Assembly (NCBI RefSeq): GCF_026619415.1 | Contig: NZ_JAOVZR010000003.1 | Coordinates: forward strand, 124,001 to 188,000 | Direction: 5' to 3' | Length of the DNA stretch: 64,000 nucleotides | DNA from: Hoeflea algicola | GTDB lineage: Bacteria; Pseudomonadota; Alphaproteobacteria; Rhizobiales; Rhizobiaceae | Part shown: piece by piece, positions 1 to 64,000 of the stretch | Numbering within the stretch: position 1 is the stretch's first letter | Layout: every line of letters begins with the position of its first letter | Notes under the pieces: model-generated | Seen by the model: the letters and a program-made list of their open reading frames with translations, nothing else | The model's database searches: none | What the model was told of the DNA's origin: nothing | Program-made: the position numbers and the translations under genes

Positions 1-515
1 TTCCCGGTCGCATCACTGCCCAGGTATCGCAAAACGTCTATGACAGCGCGACCGGCCGGCGACTGCTCATCCCGCAAGGAACAAAACTGTTTGGTCGCTA
101 CGATTCCAACGTCTCCTTCGGGCAAAACCGGGTGCTTGTCGTCTGGACCGATATCATCTTTCCGAACGGATCAGCTCTGCAGATCGGCGGTATGGCTGGC
201 ACCGATGCCGCCGGCTATGGCGGGTTCAACGACAAGGTCAACAATCACTATCTCGAGACATTTGGCTCGGCGATCCTCGTCGCCCTGATTGGCGCAGGGA
301 CGGACATGCTGCTCCCGAAAGACACCAGCACCGCGACAACGACAGACAGCGCGGCGGATGCGGCCAGGCGGTCCTTTGCCCAGACCTTCGGGCAGATCTC
401 GCAGCAAACCGTGTCGAAAAGCCTCAATGTCCAGCCCACGCTCGAAATCAGGCCGGGTTATCGCTTCAACGTTCTGGTCGATCAGGACATCGTTTTCCCA
501 AAAGCCTATCAATGA
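1..515 (+). CDS. trbI: TrbI/VirB10-family conjugation channel protein, C-terminal part
   Basis: This is the 3' end of a gene whose start lies outside the window; the frame is open from base 3. VirB10/TrbI proteins bridge inner and outer membranes in the type IV secretion channel of conjugative plasmids. Visible are the family's C-terminal beta-barrel features: a GRITAQVSQNVYDS stretch, an LLIPQGTKLFGRYDS stretch, then WTDIIFPNGSALQI and the antenna-like hydrophobic segment around FGSAILVALIGAG, ending with GYRFNVLVDQDIVF. The stop overlaps the first possible start of the next gene (ATGA at 512-515). In Ti-type plasmids trbI is the last gene of the trb operon and is followed by traR, exactly as here, which supports TrbI over VirB10. 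Confidence 0.9.
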   Translation, partial: PGRITAQVSQNVYDSATGRRLLIPQGTKLFGRYDSNVSFGQNRVLVVWTDIIFPNGSALQIGGMAGTDAAGYGGFNDKVNNHYLETFGSAILVALIGAGTDMLLPKDTSTATTTDSAADAARRSFAQTFGQISQQTVSKSLNVQPTLEIRPGYRFNVLVDQDIVFPKAYQ

Positions 516-1300
516 ATCTGAGGTCGGAAATCCCGACACCTCAACGTGGCGGAGCTTGTTTCCGCAGCTCACCACCATGCCGGAATTTTATCATCTTGAA
601 CGAGCTCCTCCTGCAATTGATCGATATGCTTTCATTGCCGCTTGAGGAGCGGGCAGCACGGCGCGCCTTGCGGGATTTCGCCGAGAGCGCCGGTTTCGAC
701 TATTTCGCTTACCTGCATCTGCGTGGGCAAGAGAGCTTTGCTGTGTCGAACTATCCCAGGGAATGGCAGGAGCACTACGTCCAGAAGAACTACATTCGAG
801 TTGATCCAGTCGTCACCAAGGCCAAACATGGGCCGCCGATATTTCAGTGGTCGGCGGACGAAGCCAGACGAATTGGAAGGCTCGATGTAAGGCAATTCTA
901 CAAGGATGCGGATCGGTTCGGAATCCGCTCAGGCCTGTCGGTCTCGGTTCCTGTCGGCTTCAAGAACAGGATGGTGTTCACACTGGCCTCCGGTAAGTCC
1001 ATTGTGTGCATCGACGAGGACCCCGATCCAGTCACTGCAGCGATGGCGCTCGCATTTATCCATTCCCATCTCGCCTCGGCGACCCAGGATGCTGCCCTGG
1101 CTTCAGACATCCGACTTTCACCGCGCGAGGCCGAATGCCTGCGCTGGTTCGCAGACGGCATGTCGATGCCGGACATCGCAGAAACGATCGGGATAGGATA
1201 TCGGTCCGTGCGTTCCTATCTCGACGAGGCAACGCGAAAGCTTGGAGCGGCCAACAGCCGGCAAGCCGCCTCGATCGCGATCCGGCTGGGGCTGATCTAG
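512..1300 (+). CDS. traR: TraR-like LuxR-family quorum-sensing activator
   Basis: Predicted AHL-dependent activator of plasmid transfer genes. It has an N-terminal autoinducer-binding domain (YAYLH-like FAYLHLRGQ, NYPREWQEHYVQKNY, DPVV, and FGIRSGLSVSVPV after it) and a C-terminal LuxR helix-turn-helix (LSPREAECLRWFADGMSMPDIAE, then a recognition helix and IRLGLI end). TraR proteins are about 234 residues; this frame gives 262. The first ATG (512) overlaps the trbI stop and would allow coupled translation, but similarity to TraR begins near residue 30, so TTG at 596 or ATG at 626 are alternative starts. It would normally be restrained by TraM, encoded here 13 kb away at 14307. A second LuxR protein lies at 15696. 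Confidence 0.9.
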   Translation: MNLRSEIPTPQRGGACFRSSPPCRNFIILNELLLQLIDMLSLPLEERAARRALRDFAESAGFDYFAYLHLRGQESFAVSNYPREWQEHYVQKNYIRVDPVVTKAKHGPPIFQWSADEARRIGRLDVRQFYKDADRFGIRSGLSVSVPVGFKNRMVFTLASGKSIVCIDEDPDPVTAAMALAFIHSHLASATQDAALASDIRLSPREAECLRWFADGMSMPDIAETIGIGYRSVRSYLDEATRKLGAANSRQAASIAIRLGLI

Positions 1301-1660
1301 CGGTCTGGCTCCGACGCTTCGAACCCCCACGCGAGCAATGTTGGGATGGCCACAATGGAGACAAGCTGGCCTGTTTCATCGTGTCTCAAATCGGAAAGCT
1401 GGGCGGAGAGCAGACTTCGCTGCGGAATGCATGAACGGCGAGATTGGGGTCGGGAACCGACTATGCGGTATACCCCGGTGTCCTGAGTTTGCTGACGTCA
1501 GTCAGGACTTGATCGGCAATGGTCGCATAATCATTGCTCCCCCTGCCATCCGAGAGTTCCGAAACCGAATGCAAGTATCCGCCGTACGCAAACATAGAGC
1601 GAACGCAATTGGGGTGCGCCCCGCATTGATCTGGCGCCGACTCCGCACTAAGGTGCACTA
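1301..1660. other. Spacer between traR and the defence operon; possible small reverse ORF
   Basis: No firm gene. A reverse-strand frame (about 1461-1724) contains a plausible protein-like stretch with CGAHPNCVRSMFAYGGYL and a C-terminal TDVSKLRTPGYTA, but it has no clear ribosome site and its start would overlap the next gene. It may be a leftover of sequence brought in with the cargo. The left edge of the insertion between traR and traM should lie here. Confidence 0.3.
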
Positions 1661-1661
1661 A
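1645..1661 (+). promoter_or_regulatory. Direct repeats GCACTAA at the start of the regulator gene
   Basis: GCACTAA occurs at 1645-1651 and again at 1655-1661, a period of 10 bp or one helical turn. The second copy runs into the ATG of the MerR-like gene. Same-face repeats overlapping a regulator's own start are typical autoregulatory operators; that role is inferred from position only. Confidence 0.3.
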
Positions 1662-2137
1662 TGCAGTATACTCAGAGCCAGATTCGCGAATTGATTTCCA
1701 TTTCAGTGGATGCTTTTCGCACATGGCGGAATGCTATTCCGGCACTGAGCCTACACAAAGGGCATGCCCCTAGCTTCACGCCGGGGGACGTTGTCGCGAT
1801 AGCGATAGTCGCCGAACTTGTCAGACATTTCGGCGTACGCGTCGGAACGGTCGGGGATCGTTTCGATCTGCTGTTCAAGGAGTGCCGGGGAAAGTCTTGG
1901 CGCTCGCTTGAAAGCTGCGTCGCTTTGATCGAAATCGACAATTTCCGCCTTGTCGACGCAAGTGTAGCCCACCGCTGTTCGCCGGACGCCTCAAGCCTCT
2001 GCGTGCCGTGCGCGCCAATAATAGCACGACTACGCTCGGCCCTCACTGCGACTGAAGTCGACCAAGAGCAGGGCCATCTGCAGTTTCCCCCCACCTCAGT
2101 GGCTGTGCAGCCGGAACGGCGCGAGAAGCGAGCATGA
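1661..2137 (+). CDS. MerR-like helix-turn-helix regulator of the defence operon
   Basis: A 158-residue protein whose first 60 residues resemble a MerR-type winged helix: YTQSQIRELISISVDAFRTW, a loop with HAPSFTPGDV, then a helix AIAIVAELVRHFGV. The remainder is unassigned and has five cysteines (one near residue 71, one near 86, three near 106-119), so a metal- or redox-sensing role is possible but unproven. Its stop overlaps the methylase start (ATGA, 2134-2137), indicating translational coupling and a shared transcript. Regulators in front of methylase-containing defence operons commonly delay nuclease expression until the DNA is methylated; this is the likely job here, by context. Confidence 0.6.
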   Translation: MQYTQSQIRELISISVDAFRTWRNAIPALSLHKGHAPSFTPGDVVAIAIVAELVRHFGVRVGTVGDRFDLLFKECRGKSWRSLESCVALIEIDNFRLVDASVAHRCSPDASSLCVPCAPIIARLRSALTATEVDQEQGHLQFPPTSVAVQPERREKRA

Positions 2138-5100
2138 CCCCCACTCTGGCATCCGCATTGGCGCCAGAGTGGAAAGACCGCTTGGGGCTCACACATCGGC
2201 GCTCGCCTGAACTCTACGAGTCGGCCGAGGCCGTCAGCGACGTGCCGCACGCAGCGGCTATCCGAGCCGCCCTCAATGAAATGGGTCTATCGGCGATCTT
2301 CTGCGTCCAGGGCGTCCCGACGGTCGCGATCCTGGAAGCCGATCACTACGACCGCGCCGCTATTACTGATCTTCACGGCGCACTCTGGAATCAGGGCCTG
2401 GCCAGCCTGTTGCTGGTTATCGCCGACGATACGCTCAGAGCGTTTTCGCTCGCCCGTACTCCGTTGAGCGATCCAGGCGACGCCTTCGAGACCCGCTGCC
2501 TCATCGATAGCCTCAGCCTGACGACCGAAGCGCTGCGGTTTCAGAACCTTATCTACGGCGCAGAATCCGGGCGTCTCTGGAAGGATTACGGTGAGTATTT
2601 TCCCCCGAAAGAACGCATCGATCAGGTTCTCCTCGACAATCTGAATGCGTCCCATGACCTCCTGCAAAAGACCGCGCTCGCTCCCGATGCGGCCCAGGCC
2701 CTGCTCATACAGGCGATGTTTATCGCCTACCTTGAGGACCGGGAGATCGTAACGCCCACCTACTTTGCCGCCGTTTCCGAGAAGAGCGCGGAGAGTTTTT
2801 CGGCGCTGCTGGAAACCGGCGACGTTAATCTCTTCCGGTCCCTCTTCCGGACCCTCCACGCGGATTTCAACGGCGATCTGTTCGTCGCGCCGTGCTCCTT
2901 CGAGGCCACGGGCGAGGCGCCAGAAGTCACGCCTGCGCATCTGGCGATCTTGGCGCGGTTCCGGTCAGGCCGTGAAGAAATGGCGTGTTCCGGACAGCAG
3001 CGGTTCTGGGGCTATGACTTCCGCTATATCCCGATCGAGCTCGTCAGCGCCGTCTACGATCGGTTCCTGGGTGAACGCGAGACCGAACGCCGCGCCAACG
3101 GTGCTTACTACACGCCCATGTTCCTCGCCGACACCGTCGTTTCCCAAGCGTGGGAGATGTTGCCGGATGCGACAAAGACGACAGGGAACTTCCTCGACCC
3201 TGCCTGCGGTTCAGGCGTTTTCCTCGTCCGCTCGTTCCAGCGGCTATGCGAACACTGGCGCGCCAAGCACAAGACGCAGTCGATTTCCTGGAAAACGCTG
3301 CTGTCCTTGCTCAGCCAAATCCATGGCTGGGACTTGAATGGCGGCGCCGTTCGGGTTGCCGTGTTTTCGCTCTACATCGCCTTGCTCGAAGAGGTGTCGC
3401 CACGCGACATCCGCAAGCTCATCACTCGCGGGAAATTCCTCCCGGAACTTTGGGGCAAGAACCTCGTCTGCTGCGACTTCTTCGAAGTGTCACCTGACGG
3501 CGCCCGATACGAGGTTATCATCGGCAATCCGCCATGGACCAGCCGCCGCGGTCCGGCCCGTTCGTCTGTGCAGTGGAGCAAAAAAAACGGCCATCCCATG
3601 CCCGGTGGCGAGGACGCCTGGGCATTCAGCTGGAAAGCGCTGTCGCATCTCGCCGACGGCGGACTGATCGCGTTCCTGCTGCCGGCGATGGGATTTTTGC
3701 ATAACCACGCCCAAAAGACGGTCGAAGCGCGTGATGCGTTCTTCCGGAAATCCCAAGTCCGCCGCGTCATCAACTTCGCCGACCTTCGCTTTCAGCTTTT
3801 CGAGAAAGCCCATCGCCCGACAGCTCTGATCATCTACGGCAGCGCGAATGCGGGTAATTTCCCGTATCGCTTCGACTACTGGGCGCCGAAGGCCGACCTC
3901 AACCTGCGCATCAAGCGTGTCATCACGCTGAGCAGCGCGGACAAGGCCTCGCTCGGGGTAGGCGCGGTTCTCGATAACCCGCTCATCTTCAAGCAGCGCC
4001 TTTGGATGCGCGAACCGGACGCCAAACTGTTCGGCTACCTCGCACGGCTTCCCAAGCTACAGGCCTTCGTCAATGATTTTGGCGGCCTAAGCCGTCGCCG
4101 CGAAGAGCCGGGCAATCGCTGGGTGATCGGGCAAGGCTATCAGCCCTTCAATGAAGACAGCGATAGCGATGCGCCTCCACTCGAAAGCGCGTATGTCGGC
4201 CGGCTGCCGGACCTACCCATTGCGGCCTACTCACGCCTAGCCCAAACTGTGGAAGGCTTAATACCGGCCGCATCGTCGACGGTTCGTCGTCGCGGGTTCG
4301 AGGCCGGGTTCGATGGCTCGCGGATCCTTATTCCGCGTGGGGTCGAGACGTCGCAGAACCGTCTTCGCGCCGCCTATTGCGATCGACCTCTGACCTTCCA
4401 GCATATCTTCCAGGCGATCGTGGTGCCGGAGGGCGAGAGCGACCGTGCCAAGCTCCTGACCGCGATACTCAATAGTCGCATAGCGGTTTGGTATGCTTTT
4501 CACGGCACCGCTTCGTTCGGGTCGGATCGACCCGAAGTCCAGCAAGCCGACCTGCTACGATTGCCATTTCCATCACCCGACGATGTCCCCGATCACGCCG
4601 CAGCCGCCCAAGCCGCGCTGAAGCTGATCGCAATTGTGGACGACGCACGCGAACGCTCCAACGAGCCTTTCTCGATGCAGGTCGGCGACGGCGAGATCCT
4701 GCGGACAATCGACCGACTCTCGTACCAATACTTCTGCCTGTCGCCCGATGAAATCGCGCTGATCGACGATACCGTTGAGGCGATCCTTCCTGCCCTTCAG
4801 CCCCATGAGGGCCATTTCCCGAAACTCTGGCGCGCGCCTGACGAACCGCAACGCGCTCAATACGCGCACACATTGTCGGCCAGCCTCTCGGTCTGGTTCA
4901 AAGGCAAAAAGATCGATGCGCGCCTTGTCGCGCGCGGCGCTGACCTGGCGATCCTTCGCCTTCAGCTGGGCGGCCATGAAGACTATGCCGAAGATGCGGC
5001 CGGCGAGCTCAGCGACGTACTCGAGCAACTTGCAGCCCACATCCACAGGCCCCTCGACGGCAACTTCCAGCTCATGCCGGATCTGCGCGTTTTCGTCGGT

Positions 5101-5232
5101 GACTGCCTCTACCTCATCAAGCCTATGCAGATGCGCTTCTGGCTGCGCTCCACGGCGCTCGCCGATGCGGATGGAATAGCGCTCGACCTCCAGCAAGCTG
5201 CCGCCGCGCCGCAACAGCGGGGCGCGGAGTGA
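2134..5232 (+). CDS. Eco57I-class N6-adenine DNA methyltransferase
   Basis: A 1032-residue protein with a gamma-type adenine methylase core: SAM-binding motif I (FLDPACGSGVFLV, near residues 352-364) and catalytic NPPW at residues 465-468. Roughly 300 residues precede motif I, and a long target-recognition-like region follows the catalytic motif. The N-terminal part has ILEADHYDRAAITDLHGALW and LLLVIADDTLRAFSL, seen in large single-chain type IIG or BREX-like methylases; I did not find a convincing nuclease motif in it. It likely marks host or plasmid DNA as self. It is flanked by a coupled regulator (ATGA) and a coupled nuclease-like gene (TGATG at 5230-5234). Whether it also cleaves DNA cannot be judged from the sequence. 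Confidence 0.8.
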   Translation: MTPTLASALAPEWKDRLGLTHRRSPELYESAEAVSDVPHAAAIRAALNEMGLSAIFCVQGVPTVAILEADHYDRAAITDLHGALWNQGLASLLLVIADDTLRAFSLARTPLSDPGDAFETRCLIDSLSLTTEALRFQNLIYGAESGRLWKDYGEYFPPKERIDQVLLDNLNASHDLLQKTALAPDAAQALLIQAMFIAYLEDREIVTPTYFAAVSEKSAESFSALLETGDVNLFRSLFRTLHADFNGDLFVAPCSFEATGEAPEVTPAHLAILARFRSGREEMACSGQQRFWGYDFRYIPIELVSAVYDRFLGERETERRANGAYYTPMFLADTVVSQAWEMLPDATKTTGNFLDPACGSGVFLVRSFQRLCEHWRAKHKTQSISWKTLLSLLSQIHGWDLNGGAVRVAVFSLYIALLEEVSPRDIRKLITRGKFLPELWGKNLVCCDFFEVSPDGARYEVIIGNPPWTSRRGPARSSVQWSKKNGHPMPGGEDAWAFSWKALSHLADGGLIAFLLPAMGFLHNHAQKTVEARDAFFRKSQVRRVINFADLRFQLFEKAHRPTALIIYGSANAGNFPYRFDYWAPKADLNLRIKRVITLSSADKASLGVGAVLDNPLIFKQRLWMREPDAKLFGYLARLPKLQAFVNDFGGLSRRREEPGNRWVIGQGYQPFNEDSDSDAPPLESAYVGRLPDLPIAAYSRLAQTVEGLIPAASSTVRRRGFEAGFDGSRILIPRGVETSQNRLRAAYCDRPLTFQHIFQAIVVPEGESDRAKLLTAILNSRIAVWYAFHGTASFGSDRPEVQQADLLRLPFPSPDDVPDHAAAAQAALKLIAIVDDARERSNEPFSMQVGDGEILRTIDRLSYQYFCLSPDEIALIDDTVEAILPALQPHEGHFPKLWRAPDEPQRAQYAHTLSASLSVWFKGKKIDARLVARGADLAILRLQLGGHEDYAEDAAGELSDVLEQLAAHIHRPLDGNFQLMPDLRVFVGDCLYLIKPMQMRFWLRSTALADADGIALDLQQAAAAPQQRGAE

Positions 5233-5885
5233 TGCTGATCGGTGATGTGCAGGGATGGGTCGACAACTTCGTTTCGTTTGACGACCGCTTCCTCGAGAGG
5301 ATCGCGGCAGCGTGGCCAGAGTGCATGGCGGTTCTTCCCGAACAGCCAGGGGAAGATGACATCACCATCAACCTCGTCGATCGCCTCGCCAAGGACGTTG
5401 TGGTGCGTCGGTTATGCCATTGGGTCGAGTATCAGTTCGAGCCGTTCGGCCTAGCGGCTGACGGGTCGAAATACAGCAAGGGCATCATCGACATCGCCGT
5501 ACTCTTCGACTGGGATCGGGAGAGATACCTGGCTTATGAGTGCAAGCGGCTCAACGTGATCAACGGCGGAAGCCGCAGTTCCCTGGCCACCGTGTACGTC
5601 ACACAAGGCATGATGCGTTTTCTCACCGAGCAGTATGCCGAGCAGCTGCCTGTGGGGTGCATGCTCGGTTACGTGCTCGACGGCGACGTGCCCTTTGCCA
5701 ATTCACGGATTGCCGACGTCATCGGCAGCCATGTCCCTCTCGCCCTCGCTGAGGGGCCTACACCCCTTGCCGCGATCGAAGCGATCGAGCGCTTCCACAC
5801 AAGGCACACCCGCCAAACCGGATCACAGATCGAACTTCGCCACGCGCTATTTTCGAAGCCGTCAGCGGTCGCGACAAACGCTTGA
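5232..5885 (+). CDS. PD-(D/E)XK-like nuclease subunit of the defence operon
   Basis: A 217-residue protein (GTG at 5229 is an alternative start) whose start overlaps the methylase stop. The centre reads GIIDIAVLFDW followed by YLAYECKRLN: a hydrophobic strand carrying D87, then E103-x-K105. This is the D...E-x-K pattern of PD-(D/E)XK nucleases, with the hydrophobic strands expected around it. I infer an endonuclease or DNA-binding partner of the methylase. No family name is recognised. The next gene starts 152 bases downstream, so it could be read from the same or a separate promoter. Alternative: a structural subunit with a dead nuclease fold. Confidence 0.55.
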   Translation: MLIGDVQGWVDNFVSFDDRFLERIAAAWPECMAVLPEQPGEDDITINLVDRLAKDVVVRRLCHWVEYQFEPFGLAADGSKYSKGIIDIAVLFDWDRERYLAYECKRLNVINGGSRSSLATVYVTQGMMRFLTEQYAEQLPVGCMLGYVLDGDVPFANSRIADVIGSHVPLALAEGPTPLAAIEAIERFHTRHTRQTGSQIELRHALFSKPSAVATNA

Positions 5886-7701
5886 GGAAGGCGTGCTTAG
5901 GGGCCTCTCGATTCTTGAAGCTTCAGCGCGCCTTGTACTGATCGATGAAGTATAAGAGACGAAATCATGGAAGGCCGCGACTGCCAATCAAGGGAAACTT
6001 GACGCGATCGGCCACCAATAACGGGAGGTCGGCTAAAATGTTTATTGAGCGGCTCAGTCTGACGAATTTCCGTTGCTTCGGACCAGTTGCGACAAGCGTC
6101 GATCTAACCTCCGGCCTCACCACCTTTGTCGGCGTCAACGGCGCGGGCAAGACCGCCCTGATGCAGGCCCTGCAGCGCCTCTTCGGCGTGACGGGCGATC
6201 AGCGACGACTGCGGCGTCAGGATTTTCACGTCCCTTCCACCGAGCTTGTTGCGCCACCCCAGAGACACTTCGTCTTAGAGGCAATGATCGCCTTTCCAGA
6301 ACTAGACGCCGACGGCGCCGGTGGCGCGGCAATTCCGGAATTCTTCCATCAGATGGCCGCTGAAGAGGCGGGCAAGCTGAAATGTCGCCTGCGTCTCGAA
6401 GCGACCTGGACCGATGACGGTTCGCTCGATGGTGCGATTGAACAGAAATACTGGGCGATCCGGACTTTCGGGGCGTTCACCGACCCTGATTGCACCGAGT
6501 TGAAAGCCCCCGACCGGGCGCGGATCCAAATGATCTACGTTCCAGCGACGCGGGACGGCGCCTCCCAGGTGACGGCCTTTCTGCGCGGCAGGCTGTGGCG
6601 CGCCATCAACTGGTCGCAGGAGTCCGCGACACGTTCACAAACGCCGGCGCCGCCTTGAACGGCGCTTTCGCCGGGGAGCCGGCCGTCGATGTGATTTCCG
6701 CAGCGGTGACGCGGCGGTGGCAGGAAGTGTACACAGCCGGGACCGACACGACGCCGCTCTTCCGCCCGCTCGATCTGCGTTTTGAGCATTTCATCCGGAA
6801 GGTAGAGGTGGTCTTCCGCCCCGACGAGGTCGGCCGGGAGCGAGCCCTTGATGATCTGAGCGACGGCCAGAGGTCGCTCTTCCATTTGGCGATGACCGCA
6901 GCGACACTGGACGTTGAAGCCGGGATCGTCGCCGATCCTGCTGGAGCCGGTTTCCAGGCTGGCGGCGTACCGTTACCGGCGCTCACGCTCATCGCGATCG
7001 AAGAGCCCGAGAACAATCTCGCTCCCTTCTATCTCTCCCGCATCGTTCGGCAGATACAGGACCTGACGAAGTCGCCGCAGGCGCAGGCCGTAGTCTCCAG
7101 CCATTCCCCGAGCATCCTCGCCCGGGTTGATCCGACGCAGGTCCGGCACTTCCGGCTCGATCCGCACGATCGAACGGCCCGAATCCGCCCGATCAACCTC
7201 CCCGTCGGCGAGGAAGAGGCATCGAAATTCATTCGCGAGGCCGTGCGGACCTATCCCGAACTCTATTTCGCGCGCTTCGTCGTGCTGGGAGAAGGTGCGT
7301 CCGAGGAGGTCGTTCTTCCCCGTCTCGCCGAGGCGATGGGGCTCGACATCGATCGATCCTTTGTCGCGGTCGTTCCGCTGGGCGGTCGGCATGTGAACCA
7401 CCTCTGGCGACTGCTGACCGATCTCGACATCCCCTACGCCACCTTGCTGGATCTCGACTGGGGACGTTCTGGGGGTGGGTGGGGACGTATCAAAACGGCC
7501 TGCACGCAACTGCTCGCAAACAACGTCACGCCACAGGCCATCTTCGGACAGCATCTCAACCCCCAAGGGCCAGCCGCCAATCTGGCGGCTTTCGATGCTC
7601 TGCCTGTTGATTTCCACCCAGAAGTGACCCGGATTTTCCATCGAGAACTGACCCACCTTTAGGTTATGTTTCGTGGGTCAGGCTTTGGTCAAGGCATTAG
7701 T

Positions 7702-8472
7702 TTACTCCTTGGTTTTCCCCGCAGCTGCGGCCGAACTGGCCTTGAAGCGGAAGCTGTCGTTTCCGGTCTCCAGGATGTGGCAGCGGTGAGTGAGCCGATC
7801 GAGCAGCGCGGTTGTCATCTTTGCATCACCGAAGACCGTGGCCCATTCGCTGAAGCTCAGGTTCGTGGTGATGACGACGCTGGTGCGTTCGTAAAGCTTG
7901 CTCAGCAAATGGAAGAGTAATGCGCCGCCTGACGCGCTGAATGGCAGATAGCCAAGCTCGTCCAGGATCACGAGATCGAGGCGGGTGAGGCTTTCGGCAA
8001 GCTGTCCGGCTTTGCCTTTTGCCTTCTCCTGTTCGAGCGCGTTGACGAGCTCAATAGTCGAGAAGAAGCGGACCTTGCGGCGGTGATGTTCGACGGCCTG
8101 CACGCCAAGGGCTGTCGCGACATGCGTTTTGCCAGTCCCGGGGCCGCCGATCAGCACGACGTTCTGTGCGCCGTCCGTGAACTCGACGCGATGAAGTTGG
8201 CGCACCGTGGCCTCGTTGATCTCACTGGCCGCGAAGTTGAAGCCGGACAGATCTTTATAAGCCGGGAAGCGGGCAGCCTTCATGTGGTAGGCAATGGACC
8301 GGACCTCCCGCTCAGCCACTTCGGCCTTCAGCAACTGGGTGAGCATTGGCACCGCGGCATCAAATGCCGGTGCGCCTTGTTCCATGAGGTCGGTGACGGC
8401 CTGGGCCATCCCATGCATCTTCAGACTTCGCAGCATGATGATAATGGCACCGCTGGCGGGATCATGACGCAT
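7702..8472 (-). CDS. istB: IS21 helper ATPase IstB
   Basis: DnaA/AAA-type ATPase that assists IstA in choosing targets and assembling the transposition complex. Walker A is [11 protein letters not shown], Walker [13 protein letters not shown], and the sensor region [12 protein letters not shown] is present; the family's usual C-terminal RCHILE motif follows. The start is set at ATG 8472, which overlaps the istA stop by 11 bases (ATGCGTCATGA), the normal translational coupling of IS21. The reading frame stays open upstream to 8547, but that part lies inside istA. 256 residues is close to the usual size. Confidence 0.95.
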
Positions 8473-9994
8473 GGCGGCCTCCGGCGGTCCGGGCCCGCAG
8501 GCCATCATAGCGTTCGACATTGGCCTTTGGCTCACGGCGCAGAGCAAGGGCCTGTGGGGTGTCGATGTCGGGCGCGCCGATCGTCTTTCCGTCGATCAGA
8601 CGATGCAGAAGGTTCAGCACGTGAGTTTTGGTTGCGACCCCCTCAGCCAGCGCCATTTCCACGGCGACCAGCACGGCCTGTTCATCGTGATGCAGAACCA
8701 GCGCCAAGATGTCGACCATCTCCCTGTCACCGCCAGGTTTGCGCAGCATGAGATCTTGCAGCTGTTTGAATGCCGGAGGGAATTCGGCAAAGGGGGCACC
8801 GTTCCTCAATGCGCCGGGCTTGCGCTGAAGGACGGCCAAGTAGTGGTGCCAGTCGTAAATCGTGCGTGGTGGGAGTTGATGACTGCGCTGGATCACGCGC
8901 GTATGCTCACACAGGATCTGTCCTTCGGCGGCAACTACCAGCCTGTCCGGATAGACGCGCAGACTGACAGGGCGGTTCGCAAATGACGCCGGGACGCTGT
9001 AGCGATTGCGCTCAAAGCTGATCAGGCAGGTCGGGGACACCCGCTTGCTCAGTTCGACGAAGCCATCGAAGGCAGGGGGCAATGGCATCAGCGCGGCTTG
9101 TTCTGCGACCCAGACGTCGGCAACGCTGCCCGGCAGCGCTGCATGCGGAATCTCAGTCCACAGCGCGACACAGCGCTGTTCCAGCCAGTCATTCAGTGCT
9201 GCGAGATCAGGAAAGCTCGGCATGAGTTGCCATAGACGATGTCGGGCGTCCTGCACGTTCTTCTCGACCTGTCCCTTCTCCCAGCCGGCAGCGGGATTGC
9301 AGAACGCGGCCTCGAATAAGTAGTGGTTTGCCATCGCAAGGAACCGCATGTTGACCTGTCGGTCCTTCCCGCGACCGACGCGGTCAACCGCGGTGCGCAT
9401 GTTGTCGTAGATGCCGCGCTCCGGGACACCGCCGAAGACCCTGAACCCGTGCCAGTGGGCATCAAACAGCATCTCATGGGTTTGCAGCAGATACGCCCGG
9501 ACCAGAAAGGCCCGGCTGTGCGACAGCTTGATGTGGGCAACTTGCAGCTTGGTGCGTTCGCCGCCGAGAACTGCAAAATCCTCGCTCCAGTCAAACTGGA
9601 ACGCCTCGCCCGGACGAAACAACAGGGGGACGAAGGTGCCGCGGCCTGTCGTCTGCTGATCTCGCTGCCGATCGGCCCGCCAGTCACGTGCAAAAGCCGC
9701 AACCCGATTGTAGGACCCGTCAAAGCCGAGAACCACCAGATCGGCATGCATTTGCTTCAGCGTCAGCCGCTGTTTGCGAGACTTCCCCGCCTCCGTCTTC
9801 AGCCAGCCGGCCAGCTTCTCGGCGAACGGATCGAGCTTGCTTTGCCGCTCTGGCGTCGCGAACAGAGGCTCGATCATGCCCGAGTTCAAATACTTCTTGA
9901 TGGTGTTGCGCGACATTCCGGTCCGCCGCGCAATCTCGCGCAGAGGCAACTTCTCTCGCAAAGCCATACGTCGGATGATGTTCAAAAGTCCCAT
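8462..9994 (-). CDS. istA: IS21 transposase IstA
   Basis: DDE-type transposase of IS21. The N-terminus has a helix-turn-helix ([19 protein letters not shown]), followed by an RNase H-like catalytic core with [12 protein letters not shown] (first Asp), then [13 protein letters not shown] (second Asp) and a later acidic region around [17 protein letters not shown] (Glu). The start is ATG 9994 after a GGAG site; an upstream in-frame extension to 10054 lacks family similarity. Intact at 510 residues, so the element may still be active. Confidence 0.95.
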
Positions 9995-10516
9995 GTGTAT
10001 CACTCCAATGTCCCCCGTTGCGCATGGCGCAGGGGGAAGGGTCACATGGGTCAATTCTCAATGGAAATTAGGCCGCTACCCGGGTCACTTCTGGGTGGAA
10101 ATCAACACTCTGCCGATCGAGGACACTGCGAATATCACAAACTGGATGAATTGGCTGCGCCAGTTCAATGTCTTTTTCTGCACGCCCCTCGACCTCGACT
10201 ACTCGATGCTGAAGGCTCTCCCGCTCGCCTATCAGATCGTCGAACCCGGCCGCCAGGGGCCCTCGCCTGCAGGAGAGCCGCGCACGGCGGTTCTCGGCGA
10301 CGACGGTCTGCCTCACCTGTACGCTGCCGACCATGACGGTTTGATGCGCTGGTATCGGTATCTATTCCTGGGGCGCGGCAAGCCCAGCACCCACGTTCGG
10401 GTGTTGAGTGCACAAGATCCGGCTGCCCTCGCAGCCACCGCTCCCGAAGAACTGCGCGCACTCCTGACCTCAATTGTCGCTCGTCTCACCCCGCCGCCTC
10501 CTGCGGGTGCCTGATC

Positions 10517-12400
10517 ATGCGCCTTATTCGGCCAGAGGACTGGCGCCCGAGCGGCATTAACGATCTCGAACCGGTGGCGTGGAATGCCCTGCGCCACGCC
10601 GGCTCGGCGTGTGTGGTCGCAGGCCCCGGCGCCGGCAAGACCGAGTTTCTGGCCCAGCGCGCCGTCTATTTGCTTGAGACGGGCCTCTGCCGAGCGCCGC
10701 ACCGCGTGCTGGCGATTTCGTTCAAAACAGATGCAGCCAACAATCTCGGGTCGCGCGTCCGCCAGCGGTGCCCGCCAGAGTTCGCCAACCGGTTCGTGTC
10801 GGTCACCTTCGACGCCTTCACCAAGAGCCTCGTCGACCGCTTTCTCAACGCCATCCCCGCCGACTGGCGCCCGACCCGGCCCTACGAAATCTCCTTCCCA
10901 AAGCGCAAGGCGATAGAGGGCTTCCTCACCCTCGCCCGGCTCAGTGCGCCGCCGGAATGGCAGGCGGAAATCGCCGGCTACAGCGCGAGCGACTTTGAAC
11001 CCAAGATCGTCGGTAGCTATCGGCTGCCCATGGGACCTATCGCGCCCCAGAACGCCGCCGAGTTCGCCATCGCCCGCTGGTGGGCAACGCAACTACGGCC
11101 AGACCAGCCCTCTGCACTTACCTTCGTCGGCATCAACCGGCTCGCGGAGCTGCTGCTCCGGGCCAATCCCCACATCCGCCGGGCGCTCGTCGCCACCTAT
11201 CCCTTCGTGTTCGTCGACGAATTCCAGGACACGACCTACGCGCAGTACGACTTCCTGCATTCGGCGTTCTCTGGCGGGCAAACCATCATCACCGGCGTAG
11301 GTGACGACAAGCAGCGGATCATGGTCTTCGCCGGTGCGCGTCAGGACGCCTTTCAGCGGCTGCAGGCCGATTTCGGCGGAGCAAGGTTCCCCCTCCTTTT
11401 CAACTTCCGTTCCTCGCCGGACCTGGTCGCGATCCAGCACATCGTCGCGCGCGCTCTCGATCCGAACACCGTCCCCACGGTCGCTCAGACCGCCCGTCAG
11501 GTCGATGGCGACGTGGCTCAGGTTTGGTCCAGCCAGACCATTGCGGCGGAAGCCGCCCACCTGGCGCAATGGATCGCCAATGACATTGCCACCCGCGGCC
11601 GGGCACCGCGCGACTACGCGCTCCTAGTGAAACAGAAGTCCGATGATTATGAGCATGAACTCGCTGGAGCCTTCGCCGTTCATGGCCTGCGGATTCGCAA
11701 TGAGAGCCATACTCTCGGCAAAACCTCGCTTCAGGATTTGCTATCTGATGACCTGAGCCGGCTCGCGATTGCGGTCTTCCGCCTGGGCGCGACACGCCGC
11801 GCGCCGGCCGCATGGCAGCTGGTCTCGTCTTCTGTCCTGGCGTTGCGCGCTACTGGGCAAGACGATGATGCGCGCGCGGCCAAGGTCGAGGTGGAACTCA
11901 GCGCATTTCTCACTTCCTTACGCACCGACATGGCGGCCACCGCCCCGTCGCGGCAAAGTGCTCTCGATTTCGTCAGACGGGTTTTCGAGTATCTGGATCT
12001 CGGGGCGATCGCACGAACCTATGCCGAATATGGCGTTGGCGACATGCTTCAGATCATCCTTGAAGCTTTTTGCATCCACTTCTTCGCTTCCGCCGATGGC
12101 GCCCCGAACTGGATGGCCTGCCTAGATGCATTCGAGGGGGTCAATCAGATTCCGATGATGACCGTCCATAAGAGCAAGGGGCTCGAATACGACACCATCA
12201 TCTTCGTTGGCCTCGACGACCGTGCTTGGTGGGCCCACACCCCAGGCGACCCCGAAGGCGTCGCAGCGTTTTTCGTCGCCCTCTCGCGGGCGAAACAACG
12301 CGCCATCTTCGCCTTCTGCCAACAACGCGGACAGCGAAACAATGTGGCTGAACTCTATCAGCTTCTGACTGATGCGGGCGTGCCTGAGATTGCGATATGA
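10517..12400 (+). CDS. UvrD/Rep-like superfamily 1 helicase (GajB-like)
   Basis: A 627-residue SF1A helicase with all core motifs: Walker A (VAGPGAGKTEF, near residue 36), motif II (VFVDEFQDTTYAQYD, near 232), motif III (ITGVGDDKQRIMVFAGA), motif V (MTVHKSKGLEYDTIIF, near 547) and motif VI (ALSRAKQRAIF, near 590). GajB of Gabija is a UvrD-like protein, usually somewhat shorter, that works with the OLD nuclease GajA in phage defence. Here the gene begins 2 bases after the OLD gene, so the pair would be co-translated. The frame is intact, but the IS21 element upstream may be polar on its expression. A DNA-repair helicase is less likely given this neighbour. Confidence 0.85.
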   Translation: MRLIRPEDWRPSGINDLEPVAWNALRHAGSACVVAGPGAGKTEFLAQRAVYLLETGLCRAPHRVLAISFKTDAANNLGSRVRQRCPPEFANRFVSVTFDAFTKSLVDRFLNAIPADWRPTRPYEISFPKRKAIEGFLTLARLSAPPEWQAEIAGYSASDFEPKIVGSYRLPMGPIAPQNAAEFAIARWWATQLRPDQPSALTFVGINRLAELLLRANPHIRRALVATYPFVFVDEFQDTTYAQYDFLHSAFSGGQTIITGVGDDKQRIMVFAGARQDAFQRLQADFGGARFPLLFNFRSSPDLVAIQHIVARALDPNTVPTVAQTARQVDGDVAQVWSSQTIAAEAAHLAQWIANDIATRGRAPRDYALLVKQKSDDYEHELAGAFAVHGLRIRNESHTLGKTSLQDLLSDDLSRLAIAVFRLGATRRAPAAWQLVSSSVLALRATGQDDDARAAKVEVELSAFLTSLRTDMAATAPSRQSALDFVRRVFEYLDLGAIARTYAEYGVGDMLQIILEAFCIHFFASADGAPNWMACLDAFEGVNQIPMMTVHKSKGLEYDTIIFVGLDDRAWWAHTPGDPEGVAAFFVALSRAKQRAIFAFCQQRGQRNNVAELYQLLTDAGVPEIAI

Positions 12401-12870
12401 CTGGGGTAGATCTGGCCAAATAGTGCGCGTCAAGGCCAAGCTCGGGCCAGATGCTGGATTGCTGGCCGAAGGATGGTGGAAGAACGATGCGAAGTTACCC
12501 GCTATTCCGACGATGCTTCGCTGACACAGCCAACAAGTCGCCGGCAAATACCGCCGTATTCCCCACTAGCATCTTGGGATACAGTTTCGGCCTTTAACAG
12601 GCTCCCACAGTCTCTGCTTCCAGATGAAGGCAGACTTCGTCTCTACGATCGGCACGGACGCGGGCTGCTGCCAAAGCTCGTCGGACAGGTGGAGGGCAGC
12701 TCTCGTTGCGTAGCCACCCCATACGCGAGCCCGCTACGCGTGAAGGTGCGTGAGGGCGCAAAACAATCGTTAAATGAATCGGTCTTTGACGTCGACATCG
12801 GGCCGTGAGTGGCGGTTGGTCCGAAAAGTCCAAGGTCTCGAAGCCGATCACATGACCGCGTGATGGCAGG
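12401..12870. other. Non-coding stretch after the defence operon
   Basis: About 470 bases between two convergent genes. The forward frame at 12473-12808 has no ribosome site or protein-like composition and I do not call it. No hairpin followed by a T-run was found for either gene. Confidence 0.4.
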
Positions 12871-13770
12871 TTAGGATGCAATGCGCTCGGCACAGATTGC
12901 GGCGACAGCTTCCTGCAGCGCTCTAACATGGTCCAGCAGCCACGTGAGTTCCTCAACTGTGATTTCGTATGCAGGCGAATAGCGTGCATCGACATAGGCG
13001 CGATCGAGGCGAGCAAATGCGCGCTTTGCGAACTTGGTGTCATTCGGCCATACGCCTATCAACTGCGGTGCTATCCGCTCGGCCTGCGAGCGCAGGAACT
13101 TCAGTTTGTGAGATTTGGGGCTGTAGAGGGCCGTAACCAGAAGAACGCAGTGATACAACCGTTCTGCGGCCTGATGGAGCTGAAAGGCTGCTTCAGGCAG
13201 GTTTCCGCGCTCGGCAAGGAATGCGGAGGCGGCCTGAAAAGCACCAGCGCTCGGAAACCAGTGCTCGTAATACCGTCTTGCCTCCGCGCGCGCCTCGTCT
13301 GGCTCAAGCGATTTTGGCGACGCAAGGGGATAACCTTGCAGTTCACAAAGGACGATTCCGTCGCGGGCGATATCGATGAAGAAGGGGCGCCCCTGCGCGA
13401 GTTGCGAGTTCACCTCCTCATAGGTGTGAACGATGAAGTTTACGGGCGCAGTCACATGATGGGTGATCGCCAGTTCCTGCACAAAGCGTTCGCCCGCTTT
13501 CTCCCAGGCTTCATACTGATCGGCAAAATGACTGTAATTAACGATCACCAGTAGATCGTAATCCGACAGATAGCCACTTTTGCGGTCCTCTACCCAGTCC
13601 CCGCGGGCATAGGAGCCGAATAGGATGAGCTTGAGAATCCGTCCGCGCTTGCTCTTCTCGGACAGCTTGGTTTTCTGGACTTCTTCGAATTCATCGAACA
13701 ATATTGCGGCGACGCGCTGCAGTTCGCGCTGCTTGCGCTCTGGCAGGTGTGTCAGCCTGTCGATGTTCAT
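12871..13770 (-). CDS. MNT-HEPN fusion protein (nucleotidyltransferase plus HEPN domain)
   Basis: The N-terminal half is a minimal nucleotidyltransferase of the DNA polymerase beta fold: LFGSYARGDW with the GSxxRG signature, then SDYDLLVIV supplying the Asp-x-Asp metal ligands. The C-terminal half is a HEPN-type helical domain (AAFQLHQAAERLYHCVLL). In two-gene MNT/HEPN toxin-antitoxin systems the nucleotidyltransferase AMPylates and silences the HEPN RNase; a single fused chain would combine both. The start is ATG 13770, preceded by AAGGA at good spacing; ATG 13791 is an alternative. It sits next to the defence operon in opposite orientation, in keeping with a defence or addiction role. Sensing or antibiotic-modifying functions cannot be excluded. 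Confidence 0.75.
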   Translation of the reverse strand: MNIDRLTHLPERKQRELQRVAAILFDEFEEVQKTKLSEKSKRGRILKLILFGSYARGDWVEDRKSGYLSDYDLLVIVNYSHFADQYEAWEKAGERFVQELAITHHVTAPVNFIVHTYEEVNSQLAQGRPFFIDIARDGIVLCELQGYPLASPKSLEPDEARAEARRYYEHWFPSAGAFQAASAFLAERGNLPEAAFQLHQAAERLYHCVLLVTALYSPKSHKLKFLRSQAERIAPQLIGVWPNDTKFAKRAFARLDRAYVDARYSPAYEITVEELTWLLDHVRALQEAVAAICAERIAS

Positions 13771-13884
13771 CGAAAAGTCCTTCAAATCCAATTCGTCATA
13801 GAATCGCAGCCTTCGGGCGAATGCCGCTGGCTGTCCAGTCTTATCAGGATCACACGGTCGTGCGAAAGGCGCATGATCTCGTCC

Positions 13885-14155
13885 GGCTTAAAGAGAACTT
13901 CGGCGCCACTTGTGTCATCCGGATTATCTCGGCAATCCTGCCGGTAGAGATCCGCGCCTTGTCCCGCAGCCGGGTCTTGTGGGACTGCAGGCCCTCGATC
14001 CCTGCCTCCGCAAATCACTCCTGCCAGCCCCAAGCGGTTGTCTTCAACTTGCCCGAAGGGGTCGTGATGGCGTGGGTGCCGAGCCCCTCGTAGGTCAGGA
14101 GGATGATCCGCGCCCGCCAGACATGCTTCCGGGCTGCGTCCCGATCAGAGATCGA
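13885..14155 (-). pseudogene. Degenerate IS630-family transposase fragment
   Basis: Reverse-strand translation gives SDRDAARKHVWRARIILLT, then GLGTHAI, a WGWQE segment, a stop codon (14016-14018), GIEGLQSHKTRLRDKARIS and GRIAEIIRMTQ. This order matches the N-terminal helix-turn-helix half of IS630 transposases (RA-IILL--GLGT--I, W-WQ-RF---GV-GLL-DKTR, RVAEVI-LTQ). The catalytic half is missing. Immediately after it, an in-frame VLFKPDEIMRLSHDRVILIR (13800-13920) resembles the tail of a VirD4-type coupling protein, but this is weak. The remnant borders traM and marks old mobile-element traffic at the right edge of the cargo. Confidence 0.6.
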
Positions 14156-14306
14156 GTGCTTCAAACCTATGGTGGTTCGAAACCGAAACAATCATGGCAA
14201 CCCCGTGCGCATGACAAAGATCCGGACGGACGAAACCAGATGGGAATCCCAATTCGGACTCTTCCGTTTGGGTCAATCCACTAACGTTCAGACTTGAGCG
14301 GGGCGG

Positions 14307-14636
14307 CTACTGGCGGGTCATGTCTTCCGGGAGTGGCGGCATATAACCCAGCTTGTTGATGACGGTCGCAGCGATCGGATGGTGGGCCTTCATCATGACG
14401 AGCGCCAGGCGATATTCATGTCGGCGTTGGTCAACCAGGGAATCCTCACCACTCCTTTGTTCAAGGGTATCGAGCAGTTCATAGAGCTCTTGCGCTTTTG
14501 CCAACCGACACCGTTGTTCGCGAATGATGTCGATCGCAAGTCGCTCAAGCTCGTCTTGCTCGAGTTCCGCGAGAATCGTTTCGATGGCATTCTTTGAGCA
14601 ATCGGGTTTGAGTTCAAGGCTGCGGATATCCGGCAA
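14307..14636 (-). CDS. traM: TraM antiactivator of TraR
   Basis: Small helical protein that binds TraR and blocks its DNA binding, setting the cell-density threshold for conjugation. Visible family features are LERLAIDIIREQRCRLAKA with ELYELL, and a C-terminal helix with ALVMMKAHHPIAATVINKLG ending GYMPPLPE, equivalent to TraM's ITIDAIRTHR, ELF and ILGFIP regions. The frame is open to 14885 but only the last 110 or so residues resemble TraM (about 102 residues in Ti plasmids). No ATG fits; TTG at 14636, after an AAGGGG-like site, is my choice and remains uncertain. In Ti plasmids traM lies directly beside traR; here they are separated by the 13-kb cargo. Confidence 0.8.
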   Translation of the reverse strand: MPDIRSLELKPDCSKNAIETILAELEQDELERLAIDIIREQRCRLAKAQELYELLDTLEQRSGEDSLVDQRRHEYRLALVMMKAHHPIAATVINKLGYMPPLPEDMTRQ

Positions 14637-14937
14637 TATTGCACCACCCCTTCGGCTTGGTCCGCGGTGCGCCCCCGCGAACAAACAAGATCTTGACCCC
14701 AAGCCGGGGGTTAGAAAACCGCCACAGACGGTCCCTGCGACCTTTAGCACCGAGGCACCTGGACATACGTCGCAGGCCCCCGGCCAATGGCCAGAGGATC
14801 CTCGGTGTCGGGTCGGCCGACACCAAACCGCTGTGGTGGGGTTTCTACGCCCCGAGGCAGCGCGTCCCGCCTCGGGGAAAAGCATATTTCATCAGGCTAG
14901 CGAACGCCAGACGCCAACCCGCATGTTTGCATTGAAT
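14637..14937. other. Intergenic region between AHL synthase and traM with hairpins
   Basis: No gene. A strong inverted repeat CCCCGAGGC...GCCTCGGGG (about 14852-14880, 10-base loop) and a second one GGTGTCGG...CCGACACC (about 14810-14830) can form hairpins. Neither is followed by a T-run, so neither is a standard intrinsic terminator; they may be processing or attenuation structures between the two reverse-strand genes. Confidence 0.4.
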
Positions 14938-15609
14938 TTATTCGACACTCGCAAAAAGTGCGGTTGCCGACGCTGGAGGGATTGCACCATCAGCGAGAAC
15001 TGATGAACGAAAACTGCCCACCGCTCCAAGCCGTGACCGCATGGCATCACTCATATCGAACAGACCAGCATAGGTCATGGTCTTCCCGATCCGCACTGGC
15101 GTGCCCACTTGTTCGAAGCGGCAATCGATCGACCTGAAAATGCGAGCCATTCGGGCGTCGAAGACCGATACGATGTGTTCGATACCGGCCCGCTGGGCGG
15201 CTTCAACCATCCCGCACAAAAGCTCGACGGTGATTCGGTTGACCAGGTGGTTCGCTTCTGCACGATCCCTCGCCTCGAAGATCCGCGGATTGACCGCGAA
15301 TCGTGAGCTTTCCCAGATCAACGGGCTTTCGACCGTACCACCAGGCATCAGCACGGAAAATACGTCCCTGAGCATGTTGGGGCCAGTCGTGGGGAGCAGA
15401 CGTACAGCGCCACGGAGTTGTCCTGATCTCTCATCGAGCGACAGAAGGTAGAGAGGGGTTTCGGAATCGAACCGGTCGATCTCCCGGCCGTTTTCGACTG
15501 TGACGTCCCAGCCGAGGCGACCAGAAAAGACTTCGGCCCGCATACGAAACATTGCGTCAAATAGGTCGGGATACTTGTCCTGATCGGCACTTTCGATTGC
15601 GAATATCAT
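14938..15609 (-). CDS. traI: Acyl-homoserine-lactone synthase (LuxI/TraI family)
   Basis: Makes the diffusible AHL signal from S-adenosylmethionine and acyl-ACP. LuxI-family invariant positions are present: FRMRAEVFSGRLGWDV near residues 21-36, EIDRFD, GAVRLLPTTGPNML, and WESSRFAV, in the normal order. Length (223) is normal for a LuxI homologue. In Ti plasmids traI heads the trb operon; here it stands apart, downstream of a LuxR gene in the same direction, so it may be a second signalling pair rather than the canonical traI. An inverted repeat immediately upstream (15617-15645) is a candidate activator site, consistent with positive feedback. Confidence 0.93.
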   Translation of the reverse strand: MIFAIESADQDKYPDLFDAMFRMRAEVFSGRLGWDVTVENGREIDRFDSETPLYLLSLDERSGQLRGAVRLLPTTGPNMLRDVFSVLMPGGTVESPLIWESSRFAVNPRIFEARDRAEANHLVNRITVELLCGMVEAAQRAGIEHIVSVFDARMARIFRSIDCRFEQVGTPVRIGKTMTYAGLFDMSDAMRSRLGAVGSFRSSVLADGAIPPASATALFASVE

Positions 15610-15616
15610 GATGGTG

Positions 15617-15645
15617 GTCTCCGTTCATTGATTGATGACGGAGAC
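15617..15645 (-). promoter_or_regulatory. Inverted repeat upstream of the AHL synthase
   Basis: GTCTCCGT at 15617-15624 and its exact complement ACGGAGAC at 15638-15645 are separated by 13 bases, just before the synthase start. The position suits a LuxR-type activator site, but arm spacing is wider than a classical 18-20 bp lux/tra box, and the sequence does not match the Ti tra-box consensus. Confidence 0.4.
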
Positions 15646-15695
15646 ACCAGTTACCGGCTGGGTTCTGAGACGAACATCCGGTCCAACAGCGGAGT

Positions 15696-16433
15696 TTACA
15701 AGGGATCGAAAAGCAGCCCGGCTCTATGAGCTATCGAAACCGCATGAGTATTGCTCGTGGCATGGAGCTTGTGGCGGGCGCTCTCCAGATAACAGCGCAC
15801 GGTGTGCTGCGAAAGGCCCAGAATGACAGCACATTCCCAGGCCGTCTTGCCCTCGGCGATCCATTGCAAGCATTCCAATTCACGCGGAGAAAGACTGACC
15901 GGTTCGTTCGCATGCCCCTTAATGCTGAGCACACGATCATGGATGTGCATCGCAAGGACCTGAAAGTCGCGCATATAGAGTAATTTCGCGCTCGCCCAGT
16001 CCCGGGCGGAAAGATCTGACGTCACGGAGAACAAGGCACGATCGCCGCGGCGGCCGTGCACCGGAACTGTCAGTCCGCGGCTCCCGATACCGAATTCGCC
16101 GGCTTCACCAAAAAAGGTCTTCAACCGCCCCGTAGGCTTTCCGAACTCGTCCCAATCAAGGGGAAGCATACGGTGAAATCCAAGACGAACAACAGGATCG
16201 ACATCGACATACTGCCGGTTCTTGTAGTGCGCGACCCACTCGGGAGGATAGGTTACGGCGAGGTAGGGATCGGTCTCATTTTGACCGGTAACGCTGACAC
16301 CAAAATAAGCAATGGTATTCAATGCGTATTGGGATGCCACGTCTTTCAAAAACCGGATAGTTGAATTCCGGTCAGCAACATCTGAAATTTTTGAGAGTGC
16401 GTCCATCAGATCGGAATCTGCGATATTCTCCAA
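15696..16433 (-). CDS. LuxR-family autoinducer-binding regulator, partner of the AHL synthase
   Basis: A 245-residue LuxR-type protein. The autoinducer-binding domain shows YPPEWVAHYKNRQYVDVDPVV (Trp, Tyr and Asp ligand contacts) and FGIGSRGLTVPVHG; the C-terminal helix-turn-helix reads LSPRELECLQWIAEGKTAWECA, then LGLSQHTVRCYL and AVSIAHRAGLL. It lies 86 bases upstream of the AHL synthase in the same direction and is the natural receptor for that signal. It differs clearly from the traR product at 512, so the plasmid carries two receptors and one visible synthase. A dyad at 16505-16520 upstream may be its control site. Confidence 0.9.
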   Translation of the reverse strand: MENIADSDLMDALSKISDVADRNSTIRFLKDVASQYALNTIAYFGVSVTGQNETDPYLAVTYPPEWVAHYKNRQYVDVDPVVRLGFHRMLPLDWDEFGKPTGRLKTFFGEAGEFGIGSRGLTVPVHGRRGDRALFSVTSDLSARDWASAKLLYMRDFQVLAMHIHDRVLSIKGHANEPVSLSPRELECLQWIAEGKTAWECAVILGLSQHTVRCYLESARHKLHATSNTHAVSIAHRAGLLFDPL

Positions 16434-16504
16434 CGTCCTACCTTTCCCGGAACCTGAGATTCGGACGCAATATTTCCATTATGAGTCGCATATGCAATGC
16501 ATAG

Positions 16505-16520
16505 TTGTCGAACTGGACAA
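16505..16520 (-). promoter_or_regulatory. Lux-box-like dyad upstream of the luxR gene
   Basis: TTGTC-GAACTG-GACAA is a perfect 5-bp dyad in 16 bases, about 72 bases upstream of the LuxR start. Its size suits a LuxR-type or other dimeric regulator. Function is inferred from placement only. Confidence 0.3.
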
Positions 16521-16565
16521 ATTCTAGATCGTCAGCTTCCGGGCGTTGTTTGATGGGGAATCCTG

Positions 16566-17789
16566 TCAGGTATTAAAGGCGATGACGAGCGGCACGCCGA
16601 ACAGCGACGCCCAGGCCAGGGCGGCCGCCTTCTGGATTGCAACGATGTTGGTGTCGCCGGTCCACCAGCCATTGCCGGTTGCCACGATGACGCTCGGTTT
16701 GTAGATCATCGATTGCAGGATCGGCCAAACCAGGAGCTGCTCGTAGCAGATCAGAGGAGCGATGAGCGTCCCGGCAAAACTGCCGGCAGGCTTTCCAAAG
16801 ACATGGGCCGTTGCGCCACCCGATGTCCAAGGTTGCCACATCGAAACCGGCACCGGCATGCGCTCGCGGTAGACGATGTGCGCGCCTTTCCCAGACACCT
16901 CGATCATCGCATTGTCATAGCCCACAGCTCCAATAATGATCGCACCTCCGTTCACCGTCACATCAAGGTCCTGAAGTGCGCGGACCCAGAGGTGTTCGGT
17001 AGTCGGCGTCCAGATCCCGAAGGCGCTTTCGGGAAGGACGATGTTCTTCGCGCTGGCTTTCGCCGCATCCTGAACCAATGCCAACGTGGCGAGATGCTGC
17101 GCATAATCTGCGTGTTCACCGGGAGAGGCATAGTTAAAGTGCGTGTCGATGCCGATCCAGCCTTCCGGTGGATGCGGTTCGCTCCAGTCTAAGGACGACA
17201 AGGCGAAAACAGCTCCTATGACAAGAGCAACGATCGGCCATGCCCGCGTTGTCATCGCAGATAAAGCGTGAGCCATGGCAATCAATCCAAACCAGCCCAG
17301 ATCTGGAAACAAGACGCCTGCGGCCGTGATTGGGTTTGCCCACCCGATGATGCCAAAGGGCGGAACGCTCATCAGGATCCATGCAAGCGCGTAGCGCAAC
17401 GATCGGTGCCATCCAGATTTTGAAGTCCAAAGCATGCTGTGCACGAGTACGAACAGAAACGAGGCCGCGAGCCACAGGGCAAGCCCGAGCCACATATCAC
17501 TCGCGTAGAAGATTGAGACGCCAACAGGCAGCCCGTGCGATGCTGCAAGGAAATAGGCCAGCGCCACCAGCCCCGCGACCAACCGGTTGGGTGCTAACGC
17601 CCAGAACGTTGGAAACAGGACAGCGGCGGGCAAGGCCAGCACCGCGCCACTCCAGGCAATTGCACCGACAGTGGCGCTGCCTGCAACAAGACCGATGCTG
17701 ATCAAGCCTTCACGGAACGAAGGTGAGGACGGGTGTCGCCAGCCCGAGAACACCGGCGGCCGGGATCGGCCCGAAATATCGTGAGTCAT
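16566..17789 (-). CDS. traB: TraB conjugation protein, nitrilase-like membrane protein
   Basis: Ti-type TraB: an N-terminal block of several hydrophobic segments (residues about 30-190) followed by a carbon-nitrogen-hydrolase domain. The domain shows the catalytic Glu in [12 protein letters not shown] and the nucleophile Cys in APLICYEQL. The position that is normally Lys reads [12 protein letters not shown], with Arg or Glu instead, so catalysis may be altered or lost. TraB raises conjugation efficiency; its mechanism is unknown. The start is set at ATG 17789, which overlaps traF by 80 bases; TTG 17705 just past the traF stop is an alternative, and the frame is also open upstream to 17843. 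It is the last gene of a traA-traF-traB operon. Confidence 0.88.
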
Positions 17790-18240
17790 AGGAACCTTTG
17801 AATGGTGAGTGGAGAAACAGAAAACCCGGCGGCACTGCACCACCGGCGTAGGGCGTTATCGGCCTGCCCGAACCATCGTGTGGCTGGACCGCGGATCGCG
17901 GCAAATCCACTCCGTCGATCACGACAGACGCGCCGATTTCAATCGACTGTCCGGGGAGTGCAACAACGGTCTTGATCAACGGACTAAGCCAGCCTGGGCA
18001 AATGCCGCGGCGCAGATATCCGCGCTCACGGGCCCGTCGAAACTCGTGCGTTAACGGCGGACAGATGAAGATGCGATCCCCAATGCTAATGGCGCGGCTC
18101 AGCATCTCTATGCGCCAGATCCCGAGCGGATAGCTCGGTGTCAGATTAATCCGCAGCCCCATCCCATAGGCTGCGACAAAAAGGGCTACCGGAAGGAAAA
18201 GAAGTGCCGTCACTATGGCAATACGTCGCCTCCGTGTCAT
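17710..18240 (-). CDS. traF: TraF conjugal-transfer peptidase (S26 signal-peptidase-like)
   Basis: A 176-residue protein with one N-terminal membrane helix (residues about 7-26) and a periplasmic serine protease domain. The catalytic pair is visible: Ser36 in [10 protein letters not shown] and Lys90 in [13 protein letters not shown]. The late [11 protein letters not shown] region is typical of the family. In IncP and Ti-type plasmids TraF matures and cyclises the pilin TrbC. Its start overlaps the traA stop (18237-18240, ATGA) and its end overlaps traB, giving a tightly coupled operon. Confidence 0.92.
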
Positions 18241-21200
18241 TGCTTGAGCCCCAGGCTCTTACTCTGCGTTTGCCGCAACGCTTCCGATTCCTTCAGTGCC
18301 TGCTGGGTCCGCTCCTGAGCGGCCAACTGCTGGCCGGCCCGCATCAGCGGCCAGGCGACTGCAAGCTTTTCCCTTTCGCCCGGCGACATGCCTTGGGCTG
18401 CCTTCTCAAAGATCGAACCCGATAGGTCCTTGGCTCCATTGCTGAGCAGCGTCCGTTCCCCGAACCGTTCGGAAACGGCCCGGTTGAAGCTATCAAGCTC
18501 GGCCTTCACCATGCGGTCGGCCAGTGCAAACCCAACTGCTGCCGGCAGATCGTTGCGATCTATGGCGTTGCGGATCTTTTCAATTGCCCGGGCCGCGGCC
18601 GGCGACAGGGACGGAATCTCGATCGAGGTTCGCTTGCGGTGTCCCTCTTCTTCCAACCTGTAATTCGCGACCGCCTTCTGGCGCATGTCGAGGTAGCGCT
18701 CAAGGTCACGACGGAGCGCCGGCACGTTGACCTCCGCCACACGACGGTCCTCCCGGTCCGCTCGGCTCGCCAACAGTCCTTCCCGACCGCGCAGCGCGCC
18801 GAAGCCCGCGGCGTTTTGTTCGATTTCGCCAAGACGCTGGCGGGCAACGCTCGCGTCTTCCAGAACGGTCTCCATACGCATCGCCTTGAAGGCGGTTCCT
18901 GGATCCGCATAGACAAGACGAATACGGTCAGAGAGATTGTCCCACTGCTTTTGCAGGGCCGGATCGGACTGCAGCTTTTCGGCGACCGCGTTGGTGATCG
19001 ACATTGTAAAACTTGAGACGCCTTTGACCATTGGCCCGGCCTTTCTGGCTGTTTGACTGGATTGGTGAAGTGGATGATCGACAAGGCCGAGCTGCGCGCC
19101 GGCGGTGCGAAGCCGGACGCTAAGATCGACGAGTCTCTGTTTCTGCCGGATGGTCCATTGCACCCGGTCACGCAATAGCGTCCGGGCAACGCGAACGAGA
19201 TGCAGGCCGCGATTGTTGGCGAAGCGGAGCGCCTGGGCATAGAACCGGCCGCTTGCATAATCGAGGGTCACTTCCTTGGCGTTCTTGCGGGAGAGGATCT
19301 TCTCAAGTCCACCTGCAAGGTGGAAGGGTCGGCTGCCGTAGTAGAGGGCCAAGCCCTCCCGGTGCCGGGTCATCGCGACATAGGTAAGATGCCGGTCGAG
19401 CGAGAGCGAGGCGAGCACCTTTACGCGGTCGACGGTTGCACCTTGCGATTTGTGGATCGTCGTCGCATAGCCATGATCGAGATTGCGATAGAATCGCTGA
19501 TCGACGTCCACGCGGTGCACGCCCTCCCCCTCGCCGACGGCCACGGCGATCCTGCCGGGCGCTGCCTCGACGACCTTGCCGATCATGCCGTTCTTGACGC
19601 CAAGCGAGCCTTCATTCTTAAGGAACACGATCTGGTCGCCAACGGCGAATCGCCGGGGTCCATCCTCGGTCTTGAAGGCGTGGCCTTCTTCGATCAGACC
19701 CCGCTCAACCAGCTTTTCGCGCGCCATCGAATTGAGTTGACGCACATCGCGGCGCACATGCGCGAGGATCAGTGTCGACTTCTCCGGATCGTAATCGCGG
19801 TTCCAGTCGGCAATGAGGGTTTCCAGTGCCTCAGCCTTCAGCGTTTTTGCGATCAACCGGCCCTTCCCGCCGTAAGCAGCGAGCGCTTCGGCAACGCGCC
19901 CGCGCGCCAGGTCGAGCGAGGCGGCGCGCATCCAGTCTTCTTTCTGGCGATAGATGGTTTCGAGCTCGGCATATCCGGTGCGTTCCACGATGGCACGGAA
20001 GGCGGCACCCGCCTCGATGGGCTGGAGCTGCTCGGCATCTCCGACCAGGACGAGTTTGGCGCCGGCTTTGGTGATGGCTTCGACGAAGGTCGCCATCTGC
20101 CGGGACGACACCATGCCCGCTTCATCGAGCACGAATATCGTCTTGCCATCGAGACGCCGGCGTCCCTGTTTCCAATTGAGTTCCCACGACGCCAGCGTAC
20201 GGGAGGGAATGCCCGCCTCTTTCTCCAAACCCTCCGCCGCCTTGCCTGCAAGCGCGCCACCAACAACGTTGTATCCGGCCAATTCCCAGGCTTCGCGGGC
20301 AGCCTTCATCATCGTGGTCTTGCCGGCCCCTGCGCGGCCCACCACGGTTGCTATGCGCTCGGCTCCCGCCACATGTTCGATGGCCGTCCGCTGCTCTTCC
20401 GACAGCCGGTCATGCCGGGAAAAGACGGTTTCCAGGACTTTCGCCGCAACCGCGAACCCGTCCCTTCCCGAAAGCCAGTTTGCGCGGGAAATCATTTCGG
20501 CTTCGAGCCTGATCATCGCACGGGTCGTGAGGCGCGCCGGAACCCGTGCCCCGGTCGCAAAGTCGATTGTCTCGTCAGTGAGTTTCAGGCACTCCGGGCT
20601 TTCCGTAATCCGAGTGAGAAGCCGCCGGAAGCGCTCGGGATCGTCGACATAGCGATGCAAGACCTTGGCGATGTCGCGCTGATCGAAGACGCTTCGTTCT
20701 GACGTCAGTATATCGAAAACGAGTTCAGGCCTGTGCTCGATCCGGGCAGCGTTCCTTTTCCGTTGGGCCTCATGCAATGCCAGCCGTTCGAGATCGATCC
20801 TGGTTCCCGCATCGCTTGCCTTGCGCTGCAGCGCCTTTGCCGCAACGCCGATATGGGTTGTCGGCTCGATGTCGATGCTGCGTTCGGCGTAGGACCGGCC
20901 ATCGACACGGATTTCGAGACCGGCCATTGCGAGGTGATGGTTTTGGAGATCGAGCCATCTCTGCCGCTGTTCGAGGAATTCCGCCTTCTCGCCGGACCAA
21001 AGTTTGTATTGGATTTTCCCGGTTTTGGTTCGAACCGGGTTTCCATCCGGGCCAATCACCGCGACCTTCTTGGAACCGAACCCGTCCTGGGTGAGCGAAC
21101 GCAATGTCGTCATCAGATGGATATGCGGATTGCCGCGATCGTTATGGAAGACCCAATCGGCCACTTGCCCGCGAGCGAGCACCTGCTCTGAGACGAACTG

Positions 21201-21548
21201 CTGGACGAGCGCGATGTTCTGGTCGCGAGTAAGCTCGACGGGCAAAGCGACAATGAATTCCTTGGCGAGCTGGGCGTCGTTGCGTTTTTCGAATGCCTCT
21301 ACCTTGTTCCAGAAGGCTTCCGCTGCCCCGGCAACCGAACGATCGGCGATCATCTCCCGCACCCATTTCGGCGCATCGGGGGGCAGCAGGAATTCTTCGT
21401 GGGCGAGGTTCTTCTTGTTGGAATAGTCGACTGTGCGCGCTTCCGCCTCGTGGCTCATCTTCGCGCAATGGCGATAGGCTGCGGACAGAACGGCGCTGCG
21501 GCCATTTCCACGGGAAATAAGCTGGGGTGTAAAATGCGTGATCGCCAC
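18237..21548 (-). CDS. traA: TraA conjugative relaxase/helicase (MobQ family)
   Basis: A 1103-residue bifunctional protein that nicks oriT and unwinds the transferred strand. The N-terminal relaxase has catalytic Tyr25 ([10 protein letters not shown]) and the metal-binding NPHIHLMTT near residue 140. A central RecD/TraI-like helicase has Walker [12 protein letters not shown] near residue 402 and Walker [15 protein letters not shown] near 472; later motifs GDQIVFLKN and [14 protein letters not shown] follow. The last 250 residues are helical. The codon at 21548 is GTG, with GGAG about 12 bases upstream, and similarity starts right there. It reads away from oriT and is divergent to traC-traD-traG, as in Ti plasmids. 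Confidence 0.95.
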
Positions 21549-21804
21549 GGTTCATCAGGCTCCTGCGAGACAAGTTCATCCTTGTTCCGCAGGCTGCCGC
21601 CCCGGCCCGACTGGGACCGCAGCGAGCCACGTCGCCCCAGCGACGTATTACTGCGCCCTTGGACGCATTCCTTCGGAACGCAGGGATGATCTCTCAAAGC
21701 GTCGGATCTGCCGACCCGGCATTTCTGCCGGGATGCGCTTCACGCGCTCCCGGGCGATTCTCCTCATGCCTTCGGGGCATTCGTGACAATCGGGAGCAAA
21801 CGGA
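21549..21804. other. oriT: Origin of transfer (oriT) region between traA and traC
   Basis: The core lies at about 21625-21665. It has a perfect inverted repeat ACGTCGC-CCCA-GCGACGT (21629-21646) followed by ATTACTGCGCCCTTGG. Read on the reverse strand this is CCAAGGGCGCAGTAATACGT followed by the repeat, closely resembling the oriT of Ti and Q-type plasmids, where the nick lies in the GCGCCC-side sequence. Downstream are hairpins CCGGCATTTCTGCCGG and GCCTTCGGGGC. GTCGG-ATCTG-CCGAC near 21700 is a further dyad. No close match to the canonical TraR tra box was found. Position between divergent traA and traC fits the Ti arrangement exactly. Confidence 0.85.
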
Positions 21805-22068
21805 ATGAAGAAGCCATCATCCAGAATCAAAGAAGAGATCGCCAAACTCCAGGAGCAGCTGAAGGCCGCAGAGACGCGTGAGGCCGAACGGATCGGCCGG
21901 ATCGCGCTCAAGGCCGGGATTGGCGAAGTCGAAGCCGACGAGGGTAAGCTGCTGACGGCGTTTGAGGACCTGGCCAAACGGTTTCGTGAGCGCGGCGGCG
22001 AGACCCGGAAAGTCCCTCCCGCGCAAAACCCGTCTGGCGCGGCTTCGCGCGCAAATAGCGAGGCTTGA
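21805..22068 (+). CDS. traC: TraC conjugation accessory protein
   Basis: An 87-residue basic, helical protein beginning [19 protein letters not shown], with the family's [14 protein letters not shown] motif and a basic/polar tail. TraC of Ti-type plasmids is a small relaxosome-associated protein needed for DNA processing; its biochemistry is little known. A GGGAG ribosome site precedes the start. It is the first gene of traC-traD-traG, transcribed away from oriT. Confidence 0.9.
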
Positions 22069-22072
22069 GCGC

Positions 22073-22288
22073 ATGCGACAAGCAAGCCAATCGGAAAAGC
22101 GCAGGAAAGACACGCGCGAGAAAATTCAGCTCGGCGGCCTGATTGCCAAGGCAGGCTTGCGCTACGAGAAGCGCGCGCTCCTGCTTGGCCTTCTGATCGA
22201 CGGCACGCGGCGGATCAAAGGCGACGAGAATGAGCGAGAACGGCTGACGGCGATCGGAGCGGAGGCGTTTTCCGATGACACCGAGTAA
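22073..22288 (+). CDS. traD: TraD conjugation accessory protein
   Basis: A 71-residue protein, the same size as Ti TraD, with the family core [20 protein letters not shown] and LLGLLIDG. The frame is open upstream into traC, but ATG 22073, four bases after the traC stop, fits the family start. It ends inside traG (14-base overlap), so translation of the three genes is coupled. It is thought to act with TraC and TraG in presenting the relaxosome. Confidence 0.88.
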
Positions 22289-24185
22289 GCTCATTCTTCT
22301 GCTTGCGCCCGTCGGCATGATGATCGCCGTCTGCATCGGGTTAAAAGGTTCCGAAGCCTGGTTGGCGCAATTTGGAAATTCGGTTGAGACGCAACAGACG
22401 TTTGGGCGGATCGGCATCGCCATACCCTATGGCCTAGCCGCGGGTCTCGGCATCGTTTTCCTGTTTGCAGCGCGCGGAGCAATGGCGATCAGGTTCGCCG
22501 GATACGGTGTTCTTACCGGTGCAATTGCCGTGATCGCCATTGCCGCGACGCGGGAAACTACACGCCTCAGCGGTTTTGCAGACGCGGTTCCGGCGGGACA
22601 CAGCCTGCTCGAATATGCCGATCCTTCGACCGGCATCGGCGCAATACTTTGTTTTGTGGCTGGCATGTTTGCGCTCCGCGTCGCTCTCAATGGTGATGCG
22701 GCGTTCGCGACAATGAAGCCGCGGCGGGTGACGGGAAAGCGCGCAATCCACGGATCAGCCGACTGGATGTCCGTCGCCGCCGCCAAGAATATGTTCGGTG
22801 AGGGTGGCGGCATTGTCCTTGGCGAGGCATATCGCGTCGACCAGGACAGTGTGGCGAACCGACCATTCCGTACTGATGTCAATGATACGTGGGGCAATGG
22901 AGGGAGGTCATCGCTGCTCTGCTTCGACGCCTCGTTCGGATCGACGCACGGACTGGTCTTTGCCGGATCGGGCGGGTTCAAGACCACTTCGGTGACGATC
23001 CCTACTGCGCTCAAATGGGGTGGAGGGCTCGTTGCGCTCGATCCATCAAACGAGGCCGCACCCATGGTGATCGATCAGCGGCGGCGTGCTGGACATGAGG
23101 TTTTCGTGCTCAGCCCCAAGGACGCCTCGGTCGGGTTCAATGTGCTCGACTGGATCGGCAGGTTCGGCGGTACCAAGGAGGAGGATGTCGTTGCGGTCGC
23201 AAGTTGGGTGGTGACCGATACCGGACGTCAGACTTCGATGCGCGACGACTTCTTCCGCGCCTCCGCCCTGCAACTTATCACCGCTCTGATCGCCGACGTC
23301 TGCCTGTCAGGGCATACGGAAACGGAAAACCAGACGCTGCGCCAGATGCGCATGAACCTGTCCGAACCTGAGCCCAAATTGCGCGAGCGATTGCAGAGGA
23401 TCCACGACAATTCAGAAACCGCATTCGTTCGAGAGAACGTCGCCGCCTTCGTCAACATGACGCCGGAAACCTTCTCCGGTGTTTACGCCAACGCGATCAA
23501 GGAAACACACTGGCTGAGCTACCCGAACTATGCTGCACTCGTTTCAGGTTCGAGTTTCTCGACCGATGACATCGCCGGCGGCAAGACCGACATCTTCGTC
23601 AACCTCGACCTTAAAACACTGGAGGCCCATCCGGGGTTGGCCCGCACCATCATCGGCGCGCTTCTCAACGCCATCTACAACCGGAGCGGCGAGATCGGCG
23701 GCCGCACCCTGTTCCTGCTCGATGAGGTGGCTCGGCTCGGTTACCTGCGCATTCTGGAAACCGCGCGCGATGCCGGTCGTAAATACGGCATCAGCCTGCT
23801 TCTGCTTTTCCAGTCGATCGGCCAGATGCGCGAAACCTATGGCGGTCGTGACGCCGCATCGAAATGGTTCGAGAGCGCCTCATGGGTATCCTTCGCCGCA
23901 ATCAACGATCCCGAGACCGCGGACTACATCTCGCGACGCTGCGGCAATACCACGGTGGAGGTCGACCAGTTGAGCCGCACATTGCAGATGTCGGGGTCGT
24001 CGCGAACGCGCTCCAAGCAGTTGGCGGCACGGCCTCTGATATTACCGGAAGAAGTGCTGCGCATGCGCGGCGACGAGCAGATCGTTTTCACCTCGGGTAA
24101 TCCGCCGCTCAGATGCGGACGCGCCATCTGGTTTCGGCGCAATGACATGAAAAGCGTCGTTGGCAAGAACCGGTTCCATCGCTGA
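22275..24185 (+). CDS. traG: TraG type IV coupling protein (VirD4 family)
   Basis: Inner-membrane ATPase that links the TraA-oriT relaxosome to the Trb channel. Hydrophobic helices occupy residues 5-140, followed by the TraG-specific [13 protein letters not shown] stretch, Walker [14 protein letters not shown] near residue 229-238, [10 protein letters not shown], and Walker [12 protein letters not shown] near 478. [11 protein letters not shown] and a C-terminal PEEVLRM complete the family pattern. 636 residues is normal. It is the last gene of the traCDG operon; a perfect inverted repeat lies 24 bases after its stop. Confidence 0.95.
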
Positions 24186-24208
24186 TCGCGAGGAATGTGT
24201 ATCAACGT

Positions 24209-24238
24209 TGTGAATCAATTGTCCTGCTTTGATTCACA
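24209..24238. other. Perfect 10-bp inverted repeat after traG
   Basis: TGTGAATCAA (24209-24218) and TTGATTCACA (24229-24238) flank a 10-base spacer between traG and the WGR gene. No T-run follows, so it may be an operator for the downstream gene or a weak terminator or RNA-stability element for traG. Confidence 0.45.
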
Positions 24239-24281
24239 CAACTCATTGGACTTGGGTTGCGGTGTCGAAGAGACTCTTCGC

Positions 24282-24542
24282 ATGCAGACATTCACTCCCG
24301 ACCAGGTTCATCTTCGTCGCATCGACCCGGCCCAGAATATGCGCCGCTTCTACAGCCTGAGCCTTCAGCCCACGCTGTTCGGCGGCGCGTCGCTCATTCG
24401 CGACTGGGGAAGGATTGGAAGACGCGGTCAGACGATGATGGAAACATTCGATACGAACGCCGATGCAGGGTCCGCGCTGCACCGTCTTGAGCGTAGCAAA
24501 AGGCGCCGCGGATATCGCGATGCGGCAGTACAGCGGCGCTGA
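24282..24542 (+). CDS. WGR-domain protein
   Basis: An 86-residue protein that is essentially a single WGR domain: LRRIDPAQNMRRFYSLSLQP, then LIRDWGRIGRRGQ, the WGR signature, and a helix ALHRLERSKRRRGY. WGR domains occur in PARPs and in bacterial proteins near DNA-processing genes, and are thought to bind nucleic acids. Small WGR proteins are common next to tra genes on rhizobial plasmids; their role is unknown. The start is ATG 24282, where domain similarity begins; the frame is open upstream to 24195. Confidence 0.75.
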   Translation: MQTFTPDQVHLRRIDPAQNMRRFYSLSLQPTLFGGASLIRDWGRIGRRGQTMMETFDTNADAGSALHRLERSKRRRGYRDAAVQRR

Positions 24543-24573
24543 TAGCTTTGACGCCCACCGATGTTGCGAACAA

Positions 24574-24960
24574 TCAAAAGCACCGGACCGGCGCCGGATA
24601 TCGCGCGATCTTCTCGTCCACGGTCATCAGGACAATTTCCTCGGCAACGGCCTGCGAAATCAGAATACGATCGAAAGGATCCTTGTGTATGGGAGGAAGC
24701 ACCAAAAGGCCGATCGCATGTTCACCGGTGATCGCCAGTTCATGATAGCCATTGTCCACCAACCCACGCCTCAGTAACCGTGGATCGACCGCGAAATCCG
24801 GGCGTCCCAGGCCTGTCTTGATAGCGACTTCCCAAAGACTCGCCGCGCTAAAGATCAAATCGTTGTCGGAGTTCTCGATTTCGGCACGCGCTTGTGCGGG
24901 CAACTGCTCTGGATTGCTTGCGGCCCACAAAAGAAGATGGGTATCGAGAAGGAACCTCAC
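24574..24960 (-). CDS. VapC-like PIN-domain toxin
   Basis: A 128-residue PIN ribonuclease. Acidic metal ligands are in place: Asp6 (LLDTHLLLW), Glu in ASLWEVAIK, Asp in DPFDRILISQA and Asp in LMTVDEKIARY. These toxins cleave tRNA or mRNA when the antitoxin decays. The start overlaps the antitoxin stop (ATGA, 24957-24960), the usual operon form. Probably a plasmid-maintenance module. Confidence 0.9.
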   Translation of the reverse strand: MRFLLDTHLLLWAASNPEQLPAQARAEIENSDNDLIFSAASLWEVAIKTGLGRPDFAVDPRLLRRGLVDNGYHELAITGEHAIGLLVLPPIHKDPFDRILISQAVAEEIVLMTVDEKIARYPAPVRCF

Positions 24961-25202
24961 GCATCGCCTCCAAACATTGCTTCGATGTCTTCGTCACCCA
25001 TGCAATCAAAGTCATCAGGCACGGTGAACTGACCGGCCATGAAGCCGGTGCGCTTTGTTGCGCCGGGCATCGGTGCATCCAGCGCCATGACTTTCACAAG
25101 CGGTTTGCCCGCTTTGGCGATGATAAAGGGTTCGCCCTTCGCGGCCTTCTCTATCAGACGCGACAGGTGTGTCTTGGCCTCGTGGATATTGACGGTGTGC
25201 AT
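24957..25202 (-). CDS. Phd/YefM-type antitoxin
   Basis: An 81-residue antitoxin: MHTVNIHEAKTHLSRLIEKA is the DNA-binding Phd fold, followed by GEPFIIAKAGKPLVKV and an acidic toxin-binding tail (DDFDCMGDEDIEAMF). The start is ATG 25202 after AGGAG; an upstream ATG (25229) has no ribosome site. It is paired with the PIN toxin and should repress its own promoter (25228-25256). Confidence 0.9.
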   Translation of the reverse strand: MHTVNIHEAKTHLSRLIEKAAKGEPFIIAKAGKPLVKVMALDAPMPGATKRTGFMAGQFTVPDDFDCMGDEDIEAMFGGDA

Positions 25203-25227
25203 AGCGGTGCTCCTGCTTAGTCCATTC

Positions 25228-25256
25228 AACTTAGTTCATTTGCAGCCGAAGTTCAA
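25228..25256 (-). promoter_or_regulatory. Promoter of the phd-vapC module
   Basis: On the reverse strand, TTGAAC (-35, 25251-25256), a 17-base spacer and TAAGTT (-10, 25228-25233). GAACTAAG and GGACTAAG repeats overlap and follow the -10 and could be antitoxin operator half-sites. The sequence GAACTAAGTT also occurs near 26057 in the nearby non-coding stretch. Confidence 0.5.
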
Positions 25257-25309
25257 TACACCCCATCGCGCGGAAGGCCCCGTCTTGCGACGAGGCCCTC
25301 CTCCGACGG

Positions 25310-25627
25310 TTAGTCGCGATTGCCGTTCGGGCGGGACCAGATCAGCTGCAACCCTTCCTGGCCGTCCACCTCGATCAGGGTTGCGTAGATCGGAGCAGGG
25401 AAGCTCGGGTCATCCAGCTTGACCGAGATGTAATCCCGCTCGGTTCCCTTTGCCTGCTTCTGCCACCCGGCACCCAGTTCGGCGGCACCGGAGAAGATGC
25501 GGAACTGCGGGCCGTTCTCGGAAGGGGTTTCGACGCGTTCGAGGCGGGCCTTGACGTTTAGGGCGAGGGTCTTGATCTGACCGGTGAAACCGTTCTTCGC
25601 GGTGGTGAAAGTGCCGATGTTTGCCAT
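25310..25627 (-). CDS. DUF736 family protein
   Basis: A 105-residue protein typical of rhizobial plasmids: [20 protein letters not shown] at the start, then [32 protein letters not shown] and the C-terminal [19 protein letters not shown]. The function of DUF736 is unknown; abundance on conjugative plasmids suggests a stability or establishment role. ATG 25627 is preceded by GAAAGGA. A hairpin lies 25 bases upstream (25652-25670), matching one upstream of ardC. Confidence 0.92.
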
Positions 25628-26274
25628 TGTCTTCATCCTTTCGATGTTTCGGGCCGCGCCTATCGCGGCCTCGATGGCTGTCAGGAGACCGGGAGCGATC
25701 GGCGCGCACCCCAAAGGGGACGAAATGAAATGGAGGACGGCGGGGAGACACTTTCTTGGCTCGCGAGGAATTCGAATGAAGTTCGAAGGGGAAGAAAGTT
25801 TCGAAGCGCCGTTGCGTCAGGCCGAGCGAGGCGAAGCCGTTTTCCGGTCAGACATGCCTCAATCGAGACCGCATTGGGCGGCGCGTTGGTGACATTTGAA
25901 CGGGAGTGAAGACCGGCAACCGTCGTATCGCAACCCCCGATCCGAAATATGATCGGACAGCATAACATGAAGCCCTTGCCAACGACGAGGTTACCACGTG
26001 GCGCTGTCGAGCCTTTCTCACAGAATGCGACACCGCTCTCATCCCCCACAGTGCGTTGAACTAAGTTTGGATGTTGTGGCGATCGAAAGGGAATGAGCAG
26101 GTACATCGACGCAAGGGCCGTGATGACCAAAGCCTTTTGATCCCTTATTCACAACCTCGATATAGCCGATGAGGAAGCGGTATCATTGCTGTGGTAGACA
26201 CGAGCACTGCAAAGCCGGGATACAGCCGGCGGAGAGCTGATCGCACTCCGCCAGGGTCATTCGGAAGGAATGCA
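25628..26274. other. Long leader/intergenic region upstream of DUF736
   Basis: About 650 bases. Next to the DUF736 gene is the hairpin GGCCGCG-CCTAT-CGCGGCC (25652-25670), and further out TGGAGGACGGCG (25731-25742), also found upstream of ardC at 27336-27347. The remainder (25760-26270) holds no convincing gene on either strand; GAACTAAGTT near 26057 repeats the phd-vapC promoter element. Confidence 0.45.
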
Positions 26275-27204
26275 TTACGCCGCCTCTTGCTCTTCAGTAA
26301 GCTGAGCCGGTTGAAGACCATGAAGATAGGTCACGGCGCGTTGTGCATGCGCCGCCGCCTGAAAGATCGCCCGTCTGTCGTCCTTCAGGATCCGCAACCA
26401 CGACTGAAGGTAGCTGGCGTGATCCGGCCGGGGCTCCAGCTCAGGCACAACACCGAGATCGGCACATAAGAAGCAGCTTCCGAGTTCGGCAATAAGCTCT
26501 TCCCTCGCACGTTCGGAGCGATCCCTATGATAGCGTGAGAGATCGCGACCCACGCGGTGCGCTGGCGCAGTCCAATGGGTTGCTTCATGGCAGAGGACAG
26601 CCACGTAGGATTCCGCATCCCGGAAGCTCTCGAAGGGCGGCATCTGTATGTGATCGCTTGCGGGAGCGAAGAAGGCTCTCGGGCCGCCATGGCGGATCAC
26701 AGCGCCGGTATTCTCGAAGAAGCGGTCCGCGTGCTCGATCCGCGATATCGGATCGGTGATCTTGTCCGGCCGGTGATAAAAGTGCTCAGGCAATCCATCG
26801 ATCTGATCGCAATTGAAGACGGTGTAGGTCTTGAGGAACGGGATATCCCGCTCGACCTCGTCGCCACGGGAATCCGTTTCGGTCTTGGTGAAGCGGCTGG
26901 CATAGACAACGGTTGCGCCGGTCTCGCCCTTGCGGACTTGTGCCCCGATCTGACCGGCTTGCCGGTAGGTCATCCAGAGTGGCGCTTCGAAGCCTCGGGC
27001 GAGGCTTTCCGACCAGAGCAGGAGGACATTGATGCCAGTGTACGGCTCGCCGGTGTGCCGGAGCGGTCGCGTAATCCGGCCTTCGAGCCGTCCCGCGCTC
27101 CAGGGTTTCATCCAGGGCCGGACACCTTTTTCCAGTTCAGTGACGATCGTCTCGGTGATCCGCGCATAGATATCGACGCGCGGGCTTTTCTCTTTCCTTT
27201 TCAT
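26275..27204 (-). CDS. ardC: ArdC-like antirestriction protein
   Basis: A 309-residue protein with an N-terminal ssDNA-binding ArdC domain (IYARITETIVTELEKGVRPW, then PYTGINVLLLW, WMTYRQAGQIGAQVRKGE) and a C-terminal zinc metalloprotease domain with CHEATHW (HExxH, near residue 204) and a downstream ELIAELGSCFL motif. ArdC proteins protect single-stranded incoming plasmid DNA from host restriction. The gene is read leftward with the other accessory genes; a hairpin (27225-27245) sits 21 bases before the start, as for DUF736, suggesting common control. Confidence 0.92.
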   Translation of the reverse strand: MKRKEKSPRVDIYARITETIVTELEKGVRPWMKPWSAGRLEGRITRPLRHTGEPYTGINVLLLWSESLARGFEAPLWMTYRQAGQIGAQVRKGETGATVVYASRFTKTETDSRGDEVERDIPFLKTYTVFNCDQIDGLPEHFYHRPDKITDPISRIEHADRFFENTGAVIRHGGPRAFFAPASDHIQMPPFESFRDAESYVAVLCHEATHWTAPAHRVGRDLSRYHRDRSERAREELIAELGSCFLCADLGVVPELEPRPDHASYLQSWLRILKDDRRAIFQAAAHAQRAVTYLHGLQPAQLTEEQEAA

Positions 27205-27224
27205 TTTCAGACCTCCTGAATTCA

Positions 27225-27245
27225 GGACCGCGCCGATCGCGGTCC
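27225..27245 (-). repeat. Leader hairpin shared by ardC and DUF736 genes
   Basis: GGACCGCG-CCGAT-CGCGGTCC upstream of ardC. The same design, GGCCGCG-CCTAT-CGCGGCC, lies at 25652-25670 upstream of the DUF736 gene, at nearly the same distance from the start codon (21 and 25 bases). Arm changes are compensated on both sides, so the fold rather than the exact sequence is conserved. Confidence 0.5.
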
Positions 27246-27471
27246 GTCACGGGTCCGCAAAAGGCGGAGCATGGAGGCTGGATCGGCACCCGACCGGGGC
27301 CCCGCGATAGAGGGGTGGTCAGGGCCGGAACGAAGTGGAGGACGGCGAAGCCGTTGCCGGACCTGCCGGCTCCGCCCGGACCTTGCCCGGGACGGACAGG
27401 AATCGGCGCCCTGTCGAAGCGAATAAGGCGGCGCCTGAGCGCCGCCCGTCGAGTGGCAGGAGTTGGTTGGC

Positions 27472-27657
27472 TCAGTGAAGAGCCTCGCCGCCGGAATAAG
27501 GATCGTAGAGGTAAAGGCCGATGACGTCCGCGTCCTCGAATTCATCAGCGGGCAGAACCCCGTATTCGTCGTCGGACTGGAAGAGGACGACTGGGGTCAT
27601 GAGGATGCGTGCGAGGTTCCAGGCGTGTTTCTGGGCGAGGGAAAGATCGTGCGACAT
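27472..27657 (-). CDS. Small hypothetical plasmid protein
   Basis: A 61-residue acidic protein: MSHDLSLAQKHAWNLARIL at the start and DEFEDADVIGLYLYDPYSGG near the end. I do not recognise a family. Amino-acid composition is protein-like, and it fits in the leftward run of small plasmid genes. A helix-strand pattern is visible, no membrane segment or signal peptide. Function unknown. Confidence 0.5.
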   Translation of the reverse strand: MSHDLSLAQKHAWNLARILMTPVVLFQSDDEYGVLPADEFEDADVIGLYLYDPYSGGEALH

Positions 27658-27981
27658 TTGAGGGCTCCATCGTTGGAGCGGGCCAATCCCGCTCTGATGG
27701 CTCCGTCAGTGTGCGGCCCAGCGGACGCGATCACCGCGCAGGCCAAAGCCAAGCGGCCGCCGCTTGCGAGCGGACCCCATGCGGGTTGATCGTGGAAGTC
27801 CGCGCCGCACCAGGAATGCCATCCCAAAAAGAGCGAGATTGGACCTCCCCGGATTGAGAGCCCTGTGGCGCACGGCATTGACCGCCCAGGAAGGGACAGC
27901 TCCGGAGCGCTCCGCCCCGTCCAGATCAATCCTGGAATGTCGCGATGAGAGGGAAAGCACGCCAGCCGCCGAAGCGGAGTG
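27658..27981. other. Non-coding stretch downstream of the PemK-like toxin gene
   Basis: About 320 bases, GC-rich, with open frames on both strands that have no ribosome sites and low-complexity, Arg/Pro/Ser-rich translations. I see no gene, clear terminator or repeat. Confidence 0.4.
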
Positions 27982-28377
27982 TCAGGTCCTTTTGACGGCT
28001 CTTACTCCGGCGCGGCGTGCTGCTTGCCGAATGGTCGCGGCGATCTCGCGCAAAAACGCGGCGCTAACCGAACCGATGGGCTCGGTGGAAACGAAATCGT
28101 AGTCCTTGTCCATCTCGACGCGATTGAACTCGTCGAGAATGATCCAGCAGGGCGCGGCAAGGCCAATGCGGCGGCATTCGATCTCCGGCACGCTCAAAGC
28201 GGTCTGATCGGCAGGGGGCTGCCTGGATGTAAATGGAAAGAGAAACACGACATCCGGATTGCCGGGTGTCTTGATGACGACGCAGACAGGGCGAGGCTTC
28301 CGGCCGGATTCCTCGCCCTTTTCCGCCTCACGATGCCACAGATAATGGAACTCGGCGACGTCGCCCTGTTCAAACAT
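27982..28377 (-). CDS. PemK/MazF-like toxin
   Basis: A 131-residue protein beginning MFEQGDVAEFHYLW, with GRKPRPVCVVI and VVFLFPFTSR, matching the opening strand GD--, the RPVVV-like strand and the core of the PemK/MazF fold; DYDFVSTEPIGSVS resembles the later conserved strand. These are mRNA interferases. ATG 28377 overlaps the antitoxin stop (ATGtttGA), so the toxin is translationally coupled. It is somewhat longer and more divergent than MazF, so enzymatic activity is inferred. Confidence 0.7.
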   Translation of the reverse strand: MFEQGDVAEFHYLWHREAEKGEESGRKPRPVCVVIKTPGNPDVVFLFPFTSRQPPADQTALSVPEIECRRIGLAAPCWIILDEFNRVEMDKDYDFVSTEPIGSVSAAFLREIAATIRQAARRAGVRAVKRT

Positions 28378-28624
28378 CTTCTTTTGCAGGCTCAAGGATG
28401 GCGTCTATGCCGGACATCAGCTCCTCATGGACATCGTCTGGCACATCGTGCAGGGAATAGGACTTCGTCGGGCTCGGCTCGCCACGCATGCGGTGATAGT
28501 CGCGCGCGGAGAGAACAAAGAGCTTCTCCTTGCCGTGCTTGGTGAGCACGACCGGTTCGATCATCGCCGCCTCGAGGATTTCGCCCGAGGCGCGATTCAT
28601 GTCGGAGAACGTGTAATGCTTCAT
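28370..28624 (-). CDS. Phd/YefM-like antitoxin
   Basis: An 84-residue protein: MKHYTFSDMNRASGEILEAA followed by EPVVLTKHGKEKLFVLSARDYHRM, the Phd/YefM DNA-binding fold, and an acidic tail (DVPDDVHEELMSGIDAI). The start is set at ATG 28624, where the fold begins; ATG 28645 adds seven residues without support. It has an excellent promoter with an overlapping palindrome (28647-28676). The pairing of a Phd-type antitoxin with a MazF-type toxin is a mixed combination. Confidence 0.85.
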   Translation of the reverse strand: MKHYTFSDMNRASGEILEAAMIEPVVLTKHGKEKLFVLSARDYHRMRGEPSPTKSYSLHDVPDDVHEELMSGIDAILEPAKEDV

Positions 28625-28646
28625 CCTGCGGCTCCAGCGTTTCACC

Positions 28647-28676
28647 TAAAATAGGTATTTTACGTTGTTTTGTCAA
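28647..28676 (-). promoter_or_regulatory. Promoter and operator of the second toxin-antitoxin module
   Basis: Reverse strand: TTGACA (-35, 28671-28676), 17-base spacer, TATTTT (-10, 28648-28653). The palindrome TAAAATA-GG-TATTTTA (28647-28662) covers the -10, the expected place for antitoxin autorepression. Confidence 0.8.
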
Positions 28677-28695
28677 TTCGAGTCTTCGTGTCGAC

Positions 28696-28724
28696 AAAAA
28701 AGGGGCGGAGCCGAAGATCCGCCC
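28696..28724 (-). terminator. Intrinsic terminator of the 28732-29319 gene
   Basis: Read on the reverse strand: GGGCGGA, an 8-base loop, TCCGCCCC, then TTTTTT. It starts just after the stop of the leftward gene and separates it from the toxin-antitoxin promoter. Confidence 0.9.
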
Positions 28725-28731
28725 GTATGGC

Positions 28732-29319
28732 CTAGCTGAGTGCGGCCATCTGCAGTTCGGCCGCCTTGCGATCGACCGTCTGGCCGGGGTTGTCGATCGG
28801 GCGCTGGAAGGGCTTCCAGGCCTCGCCGACCACCTCTTCGTAAGCGGTCACGACGCCTTCGGCGGCGCAGCGGAGCGCGTGGGCTTGCAGGCCCATATCG
28901 GCTGCGAATTCGCGCTTGCGTTGGGCTGCCCCATCGAAGCCGACCGGGCCATCGATGTCCTCGTCCCGAGTGTCATTGGATCCCTTGGCCGTGGCATCGC
29001 GGGCCTCGGTCACGGCGCGGCTGTAGAATTGTCCGGCCCCGTGGGCGGAGCCGACAAACGAACCGACGATGCGCTGCAGGTGGATCTGCATCGCCCGTTC
29101 GCCGAGACCCTCGTTCAGGGAATCGGCCGTATCGACGATGATCTTGTGGTGGAGGTCGCGAATGCCGTCGCTGTCGATCACGGGAAGACCGAAGCTTTCG
29201 GAGATGAGGGAGGCCTGAGCGCTATCGGGGCAGGCAAGTCGGACCATTTCGAGCGAAGCGCCCTTGCGAAGCTGGGTAACCTTGGCGGATTGACGGGAAG
29301 AACGAGCGGTACTGGTCAT
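28732..29319 (-). CDS. Hypothetical plasmid protein, 195 residues
   Basis: The start is ATG 29319 after GAAGGAAAGG, a strong ribosome site; upstream in-frame codons to 29532 are not protein-like. The sequence has MVRLACPDSAQASLISESFG, DLHHKIIVDTADSLNEGLGE, then a region QIHLQRIVGSFVGSAHGAGQ and EVVGEAWKPFQRPIDNPG near the end. It is soluble and mainly helical, with no known motif. I cannot assign a function. It has its own terminator (28696-28724) and stands in the leftward accessory series. Confidence 0.7.
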   Translation of the reverse strand: MTSTARSSRQSAKVTQLRKGASLEMVRLACPDSAQASLISESFGLPVIDSDGIRDLHHKIIVDTADSLNEGLGERAMQIHLQRIVGSFVGSAHGAGQFYSRAVTEARDATAKGSNDTRDEDIDGPVGFDGAAQRKREFAADMGLQAHALRCAAEGVVTAYEEVVGEAWKPFQRPIDNPGQTVDRKAAELQMAALS

Positions 29320-29720
29320 GTGAGTTTCCTTTCCTTCACGGTATGGCCGAAGGCTCAAGCCGGACTGCCGGCCTTCCCTTCGGGCGCGGTCAGGAAAAAC
29401 CGGTGGAAAGACGGAGGCTTCAGGGTCCGCGCGGACCGGGCCGAGCGAACCTGTCCTGCGGGTCAGCAGGGCTTTCAGCCCTTGCGCCATACCGCGGGAC
29501 CGGCTTGGCGAGGATGGTCCGCGCGGCCGCACCGCGGCGCGTCAGCGGCCTTGAAGGCTCCGGCCGCCGGTTTACGACCGCAGCCTGTCCCGAAGGGAAG
29601 GCCGGCAGACATGGCGCTCCACTGGCGGCGATGTGTGAAGGAAATGACGATCGCCAACCGGACCGCTCACCCGACCAAACCACCGCTGCGTCTGCCGATG
29701 CGGTTCGGGAGATCGCTGCG
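29320..29720. other. Non-coding 400-bp region with a 20-bp perfect inverted-repeat pair
   Basis: No gene. The segment 29365-29608 is bounded by perfect inverted repeats: CTGCCGGCCTTCCCTTCGGG (29365-29384) and its complement CCCGAAGGGAAGGCCGGCAG (29589-29608), with 204 bases between. The inside is very GC-rich with smaller dyads and no protein-like frame. The form resembles a small non-autonomous (MITE-like) element or a very large hairpin; no flanking target duplication was seen. Confidence 0.6.
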
Positions 29721-29971
29721 CTAAACCTTGCCTACCAGCCATTGCGGGAAGGGCATGCTTCCGGGTTCATAGTCTGGCGGGATGGCGGCAGGGGCCATGG
29801 ACGCCGCAAGGTCCTCGCCGGCGACGGCCCAGTCGATGATGGCGACATTGGCCGGACCCGTAAATGATGCGGTTCCATCAAGGAGGACTTCGAGCGTTTC
29901 GGCGATGTCCGCACGGGGATTGGTGGTATCGGCGTCACTAGAATATGGACTGCAACGATCCATGTGGTCAT
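29721..29971 (-). pseudogene. Small hypothetical protein, apparent one-base frameshift
   Basis: The ribosome site AAAAGGAA fits ATG 29971, whose frame begins MTTWIVAVH and then becomes Pro-rich nonsense. A second frame gives SSDADTTNPRADIAETLEVL, then FTGPANVAIIDWAV and PPDYEPGSMPFPQWLVGKV, which look like real protein. Adding one base near 29946 joins MTTWIVAVH to SSDADTTNPR in a single protein of about 83 residues. ATG 29971 overlaps the stop of the upstream small gene (ATGA), supporting this start. Either the gene is broken or a base was missed in sequencing; ATG 29963 gives an 80-residue alternative without a good ribosome site. Function unknown. Confidence 0.5.
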
Positions 29972-30180
29972 GGTCTGGGTTTCCTTTTCGGGGTGATGAA
30001 GCGGGGTGCGTGGATCGAGGTCAGAACCGCGCGCTTCCACGCGTCGACCCCCGCAAACCGAGTGCTGTACCTCCTGTGATGGATGATGAGCTTCGGATGG
30101 GCGCCTTCCATCCGGAAGCTGGCGCGCCAGCCGAACGCCGTGGCGATGAGTTTCCAGGGGACGGCAATCACCGCTCCCAT
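29968..30180 (-). CDS. Small hypothetical protein coupled to DUF7007 gene
   Basis: A 70-residue basic protein beginning MGAVIAVPWKLIATAFGWR and containing GAHPKLIIHHRR. Its ATG overlaps the stop of the DUF7007 gene, and its stop overlaps the start of the next small gene (ATGA at 29968-29971). Overlaps at both ends in the same direction argue for a real gene in a compact operon. I do not recognise the family. Confidence 0.5.
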   Translation of the reverse strand: MGAVIAVPWKLIATAFGWRASFRMEGAHPKLIIHHRRYSTRFAGVDAWKRAVLTSIHAPRFITPKRKPRP

Positions 30181-31046
30181 CCGTCAAAGCTCGACGGACC
30201 CTCGTAGATTGCATGGCGGACTGGATCGACGACGAAACCAAGTGGGCCGACCGTGTATTCCGCGGACGGGACCAGAAATCGGCGTTCGTCGGCTCCTTGG
30301 TCGCGATTGCCGCCGGGCGTTGCGATGACCTCGACAATGCCGCCGTGATGATTCGACCTGATGGCGGAGATCACGATCCAGTCGCCGACATGGCGAGACT
30401 GGAAGGCCCGGCGATCCTTTTCCCGGGATTGGCCGGCTTCGAGCACAGCTCCTGAGATCGCCTCCCAGGCGTCCGGCCAGCTGTCCTTGATCGCCTGCTC
30501 GGCACTGCGCCGCTCGAATGTGGTGAACAGATCCGGGAAGGTCAGGGCGACAATCGCCCACTCGACATCCTCTTCATACCAGCCGTTGGTCGTCCGAAGC
30601 CTTCGGTCGACCTTCGCGTTGCGCTCGGTCGACAGGTGGAACCCGCCATGGCCCGCAGTAGAGTGGCAAACGACGCCTTCGGCAAACACTGTCGCGCCCT
30701 GCGACAACCCCCAAGGCGTATGTGCATGGAAGCTGATCTCGCGGCGGCCGAGGTCATGCTTTTCGCGTGCGTGCTCGGCCTGTTCGAACACCTTGGCACG
30801 GAACGCGGCCTCGTCGGCAAGCTGGCCGCTATGACCGAAGAAGTCGGCGCGGACGAGCTCCGGCAATGGGCGGCGCACGAACCACGCCATGGCGAGGTGG
30901 TGTGTCCCGTCCCGCGCCGGCAGCATGGCGTAGGCGGCGTCATCGACGCGCGCCACGGGAAATCCCTCGGCGCTGGTCCCGAACTCAACCCCGGAAATGT
31001 CCGGGATCTGTGAAGCGGAAGGGAGGGTCTGGGTGGAAGGAGTCAT
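30168..31046 (-). CDS. DUF7007-like plasmid protein
   Basis: A 292-residue protein. It shows AMAWFVRRPLPELVRADFF, HAHTPWGLSQGATVFAEGV, then STAGHGGFHLSTERNAKVD and WYEEDVEWAIVALTFPDLF, the pattern I associate with DUF7007. The name is from memory and should be checked. No enzyme motif is evident. ATG 31046 has a GAGGGAGG ribosome site; upstream codons to 31064 add little. Its start overlaps the end of the 176-residue gene by 62 bases and its end overlaps the next small gene, so it belongs to an operon running from 31515 to 29721. Confidence 0.75.
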   Translation of the reverse strand: MTPSTQTLPSASQIPDISGVEFGTSAEGFPVARVDDAAYAMLPARDGTHHLAMAWFVRRPLPELVRADFFGHSGQLADEAAFRAKVFEQAEHAREKHDLGRREISFHAHTPWGLSQGATVFAEGVVCHSTAGHGGFHLSTERNAKVDRRLRTTNGWYEEDVEWAIVALTFPDLFTTFERRSAEQAIKDSWPDAWEAISGAVLEAGQSREKDRRAFQSRHVGDWIVISAIRSNHHGGIVEVIATPGGNRDQGADERRFLVPSAEYTVGPLGFVVDPVRHAIYEGPSSFDGWER

Positions 31047-31515
31047 GCTGCCCTCCCTCAACATGATCGGCCGCCGCCTGGTCAGCGGTCACCTCTTGCA
31101 GCACTGCATCGGGGTAGCCGTGGCGCGACAGCCATTCATCGGCCGCCTGCCGGTTCTGGGCGACATGGACCAGCTCGCTGGCTTCACCGGGACGATCCAG
31201 CACCAGGATCGAGCCTGGGGCGGGCTGCTCAACGACCGAGAACTCGAGAGCGCTGTCGACCGAGAACGTCCTGAAAACCCGCAGCACGATGACGGCCAAG
31301 CTGGCGAAATCGCCCTCGTGAAGGCTGAAACTGCCGGGAAAGGTGATCTCGCCAGTGTGGCGACCGGCCGTCTTCTTGACCAGTCGGCCCCTATTGTTGC
31401 GGTTCTCCCAGGCCTGGAGCTTGCGGCGGTGCCGTTCCGGTGGGCGCGGCGTGCCGTCGGAATAGCGAATGATCGCGCCGAGCGGCGCCTGGTCGTAGAT
31501 CAGTTGTGCGGACAT
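30985..31515 (-). CDS. Hypothetical plasmid protein, 176 residues
   Basis: The protein starts MSAQLIYDQAPLGAIIRYSD, then RPPERHRRKLQAWENRNNRG, ITFPGSFSLHEGDFASL and later SELVHVAQNRQAADEWLSRH. The start is supported by AGGAGG just upstream. A mixed alpha/beta protein with a basic N-terminal part; no family recognised with certainty. It overlaps the DUF7007-like gene by 62 bases and follows the ParB-like gene by 89 bases. Confidence 0.7.
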   Translation of the reverse strand: MSAQLIYDQAPLGAIIRYSDGTPRPPERHRRKLQAWENRNNRGRLVKKTAGRHTGEITFPGSFSLHEGDFASLAVIVLRVFRTFSVDSALEFSVVEQPAPGSILVLDRPGEASELVHVAQNRQAADEWLSRHGYPDAVLQEVTADQAAADHVEGGQHDSFHPDPPFRFTDPGHFRG

Positions 31516-31604
31516 GGTGATGTCCTCCTGTTGGACGGATTGGAAATGGAAACGCCGCCGGACGATGCCGGCGGCGTGATTTGCGTTCGGAAGAAAGAAG
31601 ACCG

Positions 31605-33269
31605 CTATTCGGCGGCCTCGCGGAAGCCTTCGGACACCGCGTCCGGGTCGATGTCGCCCTCATCCGGCTCGTCGATGGAGCCGTCGGCATCCCCGGCTTC
31701 CTCGTCCTCGGTGAGCTCGTTGCGGGCCTTCCAGCCAGCGAGTTCGTTTGCCTCCGGCGCGAAGAGCGCCGAAGCGTGGACGAAGCGTTCCTCCTTGAAA
31801 TGCTCGACGAGCGCAGCGCGGGTGTCGCGAACCTTGTTGCGCGGCAACACCGAGGTGTCCGCGCATGCGGCCTCGAGCGCCTGCCGGGAGAGGCATAGAA
31901 GGAAGTCTTCCGTCCCCATATTGGGCAGGAAGCCGTCAGCTCCGACAACGGCGCCGGCGATCCGCGAGACAATGCCGCTGTTCGACATGTTGCGGCGGCA
32001 CGACAGCACCTCGATCAGCACCGAGCGCACGGCAATGCGGAGCGTGTCCTTGTCGAAGGCAAGATTGCCGGCTTTATCGACCAGGGTCGCGGCATGGGGC
32101 GCGATCTGGCTGCGGAACGAACCCGTATTGCCCGACCCGGTATCGACGCGGACGTTCTGACCGGCAAAGGCGATGACGAGCAGCGCCATCAGCGTATCGT
32201 CCTCGATCGGTGCGCGTTGAAGCGCCTCGTGCAGCGCGTCGGTGCGGAAGTCGCCGATCATGTCCTGGCCTTTCTGGGTGACATCGGGGCGCTGCGCCGA
32301 CGCGACAGCGCCGCCGTCCGCTGCCTTGCCCTTGGCGGCTTTCGGCTCCGGCATCCGGTAGACGACGGACTGCACCTTTCCCTCACGGTCGAGATACATG
32401 GCCGTGCAATCGGACTTCTTCGGCTTGCCGTAGATCCGCTCGGCCTTCTTGGGCAATTCCGGCTGCCCCCAATTGTTGGACTCGGTGATCATGCCATTAT
32501 TGGGCAGATTGTTGGTCATCCATTCCTGCTGGGCGCCGAGAAAGGCCTCGACATCCGTCGTGTAACGGCTGTCTTCGTCGGCGGGCGCAAAGAGGTCCTC
32601 GACCCAAGCGATGCCGTAAGCCTGCGCGAGCTCATCGTCGAAGCTGGCGTCGCGGGCATACATGCGGGTCTTGGACAGGCCATTGGCAACCGACCACCAG
32701 GACGTCGTTTCATTCTTCTTGGGCTTGTGGGCCTTCCAGACCTCCTTCTGCTCCGCAATCGAGGCCGCGGCGATTGTCCTGAGCTGCCGTTCGTCCGGCA
32801 TGTCGCCCTTGGCCATCTGGTCCAGCATGGCGGGAAGCACATTGGCGAGAAGCCGGAGCTTCTTGATCTGGCGCACCGAAAGCGACAGCGCCGCGGCGAT
32901 GCCTTCCTCGGTCCAGCCAAGCGCGACCAGGCGCTCAATGGCGCGCCACTGGTCCACGGGGTTGAGCGGCTCACGGGCGATGTTTTCGACCATGGAGCGC
33001 ATGGCGCCGCCGTCCTCGGCCGGATCGGTCACGATGACCTCGATCTCCTCGAGCTCCGCGGCGATCGCGCCTCTGGTACGGCGATGGCCGGCCTGGATGA
33101 TGAAGCCGTTGCCACCATCGGCTTCGGGGGAAACGACTGGCGGCTGGATGATGCCGACGGCCTTGATGGTCGCGGCCAGCAGCGCATCGCCCTGCGGTGT
33201 GGATTTGGATTTGCGGGCATCGTCGGGATTGTCCTTCAGAGCGCGCGGGTCGATCTTGATGATATGCAT
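31605..33269 (-). CDS. ParB/RepB/Spo0J-type nuclease-domain protein
   Basis: A 554-residue protein. Residues 1-110 form a ParB N-terminal domain: IDPRALKDNPDDARKS, GFIIQAGHRRTRGAIAAEL with the GHRR box, and MVENIAREPLNPVDQW. A helix-turn-helix follows (WTEEGIAAALSLSVRQIKKL). The long C-terminal half is plasmid-specific with an acidic end. The start is ATG 33269 after GGAGCTTCC. Proteins of this class on rhizobial plasmids are separate from repABC ParB and are not proven partition factors; they may bind DNA as CTP switches. It is the next gene after the giant methylase/helicase, both leftward. Confidence 0.85.
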   Translation of the reverse strand: MHIIKIDPRALKDNPDDARKSKSTPQGDALLAATIKAVGIIQPPVVSPEADGGNGFIIQAGHRRTRGAIAAELEEIEVIVTDPAEDGGAMRSMVENIAREPLNPVDQWRAIERLVALGWTEEGIAAALSLSVRQIKKLRLLANVLPAMLDQMAKGDMPDERQLRTIAAASIAEQKEVWKAHKPKKNETTSWWSVANGLSKTRMYARDASFDDELAQAYGIAWVEDLFAPADEDSRYTTDVEAFLGAQQEWMTNNLPNNGMITESNNWGQPELPKKAERIYGKPKKSDCTAMYLDREGKVQSVVYRMPEPKAAKGKAADGGAVASAQRPDVTQKGQDMIGDFRTDALHEALQRAPIEDDTLMALLVIAFAGQNVRVDTGSGNTGSFRSQIAPHAATLVDKAGNLAFDKDTLRIAVRSVLIEVLSCRRNMSNSGIVSRIAGAVVGADGFLPNMGTEDFLLCLSRQALEAACADTSVLPRNKVRDTRAALVEHFKEERFVHASALFAPEANELAGWKARNELTEDEEAGDADGSIDEPDEGDIDPDAVSEGFREAAE

Positions 33270-33521
33270 TGGAAGCTCCTGGTTGGGGATTGAGGACCCG
33301 GCACGCCACCGGTTCCCTTTTTCGTCTTCTTCTCGAAGACATCCCCGGGACTGCGGAGCGGGCGGGCCGGTGCAACTGCGGTCGAGCGTCCCTGCCCGGC
33401 CGGACAAGCGGGGCTGACAAGACCTGCGAAGGACGACGGGCCGGGATGGCGCAGGCGGCGGTTGAGCGACAGCGTCGCCGGGCCCAACCGATCTGCGACC
33501 GGTCCCCTTCCTCCTTCTTCT
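33270..33521. other. Intergenic region between methylase/helicase and ParB-like gene
   Basis: About 250 bases with two similar blocks, ACCGGTTCCC plus a pyrimidine tract (about 33311-33340) and ACCGGTCCCC plus a pyrimidine tract (about 33500-33530). The resemblance suggests a short duplication. No gene. Confidence 0.35.
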
Positions 33522-36500
33522 TCAGGCCGCCTCCCCGGCATTCTCCCGCTCCTTCAATACCTCATCCGCCAGATCGGCTTCGATTTTGGCGAGTTGTTGG
33601 CGCTTCTCTGCAAGCTCGTCTTCGAAGCCGAATTCCCCGCCCTGGCGGGATTGATAGGAGGCCCACCGGCGCTTGGCATCATCGAGTCGGAAGCGATATT
33701 GCGACCGCTCGTCCTCGAAACCGGAAAGCACATGCTCGATGCGCGACACGGCGCCGAGCGGAGTGACGGTCAGCGCCAGGTCGATCTCCGTTTCCGCGCC
33801 AGTCCGCGCAATCGTTACGTCGTACTGGAAATCGTCCTGACCGACACGCTGGCCCGAGAAAACGAGATCGAAGCCGCCAATCGTGGCGATCGTCTTTTCA
33901 TCCTCCTCGCGAAGATGCACGAGCGTCATGATTTCCTTCATCAGGGCACGGCCGGCAGGCTTGCGCTCGGTGAAGGATTGCCCGGCAACGGTCATGGCAA
34001 AGGCATCGCCGGCGGTCGGAATCCGACGCTCGATGTCCTTACCTATCTCGACGATCCGCCGCGTGTCGTGCTCGATATCGCGCTCGGCATTGCGGATCTG
34101 GCGGCGAACGGCGAAGAGATCGTCTCGATGCGCGGCGCGCAAGCGTTCGAGCCGGGCAATGTCGGCTTCGAGGCCTGCCTTCTGCATCAGGCGCTGGTCG
34201 CCGGAAGCGATCGCTTTGGCCATGGCGAACTGGTTGGCCTGCCCCTCGCCCAGATCTTCGAGCCGGCGAACGGATGTGTCGCCGGAGAGGGCCGCAGCGA
34301 TGAACCGGGCCTTGCGCTCGTTGTTCTGCCACATCTGCGCATCCATCGAGCCTTCGGTGGCGTAAGCGAAAATGTCGATCTCGTCATGCTGATTGCCCTG
34401 CCGCTCAATGCGGCCCTCGCGCTGCTCGATCTGAGAGGGAAGCCAGGGCACGTCGAGATGATGAAGGGCCTTCAAGCGAAGCTGGGCGTTGACGCCTGTG
34501 CCCATGGTTTCCGAGGAACCAATCAGGAAGCGGACCTTGCCCGCATTGACATCGGCGAAGAGGCGATGCTTGGCCTCGGTCTTCTTGTAATCTTGCATGA
34601 AGGCGATTTCGGACGCCGGAACGCCGAGACGAACGAGCTCGTCGCGGATCCAGCGATAGGCGGAAAAGCCTCTGCTTTTCTCGACGCTGATCGTGCCGAG
34701 ATCGGAAAAGATCATCTGCGCCGCGCCCGGCAGATCGAAGGGCTTGCCCTCACGGGTCAGATAGGTGTTGGAGCCGGTCTTGCGCCAGATGCGGAAGCTG
34801 TTCTCGATCAGCTTGTTGAGCTTGTTGTCCGGCTCATTGTCATTGTCGGGATCGACCAGACGGAGATCGATTGCCGCGTGGCGGCCATCGGTGATGACCG
34901 AAAGCAGGATGTCGTCACCGGGCTTGGCCGGACCTTCGCGTTTCTCAATGGCCTTGATGCGCGCCTCCAGCACGTGCTGATAGAGCTTGAAGTCGTCGGT
35001 CGGCTTGGCGGTGACGATCTGTCGTTTGCCCGTCGAGACAGCGGGGATTTTCACATATTGCTTCAGATCCTCCGGCAACACGACATCGGCGAAGCAGCGG
35101 AACATGGCGATCAGTTCCGGCACATTGACGAAGGTCGCAAAGCGCGAGACGGGCTTGTATTTGCCCGAGGGCTGCAATTCGAGTTCGGTCGTCACATCGC
35201 CGAAAGTCGAGGCCCAGGCGTCGAATTCGTGCAGACCGCGTTCCTTGAGCGCGTCGAAGCCGAGGAAGCGCTGAACCGAGAACATTTCACCAAGCGTATT
35301 GGTGATCGGCGTACCCGAGGCCAGCACCAGTGCCCGACCCGGGTTCTTTGTCTCGATGAATCGGGATTTCACGTAGAGGTCCCAGGCCCGCTGCGAGCCG
35401 TTCGGATCGACGCCTTTTAAGGTCGACATGTTGGTGGCGAAGGAGAGTTTCCGGAACTCCTGCGCCTCGTCGACGATGATCTGATCGACGCCGATCTCGG
35501 AAATGGTCAAGAGATCGTCCTTGACGGTCGCCAGCGATTCCAGCCGATCCTTCAGGCCCTCTTTCAGCCGTTCAAGGCGTTTGCGCGACACCCGATCGTC
35601 GCTTTCGACCCTGGTGAGCATGTCTTCATAAAGCGCGAGCTCATCCTCGATCATCTGCTTTTCGAAGACTGCCGGTACGGCGATGAACTTGAAGGCGGAA
35701 TGCGTGATGATGATCGCGTCCCAGGTGGCCGTCGCGGCGCGCGACAGGAAGCGGTGACGTTTGTCTTTGGAAAAATTCGTCTCGTCGGCGACGAGTATCC
35801 GCGCAGTCGGATAAAGCGCCAGGAATTCGCGGGCGGCCTGGGCCAGGCAGTGTCCGGGTACGACCAACATGGCTTTCGAGATCAGGCCGAGGCGGCGCTG
35901 TTCCATGATGGCGGCCGCCATCGTCATGGTCTTGCCGGCGCCGACGGCGTGGGCAAGATAGGTCGCGCCGGACGAGATGATCCGCCAGATGCCGCGTTTC
36001 TGGTGCCCATAAAGCGAAAAGGCGCCTGAGGCGCCCGGTAGCTGGAGATGATCCCCGTTGAAGGATCGGGGCGCGATATTGTTGAAGCGGTCGTTATAGA
36101 CCCGCGCCAGCCGGTCGGTACGGTCCGGATCGGACCAGACCCAGGTCTGAAAGGCGGTCTTGATCTTGGTGAGCTTCTCCTTGGCCGCCTCGGTGTCGAC
36201 GACATTGAGGACCCGGCGCTCGCTGTCGCCGTCCTTCACCGTGTCGAAGATCTGCGGGATACGGCTATTGAGGGCGTCTGCGATGAGTTCGCCGGCATGC
36301 CGGCGCTTCGTGCCCCATTCGGAGGTGCCTTCGGCGCGGTAGGCCAGCATGCGTGCATCGACCGTCCATGAAGCGAGTTCCGGCATGTGGCGAATCCGGA
36401 TTTCGGGCCCCATCGTTTCCTTGACGAAGTCGGCGACATCACTGGCGGGAATCCAGGGCGCACCGAGTCGGGCGGTGATCTCGGACGGGCTGAGATCGGC

Positions 36501-38627
36501 CGGCTGCACCGCCTCCAGCGCCTCGACATTGCGCCTGTAGGCCGGGTCCAGCTCAGCGGCCGCTTCCGCGATCGCCAGTTTGTCGCGCACCTGGCCGGAC
36601 AGATAGGCGTCTGCGGTCTGCCAGGACTCATCCGCCGGATCGCGATAGATCGCGCTGCCAAGTCCCTCGATGACCGTGTCGCGATTCTCATGCAAAAGCT
36701 CGGCGATATGGTCAATATCGACATGGCCGCGTTCGTTGAGGACGACGGCCAGAGCGTCGGCGGCGCTGGTGATCACTGGCGGTGATGGCGGCGCAATCAC
36801 CCGTTCAGAAAAGATCGGGCCGGGCTTGGCGGTGTCGGTATCGAGATCGTAATTTTCTATGGAGGCGACCAGCCAGCAGTCCGGATCGTCGAGGAAGGGA
36901 TGCAAGTTCGGCCGGCGATGTGTTTCCCGGGTTTCGCCGGTCTCCTCATTCTCCGAGATCGACACCCTGGTGTGGTTGATCGGCCCGAAATCGCGCACGA
37001 AGCTCGACCAGGCGATACGCAGCTTCACCTGAAGACCGCGCCACGGCTGATCGATCTCTTGAGCCTTGAGAACCGCGCGCACCGCATCGCGGACCGGGAT
37101 CAGCTTCCTGACGATGTTGACCTGCTTTTCCGAGAAGCCATCTCCGGAACGGCCCTTGCGGACGGGAACCGGCGCGGGCATGCCGTCGAGTATCTGCATC
37201 AGCCCTTTCGGTGTGTCGAAGAAGAAACTCCCCTCGCGGACATGGGCGTCCCCAGGTCTGGCGACATCGGTCGGCGTCGCACCGACTTCGAGATCGAAAT
37301 CGATCTCTCCGGGTTCGCCGTCATAGAGCGCTTCCGGAAGAAGATAGATTGCGGCGTCCAACGCAGCTTTGAGATCGCCCTCACCTGCCAGGCAGGTATA
37401 GGTTTCGCCGAAAGGACCGGATGTGGTTGCGTGGTGGCCGAGCACATGATCGGGGTGATCGGCGAACCAGCGGTTGACCCTGATGGCCTCGCCGTCCTCG
37501 CTGGCGGGTGCAATCTCTGCCAGGTCCAGCCAGCTCGCGTTGCCCTGCAGCTCGCCGGGCTTGCGCTTGCGGAAGAACAGGATGTCGACGACGACGTCCG
37601 TTCCCGCATCCTGCCGGAAGCTGCCCTCGGGCAGGCGGATCGCCGCGATCAGATCGGCGGATTTGACGATATGTCCACGCGCTGTGGCGTCTGCCTTGTC
37701 CATCGCGCCCGACGATGTGACGAAGGCGGCGAGCGCACCGGGTTTCAAAAGATCGATCGACCGCGCGATGAAATAGTCGTGCAGCCGCAGTCCCAACGAC
37801 CGATAGGCACGGTCTGACCGCACGGTCCTGTCCGAGAAGGGCGGATTGCCGATGGCGAGATCGAAATGCGCCGGCAGATCGGTACGCGCGAAATCGCCTT
37901 CGATGATGCGGGCGACCGGCTGCAGGAACCCGGCAATCCGGGCTGTCACTGGATCGAGCTCGACGCCGGTGACGAATGAGGATGCGCGAAACGGCTCAGG
38001 CATCAGGGCCGGGAAGAGGCCCGTGCCGATGCCCGGTTCGAGGACGCGGCCACCACGCCATCCGAGTCGTTCAAGGCCCTTCCAGATCGTCCGGACGATG
38101 AACTCCGGCGTGAAATGGGCATATTGCGTGCAGCGGGCAAGCGAGGCGTAATCGGCCTCGTTCACGGCCTCCTGCAGCTCTTCACCAAGGTCTTCCCACC
38201 CCTTGCGGAAACCGTCCTCGCAGGGCCGGGAGAAGATCGCGTTGGCAAGATCGGAGGCGCCAAAGCCTGTGAAGCGAACAAGACGAGCCTGTTCCTCCGG
38301 CGTCGCGGGCCTGTCCTCGGCCGCGATTGTCGCAGCGAGCGAGATGGCGGCGAGATTGTCGCGCGCCCGGGCTCTCCAGCCCTTGGCGAGGTTCCGGCGA
38401 CCGGAAAGATGAAAATTGCTGCCGCGCTCGGGCGCTTCGGCGGCATGTCGTTCCGCAGGCTGCTGGCTCTTGGACCGGTTGGCCGCTGCCGCCGGCGGCG
38501 GTACGCCCCTGTCGGGTTCGATTTCTGGACTATCGGCAAAAGCGGTGACGCCGAAGCCAAGCCCGGAGGACAAGGCGTTCTGCGAACTGCCGAACATGTC
38601 GAGGGCGAAGCGGTCGTGGTCCGACAT
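33522..38627 (-). CDS. Giant methyltransferase/SF2 helicase plasmid protein
   Basis: A 1701-residue protein. The N-terminal third is an N6-adenine methylase: motif I VLEPGIGTGLFPAL and catalytic IGNPPFSDR near residue 260. The middle and C-terminal parts form a SNF2-like SF2 helicase: AHAVGAGKTMTMAAA near 895, Walker B IIVDEAQEFRK near 1050, GTPITNT, then ETMGTGVNAQLRLKALHHLD and motif VI IEQREGRIERQGNQ near 1404. The last 200 residues are coiled-coil-like. Proteins of this layout (DarB-like antirestriction factors and plasmid methylase/helicases) are thought to protect or process incoming DNA; the exact role is unknown. No N-terminal endonuclease motif was seen. It is upstream of the ParB-like gene, same direction. 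Confidence 0.88.
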   Translation of the reverse strand: MSDHDRFALDMFGSSQNALSSGLGFGVTAFADSPEIEPDRGVPPPAAAANRSKSQQPAERHAAEAPERGSNFHLSGRRNLAKGWRARARDNLAAISLAATIAAEDRPATPEEQARLVRFTGFGASDLANAIFSRPCEDGFRKGWEDLGEELQEAVNEADYASLARCTQYAHFTPEFIVRTIWKGLERLGWRGGRVLEPGIGTGLFPALMPEPFRASSFVTGVELDPVTARIAGFLQPVARIIEGDFARTDLPAHFDLAIGNPPFSDRTVRSDRAYRSLGLRLHDYFIARSIDLLKPGALAAFVTSSGAMDKADATARGHIVKSADLIAAIRLPEGSFRQDAGTDVVVDILFFRKRKPGELQGNASWLDLAEIAPASEDGEAIRVNRWFADHPDHVLGHHATTSGPFGETYTCLAGEGDLKAALDAAIYLLPEALYDGEPGEIDFDLEVGATPTDVARPGDAHVREGSFFFDTPKGLMQILDGMPAPVPVRKGRSGDGFSEKQVNIVRKLIPVRDAVRAVLKAQEIDQPWRGLQVKLRIAWSSFVRDFGPINHTRVSISENEETGETRETHRRPNLHPFLDDPDCWLVASIENYDLDTDTAKPGPIFSERVIAPPSPPVITSAADALAVVLNERGHVDIDHIAELLHENRDTVIEGLGSAIYRDPADESWQTADAYLSGQVRDKLAIAEAAAELDPAYRRNVEALEAVQPADLSPSEITARLGAPWIPASDVADFVKETMGPEIRIRHMPELASWTVDARMLAYRAEGTSEWGTKRRHAGELIADALNSRIPQIFDTVKDGDSERRVLNVVDTEAAKEKLTKIKTAFQTWVWSDPDRTDRLARVYNDRFNNIAPRSFNGDHLQLPGASGAFSLYGHQKRGIWRIISSGATYLAHAVGAGKTMTMAAAIMEQRRLGLISKAMLVVPGHCLAQAAREFLALYPTARILVADETNFSKDKRHRFLSRAATATWDAIIITHSAFKFIAVPAVFEKQMIEDELALYEDMLTRVESDDRVSRKRLERLKEGLKDRLESLATVKDDLLTISEIGVDQIIVDEAQEFRKLSFATNMSTLKGVDPNGSQRAWDLYVKSRFIETKNPGRALVLASGTPITNTLGEMFSVQRFLGFDALKERGLHEFDAWASTFGDVTTELELQPSGKYKPVSRFATFVNVPELIAMFRCFADVVLPEDLKQYVKIPAVSTGKRQIVTAKPTDDFKLYQHVLEARIKAIEKREGPAKPGDDILLSVITDGRHAAIDLRLVDPDNDNEPDNKLNKLIENSFRIWRKTGSNTYLTREGKPFDLPGAAQMIFSDLGTISVEKSRGFSAYRWIRDELVRLGVPASEIAFMQDYKKTEAKHRLFADVNAGKVRFLIGSSETMGTGVNAQLRLKALHHLDVPWLPSQIEQREGRIERQGNQHDEIDIFAYATEGSMDAQMWQNNERKARFIAAALSGDTSVRRLEDLGEGQANQFAMAKAIASGDQRLMQKAGLEADIARLERLRAAHRDDLFAVRRQIRNAERDIEHDTRRIVEIGKDIERRIPTAGDAFAMTVAGQSFTERKPAGRALMKEIMTLVHLREEDEKTIATIGGFDLVFSGQRVGQDDFQYDVTIARTGAETEIDLALTVTPLGAVSRIEHVLSGFEDERSQYRFRLDDAKRRWASYQSRQGGEFGFEDELAEKRQQLAKIEADLADEVLKERENAGEAA

Positions 38628-38714
38628 TGATGGTTTCTCCTGGATTGAGGGCGAACGAAGCCGCGCCGCCAGGGGACCCAGCGGCGTTGCCAGCGTGCGG
38701 ATTTGAAAGCGGAG

Positions 38715-39113
38715 TTAGCGGGTGATCAGCGAGAACGAGATCTCGTTCTCGGTGAGCTCGATCCCGAGATAGGACGCGGCGAAGTTCCGGGCGAAGCACG
38801 GAACTACGAGGTCGGCATCGATGAACTCGATGCCGTCATCTCCGCCGAAATGCCGGCTCTTGTAATCCCACCAGTCCGCATCGCCCTTGGGATGGCACTC
38901 GGTCGAATAGATGACGAGCGGTGTCTCACCCTCGGCGAGCTTGCCGTTGGAGATGATGTAGACGCCCTCGTCGCCAACGAGCCAGAAACCGGACTTTTCG
39001 CCCTCGCCTAGCCTGGTGCCGTAATACGGATTGCGGAAGCCGCCATTGGCGGCCGCATCTTCTTCGCCGCGCGCGATGACCTTGCGCACCGCAATTATTG
39101 GAAATGTGAACAT
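38715..39113 (-). CDS. DUF3085 family protein
   Basis: A 132-residue protein with the family's NPYYGTRLGEGEKSGFWLVG, DEGVYIISNGKL and a WWDYKSRHFGGDDGIEFID region. The start is ATG 39113, where similarity begins (MFTFPIIAV). The family is confined mainly to plasmids and mobile elements of alphaproteobacteria; function unknown. Eight bases separate it from the upstream DUF1419 gene, so both are one transcript. Confidence 0.85.
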   Translation of the reverse strand: MFTFPIIAVRKVIARGEEDAAANGGFRNPYYGTRLGEGEKSGFWLVGDEGVYIISNGKLAEGETPLVIYSTECHPKGDADWWDYKSRHFGGDDGIEFIDADLVVPCFARNFAASYLGIELTENEISFSLITR

Positions 39114-39121
39114 AGCGAACC

Positions 39122-39718
39122 TCACGCGGCGACTGGCAGCGGAAGGTGCCGCAAATGAACGGGCAGCTTTTCCGCGATCTGCGCGTCGGTCAGGTGGTCG
39201 AGCAGCTGAAAGCTGGTCCCCGGGCGACCATAAACGACGACCTTGCGTTTGCCGCGATGTTCGGGACGGAAGTCCGCGCCGGCATAGCCGCGGTAATCGT
39301 CATGAGTGTCGCTCCAGATATGCTCGATGCGCTCGTCGCGGGTCATCGCCGTGACCGGCCGGCGCTCGCGCTCAACGATGGCATCACGCATTTCGTAGGG
39401 CGAGCGCGGATCGGACAGGTCGCAATAGGCGTGGAAGAACCGGGTCACGCCATTGATACCGAGCGTATAGAAGACGCTGGTGATGCTGCCGGTCAGGAAT
39501 TCGCGCATGGCGAACATCTCGCCGCGCATCCAGAGCGGCGGGATGATTTCGAGCATATAGTCATGCTCGGCACGGGCGATTTCGAACCATTCGCCAGCGT
39601 AAAGCGCGCTGTCGTCGTTCTGCCGGCGATTGGGCCGTTGGGCATGGCGGTCGAAGAGTCTGAACATCTGCTGGCGGTCGGCGATTCCGAAATAGATCTT
39701 GCGGATGGGAGAGGTCAT
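39122..39718 (-). CDS. DUF1419 family protein
   Basis: A 198-residue protein beginning MTSPIRKIYFGIADRQQMFR and containing GEWFEIARAEHDYMLEIIPP and LWMRGEMFAMREFLTGSITS, the DUF1419 hallmarks. It has no known enzyme motif or membrane segment. It is commonly found beside DUF3085 and TOPRIM genes on rhizobial plasmids, as here. Confidence 0.88.
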   Translation of the reverse strand: MTSPIRKIYFGIADRQQMFRLFDRHAQRPNRRQNDDSALYAGEWFEIARAEHDYMLEIIPPLWMRGEMFAMREFLTGSITSVFYTLGINGVTRFFHAYCDLSDPRSPYEMRDAIVERERRPVTAMTRDERIEHIWSDTHDDYRGYAGADFRPEHRGKRKVVVYGRPGTSFQLLDHLTDAQIAEKLPVHLRHLPLPVAA

Positions 39719-39919
39719 GGCGGGCTCCTTCGGGGCCTGTCCCGGGCTGGAGCGCGGTGCACCCTGTCGGCATCACCATCTTCTTCAGCCCTTCCGGACC
39801 CCTTTCCGCGGCCGTCTCTCCGTCCGGCCGGGTCAAGGGCCGGCTTCAGCCGGGCGGAGCTTCACCCTTGAGGCGGACGGCGGGCATGCGGCACGCCGCC
39901 TTCTTCCTCTCTCTTCTTC

Positions 39920-40813
39920 TCATCCCCTCTTTTTCAGACTGGCGTTCCAGTCATCTGTCGGCGGTCTGAGGCGCTGCCAGTTGCAGCCTTTCTCATCGGC
40001 GAGGCCCCGCAGACGTTCGGCAAACGTCTCGCCCTGGCTGTTGGCGTCGGTGGCGGCGACCAAGAGAACGTCCGGGCGGGCGGCAAGCCCGCGAAGGGCG
40101 GCTTCGGTCGATGGCGACCAGCCACCGCCGGTGCTGAGATAAAGCGTTCCGGGCGACGAACGTTCGATCGCCGCAAGGCTCATGGCGTCGATCGCCGCCT
40201 CGGTTACGCAAAGCCGCTGCGCATCGGGGGGGCCAAGCCGAAAGAGGACCTTGGCCCCGCCGGTCGCAAAACCACGCCAATCGGGCCCCCGTTCTTCCCA
40301 GCCGGTGATGCGACCGGCCTCGTCGATATGACCAGCCCACATGCTGCCTCTCGGGCCTTCGCGAAGGATATCCAGGGCGATGGCTTGCCTTAGAACCGGT
40401 TCGGGTATGCCGCGCTGGTCGCGCAGATAGCGCCATGTTGCCGACCCACGCCACGGCTTGCGGCGGTTCTGCCAGAGTTCCGCGACCGTCTGGTCCGGCG
40501 CCCGCTCCTTCGCATGACGGGTCCAGGCGGGCACGGACGGCGTGAAGCCGATGAGATCGGCGACGACATAGAGGGCGGCGGCAAACGGGAGTCCGTCGAG
40601 ATGTTCAACAAGGCCGAACACGTCACCCTTGGCGTCCGACAGAGGATCGAACCAGCCCTTGCCGTCATGAATGACGATGATGATGTCGCCGCTGCGGCGG
40701 TACTTGACCGCTTTTCGAGTGCTCTCCTTCAGATCGACGGCAAAGCCGGCGGTTTCCAGCACAGCCGCGCATGCCACCTTGTCCCTCAGCTCTTCAAGTT
40801 CAGCTTTTTCCAT
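39920..40813 (-). CDS. DUF3991/TOPRIM-domain protein
   Basis: A 297-residue protein with an N-terminal CHC2-like/DUF3991 region (ELRDKVACAAVLETAGFAVD, GWFDPLSDAKGDVFGLVEHL, YLRDQRGIPEPVL) and a C-terminal TOPRIM domain: LCVTEAAIDAMSLAAI with the conserved Glu, and LLVAATDANSQGE in place of the usual DxD (Asp-x-Asn). These resemble truncated DnaG-like primases or nickases carried by plasmids; priming of the transferred strand is a reasonable guess. 200 bases separate it from the DUF1419 gene. Confidence 0.85.
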   Translation of the reverse strand: MEKAELEELRDKVACAAVLETAGFAVDLKESTRKAVKYRRSGDIIIVIHDGKGWFDPLSDAKGDVFGLVEHLDGLPFAAALYVVADLIGFTPSVPAWTRHAKERAPDQTVAELWQNRRKPWRGSATWRYLRDQRGIPEPVLRQAIALDILREGPRGSMWAGHIDEAGRITGWEERGPDWRGFATGGAKVLFRLGPPDAQRLCVTEAAIDAMSLAAIERSSPGTLYLSTGGGWSPSTEAALRGLAARPDVLLVAATDANSQGETFAERLRGLADEKGCNWQRLRPPTDDWNASLKKRG

Positions 40814-41360
40814 TCGCTCTCCGCGTTTCGTGCGGTCCTCTGTTCAGGTTTCCGTGCCCTCAGTTTTGGGGGCGGGACCCGGAGGCCGCGAAGAGCAAGG
40901 CAGGACAAGGGCGCGGCTGGCAAGCCGGCATTTGTGCCGGGATCGTCAGATACAGCCAGGCGCGGCGCCAGCTTCCCTTGCCGGCCGACGTACGCAAGCG
41001 GCATGGAGGTTGGCAGCCCTCCTCCTCCATTTCGCGTCATGCCGAGGAACTGTTCTTCGGTGAACCGTGATCGCTTCATTGCCTGACTCCTTTCTTTAGG
41101 TACCGGCTACCCAAAGGATGAGAACATCTCAGAGAACAGGTCACCGTCACCGCGTGGCTTTGCCTGTCGGACTATCTGTAAGGTTCGGCTGCTGTCGGCG
41201 TCTATCTAATACAGGAACCGTTGAACCGGATTTGTTGTGCCACGCAAATGGAGAAATTGAGGATGAAATCGAGTGCCTATAGTTGGTCATCTTGCCCGCA
41301 CGGAAGTACGAATTTCGAGCATGAACAGAGCGCATCGTCTGTATGGGGAGGTAATTTGGG
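40814..41360. other. Boundary region between plasmid backbone genes and the arginine/copper island
   Basis: No complete gene in 547 bases. GC-rich dyads (CAAGCCGGCATTTGTGCCGGGATC near 40920) are followed by an IS3-family end (41038-41143) and then about 215 bases of lower-GC sequence up to the DUF2933 gene, with no recognised operator. GGGAGGTAATTTGGG just before 41361 provides the ribosome site. Confidence 0.5.
41038..41143 (-). mobile_element. Remnant end of an IS3-family element (IS407-like)
   Basis: Reverse strand from 41143: TGACCTGTTCTCTGAGATGT, then GGGTAGCCGGTACC and a start codon (41079) for MKRSRFTEEQFLGM, the standard opening of IS3-family OrfA (MKRSRFTEEQI-G). The frame loses similarity after about 14 residues, so only the left end of the element survives. 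It lies exactly where gene content changes. Confidence 0.7.
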
Positions 41361-41615
41361 ATGACCGACCCTGACCATTCAAAGCACAAACCAGCGCCGG
41401 CGCCAAGCTTCTGGAAATCACGCGTAGGCGCTACATTGATCGTATTTCTGGCGATCGCGGCAGTACTGCTCGGTTTTGAACACCGCCTCCATATCTTTAC
41501 GGGTAATGGCCTGATTGTCACTTTTTTGCTTGGCTCTATCGTGATGCACTTCTTCATGCATGGCGGCCACGGGGGAGGCGGGCATGGCGGCAAGCACGGT
41601 GGCGATAAGTCATGA
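41361..41615 (+). CDS. DUF2933 small membrane protein
   Basis: An 84-residue protein with two hydrophobic segments (ATLIVFLAIAAVLLGFEH and GLIVTFLLGSIVMHFFMH) and a His/Gly-rich tail (HGGHGGGGHGGKHGG). This is the DUF2933 pattern, often found with metal-resistance genes; the His-rich tail could bind metal. Its stop overlaps the next start (ATGA at 41612-41615), so the two are co-translated. Confidence 0.8.
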   Translation: MTDPDHSKHKPAPAPSFWKSRVGATLIVFLAIAAVLLGFEHRLHIFTGNGLIVTFLLGSIVMHFFMHGGHGGGGHGGKHGGDKS

Positions 41616-42421
41616 GCGATGTCTCCTCCTCATACGGTCTATGGTTCTTTGCCTTCCTCAACGCTGCCATATTCATCATTTTTGCCTTCAGCTTCTTCAA
41701 GCCGCAGACCACCCGCGACTGGCGCAGCTTTGGTGCGTTCAGCGCCTTCCTGGTGGCGTTGTTCTCCGAAATGTATGGCTTCCCTCTGACCATTTATTTG
41801 CTGTCGGGCTGGTTGCAGACCAGCTATCCTGGCGTCGACTGGTTCTCACACGATGCAGGACATCTGCCGGAGATGATGTTCGGCTGGCAGGCAAATCCGC
41901 ATTTCGGGCCGTTCCATTTTCTCAGTTTTGTGTTGATCGGCGGCGGCTTCTGGCTGATTTCCGCCGCATGGCCAGTGCTGTATGCGGCACAGCGCAAAGG
42001 CGAACTCGCCACGACTGGGCTTTATGCCCGCATGCGCCATCCACAATATGCGGGCTTTGCCTTGGTCTTGACCGGATTCTTGGTGCAGTGGCCGACGCTC
42101 CTGACACTGGCGATGTATCCCTTCTTGATCTGGATGTACGCCCGCCTGGCCCGCACGGAGGAGCAGGAAACCCGCGAGCGGTTTGGCACGGTCTTCGAGG
42201 ACTATGCCCGGCGCGTCCCGGCCTTTTTCCGGCTCTGGGGTCAACGCCCAGACAATCACATTGACAAACGAGGACAAAGCAATGGTAACCGAACCAGCCA
42301 AGACAGAACAACAGTCCGGAAATCTCGCGTCCCGTTTCCCGACAGCCTACACCATTTTGTTCCTGCTCATCGTATTGGTAGCAGCGCTGACTTGGATCAT
42401 TCCCGCGGGCAAATACGATAG
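41612..42421 (+). CDS. Isoprenylcysteine methyltransferase-like membrane protein with an altered C-terminus
   Basis: A multi-pass membrane protein; the C-terminal half has the ICMT/NnrU signature LATTGLYARMRHPQYAGFAL, then RLARTEEQETRERFG and FEDYARRVPAFFRLW. Similarity ends at FFRLW near residue 208. The frame then continues about 60 residues through the ribosome site and first 140 bases of the next gene, with Arg/Ser/His-rich, unnatural sequence. I infer that the original stop was lost when the arginine operon was joined at about 42240. Membrane-bound methylation is the family role; the substrate here is unknown. Confidence 0.75.
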   Translation: MSDVSSSYGLWFFAFLNAAIFIIFAFSFFKPQTTRDWRSFGAFSAFLVALFSEMYGFPLTIYLLSGWLQTSYPGVDWFSHDAGHLPEMMFGWQANPHFGPFHFLSFVLIGGGFWLISAAWPVLYAAQRKGELATTGLYARMRHPQYAGFALVLTGFLVQWPTLLTLAMYPFLIWMYARLARTEEQETRERFGTVFEDYARRVPAFFRLWGQRPDNHIDKRGQSNGNRTSQDRTTVRKSRVPFPDSLHHFVPAHRIGSSADLDHSRGQIR

Positions 42422-43727
42422 AGTGATGAACGATGCCGTGGGGCGTGAAGTCGCCGTGGCAGGAACCTACAAAACTGTCGAGGCCAATCCTCAAGGCTTC
42501 TTTGATGTCCTGCTCGCCCCGACGGCAGGGTTCTACAACCCGGGCAGCTATGCCGCCAACGCCATCGATGTGGCGCTATTCGTTTTGTTTCTGGGTGGCT
42601 TTCTGGGAGTCGTAAACGCCACCGGATCAATTGATGTCGGGATCAGGGCTGCAATGCGCAAAATGACAGGGCGCGAGGTCTGGATGATTCCGATCCTGAT
42701 GTCGCTCTTTGCACTTGGCGGCACCACTTATGGCATGGCCGAGGAAACGCTGGCCTTCTATGCGCTGTTGATCCCGGTAATGATGGTTGCAGGGTTCGAC
42801 GCGCTGACCGGGGTTTCGATCATCCTGATTGGCGCAGGGATCGGCACGCTGGGGTCCACGATCAATCCCTTCGCCACCGTGATAGCGTCGAACGCGGCGG
42901 GTGTGGCATTTACAGATGGTCTGGTCGTGCGCTTGGTATTGCTGCTCGGCGGGCTTGCGATCTGTGTGGCCTATGTCATGCGCTACGCGATGCGGGTGAA
43001 GGCTGATCCGGCCCGTTCTGTCGTTGCAGCCCAGGCCGATGGTAACAAACAGGCCTTTCTGTCCGGCGGTAATGAGACCGAGGCGGACCGGCTCAGCGGC
43101 ACGCAATCGGTGATCCTGATCCTGTTCGCGGCGACTTTTGTCGCGTTGATCTGGGGTGTTTCCTCGCAAGGCTGGTGGATGGCGCAGATGGGTGCGCTAT
43201 TCCTGGGCATGGCCATTCTAATTGGGCTGATTGCGCGGATGGGCGAGAAGCGCCTGACCGCGAACTTTGTCGATGGCGCACGCGACCTTCTGGGTGTGGC
43301 ACTAATCATCGGTCTAGCCCGCGGCATCGTCGTTATAATGGAACAGGGCCTGATTGCCGACACGATTTTGAACAGTGCGGCGCAAACCGTAGGTGGGTTG
43401 CCGGAACTGGCCTTCATCAACCTGATGTTCTGGATCGAGGTCGCGATGAGCTTTCTGGTCCCATCCTCGTCGGGCCTCGCGGTTCTGTCGATGCCGATCA
43501 TGGCGCCGCTTGCAGACTTCGCCGGAGTTTCCCGCGATCTGGTGGTCACCGCCTATCAATCGGCCAGCGGCCTGGTGAACCTGATCACGCCGACCTCGGC
43601 CGTGGTCATCGGCGGGCTGGCTATCGGGCGCGTTCCTTATGACCGCTGGATTGTTTTTGTGTGGCCGCTTCTGCTGATCCTGACGATCTTTATCTCGGCC
43701 GTGCTCAGCATCGCCGCAATCCTATGA
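42282..43727 (+). CDS. arcD: YfcC/ArcD-type transporter, probable arginine/ornithine antiporter
   Basis: A 481-residue transporter of the YfcC/DcuC-like family with about 12 hydrophobic segments. Recognisable parts are [13 protein letters not shown] near the N-terminus, [40 protein letters not shown] and the C-terminal [23 protein letters not shown] 42282 has a GAGGA ribosome site; the frame is open further upstream inside the previous gene. The position directly before arcA-arcB-arcC indicates arginine/ornithine exchange for the deiminase pathway, although related carriers move other substrates. Confidence 0.8.
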
Positions 43728-43746
43728 TATAATCGGAGTTTCCAAC

Positions 43747-44976
43747 ATGACAACCCACGCTCTTGGCGTCCATTCCGAAACCGGCAGGTTGCGGCAGGTT
43801 ATTGTCTGCCGCCCCGGCCTTGCGCATCGCCGATTGACGCCTTCGAATGCACAATCGCTGCTGTTTGACGATGTCTTCTGGGTCAAGCAGGCGCAGAAGG
43901 ACCACGATGTCTTCTCAACAACAATGCGCAACGAAGGCATCGAGGTTCTGGATGTGAACGTCTTGCTTGCCGAGGTTCTGGATATTCCGGAAGCTCGGGC
44001 CTGGGTGCTGGACCACCGGATCAGCACTAATGATGTTGGCACCGGGATGCTGGACGAACTTCGGGCCTGGATGAACGAGTTGCCGGGCGCAAAGCTGGCC
44101 GAGCATCTGATCGGCGGGCTCGAAGTTGGCGACCTGCCGTTCGAACCGTCCGGTCTGTTCGGCAGCTATCTGGGGCCGAATGGATTCATCCTGCCGCCGC
44201 TACCCAACTTTCTGTTTACCCGCGACAACAGCGCCTGGATCTATGGCGGCGTGTCTTTGAACCCAATGTTTTGGCCCGCACGCAAGCCCGAAACATTGCT
44301 GACCGCTGCAGTTTACCGGTTCCACCCTAAATTTGCAGACAAGACCACGGTGCATTGGGGCGATCCGACGGTGGATCACGGGCTTGCCACCGTCGAAGGC
44401 GGCGACGTGATGCCGGTGGGCAATGGAACTGTGCTGATCGGCATGGGTGAGCGATCCTCGCCACAGGGCATCGGCCTTTTGGCCACGGCGCTGTTTGCCA
44501 AAGGCGTAGCAGAGCGTGTGATTGCCTGTCAGTTGCCAAAGAGCCGTTCCGCCATGCATCTGGACACGGTGTTCACGCTGTGTGGGGGCGATGTGGTGAC
44601 AAGCTTCAAAGAGGTTGCCGACGAAATAACCTGTTTTGATCTGCGTCCAACCGAGAGCAAAGCGCCGCTTCAATTCCGGCGTGACGACCGGCCTCTGTTC
44701 GAGGTGGTTGCGGAGGTCTTGCACCTGCCGAAACTGACGGTCGTTCCCACCGGCGGCCATGACCAGGCCGAGCGTTCGCGCGAACAATGGAACGACGGCA
44801 ACAATGTGCTGGCGCTGCGGCCAGGCGTCGTCGTCGGCTATGACCGCAACGACGATACCAATGCAGCGTTGAAGGCCGCCGGGATCGAGGTTCTGGCGAT
44901 CCCCGGCGCCGAACTTGGTCGGGGCCGGGGCGGCAGCCATTGCATGAGCTGCCCTACCATCCGTGATGCCGAATGA
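43747..44976 (+). CDS. arcA: Arginine deiminase
   Basis: Cytosolic enzyme converting arginine to citrulline and ammonia, the first step of the ATP-yielding arginine deiminase pathway. Family motifs are [16 protein letters not shown] at the N-terminus, [44 protein letters not shown], and the catalytic Cys399 in [13 protein letters not shown]. 409 residues is standard. The gene follows the transporter by 19 bases and precedes arcB by 20 bases. Confidence 0.97.
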
Positions 44977-44996
44977 CCACGTGAAAGGATTACACA

Positions 44997-45998
44997 ATGA
45001 GCTTTAATCTCAAGAACCGCAGTTTCCTGACTTTGCGTGACTTCAAACCCGCCGAGATCGGGTTTCTCTTGAAACTCGCCGCCGACCTGAAGGCCGCTAA
45101 ATATACAGGCACCGAGCAGCCGGGCTTGAAAGGCAAGGAAATTGCTTTGATTTTTGAGAAAGACAGCACCCGAACTCGTGTCGGGTTCGAAGTCGCGGCG
45201 CATGATCAGGGCGCGACGGTCACCTATCTCGGACCATCAGGCAGCCATATCGGCCACAAGGAAAGCGTCAAGGACACCGCCCGCGTGCTGGGCCGGGTCT
45301 ATGATGCCATCGAATATCGAGGTTTCGGTCAGCAGATCGTCGAGCAGCTGGCCGAGTTTTCAGGTGTACCGGTTTACAATGGCCTTACGGACGAATTTCA
45401 CCCAACGCAGATCCTGGCTGATTTTCTGACCATGTCGGAACACAGTGACAAGCCGATGCGCGAAATATCCTACGCGTTTCTGGGTGACGCAAAGAACAAC
45501 ATGGGCGACAGTCTGCTTATTGGTGGGGCCAAGATGGGTATGGATGTGCGGCTTTGTGCGCCCAAGGCCTGCTGGCCCACAAAAGAGATCCAAGCGGAAG
45601 CGCAGGCTATTGCCTCTGAGACCGGCGCTCGGATCACACTCACCGATGATGTGGACAAGGCCGTCCTGGGCGTCGATTTTGTCTATACCGATGTCTGGCT
45701 GTCCATGGGCGAGGCCAAGGAAAAATGGGCCGAGCGGATTGAGTTGCTGATGCCCTATCAGGTCAACGCCGACGTGATGCAGAAGACCGGCAATCCGCGC
45801 GCCAAATTCATGCATTGCCTGCCTGCGTTCCACAACACCGAAACCGCTGTCGGCAAGGACATCGAGGCAAAATTCGGCATCTCTGCGATGGAGGTGACGG
45901 ACGAAGTGTTTGAGAGCTCCGCATCGATTGTCTTTGACCAAGCTGAGAACCGGATGCACACGATTAAGGCCGTTCTCGTCGCCACATTGGGGAGCTAG
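44997..45998 (+). CDS. arcB: Catabolic ornithine carbamoyltransferase
   Basis: Splits citrulline into ornithine and carbamoyl phosphate. The carbamoyl-phosphate-binding STRTR ([19 protein letters not shown]), the [12 protein letters not shown] loop, [15 protein letters not shown] and the active-site FMHCLPAFH are all present. At 333 residues it is of normal length. The context between arcA and arcC indicates the catabolic rather than the biosynthetic (ArgF) enzyme. A GAAAGGA site precedes the start. Confidence 0.97.
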
Positions 45999-46000
45999 AG

Positions 46001-46906
46001 ATGCTGGTTGTCGCAGCTTTGGGGGGCAATGCCCTTTTACGCCGGGGCGAGCCGTTGACTGCGGACATGCAGCGTACCAATGTGGCAACCGCCGCTCTGG
46101 CGCTGGCCGGTATCGTGCGCGCCGGACACCGGTTGGTCATCACCCATGGCAACGGCCCGCAGGTTGGATTGCTGGCTTTGCAGGGTGCGGCCTACAAGCC
46201 CGACGAAGCCTATCCACTGGACGTTCTGGGGGCAGAAACTGCTGGGATGATCGGCTATCTGATCGAACAGGAACTGGAAAACGCTCTGAATCATGACAGG
46301 CCAGTGGCAACTTTGTTGACGCAGGTGATTGTGGATGGCGATGACCCGGCTTTTGGCAAACCAACCAAGTTTGTGGGGCCGGTATACGAACAAATGCAGG
46401 CTGAGGCGTTGGCAAAGGCCGGCGGCTGGGCAATTGCGCCAGACGGTGATCGGTGGCGGCGCGTCGTCGCGTCACCCAAGCCACTCGAAATCCCGGATAC
46501 GCGAGTCATCCAGCTTCTATTGGAGGCAGGCGTCATTGTCATCTGCACCGGCGGCGGCGGCATCCCGGTGCTGCGTCGGGCCGACGGAAGCCTGATGGGC
46601 GTCGAGGCAGTGGTAGACAAAGATGCGTCCAGTGCTCTTCTTGCAACATCGCTTGGTGCAGATGCCCTACTGCTCTTGACCGATGTCGATGCGGTATACC
46701 GCGACTTCGGCACGGATACCGCACGCGCTATTCCGGTTGTTACACCGGATGAAGCGCGACTTCTCGATGCACCGGCTGGGTCCATGGCGCCCAAACTCTC
46801 GGCCGCGGCCGGTTTTGTTACAGGCAAAAAAATCGCCGCCATTGGACGATTGCAAGACGCAGTCCAATTGCTCAACGGAGGTGCGGGAACACGAATTGCC
46901 CTATGA
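46001..46906 (+). CDS. arcC: Carbamate kinase
   Basis: Transfers phosphate from carbamoyl phosphate to ADP, giving ATP, CO2 and ammonia. Motifs: [55 protein letters not shown] and [12 protein letters not shown], then LLTDVDAVY and a C-terminal [12 protein letters not shown]. The start is 2 bases after the arcB stop. Length (301) is normal. It completes an intact arcDABC set. Confidence 0.97.
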
Positions 46907-47047
46907 CGCTATGGCCCTCCGCATGATGCAATCCAGCTGCGAACAGGGAGACTTCATGCGAGATGACACCAATATTACAACACGGAAACGCCGCCCATAC
47001 AGGCGGGATGTAGGCGATAGTGACCGCAGCATGAAAAGGAAGACGAT

Positions 47048-47737
47048 ATGCAAGCGCATGATATTATGACAAACAAAGTAATTACCGCCGAGCGAGATAC
47101 GTCCGTGGAACAGATCGCTGCCCTGATGATGAAGCATCACATCAGTGCAGTTCCCATCGTTGAAAAAGGTAGGGTCGTAGGGCTGGTCAGTGAGGGCGAT
47201 CTGATGCTAAAGGTCGAAGGTGCCGTCGAAAAGCACAGATCCTGGTGGCTATCCGTTTTTGCCAACCCGGACTTGGAGGCATCTGAATATGTTGCCCTTC
47301 ATGGTCGCCGTGCCAAAGATATTATGACCACAAATGTAGTGACCATACCTTCCGATATGCCGGTTGGAGAGATCGCGAGACTACTGGAGAAAAAGCATTT
47401 TAAGCGGGTTCCAGTCTTGGATGATGGTGAACTGGTCGGTATCGTAAGTCGGGCAAACCTGTTGCACGCAATGGCGGCAGTACCGGTGATCAGATTTGAG
47501 TCCAGTTCTGATGATCAGGAAAAACGCGATATAATATTGGGCGCGCTAGCCGAAGCGCCGAGGCTGAGCATTGCCCAACTGAATGTGGTGGTCGAAGGTG
47601 GACGTGTAGATGTTTGGGGTATTGCCGCATCAGACGCCGAAGAGGCCGCAGTCAGAGTTGCTTTGGCCAACATCGAGGGTTTAGGAGAAGTTTCCGTCAA
47701 TATTGGGCGGCTTCCCAATTATGCTTGGGGCATTTAA
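47048..47737 (+). CDS. CBS-pair plus BON domain protein
   Basis: Two CBS domains (IMTNKVITAERDTSVEQIAA and IMTTNVVTIPSDMPVGEIAR, each ending in a VGLVSEGDL or VGIVSRANL strand) followed by a C-terminal BON-like domain (VEGGRVDVWGIAASDAEEAA and GLGEVSVNI). CBS pairs bind adenine nucleotides; BON domains bind phospholipid or other hydrophobic surfaces. Such proteins often belong to low-oxygen or stress regulons. It follows arcC by 141 bases and is probably a stress accessory, role unproven. Confidence 0.85.
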   Translation: MQAHDIMTNKVITAERDTSVEQIAALMMKHHISAVPIVEKGRVVGLVSEGDLMLKVEGAVEKHRSWWLSVFANPDLEASEYVALHGRRAKDIMTTNVVTIPSDMPVGEIARLLEKKHFKRVPVLDDGELVGIVSRANLLHAMAAVPVIRFESSSDDQEKRDIILGALAEAPRLSIAQLNVVVEGGRVDVWGIAASDAEEAAVRVALANIEGLGEVSVNIGRLPNYAWGI

Positions 47738-47806
47738 GTACGCTGATTTGAGATCGCCGGCTTGCACGGGCTTTAGTCGGGTAACAATTTCACTCAGAAA
47801 GGCCAT

Positions 47807-48502
47807 TTGATGTGTCTGTCCGCTCCGGTAAGCTTTGCCGCCAGCGTCTTTCTTGTCGGGGGAGGCACAGCAATTTCCGTCGTCGCCTGGCGCCGCAATA
47901 AACGATATTTTCCGATCGCCTTGATGCCGCTTTTTGCCGGATTGCAGCAGTTTATGGAGGGAAGTGTTTGGTTGGGCATGACTGGAGACGATCCGTTCAC
48001 AGTCCTATGGGGCGCGATGGGGTTCATCTTTTTCACATGGTTCATGTGGCCGGTCTGGATTCCCTTTTCAGTCTATGCTCTGGAACCGAACTATAGCCCC
48101 CGCAAGCGCATGTTTCTAATCATGTCTCTGATCGGGCTGGGCTTTGGCCTCTTGCTCTATATCCCCCACGGGCTGAACAGCAGCATGGTCGTGGTCGAAA
48201 TCAACAACCAGTCCCTAGCCTATGAAAAGTCGATGTGGCTCGACTTCATGATGCCGCGCTGGCTAACCAACACGATATACGTGACCCTGATCATTTTGCC
48301 ACCGGCTCTGTCGCACTACAAGCATGTGCGCCACTTTGCGCTGACACTGATAGCGGTTGTTGTTGTCGATTTTGCGTTCCTGCAATTCGCTTACATCTCG
48401 TTCTTCTGCCTGCTGGCAGGATTGGCTACACTGCATCTTGTCTACATTATCCTAACCAACAAATGCGCGCGCGAATGTCCGGAGCTCTTTGGAAGAGTTT
48501 GA
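47807..48502 (+). CDS. DUF6629-like multi-pass membrane protein
   Basis: A 231-residue membrane protein with about seven hydrophobic segments, starting MMCLSAPVSFAASVFLVGGG (MCLSA is typical of the family I recall as DUF6629). A conserved-looking LFAGLQQFMEGSVWLG and FLQFAYISFFCLLAGLATLH occur in the first and last thirds. No catalytic motif is seen. Function unknown; it lies between the CBS protein and a convergent GAPDH gene. Confidence 0.65.
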   Translation: MMCLSAPVSFAASVFLVGGGTAISVVAWRRNKRYFPIALMPLFAGLQQFMEGSVWLGMTGDDPFTVLWGAMGFIFFTWFMWPVWIPFSVYALEPNYSPRKRMFLIMSLIGLGFGLLLYIPHGLNSSMVVVEINNQSLAYEKSMWLDFMMPRWLTNTIYVTLIILPPALSHYKHVRHFALTLIAVVVVDFAFLQFAYISFFCLLAGLATLHLVYIILTNKCARECPELFGRV

Positions 48503-48727
48503 ACATGGACGTCGCCGCTACAAGTTTCTGGCGACTTTCTTCGACCAATGCATATTCAAAATTGGCAAGTCTTCGACAAAAAACCGTCAGTTCCTGCATC
48601 GCAAGTCAAAGCATGGCTTGAAAATGTCACCCCACTGCCTCAAGCATTGGGTAGAGGGCCTCCAAAGCGCTGTAGCAATCCAAACAACGCGGTGTTCCCG
48701 GCGAAAATACCGAGGCCACTGCCATCG

Positions 48728-49798
48728 CTATAGGTGTGCATTTCCTCCCGCACCGCGCCCTGTCGGAGATATGCCGATTCCCAAGGCTTTGTTGGTTTTT
48801 TCAATCGATGCCGACGCGTTTTTCTCCATTCCCGTAAGCGCACGGATGGCGTCAATCGTTTCGGGAATGACAATCGCCTGATTGTCAACCATATACGCAT
48901 AGAACAGCTCATTGCCCTGCACCGTGAGCATGTCCTCCCACAACGCCACTTCATAGAGGTCACCATGCGGCCGTCCAAGGTCGGCAATCCACTCCTTGAC
49001 GGCGTTGAGTGCAGAAAGGCCGGAATCCATTCGGATAAGCGCGATGCGCGAGGAGGTCCTGAAGGCGTCTAGGATGTCGTCCTTGCCGACCGGCCTGGTG
49101 AGTTCGACCGACCAGTAGTGTAGATGGCCCAAGGTCTCAGGCACCTTGACCGCCATGGTCACAACGTCAAGCTCCGGATCGACGCTTTGCGCGTCCGGCC
49201 CTTGGTGACTTGGTATGTTTGGCTCGGGCACCAGAGTGTTCATGATGCCGCCCAAATGGCTTTCCCAGGGATCGGTCGCGCGGCGCAGGAGTGTGCCGCG
49301 CGCCTTGCGGAGCAACCCTGCCTGCTTGAGGGCGGTGAGCGTGCGCACCATCGAGGTTGTATTGCACGAGACCACGCGTGTGGCATCGCGCCCTACCGCG
49401 CTGGCAAAATTGGCTTCCGCCACGAAAGAATGCCCCGTTACCTCGTGCTTTTCGCCACCCTGAAGGATGAACTTGACGCCTTGCCGCCGATAGGTCGTGA
49501 TATTTTGCGCCGCGATTTTCTTGGGTGTACAATCAACTATGATATCCGATACCGCCAGGAGGTCGTCAAGTCCGCCCCGGATGGCCAGTCCAGCCGTGCG
49601 CATGGCCGCCGCGCTGTCGGGAGTGGCACCGAACAGGCGATAGCCCCGTTCTGCGGCTATATGCAGGCGCCAGTCGGTGGTGACATCGCACACACCCGCC
49701 AATATCATGTCATCCTGACGCGTCACGGCTTCGGCAACACGTTTGCCGATGACCCCATATCCATTGACGGCGACACGTGTTTTGGTTGATGTGGCCAT
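48728..49798 (-). CDS. Archaeal-type (type II) glyceraldehyde-3-phosphate dehydrogenase
   Basis: A 356-residue protein matching type II GAPDH, the archaeal NAD(P)-dependent form, not the common bacterial GapA. Seen are the Rossmann motif VAVNGYGVIGKRVAEAV, ILQGGEKHEVTGHSFV, catalytic Cys145 in RVVSCNTTSMVRTL, LRRATDPWES, SHQGPDA and the C-terminal helix ASIEKTNKALGI. In archaea it oxidises glyceraldehyde-3-phosphate or runs in gluconeogenesis. Type II GAPDH is rare in bacteria, and plasmid or island location suggests horizontal transfer. It is convergent to the DUF6629-like gene. A 33-residue frame overlapping its stop (MHTYSDGSGLGIFAG, 48625-48735, reverse) may be spurious. Confidence 0.9.
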   Translation of the reverse strand: MATSTKTRVAVNGYGVIGKRVAEAVTRQDDMILAGVCDVTTDWRLHIAAERGYRLFGATPDSAAAMRTAGLAIRGGLDDLLAVSDIIVDCTPKKIAAQNITTYRRQGVKFILQGGEKHEVTGHSFVAEANFASAVGRDATRVVSCNTTSMVRTLTALKQAGLLRKARGTLLRRATDPWESHLGGIMNTLVPEPNIPSHQGPDAQSVDPELDVVTMAVKVPETLGHLHYWSVELTRPVGKDDILDAFRTSSRIALIRMDSGLSALNAVKEWIADLGRPHGDLYEVALWEDMLTVQGNELFYAYMVDNQAIVIPETIDAIRALTGMEKNASASIEKTNKALGIGISPTGRGAGGNAHL

Positions 49799-50033
49799 GA
49801 TGTTTCTCCGTTGGGTTCTAGTTGTGGTCTAAATACGCGGCTATCCGCACATTTGGATAGCGGTCAAAACTACAGACGCTCGCGTTGTTGCCCCATTACA
49901 ACCAAGAACGACAGGACCTAGTTCGTTGTTGAAGCGGATCTTCGTCCATCTCGCCAACGTGTGATTGAACCAGCGGTAAGCGAAGAAGACAAAGACCAAC
50001 GGCACTGCCTTCTCCGAAACGGCAGAGTTCGGA
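49799..50033. other. Intergenic region between GAPDH and multicopper oxidase genes
   Basis: About 235 bases. On the reverse strand near 49920-50010 a short hydrophobic-aromatic frame (VFVFFAYRWFNHTLARW) could be the end of a lost membrane-protein gene, but no start is visible. Nothing else recognised. Confidence 0.3.
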
Positions 50034-51434
50034 TCAGGTTACCTGAAACCAAGTGTTCATGCCGGCCGCCGCATGTTCGAGCATATGACAATGGAACAGC
50101 CATTTGCCGGGATTGTCTGCCACGAATGCTATCTCGGTCGTCTGATCTGGCCCGATCAGAAACGTATCCCGCCATGGTTTGCCCTCATCGACATCAGATC
50201 CGGATCTGTTGAGAATCTGGAAATGATGACCATGGACATGCATGGCATGAACCCAGGCGGTCCGGTTTACGGTTTCAACAAGAATGGTTTCGCCCTGCCG
50301 GGCCTCGAAAAACGGTTCCTCGGCGAGATTGGCCACTCCGTTAAAGGCCCAGGCCTGTCTTGCGGTGCGGAAATCATCTCCCTGAAGCTTTTTTCCCTTG
50401 TAGATGATGTCAATCATGCCTCCCATCGCACCGCCTGTCATTTGCAGGCGGATGCGTCGGGCCTTGGCGAGGTCAGCTGAGGGCAGAACATTGGGCTGCA
50501 GCTTTTTGTCGGATCTCGACGCTTCCGTGGTCTCAGAATCACTGACCGAGAACCCCGCGATAGGGTAAGGCGTGTCCCCCGAGACTTCCTCAATGGTGAA
50601 ATCACTTTTGGCCACGACCATCAAATCCACGCGCTGGGCTGGCCCCAGCATGAGAGGCGCATAATCAAGCTTGGCAGGCTCGGTGAATGATTGGCCATCA
50701 AAGCCGATGAGGGTTGCGCCGAAACGGTTTGGATCAATTTCGAAGACACGTGCATTGGCCGCATTGATGAGCCGGAGGCGATAGGTCTGGCCGCGGACAA
50801 GGTCAGTCACCGGACGGCTCTGGCCGTTCACGGTCAGCCAGTTGCCCAGCCGCCCACCATGCGCCCATTCCATCATCGATCCAAGGCTCGCAACGTCCAG
50901 CACACCTTCGCCCGCCAGCCGCCAATCATCAAGAACAAGCGTAATGTCGTTTGAACGCTCGAAAACGGGCTCAACCTCATCAACAATAAGTGGTCCATAA
51001 AGGCCGCGCGCGACCTGGTTCCAGCTTTTGTTATGGGCGTGGTACCAGAAGGTGCCTGCATCGGGAGCAACAAAGTCATACACAAATGTATCGCCGGGCT
51101 CGACCGGTTCCTGGGTGAGCCCCGAAACGCCGTCCATGGAATTCTCAATTCGAATGCCGTGCCAGTGGACAGATGTCGGTTCCTCAAGCTTGTTGGTAAA
51201 GCGAACCTGGACACGCTCGCCCTTTTTCACCCGGATTTCCGGCCCGGGTGCGTAACCGTTGTAGGTCCACAGCTCCGATGAAGGCGCATCGGGCAGGTAA
51301 AGCCGCTGCCTGGATGGTCCGGCAACGAGATCAAACATACCATCCTCAGACTCCGCGAGTGACAGGCTCGGCAGTTGAGAGGTCAAAACACCGCAAGAGA
51401 AACCGGCGAGCAAGCGACGACGGGAGATTTTCAT
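50034..51434 (-). CDS. Periplasmic multicopper oxidase (CueO/CopA-like)
   Basis: A 466-residue three-domain laccase-type oxidase. A Tat signal MKISRRRLLAGFSCGVL directs folded export. All copper-ligand groups are present: SVHWHGIRI, WYHAHNKSW, HAMHVHGHHFQIL and the C-terminal FHCHMLEHAAAGM. Such enzymes oxidise Cu(I) to the less toxic Cu(II) in the periplasm. It heads the left part of a copper island, with CusF-like and cupredoxin genes upstream in the same direction; 103 bases separate it from the CusF-like gene. Confidence 0.93.
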   Translation of the reverse strand: MKISRRRLLAGFSCGVLTSQLPSLSLAESEDGMFDLVAGPSRQRLYLPDAPSSELWTYNGYAPGPEIRVKKGERVQVRFTNKLEEPTSVHWHGIRIENSMDGVSGLTQEPVEPGDTFVYDFVAPDAGTFWYHAHNKSWNQVARGLYGPLIVDEVEPVFERSNDITLVLDDWRLAGEGVLDVASLGSMMEWAHGGRLGNWLTVNGQSRPVTDLVRGQTYRLRLINAANARVFEIDPNRFGATLIGFDGQSFTEPAKLDYAPLMLGPAQRVDLMVVAKSDFTIEEVSGDTPYPIAGFSVSDSETTEASRSDKKLQPNVLPSADLAKARRIRLQMTGGAMGGMIDIIYKGKKLQGDDFRTARQAWAFNGVANLAEEPFFEARQGETILVETVNRTAWVHAMHVHGHHFQILNRSGSDVDEGKPWRDTFLIGPDQTTEIAFVADNPGKWLFHCHMLEHAAAGMNTWFQVT

Positions 51435-51537
51435 GTGAGATCTTTTATCCCAATTGACCGAACATGGTTGTTAACAGCACGACCGCAGATAAGGAGTTGC
51501 GGGAAGCGCCAACTCCCCGCAACTAGCTTTTTGGCCG

Positions 51538-51822
51538 TTATTTCAGCTCAACGACGGTCAGTTTGCCCTTCACCCGGTCGGCGACGAATTCGATTGCGTC
51601 GCCTTCCTTGATTTTCTCCAGCATGGCCGGGTCGGCGGTGCGAAACACCATGGTCATGGCAGGCATATCGAGATTGGTCAGTTCCTCATGAATGATGGTG
51701 ACCTTGCCGGCCTTCATGTCGATTTTCTTGACGGTGCCTTTGGTGTATTCGGTTGCAAAAGCTGCAGCGCTGCCGGTAACGGCAATCATGGCAGCAATCA
51801 TGAGTGTTGTAAGTTTTCGCAT
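51538..51822 (-). CDS. CusF-like periplasmic copper-binding protein
   Basis: A 94-residue protein with a signal peptide (about 24 residues, ending FATEY) and the CusF fold: GTVKKIDMKAGKVTIIHEEL, then LDMPAMTMVFRTADPA with the metal-binding Met pair, and KGKLTVVELK. CusF hands Cu(I) or Ag(I) to an efflux pump. The Trp that stacks on copper in E. coli CusF is not evident. A frameshifted relative lies at 58117. Confidence 0.9.
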   Translation of the reverse strand: MRKLTTLMIAAMIAVTGSAAAFATEYTKGTVKKIDMKAGKVTIIHEELTNLDMPAMTMVFRTADPAMLEKIKEGDAIEFVADRVKGKLTVVELK

Positions 51823-51859
51823 TTTTGTACCTCTATTTTGTCGTGTTCCGTTCGTTAGA

Positions 51860-52345
51860 TCAATGGCCGGTAACGGTGAGCATACCCTTCATGCCGGAAT
51901 CGTAGTGGCCGGGGATCAGGCAGGCGAACTCGAAGGGTCCGGCGTTCGCAAAGCTCCAGATCACTTCGCCGTCCATGCCCGGATCGAGACGCACGGAATT
52001 GGGATCGTCATGCTCCATTTCTGGCATCCGCTCCATCATTTCCTTGTGCTCCATCACGCCCTCATGATTGTCGAGCACGAACTCATGCTCCAGTTCGCCC
52101 TTGTTCATCACCATAAAGCGGATGGTCTCGCCCTTCTTGACGTTGATTTCCTTGGGCTCGAAAATCATTTCGCCGTCGTCGGTTTCCTTCATGATCACTT
52201 CGATTGTGCGTCCAACCTCGGATGCCTTGCCCGGATTGCCGATGGCCATCATGCTGTCGTCATGTCCTCCGGAATGGGTGCCACTGGCGGCCGCCAGCCC
52301 GGTCATGGCCAGAAAACCTGCGAGTGCGATTGAAAGCTTTTTCAT
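51860..52345 (-). CDS. Cupredoxin (plastocyanin/azurin-like) copper protein
   Basis: A 161-residue secreted protein: signal peptide (MKKLSIALAGFLAMTGLAAA), a His-rich HSGGHDD segment, and a blue-copper fold with VKKGETIRFMVMNKGELEHE, a Met/His-rich EHKEMMERMPEMEHDD insert and the C-terminal Cys-His-Met ligand loop ACLIPGHYDSGM. It should bind and carry periplasmic copper. It lies between the CusF-like and multicopper oxidase genes in one transcript; a close relative is at 58454. Confidence 0.92.
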   Translation of the reverse strand: MKKLSIALAGFLAMTGLAAASGTHSGGHDDSMMAIGNPGKASEVGRTIEVIMKETDDGEMIFEPKEINVKKGETIRFMVMNKGELEHEFVLDNHEGVMEHKEMMERMPEMEHDDPNSVRLDPGMDGEVIWSFANAGPFEFACLIPGHYDSGMKGMLTVTGH

Positions 52346-52385
52346 GTGTCTCGTTCGTTGTTGTGAACTCTTTGGGTTGAAGGGT

Positions 52386-53753
52386 TTAGCCGTTGTCGCC
52401 GGTTTTCACCGGTGCTGGCGTTATCGTCGTTGAAGCGTCAGTTGCCTTGGCGAACTCCGGCAGCTCTCCGGTCCATTCATAGGCCTGGGTTCCGGGAGGG
52501 TTTTCGTACCAGCCGGGATCACTGTAATCGCCGGCAGAAATGCCTTCGCGGACCTTGACGACGGAGAACATGCCGCCCATTTCCAAGGGTCCGTAGGGCC
52601 CCCAGCCGGCCATCATTGGAATGGTGTTGGCCGGAAGCTCCATCGCCATTTCCGCCATGTCAGCCATGCCGTTCGTACCCATCGGCATGTATTCGGGCTG
52701 CACCATCCGGATCTTCTTGGTAACCTTGGACTTGTCGACACCGATGAAGGTCGGCACATCGTGCCCCATGGCGTTCATCGTATGGTGAGACTTGTGGCAG
52801 TGTATTGCCCAGTCACCCAGATGCTTGGCGTCAAATTCATAAGCCCGCATTGCCCCGACCGGAATATCAACCGACACTTCCGGCCAGCGCGCTTCAGGCC
52901 GCACCCATCCACCATCCGTGCAGGTCACCTCGAAATCATAGCCATGCATATGGATCGGGTGGTTCGTCATGGTCAAGTTGCCGACGCGCACCCTTACGCG
53001 ATCATTTTTCGACACAACCAGCGGATCGATATCGGGGAATATGCGGCTGTTCCATGTCCACAGGTTGAAGTCGGTCATGGTCATGATTTTCGGTACGTAG
53101 GAGCCGGGATCGATATCGAAGGCGTTGAGCATGATCAGGAAGTCGCGATCGACCGGCATGAAAGCCGGGTCTTTCGGGTGGACAATGAAGAAGCCCATCA
53201 TCCCCATGGCCATCTGGACCATTTCGTCGCCGTGCGGGTGGTACATGAAGGTCCCCGATTTCACCAGATCAAACTCGTAGATGTAGGTTTTGCCGGATGG
53301 AATCGCCGGATGCGACAAGCCTCCCACGCCGTCCATGCCTGACGGCAGAATCAAGCCGTGCCAATGCACCGTTGTGTGCTCGGGAAGCTTGTTGGTGACG
53401 TAGATCCGGACCCGGTCACCTTCCACGGCTTCGATGGTCGGGCCGATGGATTGGCCGTTGTAACCCCACAGATAGGCGGTCATGCCGTCTGCGAGTTCAC
53501 GCTCCACCGGCTCGGCCACGAGGTGGAATTCTTTCACTCCGTTGTTCATCCGGAATGGCAAGGTCCAGCCGTTGAGCGTCACAACCGGATTGTAGTCCCG
53601 GCCTGTCGAAGGCATGACCGGTGACTGAGTCAGCGGACTATCCATAAGCGCCGCATCAGGCAAGCCCATATTGGTGGTCTTCGACCAGGCGGCCGTGGAG
53701 ACTAGGGTGGCGCCTGCAGCACCCGCACCGAGCAATTGACGTCTGTTCATCAT
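52386..53753 (-). CDS. Periplasmic multicopper oxidase (CopA-like)
   Basis: A 455-residue oxidase with a Tat-type signal (MNRRQLLGAGAAGATLV; the first or second Met may be the start). Copper ligands: TVHWHGLILP, FMYHPHGDEM, NHPIHMHGYDFEV and IHCHKSHHTMNAM. A C-terminal extension of about 90 residues is Met-rich, as in copper-resistance CopA proteins. Differs clearly from the oxidase at 50034. It follows the TolC-family gene by 21 bases. Confidence 0.92.
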   Translation of the reverse strand: MMNRRQLLGAGAAGATLVSTAAWSKTTNMGLPDAALMDSPLTQSPVMPSTGRDYNPVVTLNGWTLPFRMNNGVKEFHLVAEPVERELADGMTAYLWGYNGQSIGPTIEAVEGDRVRIYVTNKLPEHTTVHWHGLILPSGMDGVGGLSHPAIPSGKTYIYEFDLVKSGTFMYHPHGDEMVQMAMGMMGFFIVHPKDPAFMPVDRDFLIMLNAFDIDPGSYVPKIMTMTDFNLWTWNSRIFPDIDPLVVSKNDRVRVRVGNLTMTNHPIHMHGYDFEVTCTDGGWVRPEARWPEVSVDIPVGAMRAYEFDAKHLGDWAIHCHKSHHTMNAMGHDVPTFIGVDKSKVTKKIRMVQPEYMPMGTNGMADMAEMAMELPANTIPMMAGWGPYGPLEMGGMFSVVKVREGISAGDYSDPGWYENPPGTQAYEWTGELPEFAKATDASTTITPAPVKTGDNG

Positions 53754-53774
53754 GGTCTTTTCCTTTCCGGAAAG

Positions 53775-55289
53775 TTAGTGGCCGCCGCCGCCGGCATCGC
53801 CAACTGATGGTGCTGCAGCTGATCTGCCTGCTCCGGCTCCGCCGCCATAGATCGCCGCCGAAAGATTGACATCGGCCAGCCAGAACTCGCGTTTGGCGTT
53901 GATCGCCAACATCAGGGTTCCAATCTTGGCGCGGGTGTCGGCGAGAAGTTCGAAGGTGTTTGAAATCATGCCGTTGTAGGTCAGTAGGCCTTCCGACTCG
54001 ATCGCCGTGCGCAACGGCACCACGGCATTGAGGTAGTGCCGGGCGATCTCGTGGGTTGAGCTGTAGGCAGTGTGGGCCGAACGGGCTTCGGAGCGGATGT
54101 TGACCGCCTTTTCTGCAAGTTGATTGGCTGCCTGCATGTAGGCGAGTTCGGCCTTGCGGAGGCGGGCCTTGCCACTGTCGAAGATCGGGATAACGAACTC
54201 CAGCTCAAGTTGCGGCGTGACAACCGTTTTTCGGGTTTTGGTCTCTTCCAGATTGCCACCTACAATCTCATACTCGGTCTCGATTTCTCGCTCGGCTTCA
54301 ACACCTGAAATGATCTCCAGATCGGTGACAAAGCGCGTGGCTTCAGTCAGGCCATAACTTTTGGCAACAGCCTCCAGCTCGATTTTTGCGACGCGAAGAT
54401 CAATCCGGTTCTCAAGCGCCTCCCGCTCAATCTCGTTTTTCTTGATGACTCCACGCGGTAGCCGCGGCAATTTGTCGGGAACATAGTAATCAACCTCGCT
54501 TCCCCACAGCCCCATAATCCGTGTCAGCTCTTCCTTGGCCAGCCGTGACGCCAACCGGGCTTCGGCCATTTGCCCGGTAAGTTCGGCGTAGAACGCGTGT
54601 TCTCGCGCCTGACCGCCCTTTGCAAGCGCTCCGCTTTCACCCAGTTTCTGAGCAAGTTCAGAAGCTGCGTCGGCTGCGACCTTGGCTTGATTGAGATAGG
54701 CAACTGTTTCAAATGCTGAAACTGCATTTACCCAGGCCCGGCGCGTGTCATTGGCAACCTTCAAGGTTGCGTCAACCGCCCGCATCTGGGATTGCCTGAA
54801 CCGCGTGTCGGCGATATCAACGCGAGCCTTCCGGGTTGCAAGCGACAGAATGTTGGCCGCGATCATTCCTTCGATGGCGCGATAGGCCCCAAGCTCTGGC
54901 GCCCCAATTCCTAAGAGGCCGACCGAAACCCTTGGGTTTTCAGGTAAGCTTTGCTGCCAGGCTTCTGCAGCGTTCATGCCGATATCGGCATAGGCTGCCT
55001 GCAGGCCCTTGTTGTTCAGAAGTGCTACCTGAACAGCGGTGTCGGCATTGATGGATTTCTTGTGCACCAGGCCGTGTACGCGTTCGGAAACCGCTTTTGC
55101 CTGATCCTTGTTTTGAAGCCAAACCGCCTCTTTGCCTCTGGTGCCGATGGAAACGGATGCTGCGACGACGCCAAAACCGGCCTCTTTCGCCGAGTATCCG
55201 GCGAGCTCCTGGTCGCTAACACAACCAGCTAGAAACAACCCTGCGGATGACACGACAATGAAGGATATTGTAGTGCGGGAGATGCTCAT
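53775..55289 (-). CDS. TolC-family outer-membrane efflux lipoprotein
   Basis: A 504-residue protein with a lipoprotein signal (SSAGLFLAGC, lipidated Cys) and long alpha-helical hairpins typical of TolC/CusC channels: VQVALLNNKGLQAAYADIGM, AYRAIEGMIAANILSLATRK, and the second repeat LELEFVIPIFDSGKARLRKA. A Gly/Ala/His-rich tail ends the chain. CusC-like channels need an RND or ABC pump and adaptor; none is in this window. ATG 55289 overlaps the upstream lipoprotein stop (ATGA), so upstream codons to 55337 are not used. Confidence 0.9.
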   Translation of the reverse strand: MSISRTTISFIVVSSAGLFLAGCVSDQELAGYSAKEAGFGVVAASVSIGTRGKEAVWLQNKDQAKAVSERVHGLVHKKSINADTAVQVALLNNKGLQAAYADIGMNAAEAWQQSLPENPRVSVGLLGIGAPELGAYRAIEGMIAANILSLATRKARVDIADTRFRQSQMRAVDATLKVANDTRRAWVNAVSAFETVAYLNQAKVAADAASELAQKLGESGALAKGGQAREHAFYAELTGQMAEARLASRLAKEELTRIMGLWGSEVDYYVPDKLPRLPRGVIKKNEIEREALENRIDLRVAKIELEAVAKSYGLTEATRFVTDLEIISGVEAEREIETEYEIVGGNLEETKTRKTVVTPQLELEFVIPIFDSGKARLRKAELAYMQAANQLAEKAVNIRSEARSAHTAYSSTHEIARHYLNAVVPLRTAIESEGLLTYNGMISNTFELLADTRAKIGTLMLAINAKREFWLADVNLSAAIYGGGAGAGRSAAAPSVGDAGGGGH

Positions 55290-55519
55290 GAGCCTACCCC
55301 CGCGCCAGGGGCCTGGCTGTCGTTTTGTTGACGCCAAGGCTTCGGTTCCACGGGAATTCGATGGGTGTAACCGTCCAGAACCGTGTGATGATGGATATTA
55401 CGAATACCTGCACTGGTATCTGCGGGCGAACTCACCGACATGACGTCGGCGGGGCCACTCGCCGACGCACAGCCAGCAAGAGTTAGCGGCATGGCAGCCG
55501 CCAAGAGAAAACGAAACAT
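55286..55519 (-). CDS. Small lipoprotein of the copper operon
   Basis: A 77-residue protein with a lipobox (MFRFLLAAAMPLTLAGCAS) and a short mature part containing NIHHHTVLDGYTHRIPVEPK. Its stop overlaps the TolC-family start. His residues could bind metal. No family recognised; the start is ATG 55519, where the signal begins. Confidence 0.65.
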   Translation of the reverse strand: MFRFLLAAAMPLTLAGCASASGPADVMSVSSPADTSAGIRNIHHHTVLDGYTHRIPVEPKPWRQQNDSQAPGAGVGS

Positions 55520-55597
55520 GATTGTCCTACTGCGATAAGAAGTGGATTTGACCGATGATACTCGGCCCCGACGCCACAAAAGGGCTCAGATCACACT

Positions 55598-56005
55598 TCA
55601 GGCTCGCGGCGGCCGCTCCGCCAACGCCATGACCACGACCACAAATTCAGGAGTCGCCCCGATCTCGAAACTCTCGGGAATGAAGTTTTCCAACGCCACC
55701 GCGGCAAAATAACAGAGGGCAACGAAACAGCTTGCAGGACAGCAGCGATCTATGACCGTGTCTTGACCCGTGGGGATCGATTCTTGCGCGAAATCTGCTG
55801 AATTGCCCTGGGATTGGTGATGGGTTGCCGTTGGTTGCCCACCAGACAGATGGCCCATCATCGTATGATGTCCACCGCCGTTGACTGTCTGAGCCTCAGT
55901 CATAGCGAACGCATGCAGAGACCCCGGTACGATGGATGTAAAAACAAACATCAAGACCAGAAGCATGCGCCCGAGACGGGATTTGTGGCGATTCGGCATC
56001 TTCAT
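55598..56005 (-). CDS. Hypothetical membrane/periplasmic protein, His- and Cys-rich
   Basis: A 135-residue protein with an N-terminal hydrophobic signal (MLLVLMFVFTSIVPGSLHAF), a His-rich central part (GGHHTMMGHLSGG and THHQSQG), a Cys pair RCCPASC and a second hydrophobic stretch. This resembles copper-associated DUF2946-type proteins, but I cannot confirm the family. It is first in the leftward copper transcript, so a metal-handling role is plausible. Confidence 0.55.
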   Translation of the reverse strand: MKMPNRHKSRLGRMLLVLMFVFTSIVPGSLHAFAMTEAQTVNGGGHHTMMGHLSGGQPTATHHQSQGNSADFAQESIPTGQDTVIDRCCPASCFVALCYFAAVALENFIPESFEIGATPEFVVVVMALAERPPRA

Positions 56006-56296
56006 CTCGAAGAGATTTACCGCAACGTCGAGGTCAAAACAATAGCAAATTCATTCACTAAGGCTTGATGCAGATAATGGCGGGCCCTTCTAACGAGAAA
56101 CCGACGATAGGCCCGTGCAATGTATTATTTCGTTGATCATTGCGTGTCGAGAATGGCCCACACATTTTTGAGGCTAGAAAAGATCCGCGTGAACTATGCC
56201 GAAAAGCATCTATAAAAACTGGGGTTACCCGCCGATTCGCTACCCATGTTCCTTTGTGCTAAAATCCTCTTTTCGTGTAATCCACGGGAGGTTGCA
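56006..56296. other. Divergent intergenic region
   Basis: About 290 bases between the leftward copper operon and a rightward small gene, lower in GC than the surroundings. It should contain both promoters. No clear metal-regulator operator such as a CueR dyad was recognised. Confidence 0.35.
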
Positions 56297-56665
56297 ATGC
56301 GTATGTTTGTTATTCCAGCAATCGTGTTTTCTTATCTCACGCTCCCTGCCAATGCGACCGAGCATCAAATATTTCATACTGCGCGTATTGACGGGCACAG
56401 AACGATCAGTCTGAATCTTCTAAGCAATGATGTTGCCCGAGATCGAGATTTTGATATTGATGTAGTGATTACCATTTTGGAGAAAAACGCTAACGGGAAA
56501 ATTTTGTATATCGACTGGTCAAGACATCTTGCAAGCATAAAGTGCGGTGCGCCTGCAATCGTTAAAGTTGGTGGAACCAATTATAATATCGATTACAGAG
56601 ATTCTGCAGGGGTCGACTGGAAGCGCGATCTTTGGGCAGCCATTTGCAAGACACCTATGTCATGA
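56297..56665 (+). CDS. Small secreted hypothetical protein
   Basis: A 122-residue protein with a signal peptide (MRMFVIPAIVFSYLTLPANA) and a mature part with LNLLSNDVARDRDFDIDVVI, IKCGAPAIVKVGGTNYNI and a C-terminal WKRDLWAAICKT; the two Cys could form a disulfide. A GGGAGG ribosome site precedes ATG 56297. The gene is noticeably AT-richer than its neighbours, suggesting separate acquisition. Function unknown. Confidence 0.6.
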   Translation: MRMFVIPAIVFSYLTLPANATEHQIFHTARIDGHRTISLNLLSNDVARDRDFDIDVVITILEKNANGKILYIDWSRHLASIKCGAPAIVKVGGTNYNIDYRDSAGVDWKRDLWAAICKTPMS

Positions 56666-56822
56666 AATATTCAGAATTGCGTAAGCCTGCAGTTTTGTGA
56701 AACCAATTTTTGTGATGCCTGGTCGGTGAGCCTGTTCGTTTTGTGCGAAGTCTGTTTTTTTTGCGGTCCAGATCCAACCTTTTTAGGGAGCGGGCTGCGG
56801 TACGCCCGCCCCCGGTACCGGC

Positions 56823-57125
56823 TTACTCGAAGCTCGGCGAGCCATCCATGAAGCCGCGGTCGTAAACGATCTGGTCTTCCGACACGCTGCCGATCGAGGC
56901 CGTGGCGGTGTAGTCGATGCCGCCCTGCGGAGCCGAGAAGGTCGGCGAGCCGTCATTGCCGGGGCGATCGTAGACGACCAGGTCCGGCGTGGTTGCCGGA
57001 GCGGCTGCGGTGACTTCCGCCGCGTCGAAGGCCCGCGGGGCGTAGGCGTCGACCGCTGAGGACTGGGCAAATGCACCAGTGGCGGTTGCGAGAGTCAGGC
57101 CGAGAGCGATAAAAATCTTGTTCAT
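56823..57125 (-). CDS. Small secreted repeat protein, copy 1 of 3
   Basis: A 100-residue protein: signal peptide MNKIFIALGLTLATATGAFA, then a mature part with two internal units of the form VYDR-G-DGSP-F (VVYDRPGNDGSPTFSAPQGG and IVYDRGFMDGSPSF). It is the most divergent of three tandem paralogues. Similar small secreted proteins are common in Rhizobiales; function unknown. It is followed at the left by a GC-rich stretch. Confidence 0.75.
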   Translation of the reverse strand: MNKIFIALGLTLATATGAFAQSSAVDAYAPRAFDAAEVTAAAPATTPDLVVYDRPGNDGSPTFSAPQGGIDYTATASIGSVSEDQIVYDRGFMDGSPSFE

Positions 57126-57217
57126 GGTCGTGTTCCTTGAAACGGATTGAATGTGATGAGGTTGGGAAGCTGAACGGGGCCGGCCGGGAGAAAGCTGGCC
57201 CCGCTTCAGGTGTGGTC

Positions 57218-57517
57218 TCAGCGAACGAAAGTCGGTGAGCCATCATTGTCGGCGCGGCCATAGATAATCTGATCATTTGACACGCTGCCGATGGAGCTGG
57301 AGGATGTGTAGTCGATACCACCCTGTGGTGCTGCGAAGTTCGGTGAGCCGTCATTTCCGGCGCGGTCGTAGCTGACCAGGTCATTGCTGACACCAACAAC
57401 GTAGTTGCCGGAGCCATGGCTGGCAGGAGCCTGATAGGCGTCGAGCGCTGAGGACTGGGCAAATGCGCCGGTGGTGGTTGCGAGTGTCAGGCCGAGAGCG
57501 ATAAAAATCTTGTTCAT
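57218..57517 (-). CDS. Small secreted repeat protein, copy 2 of 3
   Basis: A 99-residue paralogue: signal peptide MNKIFIALGLTLATTTGAFA, then SALDAYQAPASHGSGNYVVG, and the two internal units SYDRAGNDGSPNFAAPQGG and YGRADNDGSPTF. The Ser/Ala-rich linker SSSSIGSVSND separates them. Almost identical to copy 3 and to copy 1 in the signal peptide. Confidence 0.75.
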   Translation of the reverse strand: MNKIFIALGLTLATTTGAFAQSSALDAYQAPASHGSGNYVVGVSNDLVSYDRAGNDGSPNFAAPQGGIDYTSSSSIGSVSNDQIIYGRADNDGSPTFVR

Positions 57518-57609
57518 GGTCGTGTTCCTTGAAACGGATTGAATGTGATGAGGTTGGGAAGCTGAACGGGGCCGGCCGGGAGAAAGCTGGCCCCGCTTCA
57601 GGTGTGGTC

Positions 57610-57909
57610 TCAGCGAACGAAAGTCGGTGAGCCATCATTGTCGGCGCGGTCATAGATAACCTGTTCATTTGACACACCGCCGATGGAGCTGGTGGATGTG
57701 TAGTCGATCCCGCCCCGCGATGCTGCGAAGCTGGGTGAGCTGTCATTTCCGGCGCGGTCGTAGCTGACCAGGTCATTGCTGACACCAACGACGTAGTTGC
57801 CGGAGCCATGGCTGGCAGGAGCCTGATAGGTGTCGAGTGCAGAAGATTGGGCAAATGCGCCGGTGGCGGCTGCGAGTGTCAGGCCTAGAGTGATAAGAAA
57901 TTTTTTCAT
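57610..57909 (-). CDS. Small secreted repeat protein, copy 3 of 3
   Basis: A 99-residue paralogue starting MKKFLITLGLTLAAATGAFA, followed by SALDTYQAPASHGSGNYVVG and units SYDRAGNDSSPSF and IYDRADNDGSPTF. It is first in the leftward cluster and has its own upstream sequence with TTTCTGGGACG instead of the spacer shared by copies 1 and 2. Confidence 0.75.
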   Translation of the reverse strand: MKKFLITLGLTLAAATGAFAQSSALDTYQAPASHGSGNYVVGVSNDLVSYDRAGNDSSPSFAASRGGIDYTSTSSIGGVSNEQVIYDRADNDGSPTFVR

Positions 57910-58116
57910 GGTATGGTCCTTTCTGGGACGTTGGTTGGTTAATCATGTCTGACGGGGCGGTCACAGCTCCGCCAGTAGCTGAAAGACGGGAAGTCGACCG
58001 CTGGGGTGGCTCCACGCTTTCAGTCCTGATTGGCTTCAGTTTGAGTCTTAGATCGGCAGGGAATGCACCGATGTCACGAGCGGCCCAAGTTCGAGGCTGG
58101 GCCGCACAGATGCACT

Positions 58117-58402
58117 CTATTTCAGTTCGACAACCGTCAGCTTGCCCTCGACCCGGTCGGCAACGAATTCGACGTTTGCGCCTTGCTTCAGTTTGGCCAG
58201 CAAGGTGTCGTCCTTGATCTCGGAACACCATTGTCATGGCCGGCATGTCGAGATTTTTCAGTTCCTCATGGATGAGCGTGACCTTCTTGGCCTTGGTGTC
58301 GACCTTCTTGACCACGCCCTTTGTATATTCGGCTGCCAGTGCGCCCGAAGCGAGGCCGAGAGTGAGGATGGCAGCGGATGCAATTTTGAGAACTGTTTTC
58401 AT
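58117..58402 (-). pseudogene. Frameshifted CusF-like copper-binding protein
   Basis: The frame begins MKTVLKIASAAILTLGLASG with the CusF-like EYTKGVVKKVDTKAKKVTLI and LDMPAMTMVFR, then turns into Arg-rich nonsense. In the next frame the expected end continues: IKDDTLLAKLKQGANVEFVA and GKLTVVELK, stopping at 58117. One base is missing near 58222. It parallels the intact gene at 51538 and, like it, lies beside a cupredoxin gene. Either the gene is dead or the base is a sequencing error. Confidence 0.8.
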
Positions 58403-58453
58403 ATCTGTTTCCTTTGGGAGGTTGCTTTTGCCGGGATACTTTTGTTCCGGGTC

Positions 58454-58933
58454 CTATTTCCTGGCTACAATGACGCTGCCGTGCATTCCTGAGGCGTAGT
58501 GGCCAGGGACAAGGCAGGCGACTTTAAATGTGCCATCATTGGTGAACTTCCAGACGACTTCCCCGGATTTGCCTGGTGCCAGTCGAATTGCATTGGGATC
58601 GTCGTGTTCCATCTCCGGGAACTTCTCCATCATCGCCTTGTGCTCCATGACCTTGTCCTCTTGATCGAGGACGAATTCGTGATCCAGTTCACCTGCATTC
58701 TTGATGGCGAAGACAACGGTCTGACCCTTGCGGACCTTGAAGTTGCTCGGGGTGAAAATCATTTGGCCATCGTCGGTCTCTTTCATGGTGACCCGGATTG
58801 TCTGGGTGGCTTTGGCCTTTTTGCCAGGCTCACCGACGGCCATTGCATCGGAATGACCGTCTGAGTGTGTACCCGAAGCAAGCGCTGGAGAAGCCAGGGC
58901 TGCAAGCATGAGTGCGAAAGTTACAGTTTTCAT
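58454..58933 (-). CDS. Cupredoxin copper protein, second copy
   Basis: A 159-residue relative of the protein at 51860: signal peptide MKTVTFALMLAALASPALAS, HSDGHSD segment, VRKGQTVVFAIKNAGELDHE, Met/His-rich MEHKAMMEKFPEMEHDD and the ligand loop ACLVPGHYASGMHG. It stands upstream of the CusF pseudogene, so a cupredoxin-cusF pair is present twice in the island. Confidence 0.92.
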   Translation of the reverse strand: MKTVTFALMLAALASPALASGTHSDGHSDAMAVGEPGKKAKATQTIRVTMKETDDGQMIFTPSNFKVRKGQTVVFAIKNAGELDHEFVLDQEDKVMEHKAMMEKFPEMEHDDPNAIRLAPGKSGEVVWKFTNDGTFKVACLVPGHYASGMHGSVIVARK

Positions 58934-59198
58934 TTATCCAGTCCTATGGTTGTTGAAAGGCACATCGTCCGGGGAGTGACCTGCATCATCACATCGGGAG
59001 TCGTGGAACTGTCCACGGCTTTGCCCGAATCAATGATCCCAGGACGCAATGCGGCTGTGAACCCGCTCGCAAAGAGCGGCGCTGCTGCCATCAGATATGG
59101 TATTTGTATGGTGTAATGGGAGTAGGAGCTATGAGCGGCGCGACGAGCAAGTTAAGCTCGAATGCGCACAATCAGACCCGCAGAACGGGTGGCCCAAT

Positions 59199-59597
59199 TC
59201 AGATACTGGGAGGGCGGTGAAGGCCGTGAAGTTCTCGGTAAACGCCGCTTTCGTCTATGAACTCGCGGACGACCGATACGACCGGACCACCGGAGTCATC
59301 CTGAAACGTGACAAGTACGAAACCTGCACAGAAGTCATCGTTGCATTCCTGCAAGGTAAGCGTCGAATCTTCGCTGTCTGTGGTGAAGTAGCGAGCACTT
59401 TCGTCCGACATGATCGAGGCATCCACCTGATCCATCGTCTGGGATAAACTCGTTTGATGATTGTCCAATGGACCGACGTGCATAGCCATGGCAGGATTTG
59501 ACAAAGAGTATCCGGCTAGCGACACGATGATCGCCAACCTGATGAGAACCAGCAGTTTTCTGCATATGGTTCGATACATCACACTCATGTCCAACAT
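59199..59597 (-). CDS. Hypothetical secreted protein
   Basis: A 132-residue frame with a signal-like N-terminus (CRKLLVLIRLAIIVSLAGYS ending NPAMAM) and a mature acidic part with SLTQ-type polar sequence, LQECNDDFCAGFVLVTF and a VVSVVREFIDESGVY strand. The two Cys may pair. Start could be any of the Met codons at 59597, 59588 or 59579. No family recognised; composition is protein-like. Confidence 0.5.
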   Translation of the reverse strand: MLDMSVMYRTICRKLLVLIRLAIIVSLAGYSLSNPAMAMHVGPLDNHQTSLSQTMDQVDASIMSDESARYFTTDSEDSTLTLQECNDDFCAGFVLVTFQDDSGGPVVSVVREFIDESGVYRELHGLHRPPSI

Positions 59598-59865
59598 ATA
59601 GCTCTAAACCGACTCGGCATCAAGCCATTGAATTTACTTATTTTATTAACGTTTTGTTAACATTTGGGAGCTTCCCATGCCATCAAAACGTGTTGTATGA
59701 AGCGGACATGATTGCAGAAAACTGTCCTTTCTGTGGCACCCTTAAAAGCCAAGAGAAAAATGCCGAAGTTAGCACTGATTTGAGCCTGACCTTGGATCAT
59801 CTCCTTTTGGAAATGAAATTGGAGCCGTGTTTAACGTTAAACACCTGGCCCGAAAGGGGCACTTC

Positions 59866-60426
59866 ATGAGCTTGAAGTTATGTGCGGTATTGATATCCAT
59901 GATCACTCTGGCAAATTTCGCCGCTCAGGCCACGGAACATGTTCAAGAGACTGAAAACACAGTCGTCGCGCGGCAATTGGACATGAAATCGATGGCCGAG
60001 GCAGCGAAGCTGATCGACGGTATGTTCAAAGGCAGCCGTTCATACAATTCCGGGTTGTTCAAAGCAGCCGCAGAAACGATATATGAGATGTCTGGCAGTG
60101 CCTTGGTAGCCCACTTCGGAGGCAATCCCGTCATTGCCGGTTCAGGGGCCAGCTCGACCATCATGACCGAGCACGCAGAGTTCGCCGCATTGGCGAATGA
60201 CCTTGGTGTGTATGCGAATTCCCTCGCTTCTGCTGCTGAGAGCCATCCTGATGCGTTGACCCCGGACATGCGGATGAGAGCGGGAGACGTTATAGGCCTC
60301 GGACCATTCGGCAAGAAAGTTGACCCCACCACAGAAATTTCGTCAATGCCCGCCGAACACGCCTTTCATATGATGCTTCAAACCTGCACTTCCTGCCACG
60401 CAAGATTTCGCGTGAAAACGAACTGA
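59866..60426 (+). CDS. Class II (cytochrome c'-like) secreted c-type cytochrome
   Basis: A 186-residue protein with a signal peptide (MSLKLCAVLISMITLANFAA) and a four-helix-bundle pattern. The heme-binding CTSCH (Cys174, Cys177, His178) is at the very C-terminus, as in cytochrome c' and c-556. Helices MAEAAKLIDGMFKG and SAAESHPDALTPDMRMRAGD are typical. Cytochromes of this class handle electron transfer or bind NO; role here unknown. AAGGGGC precedes ATG 59866; codons upstream to 59827 are not part of the signal. Confidence 0.88.
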   Translation: MSLKLCAVLISMITLANFAAQATEHVQETENTVVARQLDMKSMAEAAKLIDGMFKGSRSYNSGLFKAAAETIYEMSGSALVAHFGGNPVIAGSGASSTIMTEHAEFAALANDLGVYANSLASAAESHPDALTPDMRMRAGDVIGLGPFGKKVDPTTEISSMPAEHAFHMMLQTCTSCHARFRVKTN

Positions 60427-60766
60427 CACCTTCTAGACGAGGTGAGAGGTGCCAGTTTTGGACAGCACCTGTGAGCCTATTTCCAGCATCGGTTGTTTGA
60501 TACAGGGTGCGTGTTTGATGCGGTCATCGCGAGCACTGATGCTTGTTCAAAGCGGATCAATCGAGAATTACGGCAACACGTTGAAGCGACTTCTGGAGGC
60601 CATAATCCACTGTATCGTGGCTGCATGGTGAACCCGAATTTGATTGCCATAAGCGCACGGAATCGGCCCTGCTGGCAGGGCTCACCGCTGCACTGGGTGG
60701 GCTAAACAGGCTGACCCTCACCATCCGTTTCGAATCTCTCAGCACCCTAAATGCGTTTCGCCGGAC
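60427..60766. other. Intergenic region between cytochrome and acyltransferase genes
   Basis: About 340 bases between convergent genes. No protein-like frame, no T-run terminator seen. Confidence 0.4.
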
Positions 60767-61801
60767 CTACTCAGGACTGATGCGCGCCCATCCCGGTCGA
60801 TCGAAAAGGAAGCGCCCGAAACCGGTCAAGCCGATAGCGAAATAGAGTATGATCGGAGTCGTCAGGGCTACAACGAAGACCGCAAGGCTGAGTGGCCCAG
60901 TTTGCGTGATCAGCCCGGTATTCATAGCTATCTCGCGAAAAACCGACATGGGAATGGTGAAAGCAAGATAGATGACAAGCGAATGCGCGCCGATCCATCG
61001 CAACCAGCCAGTATACGGCCGATCCATCAAGACCACACTGAAGGCACAAAGCGCCACCGCGCCCGCAACACCAAGCAGGAAATGCAGCGGTGGAAATGCA
61101 GCAAATCCCATGCGAGTTTCGCCCGGCATCAGTTCGAAACTTGGCAGAAACACCAAAAGTCCGTTGACAAATAACCAGGCAACAAGCGCCGCAATTCCTT
61201 TCCCCCGGTTTTCGGCTACCCAGCCCGCCACCCTGAAAATCTGCGCAGCGAATGCATAACCAATGTAGAAAAATACGAAATAGGCGGTGAATTGCGTCAC
61301 AATGTAACTTGAAACGTTGATCGAAGCGATCTGCAAACCCGTCGCAACAGCAATCACAAGCCAGTGCGGAGTCCGGAATTGCCAAAGCAGCTTTGCGGCT
61401 ATGGCAAACAAGCCGAGCATGTAGACAAACCACAGCACGCCATAGGGCTGGACAATGGCGCGGGCAAGATCCGCCACCATGGCGATCGGATCGCGAGCGA
61501 AAATGCCCACCTTCAAAGCGATCATGATGAATGCCCACAAAACATAGAAATACATGTAATGTACAAAACGGCGATCAGCGTATCGCTGCCAGGGACGCGC
61601 AATCACGGTCGAAAGAAACAGGCCGGAAATGAGGAAGAATTCCGGCATGCGAAAGGGCGTCGCGAACGCGATCACGTAATGAAGGAAACCGACGCTACCG
61701 GTATGTGTACCGGTGTTGTAGGCCGCATACATCATCACGACCAAGATTATCGACATGCCCTTTGCCAGATCCACCCAAGCCAAACGCTTCGAACTGGTCA
61801 T
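60767..61801 (-). CDS. Acyltransferase-3 family membrane protein
   Basis: A 344-residue integral membrane protein with about ten hydrophobic segments, beginning RLAWVDLAKGMSIILVVMMY, the DxxKG--I--V signature of acyltransferase-3/OpgC proteins. FRMPEFFLISGLFLS, FYVLWAFIMIAL and GWLRWIGAHSLVIYLAFTIP fit the family. Such enzymes modify surface sugars or lipids. Its start overlaps the stop of the cytochrome gene (ATGA, 61798-61801), so it is last in a four-gene leftward operon from 63432. Confidence 0.88.
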   Translation of the reverse strand: MTSSKRLAWVDLAKGMSIILVVMMYAAYNTGTHTGSVGFLHYVIAFATPFRMPEFFLISGLFLSTVIARPWQRYADRRFVHYMYFYVLWAFIMIALKVGIFARDPIAMVADLARAIVQPYGVLWFVYMLGLFAIAAKLLWQFRTPHWLVIAVATGLQIASINVSSYIVTQFTAYFVFFYIGYAFAAQIFRVAGWVAENRGKGIAALVAWLFVNGLLVFLPSFELMPGETRMGFAAFPPLHFLLGVAGAVALCAFSVVLMDRPYTGWLRWIGAHSLVIYLAFTIPMSVFREIAMNTGLITQTGPLSLAVFVVALTTPIILYFAIGLTGFGRFLFDRPGWARISPE

Positions 61802-62286
61802 TTTGGTTCCAGGGCATAGCGCGTATTCATCTCATCATGTCCGCTGCGGATTTCGTCCGGCCATGTGCTCTTGATGTAGGAAAGCACTGCGATGATTTCT
61901 GCATCGGTGAGCACTCCTTCATAGACCGGCATTGCCGAAGTGTAGTTCTTCAGATTTGCTGCGGCTACAATTCCGTACTTTGTGATCTCGAAGAGAATTT
62001 GATCCGTGTGATGCCAAGTATGGCCCGTCTCGTCATGGGGCGGCGCCGGCATCAGGCCGTCGGGACCCGGCGAACGCCAATCCTCGACTTGCCCCTCCAA
62101 TTTCACACCATGGCAGGATGCGCAATTTGCGGCATACAAGGTTTTCCCTAATGCCAAGACCCGCTGGTCCTCTGGTCTAAGAAGACCCGCTCTTACTTCA
62201 TCCTGTTGCACCATCACAACAATCGCGACGACTACTAACCCCGCGATTGTGGCAAAGGCCGCGACATACAAAGATTTCTTACGCAT
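61798..62286 (-). CDS. Membrane-anchored c-type cytochrome
   Basis: A 162-residue class I cytochrome c: N-terminal anchor (VAAFATIAGLVVVAIVVMV), heme site NCASCHG (Cys55, Cys58, His59) and a likely axial Met in TSAMPVYEGVLTD. The C-terminal helix AEIIAVLSYIKSTWPDEIR is typical. It may donate electrons in the periplasm, possibly to the oxidases of the copper island. It sits 7 bases after the L,D-transpeptidase gene. Confidence 0.92.
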   Translation of the reverse strand: MRKKSLYVAAFATIAGLVVVAIVVMVQQDEVRAGLLRPEDQRVLALGKTLYAANCASCHGVKLEGQVEDWRSPGPDGLMPAPPHDETGHTWHHTDQILFEITKYGIVAAANLKNYTSAMPVYEGVLTDAEIIAVLSYIKSTWPDEIRSGHDEMNTRYALEPK

Positions 62287-62293
62287 GGCCGTC

Positions 62294-62953
62294 TCACACC
62301 ACGATCAACCGAGAGCCCGAAGGCACGCGGTTGTATAGGTCAATGATGTCCTGGTTTATCAGCCGGACGCAGCCGCTCGATACCGCCTTTCCAATCGTCC
62401 AGTATTCGGGGGAGCCATGGATACGGTAGAGCGTGTCTTCACCATTCTGGAAGATGTAGAGCGCGCGTGCACCCAAAGGGTTATCGAGCCCAGGTGGCAT
62501 GCCACCATTGTCCGCGCTCCATTGCTCCAGCTCCGGTTTCCGCGCGATCATCTCCGCGGGCGGCGTCCATTTTGGCCACTGCTGCTTCCATTGTATGCGG
62601 CCCTCGCCCGACCATTCAAAGCCTTGCCGGCCAAGGCCAACCCCATAGCGCATAGCCTTGCCGCCTTCCTGGACAAGATGAAGGTAGAACGTGTTTGTGT
62701 TGACCACGACAGTCCCGACTGGGTGCGGGCCGACGTAATCGACCTGTCTACGCCAAAATTTTTCCGGTACTTTTGTCAGGTCTACCGCTGGAATGGGAAA
62801 CCTTTCACCCGGCATCGGTCCGTACATGGCAAGATAGGCAGGCGGTGGCCCTTGCGGCTCTGGCGTCGTCTGCAGTGTTTCAGTTGTCGAACATCCTTGT
62901 AAGGTTAAAGCCGACAGACTTCCCACCCCCGTAATGAATTGGCGCCGGTTCAT
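62294..62953 (-). CDS. L,D-transpeptidase (YkuD family) lipoprotein
   Basis: A 219-residue YkuD-domain enzyme. N-terminus has a lipobox (SLSALTLQGCSTT). The catalytic motif is HGSPEYWTIGKAVSSGCVRL with nucleophile Cys195, and NPLGARALYIFQNGEDTLYR precedes it. These enzymes make 3-3 cross-links or attach proteins to peptidoglycan. ATG 62953 overlaps the DUF411 stop (ATGA). L,D-transpeptidases are often induced with copper genes, since they are copper-sensitive cysteine enzymes. Confidence 0.92.
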   Translation of the reverse strand: MNRRQFITGVGSLSALTLQGCSTTETLQTTPEPQGPPPAYLAMYGPMPGERFPIPAVDLTKVPEKFWRRQVDYVGPHPVGTVVVNTNTFYLHLVQEGGKAMRYGVGLGRQGFEWSGEGRIQWKQQWPKWTPPAEMIARKPELEQWSADNGGMPPGLDNPLGARALYIFQNGEDTLYRIHGSPEYWTIGKAVSSGCVRLINQDIIDLYNRVPSGSRLIVV

Positions 62954-63432
62954 TGTTTGCCAACCTCGAAGTAAACCGCAGGTTCTTCACCGGATCGACC
63001 AGTGAATGCATATACCGTGTAGTTTGCCTCTGGGTCATCGCCCATGCCGAGTGACCCCATCGGCATGCCCGGGGTCGAAACTCCCCGGATATCGGGTCGT
63101 TCGGTCATCAGCTTTTCGACCGCCTGGATGGGCACGTGACCTTCAAGCACGTATTTGGTTTCGCCGCCGATCATCGCAGTATGGCAGGCCTCAAGATTGC
63201 CGGGCACGCCGGCCCGCGTCTTGATCGCCGTCAGGTCCTCGACGTCTGTCGTCTTGACGTGGTAGTCAGCCTGTTCCATGGCTTCAACCCAGGCTTGACA
63301 GCACCCGCACCATGGCGACTTGAACACGATGATCTGGCTGTCAGTATCGGGTGTTTCGGCGAATGCAAACGTGGCCGTTATGGAAAGCCCAATGGCAAAC
63401 ACGCCGGCTAATGATGTGAGAATTTTGGTCAT
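62950..63432 (-). CDS. DUF411 periplasmic metal-associated protein
   Basis: A 160-residue secreted protein: signal peptide (ILTSLAGVFAIGLSITATFA), then FKSPWCGCCQAWVEAME with Cys42, Cys44 and Cys45, GNLEACHTAMIGGETKYVLE, GHVPIQAVEKLM and VSTPGMPMGSLGM. This is the DUF411 pattern found in copper and silver resistance clusters; it probably binds metal through Cys and Met residues. First gene of the operon DUF411 - L,D-transpeptidase - cytochrome - acyltransferase. Confidence 0.92.
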   Translation of the reverse strand: MTKILTSLAGVFAIGLSITATFAFAETPDTDSQIIVFKSPWCGCCQAWVEAMEQADYHVKTTDVEDLTAIKTRAGVPGNLEACHTAMIGGETKYVLEGHVPIQAVEKLMTERPDIRGVSTPGMPMGSLGMGDDPEANYTVYAFTGRSGEEPAVYFEVGKQ

Positions 63433-63736
63433 TTAAGATGTCTTTCGTATTCGTGAGAGATTGGTCATGGCAAGCATGGCCCTCGGTTTTGGGCATGAAC
63501 AGGTGAGCACCGGGGCATAGGTCCAAAGCAGCAAGCGTCACAGCATTTCCACAAATGGAGTTTCCTACGGCACCGCCAAAAGGATCAGTCCGGCACCCGC
63601 GACCATCGACAACCAGCTTGTGGATTTTATCCACTTACCCGGGTGCCCGAATCGGCTTTGCCGACGCCGCATGTTTGGATCCGAGGGATGCTGGAGGCGC
63701 CGGAGCACGGTGAAGGTTTGTGTGTTTGCCGATGCA
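63433..63736. other. Intergenic region upstream of the DUF411 operon
   Basis: About 300 bases. A reverse frame near 63565-63660 reads WIKSTSWLSMVAGAGLILLA, resembling a small membrane helix, but ends at once; it may be the relic of a short membrane-protein gene. Nothing else recognised. Confidence 0.35.
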
Positions 63737-64000
63737 TCACAAAACCACCACCTGTCCGCCGACAGGCACCCTTTCATAAAGGTCTTCGACATGTAGATTG
63801 ATCATGCGAATACAGCCGTTGGAGACTGAGCGCCCTATGGACGACGGCTGTGTCGTGCCGTGGATTCGATAGTAGGTGTCGCGCCCGTTCTTGTAGAGAT
63901 AAAGCGCACGCGATCCGAGCGGATTGCCTGGACCGCCGGGGACACCTTTTGCATATTTGGCGTACTTGCCGGGTTGGCGTCGGATCATATTCTTCGTCGG
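63737..64000 (-). CDS. Second L,D-transpeptidase, C-terminal part
   Basis: The gene enters from beyond the right edge; only the last 88 residues are present. NPLGSRALYLYKNGRDTYYR and HGTTQPSSIGRSVSNGCIRM carry the YkuD His and catalytic Cys. The end (ERVPVGGQVVVL) matches that of the enzyme at 62294, so the two are paralogues. The upstream frame (PTKNMIRRQPGKYAKYA) continues to the window end. Confidence 0.88.
   Translation of the reverse strand, partial: PTKNMIRRQPGKYAKYAKGVPGGPGNPLGSRALYLYKNGRDTYYRIHGTTQPSSIGRSVSNGCIRMINLHVEDLYERVPVGGQVVVL

Follow-up and report, generated by a model that had tools for sequence, protein, structure and literature searches.

The five genes at positions 1661–12400 of the window (the whole stretch of 64,000 nucleotides that was analysed) belong to a block in which a small restriction–modification (R-M) module is joined to a Gabija pair. 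The linkage recurs in other hosts, the block has common edges and has spread between genomes, and a divergent R-M allele is found at the same joint. We lean towards reading the block as a composite mobile defence unit, in which a regulated R-M module precedes a Gabija pair; the pair retains its own leader and would serve as a second line of defence.

All of the genes of the block lie on the + strand, and the five genes and their order are as given in the initial annotation of this DNA. A MerR-type (CvkR-like) regulator, assigned from its predicted fold, occupies 1661–2137. It is followed by MT, an N6-adenine DNA methylase of 1032 amino acids (2134–5232; Pfam and PADLOC matches, with DPACGSG and NPPW motifs), and by NUC, a putative PD-(D/E)XK-like nuclease of 218 amino acids (5229–5885). 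The regulator and MT genes overlap by four bases, as do those of MT and NUC, and gajA and gajB are separated by two bases; both spacings had been described correctly. The gap between NUC and gajA measures 152 bases and contains a conserved gajA leader (5898–6037, + strand) with an inverted repeat at 5988–6002; the initial annotation mentions neither this gap nor the breaks in gajA described below. The last gene, gajB (10517–12400), is intact and encodes a UvrD-like helicase of 627 residues (UvrD-helicase, E = 3.7e-30), of which residues 1–626 are covered by the PADLOC GajB model PDLC00103 (727 bits). MT and gajB have the same lengths as in relatives. The best PADLOC models for the final two genes are GajA PDLC00090 and GajB PDLC00103, in agreement with the proposal that OLD plus UvrD here is the Gabija pair. 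The likeness to Gabija, whose GajA is a class 2 OLD nuclease, lies in GajA (an OLD-type ATPase with a TOPRIM domain) and GajB (UvrD-like), in their order and in the two-base spacing; the pair differs in standing behind an R-M module, in resembling the Gabija proteins of solved structure only weakly in sequence and in the broken state of gajA in the window.

This gajA is disrupted at two points. The frame that opens at 6038 stops after 206 codons at 6658 owing to a frameshift near 6.62 kb (∼6620). The resulting 5′ piece (6038–6658, + strand; assigned from PDLC00090, E = 9.2e-66, and frame length) contains the ATPase part, and a middle piece (6620–7604, + strand, the start being approximate and taken from tblastn) contains the end of the ATPase and the TOPRIM domain (PDLC00090, E = 1.3e-132; OLD-like_TOPRIM, E = 5.6e-16). 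The middle piece is cut by an IS21-type element on the − strand at 7605–10107, which is foreign to the defence system, and the 3′ piece follows at 10108–10514 (+ strand; PDLC00090, E = 2.8e-32 on the containing frame). The element has inverted ends and a seven-base target duplication at 7598–7604 and 10108–10114, and it carries istA (8462–10054) and istB (7702–8547) on the − strand (IstB_IS21, E = 4.4e-76; Mu-transpos_C_2, E = 8.7e-16). In 12 of the 13 relatives compared gajA is 655–663 codons long. The exception, L011, is also broken: its gajA (8034–9998) is a second, independently interrupted copy with a frame that ends after 378 codons. Since Gabija calls for both genes to be intact, and the frameshift and the IS21-type element leave gajA in pieces, the window copy does not work as a system of five genes. 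Judging from the sequence, its Gabija function has very probably been lost, and the R-M half may still methylate and restrict.

Relatives were collected with a GajB scan of the genome collection, which returned 62 loci; GajB was located by tblastn in 59 of these, nine of them with weak matches. GajB is at least 84% identical in 18 loci, 17 of which include the upstream side. The regulator–MT–NUC module lies directly upstream in 13 of these 17: nine carry the window allele and four a second, divergent allele, and the other four have neither. Given how rare NUC is compared with how frequently it occurs upstream of close GajB, the linkage of the regulator, MT and NUC to GajAB is real and goes beyond chance. 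The same gene order is thus found in nine other loci (in L010 the contig end takes away the regulator and part of MT) and, with the second allele, in four more, and the two halves are not pairs that rarely or never occur together, the outcome that the initial annotation had named as evidence against its proposal. Identities between the second allele and the window are 30–35% for the regulator, 25–30% for MT and 38–40% for NUC, the last over a 63-residue stretch. That the two NUC alleles are related is judged from BLAST (E < 1e-4), a match to the NUC profile being circular because the second allele had been included in that profile. The window allele occurs in Oricola (MAG), Methyloversatilis (MAG), Novosphingobium, Labrenzia, a Sphingomonadales MAG, three Brevundimonas (one a MAG) and Ancylobacter, and the second allele in Aureimonas, Hoeflea, Paracoccus and Mesorhizobium. 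Methyloversatilis, a betaproteobacterium known here from a MAG, is the sole host outside the alphaproteobacteria. The 13 module-bearing loci are not independent: they represent at least two joinings (one per allele) and much common descent.

The edges of the block are common to all eight window-allele loci that are not cut upstream, with homology running from 1591–1660 to 12387–12405 (the IS21-type element excepted) between flanks that are mostly unrelated, which indicates that the block moves as a unit. The three Brevundimonas loci (L013, L014 and L018) have common flanks and count as one context. The position of the joint can be narrowed from both sides. In two stand-alone modules, L066 (Mameliella) and L094, homology to the window breaks off at 5861 and at 5885, where NUC ends, and it begins at 5925 in the second-allele loci and at 5898 in L012, a locus without R-M. 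The joint therefore falls no more than about 40 bases beyond the stop codon of NUC. Exchange at this joint is seen in L005 (Hoeflea, second allele) and L017 (Ancylobacter, window allele): the two match at 97% identity over the leader and GajAB and at 96% over another 3.7 kb of downstream flank, with ∼750 extra bases in L005 between, but carry different R-M alleles upstream of the joint. The intact GajA of L017 matches the GajA models.

In the GajB tree (56 rows) the two alleles are intermixed; the window allele requires seven changes, at least three of them forced by well supported branches, and the second allele four changes, of which only one is forced in this way. Distances in the R-M half correlate with those in gajB (r = 0.53 for nine loci, with 46 of 10 000 permutations as high; r = 0.72 for the seven loci that remain when L013 and L018 are omitted, with 155 of 10 000 as high). 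Edges, tree and distance correlation together indicate that the halves often move jointly and that the first half is sometimes replaced or lost. A Sulfitobacter plasmid has a GajB that is 87% identical and no module. By the queries used, GajAB stands without R-M in four of the 17 close loci and in 25 of the 28 more distant loci from the scan that have at least 6 kb upstream; `no R-M' here means no phmmer query match, supplemented in most loci by Pfam scans that covered between one and a few frames on the upstream side, so that other R-M types were possibly missed. In L012 and L030 the frames that precede gajA gave no Pfam match and appear non-coding by eye, and the NUC profile matched none of ten other upstream frames. 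As separate observations, L016 encodes an unmatched upstream protein of 330 residues that looks nuclease-like by eye, and L024 has a ResIII-type helicase upstream.

The gajA leader is common to loci of both R-M alleles and to L012. Its inverted repeat TCAAGGGAAACTTGA / TCAAGnGAAACTTGA at 5988–6002 recurs as an exact motif in the leaders of eight other loci, again with both alleles. A structured RNA leader was considered and rejected: RNAalifold gave seven pairs without a two-sided change, and the z-scores of eight leaders range from −3.18 to 0.67. In viral contigs the leader motif gave six matches, at which tblastn with the query proteins found nothing.

Upstream of the regulator, an imperfect palindrome GGGGTGCGCCCCG at 1611–1623 is followed by a conserved CCCGnATTGATnTG stretch. 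In altered forms the palindrome is kept ahead of the regulator gene in the 11 aligned promoters of the window allele, two of which belong to stand-alone modules, and together with the CCCGnATTGATnTG stretch it is a candidate operator/promoter of the R-M half. Its count in the window is not significant (two matches at one mismatch versus 1.34 expected), and a promoter and terminator scan showed no excess over shuffled sequences. The idea of one operator common to both halves was discarded, as the regulator palindrome was not seen in the gajA leader and the inverted repeat there is different. The regulator itself has no Pfam match; its predicted fold is a MerR winged helix and resembles that of CvkR, a MerR-type repressor of type V-K CRISPR-associated transposons. 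CvkR is only 14% identical to the window regulator, which differs in preceding an R-M module.

MT contains the SAM-binding and catalytic motifs of a type II R-M methylase (DPACGSG and NPPW) and matches N6_Mtase (E = 1.5e-14), Eco57I (E = 2e-10) and PADLOC REase_MTase_IIG (E = 5.8e-82); a sequence search of the PDB gave three weak methylase matches. It resembles type IIG enzymes in fitting the IIG model over its length, and the gene of the putative nuclease NUC overlaps its end. The block differs from type IIG enzymes in that its candidate nuclease is a separate protein without a Pfam match. Despite the full-length IIG match, no in-chain nuclease domain was recognized: an alignment of 14 MTs shows no conserved D..ExK in the N-terminal part. 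BREX and DISARM were likewise rejected, since core genes such as PglZ/BrxC or DrmA/DrmB are missing among the best 25 PADLOC matches per block protein, where only weak PglX and DrmMI matches occur, all of them on MT. NUC has no Pfam or PADLOC match, Foldseek gave no significant match in the PDB and the NUC profile found no PDB sequence. No HSDR_N domain was found in its own genome. The family comprises 977 proteins at E ≤ 0.001, and none of the 120 matches listed has a Pfam domain, making it a candidate for a new family model.

Counting its own genome each time, NUC is present in seven of 385 sampled genomes of the class, seven of 347 of the order and six of 398 of the phylum. MT adjoins NUC in all 15 other distinct genomes with NUC, and GajA or GajB adjoins it in none (about 10 kb on each side or to the contig end). 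Three plasmid records with NUC likewise show no GajAB within 9 kb by annotation and sequence. The MT–NUC pair is thus a stand-alone kind of R-M system, and its union with Gabija is a special case; the block reveals a two-gene R-M kind whose putative nuclease is missed by PADLOC. Viral contigs yielded one NUC locus, L111, with regulator, MT and NUC, cut ∼310 bases past NUC; GajB was found there in only two loci at 22–24% identity and the second NUC allele in none.

Other kinds of R-M genes also precede Gabija. In three of the 28 more distant loci type I R-M genes lie directly upstream on the same strand: L035 reads hsdM, hsdS, hsdR, YgjP-like, gajA, gajB; L048 reads N6 methylase, hsdS, hsdR, Mrr, HamA-like, gajA, gajB (the Mrr-type nuclease and HamA-like genes at 6215–7899); and L038 reads hsdS, unknown, hsdR, two unknown, gajA, gajB. 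In a separate sample GajA was found in nine of 398 genomes, its own included, and six of the other eight have at least 7 kb upstream. In one of these six, L105 (4275–6984), a SacI-type nuclease gene precedes gajA at a distance of 11 bases, and the opposite strand carries a C5 cytosine methylase gene. In another, L109 (1414–9435, − strand), gajA comes after two HsdM genes in succession and an HTH/M78 gene (PD-Lambda-2_B-like); its gajB is short (446 residues), and no hsdR was seen among the frames scanned. The remaining four gave no R-M query match, with Pfam scans of only three frames in two of them.

These results affect the two proposals of the initial annotation differently. The order across hosts, the edges, the swapped first half and the other R-M types before distant Gabija pairs give good support to two systems fused into a single cargo unit. 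That all five genes form one operon is right only in part: the conserved leader parts the halves, each half is also found alone and the local gajA is broken twice.

Restriction creates ends on unmarked DNA, and phages evade it through inhibitors or guarded ends. For the composite unit with Gabija as a second line, MT would mark the host DNA and NUC would cut unmarked DNA. GajAB would act on DNA ends that are unprocessed by the host RecBCD or AddAB, or when a phage blocks restriction, and Gabija would then await any phage that shields its cut ends or inhibits restriction. Swapping the first half would alter the DNA specificity and keep the second line constant. We infer this functional coupling of R-M and Gabija, and several reports are consistent with it. 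Gabija in P. aeruginosa is described as acting on DNA without RecBCD activity (PMC12407980; also PMC12904381); the former, a 2025 preprint, calls self/non-self discrimination by Gabija unknown and proposes ends that lack RecBCD activity. GajB is reported to be a sensor of DNA termini (PMC10822852, PMC10681800) and Ocr, a restriction inhibitor, to trigger Gabija (PMC10286901, PMC12255303). These published experiments concern distant proteins, to which the sequence match of the GajA piece is weak (E = 5e-4).

It is quite possible, if less probable, that the halves are two self-sufficient systems that are co-selected or co-transferred in a mobile block and act additively without interacting. Both halves occur alone, the gajA leader at the joint is conserved and is found in L012 as well, where there is no R-M, and defence genes often cluster. 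The separate occurrence of the halves and the separate leader of gajA keep this explanation strong; the recurrent joining of unrelated R-M types before Gabija and the narrow joint amount to more than mere proximity, yet are compatible with it. A tighter form of coupling, which we regard as unlikely, is that the R-M half is an exchangeable recognition module whose cuts on unmarked DNA, or whose inhibition by a phage, direct or release GajAB. If this were true, a module swap would re-target a constant effector and Gabija would follow a methylation-based self/non-self rule. It is improbable that methylation gates GajA directly, with MT marking the sites that GajA would nick and NUC being an accessory. 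GajA of B. cereus is reported to be sequence-specific (PMC8136825) and a methylase precedes GajAB in both alleles, but near-identical GajAB stand behind methylases that are 25–30% identical and expected to differ in target, and GajAB also occur without an adjoining methylase. Chance neighbourhood, with no conserved unit at all in a mobile region rich in genes, would fit the other mobile or defence-like genes nearby (IS21, HEPN–nucleotidyltransferase), but is contradicted by the conserved order and edges in different hosts and can hardly be entertained.

Second effectors beside methylation-based systems are already in print: OLD/TOPRIM backup effectors are reported with BREX (PMC12839542), and PrrC and PARIS as guards of R-M (PMC12707154). 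The block would be comparable in having a second effector next to a methylation-based system; it differs in combining a small R-M module, as its first part, with a complete Gabija pair as its second. We did not find the block described in the open-licence PMC literature, and an earlier mention of OLD–UvrD with R-M genes may exist. Because near-identical GajAB stand behind either of two R-M alleles that can replace each other, nature provides matched constructs for testing Gabija as a restriction backup.

Some neighbouring genes deserve mention. In L013, L014 and L018 a gene for a T4SS-DNA_transf conjugative coupling protein lies just upstream, so that the block adjoins transfer genes there. 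In the window, the block is directly followed by a gene on the − strand (12871–13791) for a single chain with a nucleotidyltransferase domain at the N terminus and a HEPN domain at the C terminus. A LuxR-type regulator gene (512–1300, + strand) closely precedes the block, and an autoinducer synthase and a further LuxR-type regulator are encoded downstream (14938–15609 and 15696–16433, both − strand).
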